Assembly (NCBI GenBank): GCA_947561715.1
Contig: OX387197.1
Coordinates: 2,113,001 to 2,177,000 of the forward strand
DNA from: Ascidia mentula
Taxonomy: Eukaryota; Chordata; Ascidiacea; Phlebobranchia; Ascidiidae
DNA: 64,000 nt
Direction of reading: 5' to 3'
The stretch's first letter is position 1. The number at the start of each line of letters is the position of its first letter. Of this stretch, positions 1-64,000 are shown one piece after another. A model generated the notes under the pieces. The model was not told the DNA's origin. It ran no database searches and saw nothing but the letters and a program-made list of their open reading frames with translations. Both the position numbers and the translations under genes were made by a program.

Positions 1-113
1 ATATCAGTAATAAAAATATGTAGGACACGTGTGTTGTTGTCAGTTGCGTGTGTAATAATTTCTTGATTTTTAACCAAACTCACAGTAATTTTGGTTAAAT
101 TTAGGAATTTCAG

Positions 114-222
114 CGATCCCTCCCCGACATCAGTTGTAGTTTACGATCCAACCTCAGATGTCTGGACACATGCTCTTGATCTAGACAAACCAGTTTATGA
201 TGCGACTGTTGTTGCTGTTTAA
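114..222 (+). CDS. Last exon of a kinase-Kelch gene (5' part lies outside the window)
   Basis: This is the terminal exon of a Kelch-propeller gene whose other exons are upstream of the window. It encodes the last Kelch strand set, with the readable core VYDPTSDVW, and ends DATVVAV before TAA at 220-222. The same exon ends the copies at 26697-26805, 38866-38971 and 53966-54068. The acceptor is TTTCAG at 108-113; an alternative AG nine bases upstream (103-104) is in the same frame. The window opens inside the preceding intron, which matches the intron before the last exon in the other copies. The downstream flank is the shared duplicated flank, later split by the giant transposon. Whether the whole gene is intact cannot be judged from here. 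Confidence 0.8.
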
Positions 223-3200
223 TATGTGTTTATTTTGTGCTCAACAAAAATTACACGTTTTGCTAACATTTCAATCCCAGCCTGGTCAACACCCCTAGTA
301 ATGTAGGTCAGTGGTTTGCAAACCTGAGGCTATAAGGTTGACGAAAATGATCTGTGCAAGAAATATCTGAAGTTCAAAACTTTATACGGCGTCTCGTAGC
401 TAATGGAGGTGGAAGATATTTTGGGCTCTACATTTATAAGTGGTTATGGGCATAGTTAATATGCCAACATCTAGCATAGTTTCTGTTGCGACAACCCAAC
501 TGAAACGTTGGTAAGTGTGTAAAAGATGAAGGTGTAGGCATAGGGTTGACTCTTCGCTTGCAAGACCACATATGTTGTTACGTTTACACGTTTAATGGTT
601 TAATAAGGGATAATTTTGGTCAGATTCAAAAGACGGTCATTCCACAAAGATATTCGGTGCAAGAATAATGCGGTCCAAGGAAAATAAACCAACTTTTTTG
701 CTCCCTGACAAAGAAAAACCTTAAAAAAATGTTTTGTGCATCACGCCTGCGTTCTGTTGTCTAGTGTTCTTCTGTTTATACCAAAACCGTTATTGATCCA
801 ACACAATGGTGTAGCTGCAAAATATGTGTGTTACTAGGGCTGTTTTATAGTGACGCCCAAAAAGGTATTTGCTTGGAGTATTCTCGTTTACGTTGCCATA
901 ACAACAACGCTGCTCGCAAATTTGCTGATCAATTACTTCTGGTTCTGATAATTTTTCCATAACAACACAATCCTTTCCAACTGCAGTTAAACAAACTTTA
1001 AAGTAACATGTGCGTTAGTTAATATTGCATTTTCCTCAAAAAAGAAAGTTTGTAAGCTTTGTGATCGCTTAAAGCCTGTTTAAGGTGCATGTATTGCGCA
1101 AATAAAGACGGGGTTTACCACTACTGCAACAACACAGAAAAATTATCATTAATCCAGCGGTTATTACGCCCGTTTTGTAAAATGTAAAATTCCTGGATAA
1201 TATTTCATTGTGAGAGGTGATGAGTTGCAACAAGCCGCATAAGAGCCCCTCCTTGACAATCAAGCCCATTCTCAACAGAATCTAACTAGTATTTCTTTCA
1301 GAAATCATCAAAATGTCAACCGAAGTCAACGCGCTTTGGCGCTGTTGGCGGTAATAAGGTTCCATAGTGGACAATTGTACGTTACCATGAAGTTAACATC
1401 GAAGGGACTTGAAGTTTTGTGCAGACAACCACAAGGGTTTCTACATCAACACACTAAAGTTAACCCGATACCGCTTCATTAACCCTCTCTTAATCGACGA
1501 CAAACTTTTGCTTGTGACGTAACAATTACAGTTTACAACTGCTGTTTTGATCGGCTCTTAATTATTATCAAAAAGAACCCCTCCTTGACGATCGAACCTA
1601 TTTCTGCACTGTAAGGACCCTTCGCCATTAGCCATGTTTTACCTGCACGAGAGTTAGGTTTTTTGCAGCAGGCCCCTTTGCAATTAGCCCTATTGTACCT
1701 GCGCACATGCGTCTTCCACAACAGGAACGCCAGTCTATCTGAAAAACTACATTTATATAAACTGTTAAAATATAACAGATTAGCAACACTTAGCCTACAT
1801 CGTTTACATATTTTGGATTAGTGCTGACTGTCAGCACCATATCACTGAAATAGTGCGACTTCGGTCGCCTCTGACGCCACATGAATTCGTCCAGGTACGT
1901 CGGAATATAGTCCCGATGTACACCATTTCTTCGGCGTAACTGGCGTTAAGCCGCCGACCACAGGCTTTCTATTGAGTTAGTGTGGACGCCTTGTGACGTA
2001 ACATACTGCACAGAGTGATTCACTGTTCTGTGAATATATCCTATGTCTACAAGTGCAAAAACACACGTTTGAAAAAACTACATCTACTGGTCACTAAGTG
2101 AAGTTACTTCCTAAATTGTTATAGGCCCGCCACTCGTCGGACCAAATTTCTGTGCCGGGCAAAATATGTCGGCGTAAGGTTACTTGGTCCCTCGAAGGAA
2201 CCAATTCATAGCGCCCTCTATAACCGGCCTGGACACCGGTCGCGCTCGTTTCAAAACTGGAGGCGGATGTGTTTCAACTGGTTTCTGCGGTCGTGCGAGA
2301 CTTGTAGATAGTTTTTGGTGTGTTATTGCTCAGATAATCACATTAAATACTTTTTGCTGTTTTATTGATAGGTTAATGCGTGTAAAACGTAGGAATGTAT
2401 TAAATTTACGCTTATTTTGAGTTAGTGAGCGTTTACGAGACTCGTCCAGCAAGGTCAAAAAGTTGTGTTTGTGTATATTGAGGTCCCTGTTGGGCTTTTG
2501 GAAGTTGGTGCTAAGTTTGTTTATATTATTTATTGTAAAACAGGTCAGATAGGCTACCTATTTAAGTGCCTCAGATGTTGAACCCTGAATATAAACAACA
2601 TACGTCAACGTTCATCTGCTACAAATAAAATCTTTGTTTTAATATTCTTGTTGCATCCGATTTCATAACTAAAAACTACTGCAGAAGGCATGGCAAAAAC
2701 AACAACGCTGCATAATAAATTTGCCGATCGGTTACTTAGGGGTCCAATAGTTTTGCCAAAACCAACACAACAGGCCTCTCCAACTGAACCCTAATAAATA
2801 TGGCTAATATCAATACCAAAGTCAATCGATCAGTTTAATTCAGATGCATTCAACTTTAGAGTAACATGTACGTCTTAAATCGGTTGGTTAATGTCGGGGT
2901 TGCCTTACAAGAAATACTTTTGAACTTTAGTTCCGGTTGAGAGCAATATATGCACAAAGTAAGACGGGGTTTACAGAAATAATATCATTAATCCGGCCGT
3001 CATTATGCCCGTTTTGTAAAATATGAAAATATATTTCATTTTGCAAACTTATTTTTAATATTTGTGCTGGGTTCACTAAGTCCCCTTTGTCGCGTAATCG
3101 CAGCAATTATCTCTTTGTTTCTGCCTCGTCCTTGATATCTCCCTATATATTCGCCACTCTTTTCACAAAAAAACAGAGACCATCGGTGACGGGTCCTGCA

Positions 3201-3563
3201 TCCATCGTCGTGTCAGAATGATATTTCTAAACAGTGTTGATTTCGGGTCTTAAGCAATGGAAGCGTTTAAAGCAACAGCAATCCGCGGACTCTTCAGAAG
3301 GAATAACGTTATAATAAAAGGAATTCGGAACACGATGAGACATGCTAAGTGTAAGCAATTTCAAAGGGTGTTTAAATACATGACTACGACAATAAAAGTT
3401 TCGAGGTTGAGGCATATTTAGGAGGTTGAAATTAAACACAATCACCTTGCACTCACCACCGCCGTACGTCATATTAATTGCTCTCATCCGTCGTAACGCA
3501 GCTCATTTGCATTCAAGTTTTTCTAGCACGAAGTTTGAAATGTTTCTTAACTTGTTGCGATAC
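223..3563. repeat. Duplicated 3' flank of kinase-Kelch copy A, no gene seen
   Basis: Non-coding segment downstream of the terminal Kelch exon. It matches 54069-57070 over nearly its whole length with scattered substitutions and small indels. Its first ~1 kb also matches 26806-27840 and part of 38972-40400. About 400 bp at roughly 1330-1735 is absent from the copy at 55150; that stretch looks either inserted here or lost there. Short frames here (for example 2184-2420, also kept in the sister copy) have no recognisable domain and I leave them out. The right end continues beyond the transposon at 17064. Confidence 0.8.
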
Positions 3564-3571
3564 AAATTTAC
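3564..3571. repeat. Left target-site duplication of the giant transposon (AAATTTAC)
   Basis: The 8-bp sequence AAATTTAC lies directly outside the left inverted repeat and is repeated exactly at 17056-17063 outside the right one. The unoccupied paralogous locus at 57072-57079 has it once, in the same flanking context (GATACAAATTTACTCTG). Confidence 0.95.
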
Positions 3572-6568
3572 ACCACCGTCATTTCGGCGAAATGAAATTT
3601 GGTTAAATTGCGAAATTATTTCACGCATGAATGAACACGGCTTCAAACAATTGTGTTCACACAAAATAAGCATTAACTCACGAAAAAAACAAAAATGAGT
3701 TGTAATAACAAACATTTCAATCAGCAAGGTGTCCAATATTTGCAAAACAATATCTACACTTTAAAATTGCAATTTTTGAACACCTATAAAGTACATAACA
3801 ACGAAATGGGTTTGACTGCGGTCACGCTGTGTGAATCCCAGCGATCGCGTATTTTCGGCGCTGCATACAAGTGCTAATTTAATGATGTTCCGGGCCATAG
3901 GATTTTTTAAAAATTGGTGTAGAATAGGCTTAGAACATGTAGATCACATTACAATAGCGTTTTTTGAACACCTATAAAGTATATCGCAACGAAATGGGTT
4001 TGACTGCGGTCACGCTGTGTGAATCCCAGTATTAGCGTATTTTCGGCGCTGCATACAAGTGCCAATTTAATAATGTTCCGGGCCATAGGATTTTTTAAAA
4101 ATTGGTGTAGAATAGGCTCAGAGCATGTAGATCACATTACAATAGCGTTTTTTGAACACCTATAAAGTATATCGCAACGAAATGGGTTTGACTGCGGTCA
4201 CGCTGTGTGAATCCCAGCATGCATGCGCATTGTTCGTCAAAGGCTTTGACTCAAACAGAAGGCAGTGAGCATTTGCGGCGCTGCATACAAGTGCCAATTT
4301 AATAATGTTCCGGGCCATAGGATTTTTTAAAAATTGGTGTAGAATAGGCTCAGAGCATGTAGATCACATTACAATAGCGTTTTTTGAACACCTATAAAGT
4401 ATATCGCAACGAAATGGGTTTGACTGCGGTCACGCTGTGTGAATCCCAGCGATCGCGTATTTTCGGCGCTGCATACAAGTACTAATTTAATGATGTTCCG
4501 GGCCATAGGATTTTTTAAAAATTGGTGTAGAATAGGCTTAGAACATGTAGATCACATTACAATAGCGTTTTTTGAACACCTATAAAGTATATCGCAACGA
4601 AATGGGTTTGACTGCGGTCACGCTGTGTGAATCCCAGTATTAGCGTATTTTCGGCGCTGCATACAAGTGCCAATTTAATAATGTTCCGGGCCATAGGATT
4701 TTTTAAAAATTGGTGTAGAATAGGCTCAGAGCATGTAGATCACATTACAATAGCGTTTTTTGAACACCTATAAAGTATATCGCAACGAAATGGGTTTGAC
4801 TGCGGTCACGCTGTGTGAATCCCAGCATGCATGCGCATTGTTCGTCAAAGGCTTTGACTCAAACAGAAGGCAGTGAGCATTTGCGGCGCTGCATACAAGT
4901 GCCAATTTAATAATGTTCCGGGCCATAGGATTTTTTAAAAATTGGTGTAGAATAGGCTCAGAGCATGTAGATCACATTACAATAGCGTTTTTTGAACACC
5001 TATAAAGTATATCGCAACGAAATGGGTTTGACTGCGGTCACGCTGTGTGAATCCCAGCGATCGCGTATTTTCGGCGCTGCATACAAGTGCCAATTTAATG
5101 ATGTTCCGGGCCATAGGATTTTTTAAAAATTGGTGTAGAATAGGCTCAGAACATATAGATCACATTACAATAGCGTTTTTTGAACACCTATAAAGTATAT
5201 TGCAACGAAATGGGTTTGACTGCGGTCACGCTGTGTGAATCCCAGCGATCGCGTATTTTCGGCGCTGCATACAAGTGCTAATTTAATGATGTTCCGGGCC
5301 ATAGGATTTTTTAAAAATTGGTGTAGAATAGGCTTAGAACATGTAGATCACATTACAATAGCGTTTTTTGAACACCTATAAAGTATATCGCAACGAAATG
5401 GGTTTGACTGCGGTCACGCTGTGTGAATCCCAGTATTAGCGTATTTTCGGCGCTGCATACAAGTGCCAATTTAATAATGTTCCGGGCCATAGGATTTTTT
5501 AAAAATTGGTGTAGAATAGGCTCAGAGCATGTAGATCACATTACAATAGCGTTTTTTGAACACCTATAAAGTATATCGCAACGAAATGGGTTTGACTGCG
5601 GTCACGCTGTGTGAATCCCAGCATGCATGCGCATTGTTCGTCAAAGGCTTTGACTCAAACAGAAGGCAGTGAGCATTTGCGGCGCTGCATACAAGTGCCA
5701 ATTTAATAATGTTCCGGGCCATAGGATTTTTTAAAAATTGGTGTAGAATAGGCTCAGAGCATGTAGATCACATTACAATAGCGTTTTTTGAACACCTATA
5801 AAGTATATCGCAACGAAATGGGTTTGACTGCGGTCACGCTGTGTGAATCCCAGCGATCGCGTATTTTCGGCGCTGCATACAAGTGCTAATTTAATGATGT
5901 TCCGGGCCATAGGATTTTTTAAAAATTGGTGTAGAATAGGCTTAGAACATGTAGATCACATTACAATAGCGTTTTTTGAACACCTATAAAGTATATCGCA
6001 ACGAAATGGGTTTGACTGCGGTCACGCTGTGTGAATCCCAGTATTAGCGTATTTTCGGCGCTGCATACAAGTGCCAATTTAATAATGTTCCGGGCCATAG
6101 GATTTTTTAAAAATTGGTGTAGAATAGGCTCAGAGCATGTAGATCACATTACAATAGCGTTTTTTGAACACCTATAAAGTATATCGCAACGAAATGGGTT
6201 TGACTGCGGTCACGCTGTGTGAATCCCAGCGATCGCGTATTTTCGGCGCTGCATACAAGTGCTAATTTAATGATGTTCCGGGCCATAGGATTTTTTAAAA
6301 ATTGGTGTAGAATAGGCTTAGAACATGTAGATCACATTACAATAGCGTTTTTTGAACACCTATAAAGTATATCGCAACGAAATGGGTTTGACTGCGGTCA
6401 CGCTGTGTGAATCCCAGTATTAGCGTATTTTCGGCGCTGCATACAAGTGCCAATTTAATAATGTTCCGGGCCATAGGATTTTTTAAAAATTGGTGTAGAA
6501 TAGGCTCAGAGCATGTAGATCACATTACAATAGCGTTTTTTGAACACCTATAAAGTATATCGCAACGA
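3572..6568 (+). repeat. Left inverted-repeat arm of the giant transposon
   Basis: The arm is 2997 bp and pairs with 14249-17055 in reverse orientation. The outer part (3572-3780) differs from the right arm by scattered substitutions, and the two ends share ATTTCGGCGAAATG near the tip. Similarity ends at the CGCAACGA motif around 6561-6568, where the unique interior begins. The left arm holds 14 array units and the right holds 13. Confidence 0.92.
3781..6544 (+). repeat. Tandem array, 14 units of 188 or 232 bp
   Basis: CACCTATAAAG recurs at 3781, 3969, 4157, 4389, 4577, 4765, 4997, 5185, 5373, 5561, 5793, 5981, 6169, 6357 and 6545. That gives eleven 188-bp and three 232-bp units (2764 bp). 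Unit types differ after the shared GTGTGAATCCCAG: type A has CGATCGCG, type B has TATTAGCG, and type C carries a 44-bp longer segment beginning CATGCATGCGC. The order is A B C A B C A A B C A B A B, a higher-order pattern with local changes. Units of one type are almost identical, which suggests recent unequal exchange or conversion. Confidence 0.95.
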
Positions 6569-7291
6569 AATGAACTTGTCCTAGATGTATTTTTCTGAAA
6601 TTTTGCTGAGAAACTTGTACTTTTCGATGTCTTCTATATTGTCAGACAGGCGACTAAATGAAAACCAAATTTGAAACCCGTCAACAAAAACAATGGAAGC
6701 GATGAATCGATTGAACAATTGCTCCCTTTGGTTTGGCAAGGATTATTTTTTTTCTTCCCGCAGACTTCGATCGCATAACCCTTTAACTTCACTGATAGTA
6801 AAGTAAATTGGCAGGCCAGACAGCAGACGTGATAAAACTTAAAGGGTCGTAAATTGAAACAATGGAACAAGGAACTGATTGAACAATTGTATCCTACGAA
6901 GTGGCAAAATTTATTTTACTTCCCACAAGGTCCGAAACGTCAGAACTTGATTGATCAAGACGTGAACAAACTTGGAAGGACGCATATAAAAACAAAGGAA
7001 GCTGCGAACCGATCGAACAATTGTTTTGCGGAAAACTTTGGAAATTGATTTCCCTTCCCGCAGGTTTAGAAACGTAGCAATTGTTGCATCTTATGTGTTT
7101 CGATTTGTCCCCCGTTGGGCTTGACCGGTCCAGTCAAATCGCCAATTTACTTTTCGATCTGTCAAATCATTTTTTTCTTTTTTTGCGAACACCCTATTAA
7201 AACTCGTGTGTTTTTAAATTCTGTCATAATATGAACAACTTACAACAAGTCAGCGAGTTGACTTTGAGAAGCTAGTTGTTATTTTTGCAGT
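6569..7291 (+). other. Transposon 5' leader with three degenerate internal repeats
   Basis: Unique interior between the left array and the transposase frame. It holds three imperfect repeats: related AACAATGGAA-type and GAACAATTG motifs recur near 6690-6720, 6858-6890 and 6993-7022. Pyrimidine-rich TTCCCGCAG or TTCCCACAAG tracts follow at about 6755, 6919 and 7053. No promoter motif can be named with confidence. The frame at 6854-7048 lies inside these repeats and is not treated as a gene. Confidence 0.6.
7281..7290 (+). promoter_or_regulatory. 3' splice acceptor one base before the transposase start codon
   Basis: A pyrimidine tract ending TATTTTTGCAG stops at 7290, and the ATG is at 7292-7294. 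This is a good 3' splice site. It could end a 5'-UTR intron, or it could accept a spliced leader if the host uses trans-splicing, as tunicates do. No matching upstream donor was established. Confidence 0.5.
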
Positions 7292-10200
7292 ATGGTCACA
7301 TTCAGAGAAGTTATTTTCAAGATTTTTGTGCCATGTGTTGCTGGTAGCAATTTAAAACGCAGAGAGGTTGCAAAGGCGACCGACTGTAGTTTTCGTCCCT
7401 ATGTTGGACAATGTTTTGGAGGTAAGCATGTCGTGGGTGAAAATTTGTTAAACCCCATGGCATGGATTTGGTTGTTACGCATTTTATTTTTTTTGGTCCA
7501 AGATTTTTTTTTCGTTTTATTAGCATTTCTTGTGTTTTACACACTATTTATGTTGTACTGTTTGTGTGCTATTGGCACTGGCTACATATTTAGCGTTGTT
7601 CTGCATGCATTACTACATGTACCTGGTCCACACAGAATTTATGTTAGACTGTTTTCTACTTCTAATTGTGCTCACCCGAGGCAGCCTAATCTAATATATG
7701 GCATAAATTGCACCGGCTTACGCAGTCTAATACCATCGGGTAAGTTAATGTGGTGTGTAACGCGCACTGGTGGTTCCAGATTTGTAACTTCCGAAGACAA
7801 AATGAACCTCATTGCAAAGTATTTGTCCATGCGTGGTCGTAAAAACTTTAGTAGAAACCAAGCACAAGACTTTCTCAGCAACTGTAATCTTTGGGAGGGT
7901 TTGCATTCCAGGAAACGTGTGAAACGGCTTTTTAACTTTTGTCGTTCTTTTCGCACGGAAATTAATACTTTATTAAGTAAATGTTCTGGCTTTGAATCCA
8001 CGCCGTTTAGAAAACAGAATATTTTTTTTAGTGCTGTGCCGTCACTGGTAAAACATTTACACAGATATCCAAACACTTCAAAATTGCCGTGTAAGGCGGT
8101 TAATGCCACGTTGAAGTCTTGCAAAATTGCCCTAAGCACAAAAAACAAGCTTAAAGTGAACAGACTCTGGGTAATAGACCCGATGTTTCGACAATCTGTA
8201 CAAGATTTGTATAACAGGTCAAAGGGATTTAATACTACACCAGTCCCAGTATTAAGTAGTAGTACCCCTTCACGTTCTGAAGATCTTTTCTGCATTTGCA
8301 AAACCCCTTATGATGGTAGATTGATGGTAGAATGCGAAACATGCAAACAATGGTTTCACCCTAGTTGTGTTTTTACAAGTTTGTCTGTTCCCGCAACACT
8401 TTCTGAAAAACAATGGAAACGTTCTCGCCTCGTTTGTCCAGGTGTAAAACTTTCCTCACCACATAGCTATGAGCACATGTTGGTTGAAAGTGAAAGCATG
8501 GACGGTTTAGTTGGTGATAGAGACCCAAGTTTACCTTCCTCAAGCAAACGTTGTAAGGTAAGTTTGTCTCCTATATTACCGGATGTACCTATTTCTCCAA
8601 TTAGAAACACACTGGATAATTTGTCCAGTGAAATAACCTCTGAAACTTCCCCTAATGTAACAGAAACGTTTGAGGACGATATGGCAACAATTGTATATCG
8701 TGATTTACCTTTTGATGAAAATGCTGACGTTTTAAGTGAACTTGGGGGAATAAGTAACGAAACAAAGCAAAAGTTTCCGCACACAGCAGACGTCAATATA
8801 GATGGTGTGTTTGTTCTATATGTGCAGGAATGGCAGTCATTAGTCAAAAATAGATCCGTCAACCATTTTGCTAACGATTTTTACATAGGAGTAACAATTA
8901 GGGAAATTCGCAAAATATACCCAGGCTGTGTTCCAAACGTGTCCAACAACTATCTTATGAGTTTTGATGGGGTAAAAGACATTACAAAGGAAGAAAAATG
9001 TTATAAAGAAGGTTGGATTAACTTTTATTGCGGTCACCGCAGATGTGAAGATTGTGTGTGTGGAGTCAGGTTTGTAGTAACGTTTTGGTCTTTTGTTGAT
9101 AAAGTTGAAGGAAGGGTTAAAATATCAGGTAAGCGTAACCACCTACCAGGCTGTAAGAAAAGTAGACGAATAACTGGAATAATGAGGATGAAACTTCGAA
9201 AGACATTGGTTCATCAAACCGCTGTCAAGCAGCATCGCACATTATTTAACACGCTTTATCCAGAAGAACGATGGCTGGGTGCCCATACGTACCTGCCTTC
9301 CCAATCGGTCTTGAACAATATAAAAAGCGAAACGTATCTCGGAACACGTAGAAGTAAGTTGTGGTTTATTGATTTGGATTGTTTGCGTGTCGTGTTGGCA
9401 AATCAAAATAAACCATTTATCAGGAACATTCGTTTACACCCTCCAGAAGTAACGCTATATTCCAATGCACAAATAAAAATTTTTAATCAAATTTGTGCCT
9501 TTGATATTGCGTACTTGGATGCGACCGGCAGCGTGCTTCGACGCATGGAAAGTTACTCTGATTTTCAAATATATACATTACTAATTCGAAACCCTAATAA
9601 GGGTGGGACACCGCTTCCAGTTGCAACTCACGTAACATCGAAGCATGATGCGGTAAACATCAGTCATTTTTTGGAAACATTTTTGTCGGATTGCCTCAAA
9701 ATATGCAGCACCGTACGCAAACCAAAACTACTTGTTATTGATGGCTCGTTCGCTATGTGGAACTCCGCTTTAAAGGCATTTTGTCACGAAACACGATTGA
9801 CCTTTTACAACCGATGTTACCGTATTGTTACAGGAGTTCCGTTGAAGAATGACATGCAAGAAACTTTCATGCACAATTGCTATAGCCATGCCATGAAAGC
9901 AGCTAAAGTGCTATGCAACAAGTATAGTGAAAATAAAAAACTCCTGAAAACATACTTGTATTGGATTAATGCATTTTTTTGTTGTGTAACTATTTTTGAA
10001 CTAGATAGTATGGTGGAAAGTTTTATAGTTTTAACCAATAACGAATCCACTTCATCATTAGTGGAACTTCATTTTAAGCGTTTAAAAGAAAAGGTATTTT
10101 CTGACCAAGCCGACTGCGACATTAACGAAGGCGAATGTTTTGTTTCTAATTCCGATTTTGTTTACACATCCAAGCATTCAGATAAACTGCAAGAACGCCA

Positions 10201-13129
10201 ATCACCTTTTTATCTCAGATATCGAAGCAAGCTTGACTCCTACTTGAAGTCGGATGTGTCCCAGAAGTTCAATACAAGTACCAGTAAAAATGTGTATTAC
10301 AACCCAACATTTTGTGCACGTGTAATAGAAATAATTTTGAGTAGAATTTGTGCTACATCAAAATTACTGCTGGGGGATTTATCCCGACATATAAACAAAG
10401 AAAAAACCACTCATCAACAGGAACAACTGTTTAATATGTACTCAAGTAAATGTAACTTGTTAAAAAATTTTAAACATCAGACCATTTTACAGAACAATCA
10501 AACGCAAGGAATAATCGAAGAGCATTTTGGTGACCTGAAATCAAACATATTAGACGGAAAAAGAGTTGCGCGATTAGATGAATTTGTCATTAAATATCAT
10601 GAATCAATACTAATTTTACAAAAATTATTTGCAGATTCCATTACACATTTATATACCAAGCCTGGCAGACGTACAAATGTCACTTCGGATGCTGTCAAGC
10701 GTACGCAGGTGGTAGAATCTAAATTCAAAAAGAGAAAAAGAAAAGAGAAAAGTTTTTACTCTTCAGAAACGTTTTCTCAAAATCTGAAATACGCAAATAA
10801 GCCATGCGATTCCTCTCAAAAATTCGAAAAACTTATTGTCACCCCAGTTCTGCCACGTTTTACGTTTTGTCCAGATCACAGCGAAATTCATACATCGTGC
10901 AAAGATCTTGCTTACTATGTTTGGCATCTTATTCCATTTACTCCCACTTCTATTTTTAATACAGCTTTAGTCACGCCTTCTGGTGAGTCACTGTCATGGT
11001 TGGATTTGTGTTCGCTTTGCAGTAAACCTAGAGGTAAAACCTATATCTCTTTAACTCAAAATCCAATCAACACTCATAATGATGCAACGATTGGATGGTT
11101 AACCAATAATGTAGTAGATTGTTATATTTCCAGAACAGTCAGAAATGCTAATTCCGTACACCCTGGTAAGTTTGGTTTTCTTTCAACCGTATTAGCAGGT
11201 GAAATACTGAGTGGAAAGAAGTTAAAAAACATACGAAGGGCATGCCATGGAATGTTTTTTGGAGAAAAATTGTGCGAAAATATTTTCATTCCAACATTGT
11301 TCGAGCGACATTTTGTGGTTTTATGGTTTAAACAGGTTAATGGAGAACTGATACTTTTTAATTCAGCTCCGGGGTCCAGCAGACAATTATCAAGTTTAAT
11401 TAGGAAAAACTTGATACCGATTTTATGCGTTTTCACAAGCAATGAAATCATACAGAAAAACAGCTCACTAGTTGAGCAGGAAGATTTGTCAAGTTGCGGC
11501 TTATGTGCATGTTTTACTGTTGACACCATTACAAACTATGTACTGAAGGTAAGTGAATTGGAATTTGTTGTTGCGCGCTTTCGCATTTGGATGTTATACG
11601 CGTTAGTTGAAGACTCTGCAAGTTGCAGTGACAAAGTTGCACTATTTTTGAAGAAAAATAGTTTGGTCCAGCTGGGTCTCCCTAATGTTCACAACAACTG
11701 TTGGTTAAGTAGTCTGTTTCAAGCAGCCCAATGTTTATTTGATGAGATTCCAGCGGCTACCATCGGTGAAACTTTACGAGAAAGAATCGCTAACTTCATT
11801 TGTCGCCTCTATCTCAAACAATCAGATAACAACTTGTACTTGCAGTTGGTCAAAGATGTATGTGGCGCACTTGGCTGGAAGTTGGGTCAGCAACAAGACC
11901 CAAATGAATTTTTAATGGTATTTGATTTTAGCTCTATTTTAAAATACTGTAATCTTAACATGTGTTTTCAGTACAAAACATCTGCAACTTGCCAGTCCTG
12001 TGGTAATGTTACCGAGTCAGTGCAAGAACAATCTCTACTGAAGTTGCCTGTTGCCGATAACATTGCTGACAATAGTGATCTGGCCACATACTGTGATGCT
12101 GAGTTTCGAAACACGGTATTTAGGACATGCCCCTTTTGTCATAAACAAGCTACCACAAATATGGAAGGCCAGATCACTGATGTTTCGAATATATTGTGTA
12201 TTGGACTTCACAGAAATGTGGATGGCCACAAACGAAAGAGAAGAATCGTTCCAAATCAGGTTTTACATATTTCGCAACATTTCTCTTTTCAGTTAGTGTC
12301 CGTTCTCGTGCACATTGGAGACAGTGTAAGGTCGGGTCACTACGTGGCGTATCAATTTTGTGAATCTGGTTTAACTGAATTTGATGACGCAGTTTTAAAA
12401 CACGTCACTTGGGCTAGTGTTAAAGAAAGAATTCTTACTGGTTGTTGTACATTATTTTACAAAAGAGTTAAATCTAACCTTCACGATCCTAACCAGCAAC
12501 CAAAGATTGTAATTCGTCGGAAGCGACGCCGCTTCAACGAAGAGGCAGCAAAATCAACCGAATGCCTGGTTTATAAAAATATTACTTTAAAACAACAAGT
12601 TAACGGTAAAGATGTTGAAATTTCGGAATTGGACGATTTATCTTCAGACATTAAAGATATCTACGATTTCGTTGCGAAACAGCTCAAAACAGTTCTTTTT
12701 CAGACGTTTGAACAAGGTCAGTTCCGGACAGATTGTTACCGCCTTTGTTTATGTTACCGGGAACACACTAAAAGCCTTATAATGTATAATCAAACTGTAC
12801 GGCAACAAATATTATCGGCAAATGTCCATATGAACCTTTGGAGATTTGTAGAGTTCTCCTTTTGTCAACTCCTTATCCGACAACAACTCGTGGGGACACA
12901 AATTTTTCGAAAATCTATTGCTGATTTTGTGCTAAAACCTGAGTTGATCAGTAAACATACCATGTTGGGACATATAGTGTTGGACAAAAAGATAAAATCC
13001 AGGTTTATTTTGTGTCAAATACTCAATTTTGAGGCAGAAATTCTGTACGTAATGAAATTTAATAATTTTACGTACGAAGATGCCTCTCTTAAGCTTGGTT
13101 TTCCTGCACTGATGTACAAAAATCTATAA
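7292..13129 (+). CDS. Transposase fused to PHD finger, Ulp1-like protease and USP deubiquitinase
   Basis: A 1945-residue protein that probably moves the surrounding element. Residues 55-110 are hydrophobic. A PHD finger follows (C334, C336, C348, C351, H356, C359, C382; the usual last Cys is not at its expected place). A Cys/His cluster (C585, C588, C590, H617, C621) sits before the catalytic core. The core shows LDATG with D743, then VIDGSFAMWNSAL with D817, then IIEEHF with E1076/E1077 as the candidate third acid. A basic KKRKRK stretch near 1150 could be a nuclear signal. A Ulp1/C48-like domain has H1340, N1357 where Asp is usual, Q1396 and C1402. A USP domain has C1470 in NNCWLSS, QQDPNEF near 1534, zinc pairs C1567/C1570 and C1613/C1616, H1683 and D1698/D1699. 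The ~220 C-terminal residues are not recognised. An in-frame 102-nt intron (7422-7523) is possible. Domain calls are from motifs only. Confidence 0.93.
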   Translation: MVTFREVIFKIFVPCVAGSNLKRREVAKATDCSFRPYVGQCFGGKHVVGENLLNPMAWIWLLRILFFLVQDFFFVLLAFLVFYTLFMLYCLCAIGTGYIFSVVLHALLHVPGPHRIYVRLFSTSNCAHPRQPNLIYGINCTGLRSLIPSGKLMWCVTRTGGSRFVTSEDKMNLIAKYLSMRGRKNFSRNQAQDFLSNCNLWEGLHSRKRVKRLFNFCRSFRTEINTLLSKCSGFESTPFRKQNIFFSAVPSLVKHLHRYPNTSKLPCKAVNATLKSCKIALSTKNKLKVNRLWVIDPMFRQSVQDLYNRSKGFNTTPVPVLSSSTPSRSEDLFCICKTPYDGRLMVECETCKQWFHPSCVFTSLSVPATLSEKQWKRSRLVCPGVKLSSPHSYEHMLVESESMDGLVGDRDPSLPSSSKRCKVSLSPILPDVPISPIRNTLDNLSSEITSETSPNVTETFEDDMATIVYRDLPFDENADVLSELGGISNETKQKFPHTADVNIDGVFVLYVQEWQSLVKNRSVNHFANDFYIGVTIREIRKIYPGCVPNVSNNYLMSFDGVKDITKEEKCYKEGWINFYCGHRRCEDCVCGVRFVVTFWSFVDKVEGRVKISGKRNHLPGCKKSRRITGIMRMKLRKTLVHQTAVKQHRTLFNTLYPEERWLGAHTYLPSQSVLNNIKSETYLGTRRSKLWFIDLDCLRVVLANQNKPFIRNIRLHPPEVTLYSNAQIKIFNQICAFDIAYLDATGSVLRRMESYSDFQIYTLLIRNPNKGGTPLPVATHVTSKHDAVNISHFLETFLSDCLKICSTVRKPKLLVIDGSFAMWNSALKAFCHETRLTFYNRCYRIVTGVPLKNDMQETFMHNCYSHAMKAAKVLCNKYSENKKLLKTYLYWINAFFCCVTIFELDSMVESFIVLTNNESTSSLVELHFKRLKEKVFSDQADCDINEGECFVSNSDFVYTSKHSDKLQERQSPFYLRYRSKLDSYLKSDVSQKFNTSTSKNVYYNPTFCARVIEIILSRICATSKLLLGDLSRHINKEKTTHQQEQLFNMYSSKCNLLKNFKHQTILQNNQTQGIIEEHFGDLKSNILDGKRVARLDEFVIKYHESILILQKLFADSITHLYTKPGRRTNVTSDAVKRTQVVESKFKKRKRKEKSFYSSETFSQNLKYANKPCDSSQKFEKLIVTPVLPRFTFCPDHSEIHTSCKDLAYYVWHLIPFTPTSIFNTALVTPSGESLSWLDLCSLCSKPRGKTYISLTQNPINTHNDATIGWLTNNVVDCYISRTVRNANSVHPGKFGFLSTVLAGEILSGKKLKNIRRACHGMFFGEKLCENIFIPTLFERHFVVLWFKQVNGELILFNSAPGSSRQLSSLIRKNLIPILCVFTSNEIIQKNSSLVEQEDLSSCGLCACFTVDTITNYVLKVSELEFVVARFRIWMLYALVEDSASCSDKVALFLKKNSLVQLGLPNVHNNCWLSSLFQAAQCLFDEIPAATIGETLRERIANFICRLYLKQSDNNLYLQLVKDVCGALGWKLGQQQDPNEFLMVFDFSSILKYCNLNMCFQYKTSATCQSCGNVTESVQEQSLLKLPVADNIADNSDLATYCDAEFRNTVFRTCPFCHKQATTNMEGQITDVSNILCIGLHRNVDGHKRKRRIVPNQVLHISQHFSFQLVSVLVHIGDSVRSGHYVAYQFCESGLTEFDDAVLKHVTWASVKERILTGCCTLFYKRVKSNLHDPNQQPKIVIRRKRRRFNEEAAKSTECLVYKNITLKQQVNGKDVEISELDDLSSDIKDIYDFVAKQLKTVLFQTFEQGQFRTDCYRLCLCYREHTKSLIMYNQTVRQQILSANVHMNLWRFVEFSFCQLLIRQQLVGTQIFRKSIADFVLKPELISKHTMLGHIVLDKKIKSRFILCQILNFEAEILYVMKFNNFTYEDASLKLGFPALMYKNL

Positions 13130-14248
13130 AATCCATGTTGTTGTGAATACTTTGTGTCGATTTGTGTTCATTTCCGTGACTGTATGTTTGTTGTATGAGA
13201 CTTTTTAAAACTTCACCAACGTGAAACCAAAAAAAATATTTGTGTTGTTTGGGTCGTTGCATGCCTTAAGTTGTAGTAATCGCAATTATGCTGTGAATGT
13301 TTTGTTTTTGTGTTAATCTTATATTTTTTGCATTTGCCGCTAGGACAAACCTCTTGTACTTAAAATCGTTGTTGCGTTAATCAATGTAAGGCCAGATATG
13401 TTATTTTACCCAATAATTTTAAAGGCCGTGGTCTACTTATGCTAAAATCTTATTAGAACTCGCTTTAACTTTAAACTCCAACTTCAATCTGCCAAATAAC
13501 TGTTTATTTGTTAAATCTTTAAAATAAATCCACTACGGTTGCCGGAACCTTGACGTGGTGTAGTGGCTTTAAACAAATACCGGCAAGTGATACAATATGT
13601 TTGTAAAATTATTTTTGCAAAAGCTTATGTGACTTTAAACACAATTCAAAGCGTTTTTTACCGCCCAAAAGTATCCTTGTGTCCTTTTATTGAATGGTAA
13701 TGTAAAATCATTTACATTAATTACAAAAATTTTGTTTGTAGTTTGCCAACCCACCGTCGTAGCTGCCCCACAAGTAGTGAGAAGCTGCAACACTATGGTT
13801 TCTAGCAAACGAAAAGAAAGATGAATTTTAAACAACTTACCTGTATCGCAACAGAGGCCTCGTTGGAAGTGCGGCCGCACACAATGCCCCCAGGAATTTC
13901 TCAAAATTTTTTTTTTAATGATGCTAAATAGCTGAGTATGCTGCGACGCACCATTGACGCCTTGTTAAATCCCCATTGGGCTTTGCTACGCCACACAAGA
14001 TAAAGAATCGTCACTTAATCAATGAAAACGTTCACCCACATAATTCACTGTAATGTGATATCAGTTAAACGTCGACGTTGCCACTTAAAATTCATCCCAC
14101 ACATTTTCGAAACACGGACATATTCGAAAATACCTCCATTTCTGTTTTGAATGATTTTTTTTCGCAACATTTACATTGTTATGCGTGGGCGGAAATAAAA
14201 AAGGGGAGATTGTGATACTAAGAGGTATATTTAATTAACATGACATAA
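13130..14248 (+). other. Transposon 3' untranslated and interior region
   Basis: Unique sequence between the stop codon and the right arm. A poly(A) signal AATAAA lies at 13523-13528, about 400 nt after the stop. A short pair CCGGTTGCCGG...ACCGGCAAG around 13540-13590 could form a small hairpin. The minus-strand frame at 13635-13904 shows no domain. Nothing else is recognised. Confidence 0.6.
13523..13528 (+). terminator. Likely polyadenylation signal of the transposase transcript
   Basis: Canonical AATAAA about 394 nt after the transposase stop codon, in AT-rich sequence. It is a plausible cleavage signal, based on the motif only. Confidence 0.45.
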
Positions 14249-17055
14249 TCGTTGCGATATATTTTATAGGTGTTCCAAAAACGCTATTGTAATGTGATCT
14301 ACATGTTCTGAGCCTATTCTACACCAATTTTAAAAAATCCTATGTCCCGGAACATTATTAAATTGGCACTTGTATGCAGCGCCGCAAATGCTCACTGCCT
14401 TCTATTTGAGTAAAAGCCTTTGACGAACAATGCGCATGCATGCTGGGATTCACACAGCGTGACCGCAGTCAAACCCATTTCGTTGCGATATACTTTATAG
14501 GTGTTCAAAAAACGCTATTGTAATGTGATCTACATGTTCTAAGCCTATTCTACATTAATTTTTAAAAAATCCTATGGCCCGGAACATCATTAAATTAGCA
14601 CTTGTATGCAGCGCCGAAAATACGCTAATACTGGGATTCACACAGCGTGACCGCAGTCAAACCCATTTCGTTGCGATATACTTTATAGGTGTTCAAAAAA
14701 CGCTATTGTAATGTGATCTACATGCTCTGAGCCTATTCTACACCAATTTTTAAAAACTCCTATGGCCCGGAACATTATTAAATTGGCACTTGTATGCAGC
14801 GCCGAAAATACGCTAATACTGGGATTCACACAGCGTGACCGCAGTCAAACCCATTTCGTTGCGATATACTTTATAGGTGTTCAAAAAACGCTATTGTAAT
14901 GTGATCTACATGCTCTGAGCCTATTCTACACCAATTTTTAAAAAATCCTATGGCCCGGAACATTATTAAATTGGCACTTGTATGCAGCGCCGAAAATACG
15001 CTAATACTGGGATTCACACAGCATGACCGTAGTTAAACCCATTTCGTTGCGATATACTTTATAGGTGTTCAAAAAACGCTATTGTAATGTGATCTACATG
15101 CTCTGAGCCTATTCTACACCAATTTTTGAAAAATCCTATGGCCCGGAACATTATTAAATTGGCACTTGTATGCAGCGCCGAAAATACGCTAATACTGGGA
15201 TTCACACAGCGTGACCGCAGTCAAACCCATTTCGTTGCGATATACTTTATAGGTGTTCAAAAAACGCTATTGTAATGTGATCTACATGCTCTGAGCCTAT
15301 TCTACACCAATTTTTAAAAAATTCTATGGCCCGGAACATTATTAAATTGGCACTTGTATGCAGCGCCGAAAATACGCTAATACTGGGATTCACACAGCGT
15401 GACCGCAGTCAAACCCATTTCGTTGCGATATACTTTATAGGTGTTCAAAAAACGCTATTGTAATGTGATCTACATGCTCTGAGCCTATTCTACACCAATT
15501 TTTAAAAAATTCTATGGCCCGGAACATTATTAAATTGGCACTTGTATGCAGCGCCGCAAATGCTCACTGCCTTCTGTTTGAGTCAAAGCCTTTGACGAAC
15601 AATGCGCATGCATGCTGGGATTCACACAGCGTGACCGCAGTCAAACCCATTTCGTTGCGATATACTTTATAGGTGTTCTAAAAACGCTATTGTAATGTGA
15701 TCTACATGCTCTGAGCCTATTCTACACCAATTTTTAAAAAATCCTATGGCCCGGAACATTATTAAATTGGCACTTGTATGCAGCGCCGAAAATACGCTAA
15801 TACTGGGATTCACACAGCGTGACCGCAGTCAAACCCATTTCGTTGCGATATACTTTATAGGTGTTCTAAAAACGCTATTGTAATGTGATCTACATGCTCT
15901 GAGCCTATTCTACACCAATTTTTGAAAAATCCTATGGCCCGGAACATTATTAAATTGGCACTTGTATGCAGCGCCGAAAATACGCTAATACTGGGATTCA
16001 CACAGCGTGACCGCAGTCAAACCCATTTCGTTGCGATATACTTTATAGGTGTTCAAAAAACGCTATTGTAATGTGATCTACATGCTCTGAGCCTATTCTA
16101 CACCAATTTTTAAAAAATTCTATGGCCCGGAACATTATTAAATTGGCACTTGTATGCAGCGCCGCAAATGCTCACTGCCTTCTGTTTGAGTCAAAGCCTT
16201 TGACGAACAATGCGCATGCATGCTGGGATTCACACAGCGTGACCGCAGTCAAACCCATTTCGTTGCGATATACTTTATAGGTGTTCAAAAAACTCTATTG
16301 TAATGTGATCTACATGCTCTGAGCCTATTCTGCACCAATTTTTAAAAAATCCTATGGCCCGGAACATTATTAAATTGGCACTTGTATGCAGCGCCGAAAA
16401 TACGCCAATACTGGGATTCACACAGCGTGACCGCAGTCAAACCCATTTCGTTGCGATATACTTTATAGGTGTTCAAAAAACGCTATTGTAATGTGATCTA
16501 CATGCTCTGAGCCTATTCTACACCAATTTTTAAAAAATCCTATGGCCCGGAACATTATTAAATTAGCACTTGTATGCAGCGCCGAAAATACGCCATCGCT
16601 GGGATTCACACAGCGTGACCGCAGTCAAACCCATTTCGTTGCGATATACTTTATAGGTGTTCAAAAAACGCTATTGTAATGTGATCTACATGTTCTGATC
16701 CTATTCTACACCAATTTTTAAAAAATTCTATGGCCCGGAACATCATTAAATTGGCACTTGTATGCAGCGCCGAAAATACGCGAATGCTGGGATTCACACA
16801 GCGACACCGCAGTCAAACCCATTTCGTTGTTTTATACTTTATAGGTGTTCAAAAATTGCAATTTTAAAGTGTAGATATTGTTTTGCAAATATTGGACACC
16901 TTGCTGATTGAAATGTTTGTTATTACAACTCATTTTTGTTTTTTTCGTGATTTAATGCTTATTTTGTGTGAACACAATTGTTTGAAGCCGTGTTCATTTA
17001 TGCGTGAAATAATTTCGGTTTTTACCAAATTCCATTTCGCCGAAATGACGGTGGT
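14249..17055 (-). repeat. Right inverted-repeat arm of the giant transposon
   Basis: This is the 2807-bp reverse-complement partner of 3572-6568. It begins at the TCGTTGCG motif that mirrors the inner end of the left arm and ends at CGCCGAAATGACGGTGGT. It has one array unit fewer than the left arm and more single-base differences between units. The outer ~210 bp (16847-17055) is unique, as in the left arm. Confidence 0.92.
14266..16840 (-). repeat. Tandem array, 13 units of 188 or ~232 bp, inverted
   Basis: ATAGGTGTTC recurs at 14266, 14497, 14685, 14873, 15061, 15249, 15437, 15669, 15857, 16045, 16277, 16465, 16653 and 16841. There are ten 188-bp units, two of 232 bp and one of 231 bp. Most 188-bp units here are type B; two outer units (near 16595 and 16783) read CATCGC or CGAATG and are variants. 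The composition therefore differs from the left array, so the two arms have not been fully homogenised against each other. Confidence 0.93.
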
Positions 17056-17063
17056 AAATTTAC
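17056..17063. repeat. Right target-site duplication of the giant transposon (AAATTTAC)
   Basis: Exact copy of 3564-3571, directly outside the right inverted repeat, and followed by TCTGTT as in the unoccupied paralogue at 57080. Confidence 0.95.
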
Positions 17064-20000
17064 TCTGTTATAAGACTTTTAAGAGTCGTCAAATGCGTTG
17101 TGTTGTGGTTTGAATCAAATCAGAATCCCGGTTAGCTATAAAGCGTGTGTTTAACTACAGACCAAACGTAAATTGTGTTACGGTTTTAACACAATTGTCA
17201 TTTTGGCAGAATGCAAATATGTTGTTTCTAGTGATGTGTTGCGCCGGATCCAACCCAAAATTGTTGCTGCGCTTGTACACTGGAAGGTAGTTGAAGGATT
17301 TAATTCCCACTGTCTAAATTTATAATTTTCAAATATATTCATGTTCACGTCGATGCATATTTTTGTAAACCGAAAAGTCTGGTCATCGCATCCCAATGCA
17401 ATGGGTTTGGATTCTACGCCAGACGTTATCTGTGAGGAAATCACATTTACATGTGTGCTTGACAACCCCCCCAGCAAAACATGTAAAATCACAAGCAAAT
17501 TTGATGAACAATTTTACAGACTTTAAAATTTTAATTTTTAATTGCTTTCCTGTAATCAGCATTAGAATCTTGACAGATCCAGAGATGTTAAGGAAATTAT
17601 AGGGAACAGAAAGTATTTTGGCATGCGGTTGAAAAAAAAAACATATTTGGATTCTGATAGAATGACAATAGTGTGTTAATGAATTTGTGTTCCAGTTATA
17701 TGAAAAGTGAAGTTAATGCAATAACTTTACCTAATCGCAATGTTTTTCACATGTTAATTATTGGCTAGTTTTTATTGTACAGATTATTAGTGAATTTTTG
17801 CAAAAGTGTGCGGAGAATTTATTATCACATATTCCCAATCTGGCTTGTGTTGCAGGTTGTCAAGAAACTGGTAGCAAATAATCAAGCAGTCGATAACCAC
17901 AACGAAATGGTGGAGTTAAATAAAGTGAAGATTGCAAGAATTTTTTTTTTTGAAAATGGGTCGATATCGCATACCAGTGACTCGTAACTAGGTAATATTT
18001 AAGTAAACTTAACATGGCTGGTTTAAAAACATTTAAAGTATTGGTAAAAATCATAAGGCTACATGCTGCACTATTGAAATAACCTCAAACATCCCTTCGG
18101 GGCCCCAAGACATCTAATTCTTAATGAATTGTGTAGTGGAGGGTTGGTGGCTTCACTTAATTGCAAATGGAGGGTACTTTCTGTGATTCATTTTTTGCAA
18201 AACAAATTTACACTTTTTTAGCCAAAGTAATATCCAACAGGGGCCAAAATGCACTGGGGAAGAGGTTAAGGTAGTTGTCTTGCATATAATTTTGACCTGA
18301 ATTTCTAGATAAGATGTGGGACTAACAGAAAATCACAAATGGAGTGTACTTTCTGTGATTCATTTTTCCGCAAAATCCACCTTAATATTTCAGCAGGTTA
18401 TGAATCAGATTTTTAACAGCACCCTCTACCAATCAACTGCCTGACTAAAAACCATAGTAAAACTGCCCCAAACACACTGAAAATGCCCTGGCAACAGTCT
18501 GTGCATCTATGCTCATTCAACCAAAACACTGACACTCATGCAGTATACTCTGTTACACAGGAGAAGGGAATTTCACGACCAACAAACTCTTTTCCAAAGA
18601 AATACAGAGATGCGACCATTAGGCCAAATCCTGGCATTAAAGGTTATTCAAATTTTATCTAGAAAGTTGTATTTTTACCCAAAGTGGTTTTCATCACTTT
18701 AACCAACGACACTGTTAACCACCACATTTTATTGCAGAACTGAGGCTTTCTTGCAAACTCTATATCCAGTTACAAACTGATCTTGTTTAGGAATTGGCAA
18801 CAGTTCGTTCAAATAGACAGCACAGCTTCCAGAATAATGTGAAGTACTGATTATGTTCCACAAGGTAGTGCTGTTGGTCCACTGTTGTTTCTTCTTTATA
18901 AATGATTTACCACAATCAGCCTTCACTAAACATACATTTGTTTGCTGTTGAAACAGCACTAATTACAACCCAGGCGACATCGCAACTGTGCACAAAAATA
19001 AGAGCAAATAACTTTTCAATGTTTGCTGAAATCTGTCGATGTAGAGATTGTCCCATTTTGTTGGAAAATTCAGCTCTGATTCAAAACAATTAGTTCACAT
19101 AAATAATTGCATTCTTCACATTAAATGCTGTTGTTTGCTATGCAGATTTGAAGTTGTAAAATTTAGATGGAATATCTCATTACCATATATCACCTTGCTC
19201 TGTAGCCCACTGAACACTGAGTTTTGCTCACCACAATGCCATGGCCCTGGTTGAGAATCCTTGTATTCAAAACCTTTACTTTCATTTACTTTATTCTTAG
19301 ATTTATTCAAAATGGTGAAGCCATGTTAATTTTTTTTAGTCAAGTTCTGTTGTGATTCAGAAAAAGACTTTAACGAAACAAGATTTGGAAACCTGGAGGA
19401 GATTAAAAATGAAGAAAACCTTTATACAAGAATCATGTAACTGTGTTACACCATAACATTTCTCATTCACATGCACTGTGATATGATTTGAATGTTTTTA
19501 GACCACATATCAGTATCTTGAAGTTTTATTTTAAACCTCTAGCATGAAGAAAGGTGGCACGTAACAAAGCAACCAGTAATGAAGGTCAAATTTTGGGATA
19601 ATTGAGCGGGCACACTTTGTGTTAAGCCTACCTCTAGTTTACGTATTGAAGTCAAATTATTTACCAAAGTGCCCCCAGGGGGATACAAAAGAGAATAAGG
19701 TATCTATGTTATACTGTAGTTGGACGTTATGGCAACATTATTTTAGCTGTGTAAGTGTAAATGTACACCGATGTTAACTATGTGTACTGTTTATACTACT
19801 TCCAGATAATCGCGTAATGTGGTTAATCGCATCAAAAAGCTTGGCAAATTAGATGTGTGGTTGACCACATTGTGTCTGCGCGATGTAAAGGTTAAAATTA
19901 AACACCTGCATTAAAATGTTAAAATTTGACCATCATTATACTCAGACAACATTTGCTGAACAAACATTTAAAATTAAGTTAATATACCTAAAGGTTATTA

Positions 20001-20467
20001 GAACCTAATGTTTAATTATTTGCAGACATGTTTGGAACAACCACTGCTGTTTTTGGTGGCACTGTGATATTATCCCCAAAATAACTTTGTACAATTAAGT
20101 CAACCATAAAATAAAGCACAAAATTCCACCCCATTTTAAATGATTCATGTTGTGTTTTTACAAATTATCAAGTGTTGGTTATTTCATTTGGGTCTGAAAT
20201 GTACATTGTCATTAAAACAGCAGCTAGCTTGGAGAAACTTTGTGACTTTTTTACTGTGGTGTGAAAAAGGAAGTTGTAAGTTAATGTTTAACCAGCATTT
20301 AGGTTTGTGGCAGTTGCCCATATTTGCTTACCTCGGCCACACCTTGCTATTTAGTTCCTGTATTGGGAAGAGAGTGAACACATTTTTGGACAAAGTAAAA
20401 GAACAAAATTCAAACAGTTAAATGATTATTTTCTGGGAGAACAAATGTAATCCAGCAAAACTAAATG
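17064..20467. other. Rest of duplicated flank A and intergenic DNA before kinase-Kelch copy B
   Basis: 17064-17240 resumes the flank interrupted by the transposon and matches 57080-57260. The segment 17250-17480 matches 57715-57950; its minus-strand frame is open in both, but many of the differences change the amino acid, so I do not call a gene. Around 17690-18050 is a degraded copy of a segment also seen at 29330-29830 and 41420-41960. About 18240-18640 shares blocks, including ACTGCCCCAAACAC, with the mobile element at 39254-40083. From 18650 to 20460 no supported gene was found. Confidence 0.55.
18240..18640. repeat. Diverged relative of the element at 39254-40083
   Basis: Blocks such as CAGCACCC, ACTGCCCCAAACAC and CTCATTCAACC occur here in the same order as at 39838-39957, followed in both places by a stretch ending near AGAAATAC and a GATGCG or TATGCG motif. 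The ends are unclear and no target duplication was identified. Confidence 0.45.
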
Positions 20468-23400
20468 ATGGCAGTTTCCTCACATACTGCGAATCCAGAA
20501 GAACTTCATATAGTAAGTATCACCTGTTTTATGTTTATATAATATTCTAATGCAATATTTTTTTGTCAGTTAAGGGAATTCAAAGCTGAAAACATATTTT
20601 GTGATGTCGAAAAATGTGAAGTTGGCCAAGGTAGTTTTGGTAAAATTTTCATTGGAAAACATAAAAAAACTGGATTTTTTGCTGTCAAGTTTTTTAAAAT
20701 TACTGGTGGAGAACATGAGCAATTGATGCTGGAGAATGAGTAAGTTATATGGCTCAGTTTAACTGCCCATAAAAAATATTCACATGTATTTTTAGGTTTA
20801 ACCAAGAATACGATGTGTTACTGCGTATTCGCCATGACAACATATCAATTGTTCATGGATACACCAAATGGCCAGGAGCAATCGGGATTGTAATGCAATT
20901 CTATGGAGGGGGTAATTTAGAAGTCTTACTCCTGGATAAACGTATTGAACTTGGATCGTGTTTGATTCTCCGCATGACAACTGAAATAACATCAGCAGTT
21001 GCATACATTCATAATTGCGGGCTTGATAAGCGTGTAGTCCATGGCGATCTTAAGCCTGGAAACATATTCATCACAATAGACATGCGTTGCGTAGTTGGTG
21101 ACTTTGGATGTGCTCGGCTTGTAAACTTTACTCAGGCAGCAACTCAGATTCAAGGTCAACAAAAACGACAACCATTGACATTGTACTATGCGGCACCAGA
21201 AAAATTATCTGATGACGTTAAACCAAAAAAGGAGCAAGACGCATACAGTTGTGGTGTAATTTATTATGTCATGCTGGCACGCAAGCAGCCATATCCCTCA
21301 GCTGATATTTTTTGGCTAAAAATTCAAAATGGTGGTCGTCCAAACCTTCAAGGTATTAGAGAAATACAGGACAGAACCAATGATCCAAACAACAGAGAAA
21401 TAGTTGATGTGATGGAAAGAGCGATGATCAGATGTTGGAATCAAGATCCAAATCAACGACCAGGCATGGTTGATATTCGCGATGAATTCCAACAACTTCT
21501 TTCCAAACAAGATTCCTCAGTAATTTTGCAGCAGGTGGCAAATGCTGCAAGGAACATGCATATCGTGGATCCAACAGCAACCCACAATCCAACTGTTCCA
21601 CTCAGCCAGTTTTCAACACAGACATGGAAATTTCATGGTAGCATTTTGTTTGTCAGTTTCATGATTTCAAGTTTGTTTTGTATCATACTTCCACAATAGT
21701 GTTTATGTACAATGGAACTCTTATATTGATATACATGCTTTATATCTCTTTTTTTGTGTAATATTTGTTGAGGGTTTTTGTTTGTAGATGTTGGGTCTGA
21801 AATTAACCGACCACTTGATGGCAACATTCATCAAGTTGAACAAGCACAACAATCCCCACAAGTACAAGGTGAGCAATTTATGTTGCAAAATAATTATCCA
21901 AGTATGTGGGTGTCAGAGGCTGTAATCCTTTTTCAATGCAAGCTACCTGGCCGAAAGCATAAACATTGCGCTTATAGAGTTAGCTGCAGGAATTGAAAAG
22001 AATGCATTTTAATTTCGAAAAGTATTCAAAATTATTTTTGATAAGATTATGAGAAATCTTTCCAAGCCAACATTTGTTCCACCCTGACAAAGGTCATTGT
22101 TTTTGAAAGCAGAATAAAGCCTATATCACCCATACATACATACAACAAAACACTTGGGATTGAGAATTTTTCTGAATTGCTACTTCCCAAACAAGTTTGA
22201 TGTAAACTATACTGTTTTCAGATGAATTAGCAATTGCTGAAGTTGCCCAGATGCAAATAAACCAGATACAACCCACTACATCGCAAAATAGAGGTTTTGT
22301 AACCAAACATAAAATATTCTGTCAACTAATGCTAATAACTGCTCTTTATGTTATTATGAATTGGAATATAACAAGTTACTATGAACTAAAACATAATAAT
22401 AATTTTCTGATTGAATAAATAATGCCTAAATGCAATGCATTTAACTGCATTTTCGCTTATCTTAGACGCAAACAGAAGATCTGCAAGACATGTTACACCC
22501 CAAAACCAACCCAGTGAAAGAAACCTTCCAGTGGATGATGACTTGCCCAACCCATCACCAGGAAGAAGTGGAAGAGGTAATTTTGTCTTGGAAGTAATCC
22601 TACTGTTTCCATTGTACATGATCTATCTGCTAAAAAAGTTTTGAGACTGTATAACCTCACTATAAAAGAGTAAGTTATTTTTAGGTGTTGAACTTGAAGC
22701 TTAAAAATGATCGAAAACACCTTCATAAAACAGTAGTGTATAAATTTAGGTGTTAACCTTGAAATTGATCCACCACTTGAGGGCAACATTCAGCCTAGTG
22801 AAAGAGAACAGCAATCACCGCAAGTACAAGGCAAGTGTTTGGGTACAGACTTGTGTTTCTTTATTTCTTTTTATTCTCAAAATCTGAACACAGCAAGTAG
22901 AAGATGTACAAGTTATGCTACACCAGAACCTCCACCCATTGGAGGAAGGCTTTCTACAATGAGAGGTAAAAAGGGTATATATATAATCTGACATGGTTAG
23001 CATTGAGCATAGCAGCGTGACAGAATCAACACCAACATGTGAAGTATAATTTGCAACAAAAATGTTGGTTTGATGTTTGTGTATGACAGCTGTAAGAATA
23101 CCCCATATTGCAGCTACTTCACATGCCTTATGAAATGATTGTCATAAGTAGGTTTAATATATCAGTTTAATGGATCTTGTACCTTGTTTATTTTTGTTGC
23201 ATGAAAACAGATAATCAGTTTATTGCAAGCAATAATACTGTACAATTTCACACCAGAAAAAGTGAAACCTGTTACCAACCCTCTGACACCACCTAGTGAC
23301 CGTAACCTTAGAGTAGATCATTCCACACCCCACTCATCCCATCAACAACCAGGTAAATTAAAACGGGTGATAACGTAACAAACAAAACATATGTAAGATA

Positions 23401-26400
23401 ATGTAAGATAAAATGTATTGAAAAATTAGAATGTCAAATTTAAGTATCAGCTTTTTGAACATTGACATATCAAAAATCTCCTGTTAAGTATTTTTGCAAT
23501 GGTGAAAGTAGGATATTTCAGTGTTCAGATTAATATTCATGTGTGGTGCACTAGCTACGCACTATTCACAAACCTATCAGGACATTTTGTTCCAATGAAT
23601 TTTCTGTTGCAGGGGACTAACTTGTTATTTGAACTATTTTCCTAACTTGATTTTCCTATTTAAAATTGTTATGAAACAGCCATGGCATTGCAATGCACAG
23701 ATTGAGAACAGTCAGTTCTGCTATACAGAAGGTTAACAGGCTTCGCAGCCAAGGCTTCGCAGCCAAGGCATTGCAGCCAAGCTGGATCAGCCATTTTCCC
23801 GACAAGTCGGAGCGAGATCTGAAAAATCAAGCTCCCGGTGAGGTTTGAACTCACGACCCTTGGCTAACTAGGCCCAACGCTCTACCAACTGAGCTAGCTG
23901 TTTTAACGGGGTATATTGTGGCCAAGGTACAATGGTGTGCAAGCGCACAATTTGTCAGGCGACTTTCACATGCGTAGAGGATCTCCACCACCGTAATCAG
24001 ACAACACAGAAGTAATACCATGCTTTCAAGGCAGGATCGCCCCACTACAAAGGGCCTGCGCTGTGGGGCGATCCTGCCTTGCTATGCGAAAGCATGGTAT
24101 TACTTCTGCGTTCTTCCATGGGGTAGGCAGTGCACTTAACTGTAGTGGTGTCTTTTTTGTGAACATTCAAATTTTGAATATTAAAATTCATTGCAGGCTT
24201 GTCAGGATTTCTTCTCATTGGTGGAGAGGATTCAAAACGAGATTGTGTGAAATGGAATGTTGCCACAAAACAACATGAACATTTACCAGTTGGTTGCATT
24301 TTAATGTTTAAAATAGCTTTACGGTGCCTAAAAACTGTTAACCCCATGCATTTCAACTTGTTTATTGCACAAGCAAATCCATTTATTTGTGCTAAAATAA
24401 CAGATTAATTAAAATTCAATAAGCTTGGCAGCAACAGCAACATAATACAAGTAAATCTACGTAAAATCACAAAAAATGTTTGAGAAAAATTGTTGCATCA
24501 CAATCAGGGGTGAGCTCAATTGTGATATTTCCTTTTGACAGTTTCACATATAAAGGAATAATCTTTGCAAATATATTGGCTGCCTGTTGAAAACTACTGT
24601 TAAATTATATTTGAACGACCATAAAAATATTAAAGTTTATTAACATTTGAGATATAAAATGTTTACGGAGTTTCACAATTTCATTTGTAGAAACTGAAAA
24701 CAGCAAGAAAATTCTCAACTTCAGCCAAAGTTGGAAACACAGTTTATGTAATGGGTGGAAGTGGTCCAACAAAAAGTTGTGAGATGATGAATTTGGAGAG
24801 AAGTGATCGCTGGATGAAATTTGCTGATTTGTGTGAAGGTCGAGAGGGTGCTGCATCTGCTGTTGTCGGAGGTAAGTTGCTATGATTAAACAAAACCATA
24901 AAAAAATCAAATATCTTTGGAACCAATATGTTAATGTTTCATGACACCTAAATTACATTTTGCGACCCCATATATTCCTTAAACAGAATAAAATCTGTGC
25001 ACTTAGGTATGTTTAGGGAGAAATTTTATGCTTGGATTCGTTTATAACAAGGTCACCATATTCAAATTGTAAAAGACCGTTTAAGAAATCATAGTGTTTT
25101 TAAACAGAGTTATATGAAGAAAAACAATGGATAAATTATGTACTAAGCAGTTTGAGTAAAACACACAGATTACTTACTTGAATTCTACTGTATTTTATCT
25201 TGTGGGTGGTTCTTTGCTATGCTACAGAAATATTTATTACTGACAATCACAAAAGTTGCATGGGAACCAAGTTTTATTGCTACCCAATCTATTTTATTGA
25301 CAATTCCATGTTGCAGAGAAACTTTACCTTTCCGGGGGTCATGGTGGAGATCGCAAACCATTTTCATCCTACTTGATTTGCACCATAGATGTAGACAGAT
25401 GGACGAATAATATCAACATGTTACAACCAAGATTTGGACATGGAATGTGTTCAATTGACAGTAAGAATATGTTTGAAAACTCTCAAAACTTATGGAGAAT
25501 GCTTTCCCTTTTCTTGACAATGCAAGGCAACAATGTAAAATTCGGTTTAAACTTTACACACCCCACAACACTCACTCACTTATTACTCACAAATATTCCG
25601 TGGAGTCGCAAAACTGTTTACTTAGTGATGACGTCATATGCACGAGTTTTAATTTCGTTTCGTGTAAAAAAAATTTTTCTGATTAAACCCATGTTAAAAA
25701 TAATTATTTGCGTGCTTACTGAGTTCGTGAATATCAACCATCATATTATTTAGTTTTTATTTACATCTTGATATAAAACTGTCCGTTGTTTCTACGTTAA
25801 ACGTAGTGCCTACCTCAATGATTGTTACGTAACATTACCACATAATCGTAATATGACGTCACAATAAATATTAACACAAGCGATTTGGAAATTTCTTCAG
25901 ATGTTTTGTTTTCTGTGGGCGGATGGGGTGATGGCGGACAATTCTTACAATCATGTGAATTCCTCGATGTTCGTGTTGGAACCTCCACAAGAATCGCTTC
26001 TCTCAATGAAGCAAGAGGTTATTTAGCATGTGAAGAAATTAAAGGGAAGATCTATGCAATTGGTTAGTTATCAGAAGTTACATATTAACTAAAACTAATA
26101 GTTTTTGTAACTGTTTCTTATTTCCTGGATTCTATCCATTAATGTGAGGTAACTTTACTTAATTCACACCTGATGTAATTAAAGTTACATGAACAAATAT
26201 TTCACTCAAATACAAAACAGAAGCCAAGAAAATTCCTGGACAAAGTTTTACTTTAAATCTGACAGGAGGTTGTGATCGTGGCTTCCTGCAAACAGTTGAA
26301 GAATACGAACCTAGAGTCAACAAATGGAAATATGTTTCTCCTCTCCTAAAATCTCGTTTCTATCACTCTGCTTGTGTTATTGATGGGAGGATTTATGTTG

Positions 26401-26805
26401 TGGGTGGATTGAGGTGAGGTTTACGTTTGAATGTTTTGTACTAGTGATTGTGACGTCACTATAGGGTTTGTTACTCATAATTGAAGGTGTTTAATGACTG
26501 GGATAATATATGTAAATGTGTGATTTGCGCAAAACCGACTGACCTTGCTAATGATATTAAGTAAAAGTAAATTTTGTGTCCCAATATCAGTAATAAAAAT
26601 ATACAGGACATGTGTGTTGTTGTCAGTTGCGTGTGTAATAATTTCCTGATTTTTAACCAAACTCACAGTAATTTTGGTTGAATTTTGGAATTTCAGCAAT
26701 CCCTCCCCAACATTAGTTGAAGTTTACGATCCAACCTCAGATGTCTGGACACATGCTTTTGATCTTGACAAACCAGTTTGTAATGCGACTGTTGTTGCTG
26801 TTTAA
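20468..26805 (+). CDS. Kinase-Kelch fusion gene, copy B (15 exons)
   Basis: Predicted protein kinase joined to a Kelch propeller; substrate unknown. Exons by eye: 20468-20512, 20570-20739, 20796-21637, 21788-21868, 22222-22293, 22466-22576, 22750-22830, 22894-22965, 23257-23352, 24197-24288, 24691-24871, 25317-25460, 25901-26062, 26266-26413, 26697-26805. They sum to 2406 nt with no internal stop. Kinase signs are the loop GQGSFGK, lysine in FAVKFF, HGDLKPGN where HRDLKxxN is usual, and GDFGCARL; the type resembles TKL/RIPK kinases. Six phase-1 linker exons (4-9) are rich in Pro, Gln and Ser. Exons 10-15 give six Kelch blades with GG doublets. Exon 7 uses a GC donor, and the donors after exons 5 (GTTTTG) and 10 (GTTGGT) are weak. 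An ATG at 20465 would add one Met. The proximal acceptor AG of the last exon is lost (GAATTTTGG), leaving TTTCAG at 26691-26696. Confidence 0.8.
23726..24109 (-). mobile_element. tRNA-like short element with terminal 102-bp palindrome, copy 1
   Basis: Insertion in intron 9 of the kinase-Kelch copy B gene, absent from the equivalent place in copy C (near 36104). On the minus strand it contains TAGCTCAGTTGGTAGAGC (box A type) and GAGTTCAAACCTC (box B type). It ends in a long palindrome at 24007-24108. A GGCTTCGCAGCCAA motif is repeated near 23750. A second copy is at 58249-58593. The two acceptor-stem strands do not pair, so this is a tRNA-derived element and not a working tRNA. Confidence 0.7.
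24007..24108. repeat. 102-bp palindrome with nearly 40-bp arms
   Basis: The outer sequence CAGAAGTAATACCATGCTTT is mirrored by the inverted copy ending at 24108. The inner AAGGCAGGATCGCCCCAC pairs with GTGGGGCGATCCTGCCTT, with a small bulge (GCTATGCG) in the right arm and a loop of about 16 bases. The same structure is kept at 58491-58592. Confidence 0.85.
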
Positions 26806-28927
26806 TATGTGTTTATTTTGTGCTGAATAAAAATTACATGTTTTGCTAACATTTCAATCCCAGCCTGGCCAACACCCCCAGTAATGTAGGTCAGTGGTGT
26901 GCAACCTGAGGTTACAAAGTTGACGAAAATAACCTGTGCAAGAAATATCTGTAGTTCAAAACTTTATACAATGGTTTGTAGCTAATGGAGGTGCAAGATA
27001 TTTTGGGGCTCTGCATTTATAAGTGGTTGTGGGCATAGTTAATATGCCAACATCTAGCATAGTTTCTGTTGCGACAACCCAACTGAAACGTTGGTAAGTG
27101 TGTAAAAGATGAAGGTGTAGGCATAGGGTTGACTCTTCGCTTGCAAGACCACATATGTTGTTACGTTTACACGGTTAATGGTTTAATAAGGGATAATTTT
27201 GGTTAGATTTAAAAGACGGTCATTCCACAAAGATATTTGGTGCAAGAATAATGCGGTCCAAGGAAAATAAACCAACTGCTCCCTGACAAAGGAAAACCCT
27301 AAAAAAATGTTTTGTGCATCACGCCTGCGTTCTGTTGTCTAGTGTTCTTCTGTTTATACCAAAACCGTTATTAATCCATCACAATGGTGTAGCTGCAAAA
27401 TATGTGTATCACTAGGGCTGTTTTAGTGACGCCCAAAAAGGTATTTGTTTGTGGAGTATTCTCGTTTACGTTGTCATAACAACAACGCTGCTCGCTAAAT
27501 TTGCTGATCAATCACTTCTGGTTCCGATAATTCTTCCATAACAACACAATCCTTTCCAACTGCGGTTAAACAAACTTTAAAGTAACATGTGCGTTATAAA
27601 TCGGTTAGTTAATATTGCAGTTGCCTTAAAAGAAAGTTTGTAAACTTTGTGATCGCTTGAAGCCTGATTAAGGTGCATGTATTGCGCAAATAAAGACGGG
27701 GTTTACCACTACTGCAACAACACAGAAATATTATCATTAATCCAGCCGTTATTAAGCCCGTTTTGTGAACGTTAAATTCCCTGATAGTATTTCATTATGC
27801 AAAACTATTTTTTAAATTTGCGCTGGGTTTTTACTCATTGGCGTTATGAACGAATTTGCAAATCCTGTAGATAGATGTGATTGATGAATGAAATCTGGAT
27901 CAATTTGAACCAAAGGCCTCTGGCAGGCTGTCGATCGCACACCGTATCGATATATCCTGTAGATAGAATGTGTTTTAATTAAATTCCACAGGCAAGTTTA
28001 TTATCAACAAAAGGCTTTAAATACGGCGAAAGAAAGATTGGACTCATGTCAAGCGCCCAACAGAAGGTGATTTCCTCGCGAAGGACAGCAGAGTGGCCAC
28101 CCGACCGTGCTGGCCAAAACAAAACCTATCAAACACATTTGCCAACCCGGTTTAAAGAACGTTTCCTTGGATCCATATCGACAGACCTGGAACGTCCTGA
28201 GGACAGTCCAATCGTGGTGACGTAAATCGGAGAAGGTCGGGATCATCTGAAGGTTGTGCGGAACGGCAGTAAAACATTGATTTAGGGATACACAGTGGTT
28301 TAAAACAAATATAAATTTAACCACGAATAGGAACTGATATCTGGTAGAGGAGTGGTGATAGTGGTAACCCAGAGATGTAAAATGTGAACAGAGTTTTATT
28401 TTATTTGAATGAGGGCGAATGTCTAATGACAGGGAATCATTTTTCATTTGAGGTTGTAGAATATAATCCGTTATATTGGTTGTATATATTGTACTTTGAC
28501 AGGACCTTCTGCACCTTATCAGAAGGTTCAGCCAAAGTTGCCCTTGCGGAACATGATAAGACACATCAAGTAGTAGGAATTTAAAGAGTGTTTTAAATAC
28601 ACGCCTACAACAATAAAAGCTATTCTTTACTTCTATTCGTTCGGGCATATTTAAGAGGTTGAAATTAAACCTACTCGCCTTGCACTCACTATCGCCACCA
28701 TCGCCGTGCGACAATGTTATTTGCTCTCATCCGTCATAACGCAGCTCATTTGCATTCAAGTTTTTGCAGCACGAAATTTGAAATGTGAAGTTTTGTTAAA
28801 TTGTTGTGGGACTTTCAAAAGGCTTCAAATTGATTGTGTTGTGGTTTGAAATAAATCGGAATACCGGTAAGTATATAGCATGTGTTCAACTACACACCGA
28901 ATTAAAGTTGTTATGTTACGGTTTAAT
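26806..28927. repeat. Duplicated 3' flank of kinase-Kelch copy B, no gene seen
   Basis: From 26806 to about 27840 it follows the same sequence as the other flanks (compare 223-1240 and 54069-55070). An AATAAA at 26826-26831 may be the poly(A) signal. From about 27840 to 28790 it matches 40380-41280 and differs from copies A and D. The 221-codon minus-strand frame at 28049-28714 is not kept intact in the sister copy and shows no domain, so it is not called. Confidence 0.7.
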
Positions 28928-29316
28928 CAGCGGTGCACAACCTGCGGCCGTACGGCCGCATGCGGCCGCGGACGCTATTTTTTGCGGCCGTGCACATTTA
29001 TATCAAAATATATGCATTGGCGGCCGTTGCTTCTGAAACTTGTTTTTCTAGCGGTCGCAAGAGTTAAGCTTTTAATTCGGCCCATAATTCACATTTTATT
29101 ACATTGTAATATACGTAATTTGGCAAATGTAAATAATAAATAGTGCACATTTTTCAGGTATGGAATCATTTCCATTCGTTTCTAATAATGCTCACGTCAA
29201 CTTGTCGTAATTATCAGGAGTATATCGTTGGAAAAGCAGTATATTCAGTGGCGGCCGTTAGCACACAGTAGTGTGTGTGTTGCGGCCGGCAATAGTAAAA
29301 AGGATGTGCACCCCTG
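28928..29316. mobile_element. hAT-type non-autonomous element (389 bp)
   Basis: Ends CAGCGGTGCACAACC and, inverted, CAGGGGTGCACATCC match at 13 of 15 positions and have the CAG...CTG termini usual for hAT elements. The interior is rich in GCGGCCG, which is unusual for this AT-rich region. A clean 8-bp target duplication was not found, perhaps because the flank is eroded. The related flank near 41420 lacks it. Confidence 0.7.
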
Positions 29317-30297
29317 GTCAATAGTAAAAAGTGATTTGTGTTCCAGTTATGTAAACAGTAAAGTTAATACAAAAGCTTAACACGATGCCTGTATTAAGAG
29401 CCGCCATTCTTTCTAAAAATAGGGGATATCAAAGACACACCACAAAATTGGTATTTGAATCTATATGTGTTGCAGGTTGTCAAGAAACTGGTATCTAATG
29501 ACCAAGCAGTCGATTACCATAACATAATGGTGGAGTTACATAAAGTGAACAACAAGCATTGATGAGGTCATAGAGACTGCAATATGATTTTATAAAAATG
29601 GGTCTGTACCAGTCCCAAAAAGACAATATTTAAATTGATTAAACTATCTTATAAATTTATTGCTTTATTTTGCAGTTTATCAAAGGGGCTTTAATAAATT
29701 ATCACTACCAAGGTTTTGTAGGACTGCCAACATAAGCCACAAGCTGTTTAAAAACAATTTGCCACAGCTTAATTATGTTAGGGGGCCTCTGGAAAAGATT
29801 AGGGATGTAACAAACTGACAAATATTCCAGTTCGTGCAAACCCAATAGTTAAGAAACGTTGGGTGCAAAATAAGTGGAGTTAATAACTTTGAATAAAAAA
29901 GCCAAAGCTAAGATGCTGTTAATCATTTTAAGTAAACGTTTCGAACCTATACTTGGTTCATCATCAGTACAGCGTCGAGTTAATAAAGGACTGAAAGGCA
30001 GAAGGGAAACAGAAGCAACAACAACAAGTAACAAGCCAGAGGCGTGTAGCATGACAGCAGCATCGATAGCTCAGAGTGACGTCATCATTTGCATTGTCAA
30101 GCTGCAGTGCTAGGTGTTGAAAAGGTATAAGGGTTAACCTTAGGCTGTCACTATTAGCCTTGGGTTTGGTGTCATATTTGTGTGTGTGGCTTCGGACAAA
30201 TCCTATTACACAAGTAAGTTTTAAACTGTAACTAAAAGCTGGCTTTCTGATTCCGATAAAATTAGAATCGTTTTAATTTAAACATGTTTCTGTGCAG
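29317..30297. other. Intergenic segment with a thrice-repeated relic
   Basis: 29330-29830 matches 41420-41960, and in part 17690-18050. It includes a piece that follows a TTGCAG acceptor and could encode VVKKLV-type sequence, but stops appear at different places in each copy. It looks like the remains of an old exon or repeat. 30150-30220 contains a hydrophobic frame and a GTAAGT donor that could be the signal-peptide exon of the next gene, but no ATG was found. Confidence 0.45.
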
Positions 30298-31546
30298 TCT
30301 TGTACGACAACCTTGGATGCTGGAACGACAACCTTGGATGCTGGAACGACACGCATGAGTAAGCAATAGGAACTGCCGAGGGATATCCCCTTTTACGAGA
30401 TCCTTGTCATTTGCGTTTGGACGCCATTGAGAAGTGTGCGAGGGTCGCTCACCTGCTTGGATACGATGTATTTGCTGTTCAGGCAAGTAACTAAATTATG
30501 ATTGGGAATCGTTACATGTTTGGGGTAAATGGCAAGAAATCGGACAACATTTGTGTTGATGCAATATTTCGCTGTTTTTATTTTAAATAAATATAAATTT
30601 CGTATTTTTATTATTTTTCGAGAAACGAACACACATTTTTTCAAGAATTTCCTCAGTGTTTGGTCAAAGTTCCATGAGGCTTGTACTGCCCAGCTTAAAT
30701 TTATGTTTAATGATTAGAATGGTGGCTGGTGCTACACCTCCAAGAGTGCCCTGACAACATATAGAAGGTACGGACCGTCAGATGCATGCCAAAACGATGG
30801 CAAAGGTGGACCTCTCGCTAACCAAGTCTATCAGATTTACCGGGTTGTGAAAGGTATCAATTGTTTGATGGTTGTTTCAATGTTTTGGTTTTACCTTTTT
30901 TTGGCTGCACCGGGATTCGAACCCAGGATATCCTGGCCACGAATCCCGATCAGGTTTGCTTCTTGGAATATGAGTCGGGCCCGCGACTAATACTGCCAAT
31001 CACCAAGTTTTACCTGTTGTGAGATAAACAACTTTACTTTTGGGTCTTGTGCACTTATTTGGAATTCTGAATCGCTTGCTGATACCATTTTTACGATTTT
31101 GGTCCAAACTTATTTTTTTATTTTAGTTGAAACTTGTGACATGGGATGTTGGAGGGACACCCCGGATCGGGCAATACCCACACTCGAGAACTTGGATAAT
31201 GTTTTGATGGACAGCCATAGAAATCGTACCAATGCAATAGCAAAGTGCGTCGAAGCTGGTGCAAGGAGTGGATACCGGATGGTTGCAATTCAAGATGAGG
31301 GATGGTGCGCTGGTGCCAAGGACGCACACAAAACTTACAAGAAATATGGCAAATGTTCTGAGGCATTCGACGTAGAGGGTAAAGGTGGTTTGTGGGCCAA
31401 TCAGGTTTACCAACTGGAATATCAGTGGATCAAGTAAGTGGTTAACATTAATTTGTGAAAAAAAATGCTGATTTACTTTTCTGTTGATGTCAAATATGTG
31501 AATAAGATTAATTAATGCTTGAACATTTTGCAGGCACGAAAGTTAA
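30298..31546 (+). pseudogene. Two-domain GCWxDT secreted-type gene with an in-frame stop in domain 1
   Basis: Exons read by eye: 30298-30482, 30718-30853, 31127-31433, 31534-31546. Each domain has the pattern GCW(N/R)DT...AI(G/P)T...A(I/V)(E/A)KC...VFAVQ or MVAIQ, then GWC...TY(R/K)(R/K)YG...GKGG...ANQVYQ. I recall this domain from secreted or lectin-like proteins of marine invertebrates; the function is not established. Domain 1 is split by an intron with a GC donor (CAG then GCAAGT at 30483); joining there gives VFAVQ-NGGWC, matching the continuous second domain. Problems: TAA at 30360-30362 in frame within domain 1, and a 21-bp direct duplication just before it (30303-30344). Domain 2 is open to its stop at 31544-31546. 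It may be a pseudogene, or one allele may carry the stop. Confidence 0.6.
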
Positions 31547-32643
31547 AGCCCTGAACATCAGCATTCAAGCGTGTGTATATCAGAAAGATGCAACTTCAAA
31601 GCCATCTTTTTGAATATCTTTCAGCAGAAATCTGACGCTAACATCTTGTTTTGCTGTGTAATTTATGGATAACTTGAAAACGTACTGCAGTAACTTTGCA
31701 AGTTTCAAATTTATTTGCTTTTGTTTAAACCGGAATTATCAGTTTTTAAATAGAATTCATGCGTTGATGTGCTTTGAGTTATGTTTTTTAGATGGCAAAC
31801 AAATATTAATACCAGGGGCTTTTAGGATGTTTTTTAAGTTGTTGTTGACTGTATGCAATATAGGATAGTTGCTTGACTGCATTGTTCTCATTGCATTCTA
31901 CAACAATGTTGAATGGATTTGATTAGCCATCATTATTGCTGCTCGCGTGATGTTACCATCAATTTGCACAATGCTTGTTTAAAAACATGTGCTGCAGCGC
32001 TTTTTTAACTTGAGATTACAAAAGTGTCTGATAAGAGTGATTGTTACTGATATCCCACTAACCATGTAGCATCAGGCTTAAAACAAATGTTTATGTGCAA
32101 TTTTGCATTACTTTTTTCTGCACCGAATTTGGGGATTTTGTTTGTATGTAAAAAAAAACATGCAGAACACATTTTCCCAACCTCAATAACCCTGAACATT
32201 GTTAAACTGACCTTGGTCAATACTTAGCTCTAATTCGAATGTTTACTGCTAACCTTTGTTGCATTAGCAAAATTCCTTGAACTGAACACAGGTACCCCAG
32301 TTGAATGGAATTGATGTTTGTCATGCAATAAAACTTAATGACAAGAGGCCAATAGAAGTTTTATTGCACGCACAAAGATTCCCAAATCGTTAAAAGTACA
32401 TGTTAATCTATAACTAAAACCAGGAAATATTGAGCATCTTAGCCAGAGCCAGGCAACCTTTACGACGCATTCAGCCAATAAGACCAACTCGTATTCATGG
32501 CAGTCTGCAAACAATCACAGGCCTTATTTGGATCAGGCTCAACTTTCCTATTTAGTTTTGCTCTAGTAGGGGGTGTAGCACTCAGCTTGCACAATGAAAA
32601 CTAAATGCAATTAATCTTTGAGTTGAGGGTAAGAAATATAACG
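31547..32643. other. Intergenic DNA before kinase-Kelch copy C
   Basis: 3' region of the previous gene and upstream region of copy C. Frames such as 31665-31868 have no features of a protein. No promoter element or repeat could be named. Confidence 0.4.
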
Positions 32644-35600
32644 ATGGCCTTTGCCTCATCTGTTGATGACACACAAGGACTAGATATTGTAAGTATAACA
32701 CAGCTGTACGCATTGAATGTCGTGTAATTAACTGTTGTATTTTTCAGCTGAGAGAATTTAAAGCTGAAAACATCTTTTGTGACATCAATCTGTGCGTGGT
32801 CGGTCAAGGTAGCTATGGCAAAGTTTTCCTTGGAAAACATGAAAAAGTGGGGTTTCTTGCTGTCAAGTGTTTGAAAGTCGCGGGTGGAGAACATGAACAA
32901 CATCTGTTTGAAAAAACGTAAAATTGTGCTTTTAAACAAATTTCTGTGACTTATTAATAATTTTTGTAGTGAATGAACTAAAGTCAAGATAGTTCAACAT
33001 ATTATTTATATTTCTTGTAGATTTAGACACGAATATAAGAATTTACTGCAATCTCGTCATGACAACATATCAACTGTTCATGGGTACACCAAGTGGCCAG
33101 GAGCAATCGGGATTGTAATGCAATTCTATGGAGGTGGAAGTTTAAGAATTCTAATCCTGGATCAAGATATTGAACTGGGCCCTGGTTTGATTCTTCGCAT
33201 GGCAACTGAAATAGCATCAGGAGTTGCCTACATTCACAACTGTGGAATCAACAAGCGATTGGTTCACTTAGATTTAAAGCCAGAAAATATTTTCATCACA
33301 CCTGACTTGCATTGCATAATTGGTGACTTTGGATGTGCTCGGTTGGTCCAACTGACGTCAGGATCAACAACTCAACTCCCCGGTCAATCAAAATCACAGG
33401 GATTGACACTTTACTATGCAGCACCAGAAAGGCTTCTTCATGATGCAAGACCTAAAAAAGAACAGGATGCTTATAGCTGTGGTATCATCTATTTTGAGAT
33501 GCTAAGTCGTGAACAACCATACCAGTCAGAACAAGGATTCTGGAACAAAATTAGGCAGGGTCTACGACCTGACTGTGAAGCAATACAAAGCCTAAGAGAG
33601 CAAAGCAATGCAAACAGCAGAGAAATAGTTGATTTGATGGAAAGTGCGATGATCAGATGTTGGGATCAAGATCCAAATCAACGTCCAGACATGGTCCACG
33701 TTCGTGATGAATTCCAACAACTTCTTTCCAAACAAGATCCCACAGTAATTTTGCAGCAAGTAGCAAATGCTGCAAGGAACATGCATATTGTGGATCCAAC
33801 GGCAACCCACAATCCAACTGTTCCACTCAGCCAGTTTTCTACACAGACATGGAAGTTTCATGGTAAGTTTTGCATCATTGCATTTTTTTGTGGACTGGTG
33901 CTACTTTTTTGCTTTATAATTTTGCAATTTTTCTTTAAAAATGATTTTTTGTAGATGTTGGTCCAGTAATTGATCCTCAACAGTGGGGAAATATTCAACC
34001 AAGAGATCGAACACAACAACCTCCACAAAGACAAGGCAAGTATAAGTTTGAATGCACAACACATAAGCCCCTTAACTAAAAATGTTCCACACCCCTAAGT
34101 GTTGAATTGAATCTAGTGCAACTATGCCAGCAACGAAAACCTTGGATTGCAAGTTTTGTGAAATTTCCTACAAAAACACTTTCCCGAAAAACATTGATCT
34201 AAATTAAACATAGTTCATTTTTCCATACATTTGATTTACTGTTTTATTATGTCTCAAGATACAAGTGGACAATCTGCAAGTCACGCCACACCCCAAAACC
34301 CACCCAGTGAAAGAAACCTTCCAGTGGATGATGACTTGCCCAATCCATCACCAGGAAGAAGTGGAAGAGGTAGTAACAGCAATTTGCAGTGGTTACAGTG
34401 GTTGTATATTCACCACAAACTGGAAATCTTTGCCTTCAAAGATTCACACCAAGCTGCACTGATGAGACCTTATATCAGAGGTTCTTAACCTGCGGTCCAT
34501 GAACCCCCAAGGGGTCCGAGAAGATGCATTAAGGGGTCCATGAAACGAAATACAATTATTCCGGAAATCCACGTATTTTCCTCTGTCCATAAGGTTTCGC
34601 TGTCCACAAATTTAAATTTTTCGACATTTGCAATGTGTTTCTTGCAAAGGGGTCCATAGCTTTTCAAAGAATGTTTTAGGGGTTCGTGATCCAAAAAAGG
34701 TTAAGAAACACTGCCTTATATGATGAAACAGTGGCCATCTGTATGCAGCTCACAGAAATCATATTATTGGCTCCACGTTGCTTGTCTATATTGACCAAAT
34801 ATTTCAATTTGCAGATGTTGGATTTGATGTTAATCTACTACCACTTGGGGGCAATAATCATCAAATTGAGAGAGAACACCAATTACCACAAGCACAAGGC
34901 AAGTGTTAAATAAAACCAAATGCATGATAATATTAATATGAAAGTGAATGCAAATAAAATTTCACGCAATAAAAACTGCAAGCTGATAACAGAAATTTAA
35001 TGTTAGTGTGACGTTTGTTATACAGGAGAAAGTATGTGGACTGCAATGGATTCAAGTGATGTCACAAATCCAAAACTTCCAGTTGGTAAGAACTTTCAAA
35101 ATTTAAACTGGTTGGGTTTACAAACAATCAAATGCCGTTGTTTGTGTGCCCCGCTATTTTTTATATGAGTTGTTTTCACTGTACTGCAATTGATGAGTGT
35201 TTTTGTTTGTATATGTAGAAACTGAAATGATTCAAACACTTGAGGGATTAATTCAGACAGGTGATCGAGAACAACAATTACCACAAGTACAAGGCAAGAA
35301 TTTTGTGTTGTGACATTATGATGGATTGCTTCTTTTGTTGGAGATAATTGCCAGATTGTTTTGAAATCACTGATACCAGCAAATGAACATATGGAAATTC
35401 TGTTGCATTTCCTCCAAAAGTAGATCCTAAACACATTTGATGTAAATTGTATAGCATTTTTATGTTAGCACTGCATGTTTCACTGAGTTGCCCATTCACA
35501 AAGCAGATGTTATTGTCACCAAATTTGACGTAACCTTTACAGGAAACTGATTCATATAAAATAATATAACACAAAAACATGTCAACAACTACCCAGACTA

Positions 35601-38600
35601 AATAACTATGTTTCTGATCATGCAAATAATAATTTTGTTTTTTGTGTCTGTATTTTGTTGTATTTCAATGGACTTACATATCTTAAGATACAAGTGGACA
35701 ATCTGCAAGTCACGCTACTCCCCAAAACCCACACAGTAAAAGAAACCTTCCAGTGGATGATGACTTGCCCAACCCATCACCAGGAAGAAATGAAATGGGT
35801 ATTTGTATTTTAAAAGAAACCTCATTGTTTTCATTAAACATGGGTAACATATCTGCATAGGTGAAAGTAGGATATTTCAACGTTCAGATCAACGGTCATG
35901 TGTGGTGCACTTGAAACAATTCACGACACCTGCTGTGCACTACTCACAAACCTATCAGGACATTTTGTTCCAATGAATTTTCTTGTTGCAGGGGACTAAC
36001 TTGTTATTTGAACCATTTTCCTAACTTGATTTTCCTATTTAAAATTGTTATGAAACAGCCATGGCATTGCATTGCACAGATTGAGAACAGTCAGTTCTTC
36101 TATACAGTTTTTGGTTGTTTGTATTTTCAATTAAAGCTCCTATGGGGTAGGCAGTGCACTTAACTGTAGTGGAGTCTTTTTACAAACATTCAAATTCCTA
36201 ATATTTTAAAATTTGTTGCAGGCTTGTCAGGATTTCTTCTCATCGGTGGCCATAAATCAAGAGATTGTGTGAAATGGAATGTTGCCACAAAACAACATAA
36301 ACATTTACCAGTTGGTTGCATTTTAATGTTCAAAATAGCTTCACGCTACCTTAAAACTGTTAACACCATTCATTTCAATTTGTTTATTGCACAAGCAAAT
36401 CCATTTATTTGTGCCAAAAAACAGATTAATTAAAATACAATAAGCTTGGCAGCAACAGCAACATAATACAAGTAAATCTATGTAAAATCACAAAAACATC
36501 AGGAGAAAAATTGTTGCATCACAATTAGGAGTGAGCTCAATTGTGCTTTTTCCTTTTAAGAGTTTCAAATTTAAAGAAAAATATTTGCAAATACATTGGC
36601 TGCTTGCAGACATAAGAAAGTTACTATGTTGAAAAAACACTTTTAAAATTATATTTGAACCCCTATAAAAATATTAAAGTTTATTAAAATTTGAGGTATA
36701 AAATGTTTACAGAGTTTCACAATTTTATTTGTAGAAACTAAACTCAGAAAGAGCTAACTCAACTTCAGCCAAAGTTGGAAACACAGTTTATGTAATGGGT
36801 GGAAGTGGTCCAACAAAAAGTTGTGAGATGATGAATTTGGAGAGAAGTGATCGCTGGATGAAATTTGCTGATTTGTGTGAAGGTCGACAGTCTGCTGCAT
36901 CGGCTGTTATTAGAAGTCAGTTTTATAATTGAACATAACAATTAATAAAAATCAAATATCTTTGGAACCAATATGTTAATGTTTCATGACACCTAAATTA
37001 CATTTTGCGACCCCATATATTCATTGAACAGAATAAAATGTGTGTATGTTTAGGGAGAAATTTTATGTTTTGATTCGTTTATAACAAGATCACCATATTC
37101 AAATTGTAAAAGACCGTTTAAGAAATCATAGTGTGTAATAACAGGGTTATATGAAGAAAATCAATGGTTAAATTATGTACTAAGCAGTTTGGGTAAAATG
37201 CACAGATAAATTACTTGAATTCTACTGTATTTTATCGTGTGGGTGGTGCTTTATTCACAAAAAGTTGCATGGGAACCAAATTTTAATGTTACCCAATCTA
37301 TTTTATTGACAATTCCATGATGTAGAGAAACTTTACCTTTCCGGTGGTCGTGGTGGAGATCGCAAACCATTTTCATCCTACTTGATTTATACCATAGACG
37401 AAGACAGATGGCGCATCAGTTTCAATATGTTACAACCAAGATGTGCACATGGAATGTGTTCAATTGGCAGTAAGAATATGCTTTGAAAACTCCTAAAACT
37501 TATAGAGAAGGCTTTCCTTTTTCTTGACAATGCAAGGCAACAATGTAAAATTCGGTCTAAACTTTACACACCCCACAATACTCACTCACTTATTACTCAC
37601 AAATATTCCATGGAGTCGCAAAACTGTTTACTGAGTGATGACGTCATATGCACGAGTTTTTATTTCGTTTCGTGTAAAATGAGCAAAAACAATTTTTTTT
37701 GATTAAACCCATGTTTAAAATAATTATTTGCGTGCTTACTGAGTTCGTGAATATCAACCATCATATTATTTAGTTTTTATTTACATCTTGATATAAAACT
37801 GTCCCTTGTTTCTTCGTTAAACGCAGTACTTACTTCAATGATTGTTACGTAACATTACAACATAATCGTAATATGACGTCACAATAAATATTAACACAAG
37901 CGATTTGAAATTTCTTCAGATGTTTTGTTTTCTGTGGGCGGAAGTGATGGCGGACAAAACTTACAATCATGTGAATTCCACGATGTTCGTGTTGGAACCT
38001 CCACAAGAATCGATTCTCTCAATGAAGCAAGAAGTCGTTTAGCATGTGAAGAAATTAAAGGGAAGATCTATGCAATTGGTTAGTTATCAGAACTATATAT
38101 TTACTAAAACTAGTAGTTTTTGAAACTGTTTCTTATTTCCTGGATTCCATCCATTAATGTGAGGTAACTTCAGTCGATTCCATAATATTTTGAATGATGG
38201 TTTGTTATTTTCTTGCTATTCTTGTAGTTTGTTTATTCTTGACAAATAGTTTTTGAATTAACTCAAATTACTGGCTTAGTTTTAAACCAAAAACCATCAA
38301 AATATCTTCAGTGTAAGATTTACAACAGTAATTAATATTACTTAATTCACACATGATGTAATTAAAGTTATATTAACAAATATTTCACTTAAACACAAAA
38401 CAGAAGCCAAGAAAACCCTGGACAAAGTTTTACTTTAAATCTGACAGGAGGTTTCCTGGGAACAGTTGAAGAATACGAACCTAGAGTCAACAAATGGAAA
38501 TATGTTTCTCCTCTCCTAAAACCTCGTTGCCATCACTCTGCTTGTGTTATTGATGGGAGGATTTATGTTGTGGGTGGATGGGGGTGAGGTTTACGTTTGA

Positions 38601-38971
38601 ATGTTTTGTACTAGTGATTGTGACGTCACTATAGGGTTTGTTACTCATAATTGAAAGTGTTTAATGACTGGGAAATATATGTAAGTGTGGGATTTGCGCA
38701 AAACCGACTGACCTTGCTAATGATATTAAGTAAAAGTAAATTTTGTGTCCCAATATCAGTTATAAAAATATACAGGTCATGTGTGTTGTTGTCAGTTGTG
38801 TGTGTAATAATTTCCTGATGTTTAACCAAACTCACAGTAATTTTGGTTGAATTTAGGAATTTCAGCGATCCCTCGACATCAGTTGAAGTTTACGATCCAA
38901 CCTCAGATGTCTGGACACATGCTTTTGATCTTGACAAACCAGTTTATGATGCGACTGTTGTTGCTGTTTAA
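32644..38971 (+). CDS. Kinase-Kelch fusion gene, copy C (15 exons, 797 residues)
   Basis: The best-preserved member. Exons by eye: 32644-32688, 32748-32917, 33021-33862, 33955-34035, 34259-34369, 34815-34898, 35026-35085, 35219-35293, 35688-35798, 36222-36310, 36735-36915, 37326-37469, 37920-38078, 38448-38583, 38866-38971. The total is 2394 nt (797 codons plus stop) with no internal stop. Kinase: GQGSYGKV loop, AVK lysine, HLDLKPEN catalytic loop, GDFGCARL, then AAPERLL; a conserved tail LSQFSTQTWKFH closes exon 3. The HLD in place of HRD keeps the catalytic Asp. Linker exons alternate two types: one ending Q-x-Q-G and one with RNLPVDDDLPNPSPGR. All linker exons begin and end in phase 1. GC donors follow exons 4, 6 and 8. 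Six Kelch blades follow. Such a protein might phosphorylate partners held by the propeller, which is inference. Confidence 0.85.
34476..34713. mobile_element. hAT-type MITE (238 bp) in an intron of copy C
   Basis: Terminal sequences CAGAGGTTCTTAACC and, inverted, CAGTGTTTCTTAACC flank a 238-bp interior with repeated GGGGTCC. The 8-bp target duplication CCTTATAT is exact at 34468-34475 and 34714-34721. The related sequence near 42660 continues without the element. A classic hAT non-autonomous element. Confidence 0.92.
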
Positions 38972-41400
38972 TATGTGTTTATTTTGTGCTCAACAAAAAT
39001 TACATGTTTTGCTAACATTTCAATCCCAGCCTGGTCAACACCCCCAGTAACGTAGGTCAGTGGTTTGCAACCTGAGGTTATAAGGTTGACGAAAATGATC
39101 TGTGCAAGAAATATCTGTAGTTCAAAACTTTATACGGCGTCTCGTAGCTAATGGAGGTGGAAGATATTTTGGGGCTCTGCATTTATAAGTGGTTATGGGC
39201 ATAGTTACTATGCCAACATCTAGCATAGTTTCTGTTGCGACAACCCAACTGAAGGACCTATATGGGTATTAAATTGGGCAAATTCTGTTTTCAAGGCCCT
39301 CTGCAATAATGCACCTGGTGACTTTTCCACTTGTTTCCCAACAACCGTTGATGGGTCTTGTGACTTACGTAGGGACCTAATATTCTTCAAGGTTAAGAAA
39401 AAAATTGCTGCTCCTGGATGAAACTGTACAGAGCAAGGACTTGTTACGCCTCCTGGAAGATCATATCACTAACAGGGGGGGTCATAACCAGCCCTGGAGG
39501 GTTGCCTAGGTACTTTTACAGCAACTAACTTTGATGCCATTGCATGGAGAAGAGTTGGGACTTACACAAAAACGCAAATGAGTGGGCAGTTAAACGATTC
39601 AATTTTCTGCAAAATTAGGTTTCATTTTTTGTTGCTTGTTTTACCAAAATACTGAGTAACCAGGGTGGCAAATGACCCTAGGGGGGCGGCTAAACCATTT
39701 TTTCACACACTAATTTTGATTAAAATTTGTAGATATGGGATGAATCTTTCATAAAATCAAAAATGATTGGACACTTAAACGATTCATTTTTCCACAAATA
39801 CAGCCTGAATTTTTTGCTCCATTTTCACCATAATTTTCAGCAGCACCCACCATCAAGTAACTACCTCATTAAAATAGCCCAAAACCCCACTAAAACTGCC
39901 CCAAACACCCTAAAATTCGCCATGACAACAGCACGCACATGTGCGCTCATTCAACCGTTAATTTAACTTAATTGCGTCACTGCTTTGCTTGCTGATGCAT
40001 GACTTTGCATTGTGACACAGGTCTACACGTTGGGCATTTCCCAGCACCAAAACTAATTTTCATAGAAATACCAATATGCGTCCTGAAACGTTGGTAAGTG
40101 TGTAAAAGATGAAGGGGTAGGTGACTCTTCGCTTGCAAGACCACATATGTTGTTACGTTTACACGGTTATCAATTTAATAATGGACATTTTTTGTCTGGG
40201 AGCAAAAGGACGGGTCATTCAACAAAGATATTCGGTGCAAGAATCATGCGGTCTTAAGGATTTACCACTACTGCAACAAAACTGAAATATTGGCATTAAT
40301 CCAACCGTCACTTTGCCTGTTTTGTAAAATGTAAAATTCCCAGGTAGTATTTCATTGTGCAAAACTATTTTTAATATTTGCGCTGGATTCTTACTCGTGG
40401 ATGTTATGCGCGAATTTGCAAATCCTGTAGATAGAATATGTTTTAATTAAATTCCCCAGGTAAGTTTATTATCAACAAAAGGCTTTAAATACGGCGAAAG
40501 AAAGATTGGGATCAAGTCAAGCGCCTATGTGAAGGTGATTTCCTCACGGGGATCACAGCCAGACGTCCTGGGAGGTGATGGGTTGCGACAAGCCGCATAT
40601 TACGTTGAGTGGCCACCCGACCGTGGTGACCATTACAAAACCCATCAAATGAAAACGCCAACTCAGTTTAAATAACGTTTCTTTGGATCCATATCGACAG
40701 ACCTGGAACGTCCTGAGGACAGTCCGATCGTGGTGACGTAAATCGGAGAAGGTCGGGATCATCTGAAGGTTGCGCGGGACGGCAGTAAAACATTGATTTA
40801 GGGATACACAGTGGTTTAAAACAAATAGATATTTAACCACGAATGGGAACTGATATCTGGTAGAGGAGTGGTGATGGTGGTAACCCAGGGATGTAAAATG
40901 TAAGCAGAGTTTTCTTTTGTTTGAATGAGGGCCAATGTTTAATGACAAGAAATAATTTGAGGTTGTAGAATATTAAGTGTTAGGCTCCGTTTTATTGGGT
41001 GTATATATTGTACTTTGGCTGAACCTTCTGCTCCTTATCAGAAGGTTCAGCTAGAGTTGTCCATGCGGAACGCGATAATACACATCAAGTAGTAGCAATT
41101 TAAAGGGAGTTTTGAATACATGACTAAACAATAAAAGCTACCGTCACATGTAAGCGTTGAGGCATATGAAATTAAACGCACTCGCCTTGCACTCGCCATC
41201 GCCGTACGACAATTTTAATTGCTCTCATCCGTCATAACGCAGCTCATTTGCATTCAAGTTTTTCCAGCACGAAATTTAAAATCTCAAGTTTTGTTAACTT
41301 GTTATAAGACTTTTAAGAAGCGTCAAATTGATTGTATTGTGCTTGAAAACTAAATCGGAATTATGCTAAGTATATATCATGTGTTTAACTACAGACCGAA
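38972..41400. repeat. Duplicated 3' flank of kinase-Kelch copy C
   Basis: It follows the same flank as copy B, interrupted by the element at 39254-40083. The middle portion of the flank present in other copies (about 27190-27690) is mostly deleted here. From 40380 it matches 27820-28790. No gene is called. Confidence 0.7.
39254..40083. mobile_element. 830-bp non-autonomous element with GGAC termini
   Basis: Inserted in flank C between CAACCCAACTGAA and ACGTTGG, which are adjacent in the other three copies. The ends GGACCTATATGGGT and, inverted, GGACGCATATTGGT agree at 11 of 14 positions. The likely target duplication is TGAA (39250-39253 and 40084-40087). No protein is encoded. A diverged relative lies near 18240-18640. 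The superfamily is uncertain. Confidence 0.7.
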
Positions 41401-42767
41401 TTAAAGTTATATTACGGTTTATCTAATTTGTGTTCCGGTCATGTAAACAGAAAAGTTAATACAGAAGCTTAACACGATGCCTGCATTAAGAGCCCCCATT
41501 CTTTCTAAGAATAAGGGATATCAAAGAAATACACAAAATTGTTATGTTACTCATATGCTGCAGGTTGCCAAGAAACTGGTAGCAAATTACCTGGCAGTCG
41601 ATTGCCACAACATAATGGTGAAGTTACATAAAGTGGGTTCACAACAAGCATTGATGAGGTCATAGAGACTGCATTATGATTTTGTTAAAAATGGGTCAAT
41701 ACCAGTCACTTCCAAAAAGACAATATTTAAATAAATTAAACATTAAACTATCTTATAAATTGATTATTTTATTTTGCAGTTTACGAAAGGGGCTCTAATA
41801 AATGATCACCACCAAGATTTTGTAGGATTGCCAACACAAGCTGTTCATAAAAATATTGTTGGCCACAGCTTATATATGTTAGGAGGCCACTGGTGCAGAC
41901 TAGGGTTGTGCCAAACTGACAAAGATTTGAGTGCGTGCATACAGGAAAAATTATGAAATATTATTCCCACAAACCCAAATATATCTGTGTGTGAGTGTGA
42001 CATCTTAATTGGTTGCTAGGATACACTAATATAATAACTTTGTGTCAACGCTTCTTGTTTAGATATGTGAAATACTAATGCATTTAGATTGATCAATAGT
42101 AATGTTAAACAATGCAAAATTGAATCTATTTGCAAATTGCTAATCACGCTTCTGTGTTTTAGGTAGGTACACCCATGAATCGACTTATACTTGGTTGCAC
42201 CCATCATAACTATGATACGATATTAAGAGATCGGTTTTCATTGCAATTGAAACAATATTTTTATCCTGTTTTGTAAATTTGTGCCCATAAAACAGTGACA
42301 AAAATGGCCGATAATGCAGAAAAGGACAAAAAGTTACCTGTTGCGCCACATAACCATTTAAATACGCTCCAATAAATATTTGCCCACGAATCTTACTCAT
42401 TATTCGGTACCTCAAGAATATCAAAATTGTTCGGGTTCACCCAGTCACTCCAAATATGTCAAACCTGTTGAAATGATGAACTACACTCATAATCTTTACT
42501 GCTGCGATTTGAGCCATTACCAAAACAAGCTGTCAATGCATGTGGCTTGTATTCTCAAACTTGCAATGGAAACTAAAAAATGAACGGAACACTCTCAAAT
42601 GCTCTTAGCGTGAAATCTTTATTTGAAACTTGTTTAAATCCATTGTGGTATCAACAAAATGAAACAGTGGCCATCTGTATGCAGCTTATTATAGTGAATC
42701 AATTAATACTTCATTTGCATTCTAAAAGCACGTCATTGCTATCTAAAAACTTGTTGTTTTATTACAG
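41401..42767. other. Intergenic segment with relic repeat and diverged kinase-Kelch intron
   Basis: 41420-41960 is the third copy of the relic seen at 29330-29830. 42640-42700 matches intron sequence of copy C around the MITE (ATGAAACAGTGGCCATCTGTATGCAGCT), so the kinase-Kelch relic extends upstream of its recognisable exon. No intact gene was found. Confidence 0.5.
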
Positions 42768-43205
42768 GTGAAAGATCAGCATTTTTAAATAATACCACAA
42801 GCCTGAAACTTATTGTTGGTAAGTTTTTGTGTTTTTTTAAAAGTCTATGTTACTGTTATGGAACTTTCTCAGCTTAAAAAATACTACAATCTACAATACA
42901 TTTTCAAATAAGGCATTATGCTCTTGTTACCTTACTCCTCTTCTAATGTCATAACATGGTGACACTAATTTTTAAATGATGTAATTATAATAACATCAAC
43001 AAATGTTTTACTTAAATACAAAACAGAACCTAATTAAATTTTACTTTATGCCAGGTGGAGGTTGGGTTGGTAGCTTCCTGCAAACAGTTTAGGAATACGA
43101 ACCTAGAGTCAACAAATGGAAATATGTTTCTCCACTCCTAAATACTCGTTGCGATCACTCTGCTTGTGTTATTGATGGGAGGATTTATGTTGTGGGTGGA
43201 TGGGG
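42768..43205 (+). pseudogene. Kinase-Kelch relic: one linker exon and one Kelch exon
   Basis: 42768-42818 resembles linker exon 7 of copy C (acceptor TTACAG, phase 1, donor GTAAGT). The next recognisable piece, 43055-43205, corresponds to exon 14 and keeps the EYEPRVNKWKYVSPLL sequence, but TAG at 43090-43092 interrupts the frame. The kinase, exons 8-13 and the final exon are missing, so this copy is internally deleted and not functional. Confidence 0.8.
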
Positions 43206-45870
43206 GTGATATTTAATTTTAATCTGTACAGCATGAAATATAGGCGTCTTAAGTATTCATAATTTAAGGTGTTTCGTGACTGAAACAGTATATGTAGGTG
43301 TGGGATTTGAACAAAACTGACTGACCTTGCTAAAATTGTTGAAAATAAAGTTTTTTTGTCTTAGTACGTGTAATGATATTTTGTTGGTTTCCTTAAGTAG
43401 GCATGTACATGTTGAATGGAAATGTGTGAATGTTTAAGTGGACAAAAATATTTGTACCGATTAGAAGAGTCCTCATGTTGGCTGTAGGCAGTCTGTGCCC
43501 ATGCCATTTTTCATGTTTGCGTGTTTTCTTTTTGTGGTGGTCTTCAATAGTGTTGATTTGCAATTTTTTTCCCAAAAGTACACTATTTTTTAGGTATGTA
43601 CTTTGAAATGTTAATTGTATTTGTCAAGCTTTTCGGCACTAAACATAAAAATGTTTATTTCAGTTTCTCACTGGGGTAATTCCTTGTTTAGGCAACAAGT
43701 TATTTTTAAAAATGGAAAAGTCTAAGAAATTGGACTACTGAAAGGTAACTTGGGGTTTCACGTATGAAAATCGAATCGTGTAAATTGTTTTATCAAACTG
43801 AACACCTTCTGTAACTTCATCGTTTGATGCCAATACCTTTCCACAAACCACGGCCAGTGAATTTTGCTTTTAGGTAATGCAGGTGTACTACGTTCTTCAA
43901 TATTGTTCTTTGATAAATATGACTTAATAGATGCACAGGCAAGTGGGGTGTAGTGCCACATGCGAACGTGACAAAAAAGTGTTAACAAACCTCCCAAAGA
44001 TAAGCAACCTCACAACGTTTGCACAATTCGAAAACGGTTTACCAGCTATGACATGAATGTAATATATTCATAACTACACTGCTGTGTACTGAGACTGAAC
44101 AAGCTATTCGTCTGAATTTAATTGTTTCCTAAATGCCTCATAATAAACTTAAACTTTTTACGGAATAAACTTTTGCCAACTAGCCACACAATAATTAGCC
44201 AACAAGCCTTTGGCCTTCCTCGGACTCATCACGCCTGCGCCAGCATGAGGTCTTTGCTGTATTAGGATATTCACCAATTGCTGCAGTGGAAAAACTTGCG
44301 TGGAAACCGATTAACCTTTTTATTCAGCGGTTTGCATTTCAGTTTTCACAAACTTGCCAAATCATTAAAAACCATACATGGAATATACCAACAGCACAAC
44401 TTTGCCCACAGCCCGCTGACCTTGGCTGTGCCAACTGGTCAATCCCTAACTAAAAATGAAGCAAGGACTTTGATCCCTATGAGACAAAAATACAAAAAAA
44501 AGTGAAGAGGTGGCTTTGCGGCAATCACCGTGTAACGACATGCCTCTGGTGTCATGCTTCTCGCGTTCGGAAGGCTTTCTCAAGCATACCCATCGTAGCA
44601 CTTTGGTCCGCTTGGTTAAGGCATGTAGCTTACTCGGCATAAAATTATGTGATGATGTATAGCCTAACACGTAGCAATAAAATCAAAAACTACCGTTTCG
44701 GCGACATGCCTTGTGATTAAAAAAATATTAGTTTAACATTACAAAACAAACTTCACAGCAGTTTGGCGTTGCACTTGAATTTCATTGACTCCGGCATTAG
44801 AAGGCATCGCGCTTGATTTGGTCCGACTCCAGCATCAGTAGCGTTGTGTTCTTTTTGCTCATCAGCTGATCGAAAAATACGCAAAAGAATGCTGATGCTA
44901 TGATAAAAAGATTATTTTTATGAAGTGTGTGTTGTTGCTATGTTTTTGTGTTTCACAACTTCTTACCGCTAGCACACATAAAAAAAACAATTTAATTACC
45001 GTTTTCTGAAATAGTGTTTTTTATTAATTATCAAGCTCATATGCAAATAATATACTCTTGATCATTGAATAAGTTGGATCGATCCATGCATAAATTAGGT
45101 TTGTTTCCTCACAAACAAACATACTTTGTTATTCTGAAATTAACAAATGACCTGATGTATGACAGAAGCAAATGTTTAATTACAGATCTGGAAAGGTGCA
45201 GTCATTCCAAGCAAATAACCTTTGCCTACGAAAAGGTTGCCCAAATCTTCGGCTTGGAGAATGCTATGCACCAGGACGTAACAAAAGCAAAAACTACAAC
45301 AGTCATTTCACAACTGTTGTGTTTAACGCATGTTCTTCTGTAAACTCTGTGTATTGTAAATAACTCTAAGGGTCTCAGAGATATTTAACAGTGTCTCGAT
45401 GGCCTGAGCGGTTATTGAGTCTCTTTGATGGTTAAACCTGCTTCTGCCCCGTTCTATAAAGCACCCAGAACCAAGATCTCTTCCCGAATAATTGTATTCA
45501 TTTCTGTTATCTTCTTCATTACGACGGTACATTACAACTTTCAATACAACGTTATTAGGATGCCAGCAAAATAGAATCCAATAGAATGAATTAGAATGGA
45601 TTAGAATTAGAATTAGAATTTACCGGTCTAACCTGGGCTTTTTTTACGCTCTCCATTATGAGAGCTGATTGGTCAATAATGTCAGCACGTGATATCATGA
45701 GGCGCTTGAAGTAATATAATACAAGAACATAGGTGTGATGTGACATAAGCATAGGAGGACATTTTATGTGGTAAACAGGATGTTGAATGAATCACTTTAC
45801 CCGAGAATATTCGATGGCTCAATCATTTGGGTCACATTGTGGGATTATGCAGTACATGTGCAAAGCTGCG

Positions 45871-45972
45871 CGCAAAACATTACGCAATACAAGCACTGGT
45901 TTCTGTGACGTATGTTACACACGCAAAACATTACGCAATACAAGCACTGCTTTCTGTGACGTATGTTACAGT
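45871..45972. repeat. 51-bp tandem duplication (two copies)
   Basis: CGCAAAACATTACGCAATAC starts at 45871 and again at 45922, and the units continue alike through GACGTATGTTACA with one clear substitution (CTGGTTT against CTGCTTT). Confidence 0.85.
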
Positions 45973-46981
45973 ATCCACACCATTCAGGTAAACAATCTTT
46001 TATTGAGATGGCTTAAACGTACGGCAGCAGTCCAAATGAAACTACAAGAAATGGAATACTTAAGCAAGCCAATATGGCCCATATAAATCACGAACACAAG
46101 TCACAGGTACCCGCTAGGCATGACAGGGCGGACCAATAGGTTACGGCAGTTTAAAGTCCTTTATTGTTTTAGAGTCAGGGCGGTCGTTGTTCAAATGTAC
46201 TTAGCCTAATATTTATACTACGCCTGGTTTGACCTTTTGTACGCGGAAAAACCAGTCACGAATATAAACAATGTCAATATTACACTTTTCATATTAATAT
46301 TACACTGTGTTCGCTACAATACAAACCCCATTTTGCAAAAACATCAGAGCATGTAACTTGAGGACCGAAGCATGCTCGTTATGGTCCATTTGTTTTTCAA
46401 GGTTCAACGACACAAGCTAGCTCGCAAACCATTTCTTGGTCTGTATACTATGCTGCCTGCAGGTCCTGACCGAGATCTGTGCTGGTCTATGGCAAGACGA
46501 ATTTCCTACACTTATAACCTCTTCTTATATTATAAAACTTGTTTACACAAATCTTACTTTAAAAGTGTTCATTAAATAATTGCCAGTTTAAAATTAGTAA
46601 AAGCAATCATTGGTAATTGCAACGTCATAAGACGACTACAGACCCAATTTACGAACGTCGGTTTACCTCCGTAAAGAGCTAATTAAGAAACTTCAAACAA
46701 AAAAAATATCTTGCCGTATTTGATGTAATGTAGTTGACCCTAATGTTAGCGAACCAATTTACAAAAAAACTTTTTTATTTGCGGTATCGCGCAAACCAAT
46801 TGGATTGTCCCTTACCTATTCCCTGTCTGTTATTACGGTTTTCTGTTCTCTTCCCAGTCTTGTGGACTACTTGAAATAACATTTTATGTCGCACCTAATT
46901 AAACGAATGGCCCAATTTGAAGCGAAATTGTCGATCAAAAAGAAACGACGGGTTTACAAATGTCATTGACACCAAACAAAG

Positions 46982-47386
46982 TACCGTATTTTACGGACCA
47001 TAAAGCGCACCCGATTATATAAGGCGCACTGTCAATAAATTGCTTTGATTAGTTTTTTGTTCATACATAAGGCGCACCGGGCTATAGAACGCAACGTATT
47101 TTAAGGAGTATGGGTTACCGTATAAAGCTCATTAAACAAAAACTTGTTACGTAACAAATATAAGCAAGTCACAATAGTATGAATATCACAGTTGCTAGTT
47201 GCTTTTACCGTAGTTTATTGTGTAAGACGGTGGTTTATTTATGATAGTATCGGTACTGGTTTTGAGTGTAGGCAATAAAGCACTACTTGATCCATACATT
47301 AGGCGCACCGGCTTATAAGGCGCACGATCAATTTATGAGGAAAAAAAAGGATTTAAGTTGCGCCTTATGGTCCGTAAAATACGGTA
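46982..47386. mobile_element. MITE with TACCGTATTTTACGGACCAT termini (405 bp)
   Basis: The left end, TACCGTATTTTACGGACCAT, is matched inverted at the right end (ATGGTCCGTAAAATACGGTA). The interior repeats AAGGCGCAC-type motifs several times. The ends begin and finish with TA, compatible with a TA target. Similar ends are widespread in animal MITEs; I do not assign the superfamily. Confidence 0.8.
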
Positions 47387-48378
47387 ATGCAGCTCATGCA
47401 ACGAATTCATGATTACTAACACTAATTAGTACAGAAAGGTGTCATAACATAATTAGTACATATTATACATGTCACTGGAGCCAAGCAGGTGGTTGTGTTG
47501 TGTGTAATTTCCAATACATCGTTTCTGCTGGCGTTGGTCCAAGCCTGACCATTCAAACGCAAGCCTGTTTTGCCTTCAATGTATGTAGTAAAAAACTGGC
47601 AATATAGCCCATGGGCTGCCAGGTAAACAGCGAACTTGAAAATTGAAGTTAACGTTCACTGCCTTATTATGTCCTGTTGATGGTACGTGGTAGGAATAGA
47701 ATTGTACATATTAATTAGAAGACTGAAGTAATTGAAAACCAGAACAAAGGCAATTGTCACATTTCAGCCCAAAGGCTTTTGCCTTTCAGAGTGATGGACA
47801 ACAAACTCTAAAGTTTTTACTGACGAACTGTACGACTTACATGAGAAGTTACGTGCCACTTATTGCGGCTATTGTTGAAGCTGCACGTAAAATCTTGTAA
47901 AACTTTACTCATGTCAAAAGAAAAAATGTGTGTTTTGGGGTTCGGCTTTAACCTGTGAAGCAAAACAAAACAGTATCCCACAAACGGTACGAACAATAGG
48001 CACTCCCAGCTACCCAACAATGGAGGATTGAGTATATCGGAGTAACCCATATTAAGTTACTTCTTTTGTGACAGTCACAGTATGTCCCTCTCTAGATACC
48101 CGTTGAAGCCTGTTTCACTAGTCTGCAGTTAGGCTGACTGGAAAGAAAAAAATATCCGCGTAGTTTTTGAGAATTGATTTTTAATTACTTATACCAGTTT
48201 TTAAAAATTTTGGCCAATATGTGTTCACTACAATGCAAAACTTAAAAAAATGTTGTCAGTTAATTACACTTATATTCAAAAGAAAAAGAAAAATCATGCG
48301 AACTCAGTCTTTATAATATTTGTTTTTGATACTTTCCATAATCTTGTGACAGAGATGTAATTGCATAGAAACGTTTAC

Positions 48379-49944
48379 ATGGCTGAAGTTGTAGCACAAA
48401 CTTTTACAGTTAACTTAAAAATCTTCACTTTGAGACTGACTGGTGGCCCTGCAGTAGCTGCATCAGCTGCAGTTCTTGGTTTAGGCGGATATGTTGTATA
48501 CAGAGTAGCAAGCCACAAAGATTTTGTGCCCACTGTGTTAAGAGTATTTGAAAGAAGGGATGCAACAGCGGCAAATGTTACACACCAAAGTATGGTTGTA
48601 ACAATTGTGGTTACTGATGAAAAAGTTGCAAAAAATATAAAAGATGGGTGCACTTCCAACAAACTACTGGAAGAAATTAATGACCAGATTCAGGTCTACA
48701 ATGAAAAATATGATGACAATGCGGAAAGCTTCGAAAGCATTGAAATACTTCAAGAGGATGAAATAAATGTTACTCCTGGGAAGTGGGAAAATTTAAAAAA
48801 GTTGTTTGGGCAAAATATTGAGGAGATTCTTGAGAAAGGAGTCAGGCAATATAAGGTGGGTTCTACTTTTTAAGTTTTTCATTAACTTTGATATTTGGTC
48901 AATCATCATCATCAGTATCTGACAAAGTAAATTATGATGTGAATTTCAGAAACAGACCATTGAAGAGTTTTTTAAAACCCTACATATCACATTTGCAAAA
49001 GAAGACAGGGGGTATCAACAGGTAAAAACAAAATTCTGTTTTGCAAAAAAAAGATTCAACAATGGTTAAAAATGTTGCAAGGATTGTGTTTCTGTTTGCA
49101 TGATTAGGACATACTAAAAACTGTGTTTTTGGGCCGTGGTTATAAATAATATTCAGACAGTAAACATATTGTCTCCCTCAAATTTAAAGACAAGTTTGGT
49201 ATCTTTGGAAAGGTTCGTTAAAGCTTTCCAATGATAGTAGAATTGTCTTTCCCTGTCAAACTGTAGTCAAAGTTGTAAGTGTAAGACTGATTTTTATTAT
49301 GGCAGTTATGATTATTATTCGACTGGTAAACATATAGTCCCCATGAAATCACACATAAGTTAGGTATCACTGTAAAGGGTTTTCACGAGCTTTCCTATTG
49401 TAGAATTGTCTTTCCTGTTGCGCTATGAATAAAGTTGTAGCTGATTAATGACAACGCATATTAATATCTGTTACAAAATATTCTAAATTTATAATTTTTT
49501 TGCATTTTAATAAAGTTTGTGTCAATCTATGCAACTTGTAAAAAAAATATTCAAATCCCATTAGTAACAGCAGAGTTATGTGCATTTGAAGTTTTGTCGA
49601 CTGGAAAAAATCTTTTGTTGACCAGCGTCTCTTAAGTGTTTCAAAATAAAAATGCAATGCAAAAGTGATTTGCTTATAAACATTTTTGATGCAGAGATCC
49701 TTGAAAGCTGACAAACATGACCATCATCACCAAGGTAAAGTAAAGTCTAGCCTAAATACTACAAACACAAAAATTTATGTTGTGTCAAAAGATAACACAA
49801 TAATGTTTCATGCAATGACTTGATAAGTTGCCCCACTGTGCAGGTCTTTACTTGGTAATCACAGCTATCGAATCTAGATCATTAGATTTACAGACTTTGC
49901 AGCCCAAGGCATGGTTTCAAAAGATACACAACTTTGCGCATTAA
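48379..49944 (+). CDS. Unrecognised four-exon gene with one membrane segment (229 residues)
   Basis: Exons by eye: 48379-48855, 48950-49021, 49695-49734, 49844-49944; they sum to 690 nt and stay open to TAA at 49942-49944. The frame is open upstream to 48361 but starts there with TTG, so ATG 48379 (MAEVV) is chosen. Residues 22-42 (GGPAVAASAAVLGLGGYVVY) are hydrophobic, small-residue rich and probably cross a membrane. Two-thirds of the rest is charged and probably helical, with EILEKGVRQYK before the first splice and a HDHHHQ cluster in exon 3. I do not recognise the family. Introns have GT-AG ends. Exon 1 is well supported; exons 3 and 4 less so. Confidence 0.55.
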
Positions 49945-50107
49945 ATGTAACTTGAACAACCATTGTCAAGTGTACATTGAATGCAACTCGAATGAGCAGT
50001 AACAGTTGAAAGGAAGATTAGTTAAAAACTTTTTTGTAGATCACATTTCAACACTGAACTGTATGTATTTGATCCTTACCCTGATAAAACAAGCAAAAAC
50101 TACTTGC

Positions 50108-51092
50108 CTTGTCTTTGTGGAGGTTGTTGTGTTTGATCTCTTGGTTGAATGTTTCCTCTAAGTAGTAGTGGATCAAATACTGGACCAACATCTACAAAAA
50201 AATTATTTTACAGAAAAATTGCAAAATTATAAAACGAAAAAGTAGTACCATTCCACAAAAAATGTCCTAAAAAATAATTGCACAATTTACCATGAAACTT
50301 CCATGTCTGTGTGGAAAACTGGCTGAGTGGAACAGTTGGATTGTGGGTTACTGTTGGATCCACAATATGCATGTTCCTTGCAGCATTTACTACTTGCTGT
50401 GGGATCTTGTTTGGAAAGAAGTTGTTGGAATTCATCCCGAATATCAACCATGTCTGGTCGTTGATGTGGATCTTGATCCCAACATCTGATCATCGCTCTT
50501 TCCATCACATCAACTATTTCTCTGTTGTTTGCATTGCTTTGCTCTCTTAGGCTTTGTATTGTTTCACAGTCAGGTCGTAGACTCCTCTCAAGCTTGTGCC
50601 AAAACTTTTGTACTGACTGGTATGGTTGTTCACGACTCAGCATCTCAAAATACATAATACCACAGCTGTAGGCATCCTGTTCTCTTTTAGGTCTTGCATA
50701 TTGAAGAAGTCTTTCTGGTGCTTCATAGTAAAGTGTCAACCCCTGTGATTTTGATTAACCGGAGAGCTGAGTTGTTGATCCTGACGTCAGTTGGACCAAC
50801 CGGGCACATCCGAAGTCACCAATTACGCAATGCAAGTCAGGTGTGATGAAAATATTTTCTGGCTTTAAAGTGGACCAATCGCTTGTTGATTCCACAGTTG
50901 TGAATGTAGGCAACACCTGATGCTATTTCAGTTGCCATGCGAAGAATCAAACCAAGTCCCAGTTCAATATCTTGATCTAGGATTAGGATGTTCAAATTTT
51001 CACCTCCATAGAATTGCATTACAATCCTGATTGCTCCTGGCCACTTGGTGTACCCATGACAAGATCGCAGTAAATTCTCGTATTCACAGACA
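50108..51092 (-). pseudogene. Inverted and broken kinase half of a kinase-Kelch copy
   Basis: Minus-strand equivalent of exons 3 and 4 (about 51092-50291 and 50191-50108). Lesions against copies C and E: a 21-bp deletion after the start of exon 3; a 5-nt deletion near 50870 that removes the catalytic-loop Asp and shifts frame; TAA at 50757-50755 in place of a Gln codon; and a 10-nt deletion near 50388 in the tail. Exons 1 and 2 are missing. At about 51095 the sequence jumps to plus-strand intron material that matches 36000 and 58100. The kinase is certainly not made from this copy. Confidence 0.9.
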
Positions 51093-51282
51093 TTTTGTTC
51101 CAATGATTATAATTTTCTGTCGCTGCGGACTAACTTGTCATCCAAACCATTTTACTAACTGTTACGCAACAGCCATGGAAACTGTATGTTTATTTAAAGC
51201 TGTCATTAGGTAGGCAGTGCGCTTAACTGTAGTGGTGTCTTTTTACAAATATTCAAATTCCTGATATTAAAATTCATTGCAG

Positions 51283-54068
51283 ATTTGTCAGGATTTCTTC
51301 TCATTGGTGGAAAGGATTCAAAACAAGATTGTGTGAAATGGAATGTTGCCACAAAACAACATGAACATTTACCAGTTGGTTGCATTTGAATGTTTAAAAT
51401 AGCTTCATGGTACCTTAAACTTGTAAACCCCTATTCATTTTAATTTGTTTATTGCACAAGTAAATCCGTTTATTTGTGCGAAAAGAACAGATTAATTAAA
51501 ATACAATATGCTTGGCAGCAACAGCAACATAATACAAGTAAATCAATGTAAAATCACAAAAATGTTAGAGAAAAATTGTTGCATCACAATCAGGGGTGAG
51601 CTCAATTGTGATATTTCCTTTTGACAGTTTTAAATTTAAAGGAATAATCATTGCAAATATATTGGCTGCCTGTTGAAAACTCCTGTTAAATTATATTTGA
51701 ACCACAATAAAAATATTAAAGTTTATTAACATTTGAGATATGAAATGTTTGCGGAGTTTCACAATTTCATTTGTAGAAACTGAAAACAGCAAGAAAATGC
51801 TCAACTTCAGCCAAAGTTGGAAACACAGTTTATGTAATGGGTGGAGACAGTCCAACAAAAAGTTGTGAGTTGATGAATTTGGAGAGAAGTGAACGCTGGA
51901 TGAAATTTGCTGATTTGTGTGAAGGTCGAGTGTTTGCTGCATCTGCTGTTGTCGGAGGTCAGTTGCTATGATTGAACAAAACAATAAAAAAAAATCAAAT
52001 ATCTTTGGAACCAATATGTTAATGTTTCATGACACCTAAATTACATTTTGCGACCCCATATATTCATTAAACAGAATAAAATCTGTGCACTTAGGTATGT
52101 TTAGGTAGAAATTTTATGCTTGGATTCATTTATAACAAGGTCACCATATTCAAATTATAAAAGACCGTTTAAGAAATCATAGTGTGTAAAAACAGAGTTA
52201 TATGAACAAAATCAAGGGTTAAATTATGTACTAAGCAGTTTGAGTAAAATACACAGATTAATTACTTGAATTCTACTTTATTTTATCTTGTGGGTGGTAC
52301 TTTGTTATGCTACAGAAATATTTGTTAATAACAATAGCAAAAGTTGCATAGGAACCAAGTTTTATTGCTACCCAATGTATTTTATTGACAATTCCATGTT
52401 GTAGAGAAACTTTACCTTTCCGGGGGTCATGGTGGAGATGGCAAACCATTTTCATCCTACTTGATTTATACCATAGATGTAGACAGATGGACAAATAATT
52501 TCAACATGTTAGAACCAAGATATTCACATGGAATGTGTTCAATTGACAGTAAGAATATGCTTGAAAACTCCTAAAACTTATAGAGAAGGCTTTCCCTTTT
52601 CTTGACAATGCAAGGCAACAATATAAAATTCGGTTTAAACTTTAGACTCCCTACAATACTCACTCACTTATTACTCACAAACATTCCATGAGTCGCAAAA
52701 CTGTTTACTTAATAATACTTAGTGATGACGTCATATGCACGAGTTTTAATTTCGTTTCGTGTAAAAAAAAAATTTTTTGATTAAACCCATGTTTAAAATA
52801 ATTATTTGCGTGCTTACTGAGTGCGTGAATATCAACCATGATATTATTTAGTTTTATTTACATCTTAATATAAAACATTCCCTTGTTTGTACGTTAAACG
52901 TAGTGCTTACCTCAATGATTGTTACGTAACATTACTACATAATCGTAATATGACGTCACAATAAATATTAACACACGCGATTTGGAAATTTCTTCAGATG
53001 TTTTGTTTTCTGTGGGCGGAAGTGTTGATGGCAGACAACCCTTACAATCATGTGAATTCCGTGATGTTCGTGTTGGAACCTCCACAAGAATCGCTTCTCT
53101 CAATGAAGCAAGATGTTATTTCACATGTGAAGAAATTAAAGGGAAGATCTATGCAATTGGTTGGTTATCAGAAGCTACATATTAATTAAAACTAGTAGTT
53201 TTTAAAACTGTTTCTTTTTTCCTGGATTCCATCCATTAATGTGAGGTAACTTCAGTCGATTCCATAATATTTTGAATGAGGGTTTTTTGTTTTTCTGCTA
53301 TTCTTGTAGTTTGTTTACTCTTGATAAATAGTTGTTGAATTAACTCAAATTACTGGTTTAGTTTTAAACCAAACACCATCAAAATATCTTCAGTGTAAGA
53401 TTTACAACAGTAATTAATATTACTTAGTCCACACATGTTGTAATTAAAGTCGCATGAACAAATATTTCACTTTAATACAAAACAGAAGCCAAGAAAATCC
53501 CTTGACAAAGTTTTAAATCTGACAGGAGGTTTTGGTGGTTGGGGTCGTGACTTCCTGCAAACGGTTGAAGAATACGAACCTAGAGTCAACAAATGGAAAT
53601 ATGTTTCTCCTCTCCTAAATACTCGTTACCGTCACTCTGCTTGTGTTATTGATGGGAGGATTTATGTTGTGGGCGGATGGAGGTGAGGTTTACGTTTGAA
53701 TGTTTTGTACTAGTGATTGTGACGTCACTATAGGGTTTGTTACTCATAATTTAAGGTGTTTAATGACTGCGATAATATATGTAAGTGTGGGATTTGCGCA
53801 AAACCGACTGACCTTGCTAATGATATTAAGTAAAAGTAAATTTTGTGTCCCAATATCAGTAATAAAAATATACAGGACATGTGTGTTGTTGTCAGTTGCG
53901 TGTGTAATAATTTCCTGATTTTTAACCAAACTCACATTTATTTTGGTTGAATTTAGGAATTTCAGCTCCTCGACATCAGTTGAAGTTTACGATCCAACCT
54001 CAGATGTCTGGACACAAGCTTTTCATCTTGACAAACCAGTTTGTGATGCGACTGTTGTTGCTGTTTAA
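51283..54068 (+). CDS. Kelch-propeller half of kinase-Kelch copy D, open but lacking a kinase
   Basis: Exons equivalent to 10-15: 51283-51374, 51777-51957, 52405-52548, 52998-53159, 53526-53682, 53966-54068. They total 839 nt and read open in phase 1 to TAA at 54066-54068. All six blades and their GG doublets remain (for example VYVMGG, LYLSGG, YVVGGW). The expected linker and kinase are absent upstream; only an inverted, damaged kinase half is present. No start codon is identified, so it may be a decaying remnant or a donor for gene conversion with the intact copies. Donors after exons 11 (GTCAGT) and 13 (GTTGGT) are weaker than in other copies. Confidence 0.7.
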
Positions 54069-57000
54069 TATGTGTTTATTTTGTGCTCAACAAAAATTAC
54101 ATGCTTGCAAACATTTCAATCCCAGCCTGGTCAACACCCCCAGTAATGCAGGTCAGTGGTGTGCAACCTGAGGTTATAAGGATGACGAAAATGAGAAATA
54201 TCTGAAGTTCAAAACTTTATACGGCGTCTCGTAGCTAATGGAGGTTGAAGATGTTTTGGGGCTCTACATTTATAAGTGATTATGGGCATAGTTAATATGC
54301 CAACATCTAGCATAGTTTCTGTTGCGACAACCCAACTGAAACGTTGGTAAGTGTGTAAAAGATGAAGGTGTAAGCATAGGGTTGACTCTTCGCTTGCAAG
54401 AATGTTGTTACGTTTACACGGTTAATGGTTTAATAAGGGATAATTTTGGTGAGATTTAAAAGACGGTCATTCAACAAAGATATTCGGTGCAAGAATAATG
54501 CGGTCCAAGGAAAATAAACCAACTTTTTTGCTCCCTGACAAAGGAAAACCTTAAAAAAATGTTTTGTGCATCACGCCTGCGTTCTGTTGTCTAGTGTTCT
54601 TCTGTTTATACCAAAACTGTTATTAATCCATCACAATGGTGCAGCTGCAAGATATGTGTGACACTAGCGCTGTTTTAGTGACGCCCAAAAAGGTATTTGC
54701 TTGGAGTATTCTCGTTTACGTTGCCATAACAACAACGCTGCTCGCAAATTTGCTGATCGATCACTTCTGGTTCCGATAATTCTTCCATAACAACACAATC
54801 CTTTCCAACTGCTGTTAAACAAACTTTAAAGTAACATGTGCGTTATAAATCGGTTAGTTAATATTGCAGTTGCCTCAAAAGAAAGTTTGTAAACTTTGTG
54901 ATCGCTTAAAGCCTGATTAAGGTGCATGAATTGCGCAAACAAATACGGGGTTTACCACTACTGCAACAACACAGAAATACTATCATTAATCCAGCGGTTA
55001 TTACGCCCGTTTTGTAAATGTAAAATTACTGGATAGTATTTCATTGTGAGAGGTGATGAGTTGCGACAAGCCGCATAAGAGCCCCTTCTTGACAATCAAG
55101 CCCATTCTTAACAGAATCTAACTAGTATTTCTTTCAGAAATCAACAAAATGTCAATAAAACTACATTTATATAAACTGTTAAAATATAACAGATTAGCAA
55201 CACTTACATCGTTAACATATTTTGGATTAGTGCTGATTGCCAGCACCATATCACTGAAATAGTGCGACTTCGGTCGCCTCTGACGCCACATGAATTCGTC
55301 AAGGTACGTCGGAATATAGTACCTATGTACACCATTTCTTCGGCGTAACTGGCGTTAAGCCGCCGACCACAGGCTGTCTATATTGAGTTAGTGTGGACGC
55401 CTTGTGACGTAACATACTGCACAGAGTGATCAACTGTTCTGTGAATATATCCTATGTCTACAAGTGCAAAAACACATGTTTAAAAAAACTACATTTACTG
55501 GTCACTAAGTGAAGTTACTTCCTAAATTGTTATAGGCCCGCCACTCGTCGGACCAAATTTCTGTGCCGGGCAAAATATGTCGGCGAAAGGTTACTTGGCT
55601 CCTCGAAGGAACCGATTCATAGCGCCCTCTATAACAGGCCTGGACACCGGTCGCGCTCGTGTCAAAACTGGAGGCGGATGTGTTTCAACTGGTTTCTGCG
55701 GTCGTGCGAGACTTGTAGATAGTTTTTGGTGTGTTATTGCTCAGATAATCACATTAAATAGTTTTCGCTGTGTTATTGATAGGTTAATGCGTATAAAACG
55801 TAGGAATGTATTAAATTTACGCTTATTTTGAGTTAGTGAGCGTTTACGAGACTCGTCCAGCAAGGTCAAAAAGTTGTGTTTGTGTATATTGAGGTCCCTG
55901 TTGGGCTTTTGGAAGTTGGTGCTAAGTTTGTTTATATTATTTATTGTAAAACAGGTCAGATAGGCTACCTATTTAAGTGCCTCAGATGTTGAACCCTGAA
56001 TATAAACAACATACGTCAACGTTCATCTGCTACAAATAAAATCTTTGTTTTAATACTCTTGTTGCATCCGATTTCATAACTAAAACCTACTGCAGAAGGA
56101 ATGACAAAAACAACAACGCTGCATGATAAATTTGCCGATCGGTTACTTAGGGGTCCAATAGTTTTGCCAAAACCAACAGAAGCCTCTCCAACTGAACCCT
56201 GATAAAAAACGCTAATCTCGAAGTCAATCGATCAGTTTAATTCAGATGCATTCAACTTTAGAGTAACATATACGTCTTAAATCGGTTGGTTTATGTCGGA
56301 GTTGCCTTAAAAGAAATACTTTTGAACTTTAGTTCCGGTTGAGAGCAATATATGCACAAAGTAAGACGGGGTTCACAAAAATAATATCATTAATCCGGCC
56401 GTCATTATGCCCGTTTTGTAAAATATGAAAGTATATTTCATTTTGCAAACTTTTTTTTAATATTTGTGCTGGGTTCGCTAAGTCCCCTTTGTCGCGTAAT
56501 CGCAGCAATTATCTCTTTGTTTCTGCCTCGTCCTTGATATCTCCCTATATATTCGCGACTCTTTCCACAAAAAAACAGATCATTATTTCGGTCTCACAGA
56601 TCGCAATGTGATCTCACAGATCTTGGTCTCACAGGTTAGTTCAGATCATCTCTGTTTCGGTCTCAGACCGAACTTAGTACAAGAACAGAGACCATCGGTG
56701 ACGGGTCCTGCATCCATCGTCGTGTCAGAATGATATTTCTAAACAGTGTTGATTTCGGGTTTTCAGCAATGGAAGCGCTCAAAGCAACAGCAATCCGCGG
56801 ACTCTTCAGAAGGAATAACGTTATAATAAAAGGAATTCGGAACACGATGAGACATGCTAAGTGCAATTTCAAAGGGTGTTTAAATACATGCCTACGACAA
56901 TAAAAGCTTCGAGGTTGAGGCATATTTAGGAGGTTGAAATTAAACACAATCACCTTGCACTCACCACCGCCGTAGGTCATATTAATTCCTCTCATCCGTC

Positions 57001-57240
57001 GTAACGCAGCTTATTTGCATTCAAGTTTTTCTAGCACGAAGTTTGAAATCTTTCTTAACTTGTTGCGATACAAATTTACTCTGTTTTTTAGACTTTCAAG
57101 AGTCGTCAAATGCGTTGTGTTGTGGTTTGAACCAAATCGGAATCCCGGTTGGCTATAAAGCGTGTGTTTAACTACAGATCAAACGTAAATTGTGTTACGG
57201 TTTTAACACAATTGTCATTTTGGCAGAATGCAAATATGTT
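54069..57240. repeat. Duplicated 3' flank of kinase-Kelch copy D
   Basis: Matches 223-3563 plus 17064-17240 almost end to end and is the closest relative of flank A. It lacks about 400 bp found at 1330-1735. It carries ~113 bp at 56577-56690 with repeated GGTCTCACAG motifs, absent at 3170. It contains the empty site of the giant transposon. No gene is called. Confidence 0.8.
57072..57079. other. Unoccupied paralogous target site of the giant transposon
   Basis: AAATTTAC occurs once here, between TTGTTGCGATAC and TCTGTT. At 3564 and 17056 the same two flanks are separated by the 13.5-kb element and two copies of AAATTTAC. This fixes the element ends to the base. Confidence 0.95.
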
Positions 57241-58749
57241 GTTTCTAGTGATGTGTTGCGTCGGATTTTGACCAATTTTAGACCTGGCCGGATAATACAC
57301 TTTATATAACCGAATAGTTGGGAAAGCATTTTTGTCCTAAAAGCGGACAAACATTTTGCAAATTACTCGTTTTTGGGACCCAGTCTGTCATACTCGCCGA
57401 CAGAAGATTTTTCTGTTATTTGTTATAAAGGTTTTTAGTGACGTGTTACACAATATTAATAAATGCCCACGTTTATTTGTTCCACTCATGACAGGCTAAC
57501 CTTAACATAGCATTCTGTTTGGCAATCAAACATTTTTTTTTTCTTGATCTGTGAAAAATCTAGTGCTGATTGATGAGAAATAATCAAAATTGGTATAAAT
57601 CCCAGGTTTCCCACTAGAATGACAATGTTACAGCACCGCTATTTCACTGAAGATGAAACGTTTTTAACAATAAAGATAAATGCATATACCTTGTATTTTT
57701 CTGTGTTTTAATTAACCCAAAATTGTTGCTGCGCTTGTACACTGGAAGGTAGTTGAAGGATTTAATTCCCACTGTCTAAATTTATGATTTACACATATAT
57801 TCATGTTCTCATCGATGTATATTTTTGTAAACAGAAAAGTCTGGTCATCACATCCCAGTGCAATGGGTTTGGATTCTACGCCAGACGTTATCTGTGAGGA
57901 GATAACATTTACATGTGTGCTTGACAACCCCCTTAGCAAAACATGTAAAATCTGCTTTTTGAACATTGACATATCAAAATTCTCCTGTTAAGTATTTCTG
58001 CAATGGTGAAAGTAGGACATTTCAATGTTCAGATCAATATTCATGTGTGGTGCATTTAAAAAAATTCACAACACTAGCTACGCACTACTCACAAACCGAT
58101 CAGGACATTTTGCTCCAATCAATTTTCTGTTGCAGGGGACTAACTTGTTATTTGAACTATTTTCCTAACTTGATTTTCCTATTTAAAATTGTTTTGAAAC
58201 AGCCATGGTATTGCAATGCACAGATTGAGAACAGTCAGTTCTTCTATACAGAAGGTTCACAGGCTTCGCAGCCAAGGCATTGTAGCCAAGCTGGATCAGC
58301 CATTTTCCCGACAATTCGGAGCGAGATCTGAAAAATCAAGCTCCCGGTGAGTTTTGAACTCACGACCCTGGGCTAACTAGGCCCAACGCACAGGGTATAT
58401 TGTGGCCAAGGTACACTGGTGCGCAAGCGCACAACTTGTCAGGCGACCTTCACATGCGTAGAGGATCTCCACCACCGTAATCAGACAATGCAGAAGTAAT
58501 ACCATGCTTTCAAGGCAGGATCGCCCCACTATAAAGGGCCTGCGCAGTGGGGCGATCCTGCCTTGCTATGCGAAAGCATGGTATTACTTCTGTGTTCTTC
58601 TATATACAGTTTTTGTTTTTTTGTATTTTTATTTAAAGATCCCATGGGGTAGGCAGTGCACTTAACTGTAGTGGTGTCTTTTTTATGAACATTCAAAGTA
58701 GGAATTTGCTAGTGTTGAAAAAACTCACATTAAGTTTGGTTTCTTTTAG
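57241..58749. other. Mosaic junction region
   Basis: 57266-57715 is ~450 bp absent from the equivalent point at 17248. 57715-57950 matches 17254-17490. From about 57951 the sequence becomes intron 9 of the kinase-Kelch gene (compare 23450-23730), including the element at 58249-58593, and then runs to about 58690, where it jumps to the last intron of the gene. The region records several joins between duplicates. Confidence 0.6.
58249..58593 (-). mobile_element. tRNA-like short element with terminal palindrome, copy 2
   Basis: Second copy of the element at 23726-24109. An 11-bp direct repeat GTTCTTCTATA flanks it (58238-58248 and 58594-58604), and the empty sister site at 36094-36104 has it once. 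The box A region is deleted here, but the box B type GAACTCAC region and the 102-bp palindrome (58491-58592) remain. Confidence 0.8.
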
Positions 58750-58864
58750 GCTTTACGGCGATCCCCTGACATCAGTTGAAGTTTACGATCCAACCTCAGA
58801 TGTCTGGACACATGCTTTTGATCTTGACAAACCAGTTTGTGATGCGACTGTTGTTGCTGTTTAA
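58750..58864 (+). pseudogene. Orphan last Kelch exon
   Basis: The acceptor TTTTAG at 58744-58749 is followed by an open exon with VEVYDPTSDVW and the family ending DATVVAV, stop at 58862-58864. The preceding exons are absent: intron 9 material is fused directly upstream. It is therefore a deletion product. Confidence 0.8.
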
Positions 58865-61678
58865 GATGTGTTTTTTTTGCAGTCGACAAACCGACGTCAA
58901 TGTTCGGTTTTTCACTCCGCGACTTGTAACATGTCTGTTGCAACTTTTTTCCTTTTTTAGATAAACGTGCAACCACGAAATATATGTTGAGTGAGTTGGA
59001 TTATTTGTTGTTGAAAATGGGCTTAACTGTTTTGCCGTGGAACAAAATTTATGTAATTGTTCCGTTGTGAAATCTTTTATGGCAGCGTACTGCAAAATTA
59101 GCCCGCGATCTAATTTTCGTTGGCCAGCAATTGTAGTGCGGACAGCAACACATAAGTTTGTAAATATATCTTTGTTCTGTATGTAAAGGCATTGTTTTTT
59201 ACAAAGAGCTATTTTAAAGCGGTTGAAGCCTTATTCAGCAAGTTGTGCGGTATAGGAAGAGCAAGCAACACAAGACACGTTTAATAAAGCGGATACCACA
59301 GCATTAGTAACAGGCAATGCACAGGCGAACAGTGCGGTCGCCACAATTCACCATTAAATCTATTTTTTTGGTTGTCCATCTTGGTAATGTCGCGGTGGCC
59401 TCGAACCCAGAAGTATCGCCCGCATAAAGAAGTCCCTCGACACAAGCATGGGCATCTGTTGCCATGACTGGTTGGTGACGGCGGAACTACCGATGGTCGT
59501 TAATTAGTGAATTATCTTTCTTGCAAGTGAATCGTCGGAAAGTACTGGATTTACTGGGTCCAAGAAATAGGTGGTATTAAATAATTGTAATGACGGATAT
59601 TTTGATAACTGCAACTACCTCTATTGTGCAACATGGGAATAAGTCTAATGGGTGTTCCAACAGTTATCCATTATGATCATGCGTGTCGAGCGTTAAACAC
59701 TTTTCGCTTTTTTCAAGTACTGTTTTCTTGAACTGTGGATAAAAATTTGTGCGTCGTCCTTGTTAGTGGGGTTGATTTGCTGAATGAAAACAAACTCTTA
59801 CCTCGCGTACGAACAACTCTTACAAAAACATCGGTGATATACTACAAGATAAATGTAAATGCAGTCTTCCCGTTGGAAGGGAATATTACCGGCCGGATTT
59901 GCTCTGCAATAGTTAAATAATCAGCTAAAAGCAATCTTTAACGTGGCGTATCAGTATCGTCAAATTAACTGAAAAATGAAAATATAACTTACGCTTGATT
60001 GTTGGAAACGAAATTCCACGGCTTTTACGAAACATCCACATTCGCAGCGGCTCTATGGTAGTCGTTTTGCTTGTACTAAAACCAACAACGAACTTGTTTG
60101 TTGGCAATCTTGACTTGGCATATGAAATAGTCGCCTGGCAATTTGTTCGCTTGTTCACTAGTTTTTCTTGACCATCAAATGAAACAGCGTCCCGTTGTAT
60201 CGCGGTGTTGTGAGTTCAAACCTCACCGAGAGCGAGTGTTTTCGTGTCCCATACACAGACTTTTGTCCTGGGGAAAAATGCCTTTGATCCCACTTGGCAG
60301 CAATGATATTATATTTCACAATACTAAGGTTGAGTGAGATCGCCAATTAAAAGCCTTCGCCCTGCGTATTCTTCCCTTATTAGAAGAAACGCCCTGATTT
60401 GCAGCCACACTGCTTACGACTTTTGTTATTCCGCTAGATGTCAGGCGTGTATTTATAAACGGTTCGTGCTGGGTCTGAACCCATGCGAGTATGGACAACT
60501 CGTGCGCGTAATAACGTGGACTTTATTTTCGTTCATCTTGCTATGAGTTGGGAGTGGTTACGGAAGCAAACCCCAAAGTCACAAATAATACAAAGTCAAT
60601 GACTGTCAAAGTGAGGTTACATCAATATAATATTTCAATTGTGAACAAGGTGTACGCCACTACCAGACTGCTTTCACCATAGATTTAATGGGCTGCATGA
60701 TTCTATAATTTGTAATTTCTAGTTCTGTAACCTAAAGTTAAACCCAGTCATCGCACGCAGTGACAAAATTAGAAAATATCGAAAGATGGCCGTCGTGTTT
60801 TAAAATTTAAACTTTTATTTCTCAAACACTGAGCAAAGCAAGAGTAACTTATGAGAGCGGGAGTCCGCAACATAGTTTTGCTCCACCAGCAAAATTCGAT
60901 TCAACGTCCCGCGACGAGCATACGAACCATATGATGGGTTTATTTGAGGCATTTCCCTTGGTCGATGAAAAACATTGTGGAAACTTCCGGATACATCAAG
61001 TTTTAGACAAATACTACGGTATATTTCTCTTGTATGCAAATACAATGCGATTCAAACGGTAGATCACGTGACATAGCTATAACACAACGTGGAAGAGGAA
61101 AAAGGAAATGTTACGCAATTACAACTCAAAATTGCCTTAATCCGTCACATTATCGAGGATTTCGGAGGAATGCGCACGAAAAAAACAAAAATACAACAAA
61201 CCAAACATTTTTTCGAGTTTTGTTTTTCTCTTGTCCACTTGAATCAACCGAGGACAAAACATTCGAATTGCCGTTCTGGTACTCGAGTTGTACATTCTAA
61301 GATCGTTGGTTTTTTAAGAATTTAGTCGCAGTGATAATTTGTACGATAATTTTTGTGAAGTCATTTTTAGGTTTAATAGTTTTGTAGATATGATTATAAT
61401 CAACGGCTTTGTAATCATTCACGCATGAACAGATTCTGTTACCTTGGGTACCGATGCAGCGGACTGTGACGACGTTAAACAAACTATACGAGTTCTGTGC
61501 AAATAGGTTATAATTTAATTTGTTTTTGTCGACTTCAAAAAGTTTGAAGTTAGGTTGGATGATTTTAATAAATAAATATAACCTAATTTGTGTCCAGGAC
61601 TAACAATTACAATGTAGGAAATTCATTTGCTTGAAGAACAATTATTATAAGAACAATTATATTATTTAAAACTAAACA
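58865..61678. other. Intergenic DNA before kinase-Kelch copy E
   Basis: No supported gene. A tRNA box-B-like sequence (GTGAGTTCAAACCTCAC) lies at about 60208-60224 without a matching box A. Open frames such as 59735-59920 and 61034-61325 lack recognisable domains. The last part (61600-61678) is AT-rich and leads into the start codon of copy E. Confidence 0.4.
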
Positions 61679-64000
61679 ATGGCTTTTGCCTCGTTTGGTA
61701 ATGAACAAGAAGCACTTGATATTGTAAGTATATCACAATTTTGTGCGTTGAATGCATTTTAACAAAATCATGTGGTAATTTAAAGTAATATTTATTTTCA
61801 GCTGAGGGAATTCAAAGCAGAAAACATCAAGTGTGACGTCAAACTGTGTAAAGTCGGTCAAGGTAGTTTTGGTGAAGTCTTGCTTGGAAAACATGAAAAA
61901 GTTGGATTTCTTGCTGTGAAGTGTTTAAAATTCATTGGTGGAGAACATGAACAACATCAGTTTGAAAAAATGTAAGATTGGGGTTTCATACCTTTGCCAA
62001 TATTTTTAATGGCAGCATGTCATTATTCAACTTTATTTGAAAAATTTAAAGATGTTTCAAACACAAGTAAGTTCATCATTAGTGCAATTGTTAAATGACT
62101 GAGGTGATTGCACCAGCTGCGCCAACATGAAGACAGAAGCATAGTTAACTGGTAAACACCACATATTCTACACAGATCTAAAGTAAAAACCAAACTATTA
62201 ATTCGAAAAAGGCCTTATCCAACATTACAGACCATTACTTAATATCGGTGATCACTCCATGCTGTTTTACCTGTACATTTACCACATAGTTGTGCACTTC
62301 AGTTTGACAAAATATCACTGCCTTGCAAATTCTCATGCTGTCATCATTATTATGATTTTGTTTTCTTTCTCATCTTTTCATCCATCTTCCTATTGGTGAG
62401 CACAGCCAGTGCAGACAGTCTCAGTCATTTAATAGTTGCACCGATGATGAACGCAGTTGTGTTTGTTAAAACGTTTGCTTATTGTGACATTTAACAGCAT
62501 CTTATTCAAAGTGGAAAGCTATATGCACATAATCATGTATAATTTCTTGCAGATTCAGACGTGAATATAAGAATTTACTGCGATCTCATCACGACAACAT
62601 ATCAACTGTTCATGGATACACCAAGTGGCCAGGAGCAATCGGGATTGTAATGCAATTCTATGGAGGTGGAAGTTTGAGAATTCTACTCCTGGATGAAGAT
62701 ATTGAACTGGGCCCTGGTTTGATTCTTCGCATGGCAACTGAAATAGCATCAGGAGTTGCCTACATTCACAACTGTGGAATCAACAAGCGATTGCTTCACT
62801 TAGATTTGAAGCCAGAAAATATTTTCATGACACCTGACTTGCATTGCATAATTGGTGATTTTGGATGTTCCCGATTGGTCCAACTGACATCAGGATCAAC
62901 AACTCAACTTCCCGGTCAATCAAAATCACAGGGGTTGACACTTTACTATGCAGCACCAGAAAGGATTCTTCAAGATGCAAGACCTAAAAAAGAACAGGAT
63001 GCCTACAGCTGCAGTATCATCTATTTTGAGATGTTAAGTCGTGAACAACCATACCAGTCAGAACAAGGATTCTGGAACAAAATTAGGCAGGGTCAACGAC
63101 CGGACTGTGAAGCAATACAAAGCCTAAGAGAGCAAAGCAATGCAAACAACAGAGAAATAGTTGATGTGATGGAAAGTACGATGATCAGATGTTGGGATCA
63201 AGATCCCAATCAACGACCAGACATGGTTGACATTCGGGATGAATTCCAACAACTTCTTTCCAAACAAGATCCCACAGTAATTTTGCTGCAAGTAGCAAAT
63301 GCTGCAAGGAACATGCATATTGTGGATCCAACAGCAACCCACAATCCAACTGTTTCACTCAGCCAGTTTTCAACACAGACATGGAAGTTTCATGGTAAGT
63401 TTTACATGATTTATTTTTTTCAGACTATTTTGTGGAATGGTGCAACTTTTTTGCTTTATAATTTTGCAATTTTACTGTAAAATAATTTTTTTGTAGATAT
63501 TGGTCCAGTAATTGATCCTCTATTTGGGGCAAACATTCAACCAAGAGATCGAACACAACAACCTTCACAAAGACAAGGCAAGTATTATTATTTGTTATGT
63601 CAGTGGTATCTGACCCAAGAGTTTCCGCAATAGTTAACTTCATTGCCTTGTTCATATGATTGTTGGAATTAGCAACTGATTTTCATTGTGTTTAAAGAAC
63701 ATAACTAAATTAATCGGTATATGGCAAAATATTAAGTTTGACACACAAGCCCCTTAACTAAAAATTTTCCGCACCCAAATGTCTGACCTTTTTTGTCATT
63801 GTCCCAAAGTGTTGAATTAAATATAATGCAACCATGCCTGCAAACGAACACCTTGGATTGCAAGTTTTGTTAAATTTCTGACAGAAATACTGCCCCAAAA
63901 AAACCTTGATGTAAATTAGGCAACACACAAGCCCCTTAACTAAAATGTTCCGCACCCCATTGTTTGGCCTTACTGATGTAAATTAGACATAATTCATTTT
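61679..64000 (+). CDS. Kinase-Kelch fusion gene, copy E (5' part, runs off the window)
   Basis: Exons seen: 61679-61723, 61802-61971, 62553-63394, 63497-63577. Exon lengths (45, 170, 842, 81) are identical to copies B and C, and the frame is open. Kinase signs: GQGSFGEV loop, AVKCLK lysine, HLDLKPEN, GDFGCSRL, AAPERIL. Intron 2 is larger than in the sisters (581 nt) because of extra sequence around 61990-62520. The donor after exon 4 is GC (GCAAGT). In the last 260 bp, CACAAGCCCCTTAACTAAAA occurs twice (63743 and 63927), an internal intron duplication. Further linker and Kelch exons are expected beyond 64000. Confidence 0.82.

Follow-up and report, generated by a model that had tools for sequence, protein, structure and literature searches.

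Ulp1, OTU and VTD proteases recur across unrelated transposons. The presence of Ulp1 in MULEs and CACTA elements is established (PMC13317346, PMC2528002; these and the other papers cited below were available in part, and statements on them refer to the available text). Ginger1 transposases carry a C-terminal Ulp1 or OTU domain, one family combining Ulp1 with a PHD finger, and a Trichomonas protein joins transposase_11 to Peptidase_C19 (PMC2836005). In Helitrons with VTD and OTU deubiquitinases, a single transposon protein carries two proteases of the tag-removing type (PMC9741609). Rehavkus elements, which are grouped with or beside MULEs, have one ORF, a transposase with a PHD finger, and inverted termini that contain satellite-like tandem units; Rehavkus-1_TC is 9.5 kb long and contains 164-bp tandem units (Repbase; PMC6446971, PMC10218199).

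The window analyzed here is a 64,000-bp stretch of Ascidia mentula DNA (C1:2113001-2177000 of a 196-Mb genome in 79 contigs). It contains an element whose single long sense frame joins a PHD finger and a putative transposase to two predicted proteases, one of Ulp1/SENP type and one a USP-type deubiquitinase (Table 1). Rehavkus, compared by description only, is the closest known system by architecture: the PHD finger and satellite/minisatellite terminal arrays are both present in the window element, the arrays also in one relative. However, Rehavkus has 9-bp duplications and 26-400-bp TIRs, as opposed to the 8-bp duplications and arms of about 3 kb in the window element, and the available descriptions (PMC6446971, PMC10218199) mention no protease, whereas the present protein carries both Ulp1 and USP. 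Because of the 9-bp duplication of Rehavkus, the element was not assigned to that group; an 8-bp duplication was also found at one diverged relative with a similar tip (on contig C2).

With MULEs the element shares the D, D, CxxH, E order, long TIRs, duplications of 8-10 bp and the association with Ulp1 (PMC13317346, PMC2528002), but here Ulp1 and USP are fused within the putative transposase itself. Plain MULE membership was rejected, since neither PF10551 nor a profile of host MULEs gave a match. In the MULEs of this host, a separate Peptidase_C48 match lies 1.2-1.9 kb downstream on the same strand in at least 30 cases (30 of the 49 matches used); a MULE accompanied by a separate Ulp1 gene is thus common in this genome. 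Zisupton elements likewise generate 8-bp duplications but are multi-exonic by description (PMC12730594, PMC9297572), and KDZ membership was rejected for lack of a PF18758 match. Ginger1, similar in its C-terminal protease, differs in its Gypsy-type integrase core and its TIRs of 44-270 bp, with no USP mentioned in the available text (PMC2836005); Ginger membership was rejected because the window protein matched no integrase family. The Helitrons, also equipped with two tag-removing proteases, differ in their rolling-circle RepHel protein, which has no DDE transposase, and in the protease classes involved (PMC9741609).

According to the sequence-only reading, no transposase also carrying a complete USP was known. 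This point is weakened by the Trichomonas protein with transposase_11 and Peptidase_C19 (PMC2836005, available text), but a single transposase with both Ulp1 and USP was not found in the literature searched. A literature search, with Repbase and most subscription papers outside its scope but Rehavkus included as a topic, found no transposase that combines Ulp1 with a deubiquitinase of the USP or ubiquitin hydrolase kind; an earlier description, above all among the Rehavkus entries, may exist. Precedents exist for either protease alone and, in Helitrons, for a pair of DUBs; as far as the available sources go, the new part is the combination of Ulp1 with USP. With two proteases kept under selection and mostly intact copies of about 99% identity, such an element would offer a direct test of whether transposons have to overcome SUMO and ubiquitin in order to move.

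Element ends, copies and target site duplications

The complete transposon spans positions 3572-17055 (13,484 bp) and encloses the 1945-aa ORF; the only other frame of at least 200 aa inside it (209 aa) is antisense to this ORF. Both tips read ACCACCGTCATTTCGGCGAAAT, and the inverted arms (~3 kb) are about 97% identical. Neither the terminal repeats nor the target duplications had been part of the sequence-only reading.

Table 1. Features of the element and of its predicted protein (positions in the window; residues of the 1945-aa frame).
Feature	Position	Strand	Remarks
Left 8-bp target site duplication	3564..3571		AAATTTAC
Left terminal inverted repeat arm	3572..6572	+	tip ACCACCGTCATTTCGGCGAAAT; 188/232-bp tandem array from about 3773
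Single open frame	7292..13129	+	1945 aa, without internal stop
Hydrophobic, membrane-helix-like segment, residues 60-110	7469..7621	+	in 6/6 covering sequences
PHD finger, residues 334-382	8291..8437	+	nearest sequence types PHF2/SPP1/DIDO1
Conserved Cys/His cluster, residues 570-625	8999..9166	+	invariant C/H among relatives
Putative DDE transposase core, residues 735-1104	9494..10603	+	D743, D817, CxxH 863-866, E1076
Basic cluster, residues 1144-1151	10721..10744	+	nuclear-localization-like; putative function
Ulp1/SENP-type protease, residues 1264-1436	11081..11599	+	H1340, N1357, Q1396, C1402
USP-type deubiquitinase, residues 1462-1712	11675..12427	+	C1470, QQD 1534-1536, zinc C1567/1570/1613/1616, H1683, D1698/D1699
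C-terminal region, residues 1726-1945	12467..13126	+	conserved; no fold assigned
Right terminal inverted repeat arm	14249..17055	-	188/232-bp tandem array and tip
Right 8-bp target site duplication	17056..17063		AAATTTAC

Many further element ends were found by a DNA search of the genome with the outer arm. Four additional ORF-bearing copies show 98-99% identity, and the frame is intact in three of them, that of the C67 copy being broken by small indels. Both ends were read for ten insertions of the family (the window copy, C67, two on C70, C69, C71 and four shorter ones), and perfect 8-bp duplications flank nine of these. With copies about 99% identical and frames mostly intact, the family has seemingly been active recently. 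The tenth insertion (L025), whose tips lie 3.9 kb apart, has no matching duplication and is perhaps a recombinant of two insertions.

A degenerate tip pattern gave 181 matches in the genome (196 Mb), compared to none for the reversed control. Among the 100 places listed, at least 30 convergent pairs of neighboring tips less than 40 kb apart were recognized; seven of the 30 pairs listed enclose a DNA match to the transposase region, and two of these belong to the window element's own family. Conversely, 21 such matches on contigs C1, C2, C52 and C67 comprise 7 within a tip pair and 14 outside.

Three insertions of 1.8-5.4 kb (L022, L023 and L024) consist mostly of arm sequence, lack any ORF match and have perfect 8-bp duplications; judged by sequence, they are foldback/MITE-like non-autonomous forms. 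At C71:810486-841778 (L018-L021) lies a 31-kb element whose tips are the same and whose 8-bp duplication, CAAATTTC, is perfect. The pieces of it that were read contain no transposase match, and two (L019 and L020) have no frame of at least 150 aa. This is perhaps a large cargo-carrying or nested copy.

The open reading frame and its relatives

The proposal that one polypeptide combines a transposase-like part with Ulp1-like, USP and PHD domains was borne out by the uninterrupted 1945-aa frame, which is intact in four of the five ORF-bearing copies. Nor is this architecture peculiar to one copy. A search of the genome with window bases 9410-10630 as DNA query gave 54 matching rows, and ten divergent relatives share 42-58% aa identity over 1040-1917 of the 1945 residues. 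Five of them (L038, L041, L043, L044 and L045) span the protein from N- to C-terminus. The others are partial, beginning at the PHD finger (L040), at about residue 240 (L035/L039 and L036/L046) or at about residue 445 (L034/L042), and L037 was read from about 548 to 1572 only, its frame being interrupted before that. Except for L037, each relative has a single open frame across the part read. The transposase-Ulp1-USP order is kept in all ten as far as they were read, and the PHD finger in eight; the L037 frame does not include it, and the stretch of L034/L042 may stop short of it. On the evidence of these copies and relatives, a chance origin of the ORF architecture is ruled out.

Of the 40 DNA rows used, 22 are followed on the same strand by a UCH match at a distance of less than 4 kb (5 of them in the window element's family), and 18, fragments included, have none. 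The relative on C2 is itself a TIR element (C2:8728268-8750140) with 182-bp tandem arms. Its ends, missed when tips were searched allowing up to 4 mismatches, were located by arm alignment. Its tip, ACTATTGTCATTCTGGCAGAAT, agrees with the window element at 15 of 22 positions, and intermediate forms occur in the genome; begun at ACTA, the element has flanks that give the 8-bp duplication ATGTGAAT. A search of viral contigs yielded no relative.

In a codon-usage scan trained on later residues, scores were lower upstream of residue 400, but the relatives indicate that residues 60-330 are coding. Within this part, residues 60-110 reach a 19-residue Kyte-Doolittle maximum of 1.80-2.74 in all six covering sequences, with dN of 0.23-0.25 against dS of 0.86-1.01 (two pairs, L044 being common to both). 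The hydrophobic segment thus looks coding and is apparently under purifying selection. Such a membrane-helix-like stretch is unexpected in a transposase and odd for a purely nuclear enzyme.

PHD finger and protease domains

Pfam analysis of the window protein identified the PHD finger claimed in the sequence-only reading (PF00628, residues 334-375, E=3.9e-7). Seven of the eight usual zinc ligands are present: C382 is kept and position 385 is not C. The nearest PDB structures by sequence include PHF2, SPP1, DIDO1, JHDM1D and BPTF. PHD fingers of this kind read H3K4me3. The residues F/Y333, Y340, M345 and W354 are kept in all nine alignment rows covering the domain. The Cys/His cluster at residues 570-625 is a possible DNA-binding zinc domain.

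The USP, for which a full C/H/D set and a zinc ribbon had been proposed, was confirmed by profile and by conservation. UCH (PF00443) matched residues 1462-1712 of the window protein (E=2.1e-9), and the cut-out USP piece gave UCH at 2.2e-11 as well as UCH_1 at 4.7e-6. The family USP profile matched 41 PDB sequences at E<=0.001, with USP12, USP46 and USP36 first (about 1e-11). The Cys box, His box, zinc ribbon and profile match that characterize C19 peptidases are all present.

The Ulp1-like H/N/Q/C set stands at the level of the family, but the window sequence alone matches no Peptidase_C48 profile in Pfam. PF02902 matches six of ten family members (best 2.7e-4), and in the PDB the family Ulp1 profile matched SENP1 alone (2/2 matches, E=0.0028), in an alignment that pairs the H, N/D, Q and C positions. 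At family level, both the H, D/N, Q, C set and the profile match expected of Ulp1/SENP (C48) peptidases were thus found.

In the alignment of the window protein with its ten relatives, D743, D817, C863, H866, E1076, H1340, Q1396, C1402, C1470, QQD 1534-1536, C1567 and C1570 are identical in all 11 sequences, and C1613, C1616, H1683 and D1699 in the ten that cover them. Position 1357 is N or D, and position 1698 is D or N.

The putative transposase core

The DDE core proposed from the sequence is supported by this invariance of D743, D817 and E1076 (position 1077 is E or Q), but not by any profile or fold match. Pfam searches of the region detected no transposase family, MULE (PF10551), KDZ/Zisupton (PF18758) and integrase families included, so that among the three parts searched with HMMs only UCH was recovered, and not MULE, KDZ or, on the window sequence, C48. 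Against the PDB, the family profile of the region gave one chance match only (E=0.21), and hhalign against a profile of three host MULE ORFs gave no match (Prob 0.7%). None of the 77 MULE and 9 KDZ profile matches across the genome lies inside the window. AlphaFold2 models built from the window sequence alone had a mean pLDDT of 32.3 and 35.5 (two models, the latter for the RNase H fold test).

These negative results, and the presence of 22 invariant acidic residues within positions 480-1120, D743, D817 and E1076 among them, would fit a frame that is not a transposase, with the three residues merely conserved acidics and another protein moving the element. We regard this as improbable: the 1945-aa frame is the sole long sense frame of the element, D743 and D817 each lie at the end of a hydrophobic run, and the MULE ORFs of this genome show the same order of D, D, CxxH and E, with LK six and seven residues after the E. 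The frame is probably a transposase, as judged from conserved motifs and residues and from the mobility of the element rather than from homology or a fold match.

Selection and exchange of the protease region

For unsaturated pairs of relatives with at least 10 synonymous changes (non-independent, since sequences recur among the pairs), dN/dS was 0.10-0.18 in the DDE part, 0.18-0.46 in C48 (6 pairs) and 0.24-0.46 in USP (4 pairs). One close pair, in which six synonymous changes were counted, gave a USP value of 0.70; L043 and L045 differ in USP by five nonsynonymous and no synonymous changes. The pooled value for the five youngest copies was 0.84, with too few changes to show selection. Among the relatives, the values from pairs with at least 10 synonymous changes show both proteases to be under purifying selection at the sequence level. 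Gene capture is frequent in transposons (PMC13317346, available text), and the proteases might be passengers, pieces of host genes that were picked up by chance. This explanation was rejected as very improbable, since the catalytic sets are intact in the covering relatives and dN/dS is below 0.5 for C48 and USP wherever changes sufficed.

In L035/L039, residues 500-1259 show 81-99% nucleotide identity to L036 and residues 1220-1939 show 93-98% to L038, whereas the identity between L036 and L038 over residues 700-1139 is 66-82%; dS for the mosaic was 0.07-0.12, compared to 1.3-2.6. By its sequence, L035/L039 is a mosaic that changes from one partner to the other near residues 1220-1260, close to the transposase/protease boundary. 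As its halves match L036 and L038, respectively, Ulp1, USP and the tail were replaced together, i.e. the protease pair is exchanged jointly between elements.

Proposed mode of action

Starting from the observed element ends, duplications, near-identical copies, domain order, retained catalytic residues and protease selection, we consider it likely (probability about 0.6) that this is an autonomous, recently active cut-and-paste transposon with foldback-like arms, whose transposase carries its own SUMO- and ubiquitin-removing domains, protecting it from degradation or silencing. The protein would enter the nucleus, where the PHD finger may tether it to H3K4-methylated (open) chromatin, and the N-terminal zinc domain and the repeated arm units would direct its assembly on the element. 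Excision and insertion would then be the work of the DDE core, presumably by DDE chemistry and with an 8-bp staggered cut, while Ulp1 and USP would free the transposase complex and the chromatin around it of SUMO and ubiquitin, their probable substrates. The enzyme could thereby evade degradation and SUMO-dependent silencing. For the Helitron DUBs, protection of proteins needed for transposition has been proposed (PMC9741609, available text).

The same architecture and selection data would fit proteases acting on DNA repair or chromatin factors at excision and insertion sites, and so aiding repair instead of shielding the transposase, a role suggested for those Ginger elements that carry Ulp1 or OTU (PMC2836005, available text). 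No datum here separates this explanation from the preferred one, but we consider it distinctly less probable. Self-cleavage after the manner of viral polyproteins, in which one or both proteases would cut their own polypeptide and so separate transposase and protease from a part bound to the membrane, would suit the single 1945-aa frame and would free an enzyme that the hydrophobic N-terminal segment would otherwise tether. Ulp1 and USP families, however, cleave at the C-termini of ubiquitin-like proteins, and Pfam matched no ubiquitin-like domain in the frame, which makes self-cleavage quite unlikely.

A broader extension of the preferred reading is offered tentatively, as we hold it somewhat more likely to be wrong than right. 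The 8-bp duplications, the satellite-built foldback arms and the tip ACYAYYGTCATYYYGGCRRAAT might define a separate superfamily of cut-and-paste transposons, in whose transposase a dual SUMO/ubiquitin-removing module is a permanent part and is swapped as a cassette among lineages, and the hydrophobic segment may keep the enzyme at the nuclear membrane.

Other sequences in the window and genome

Clusters of short C48-type pieces were detected at C1:26.84-27.07 Mb and C1:23.07-23.09 Mb; from their sequence they resemble exons of SenP-like genes belonging to a family that has expanded locally. The window also contains three protein kinase-like frames on the plus strand (20815-21699, 33118-33954 and 62650-63480), which perhaps represent a local kinase gene family.
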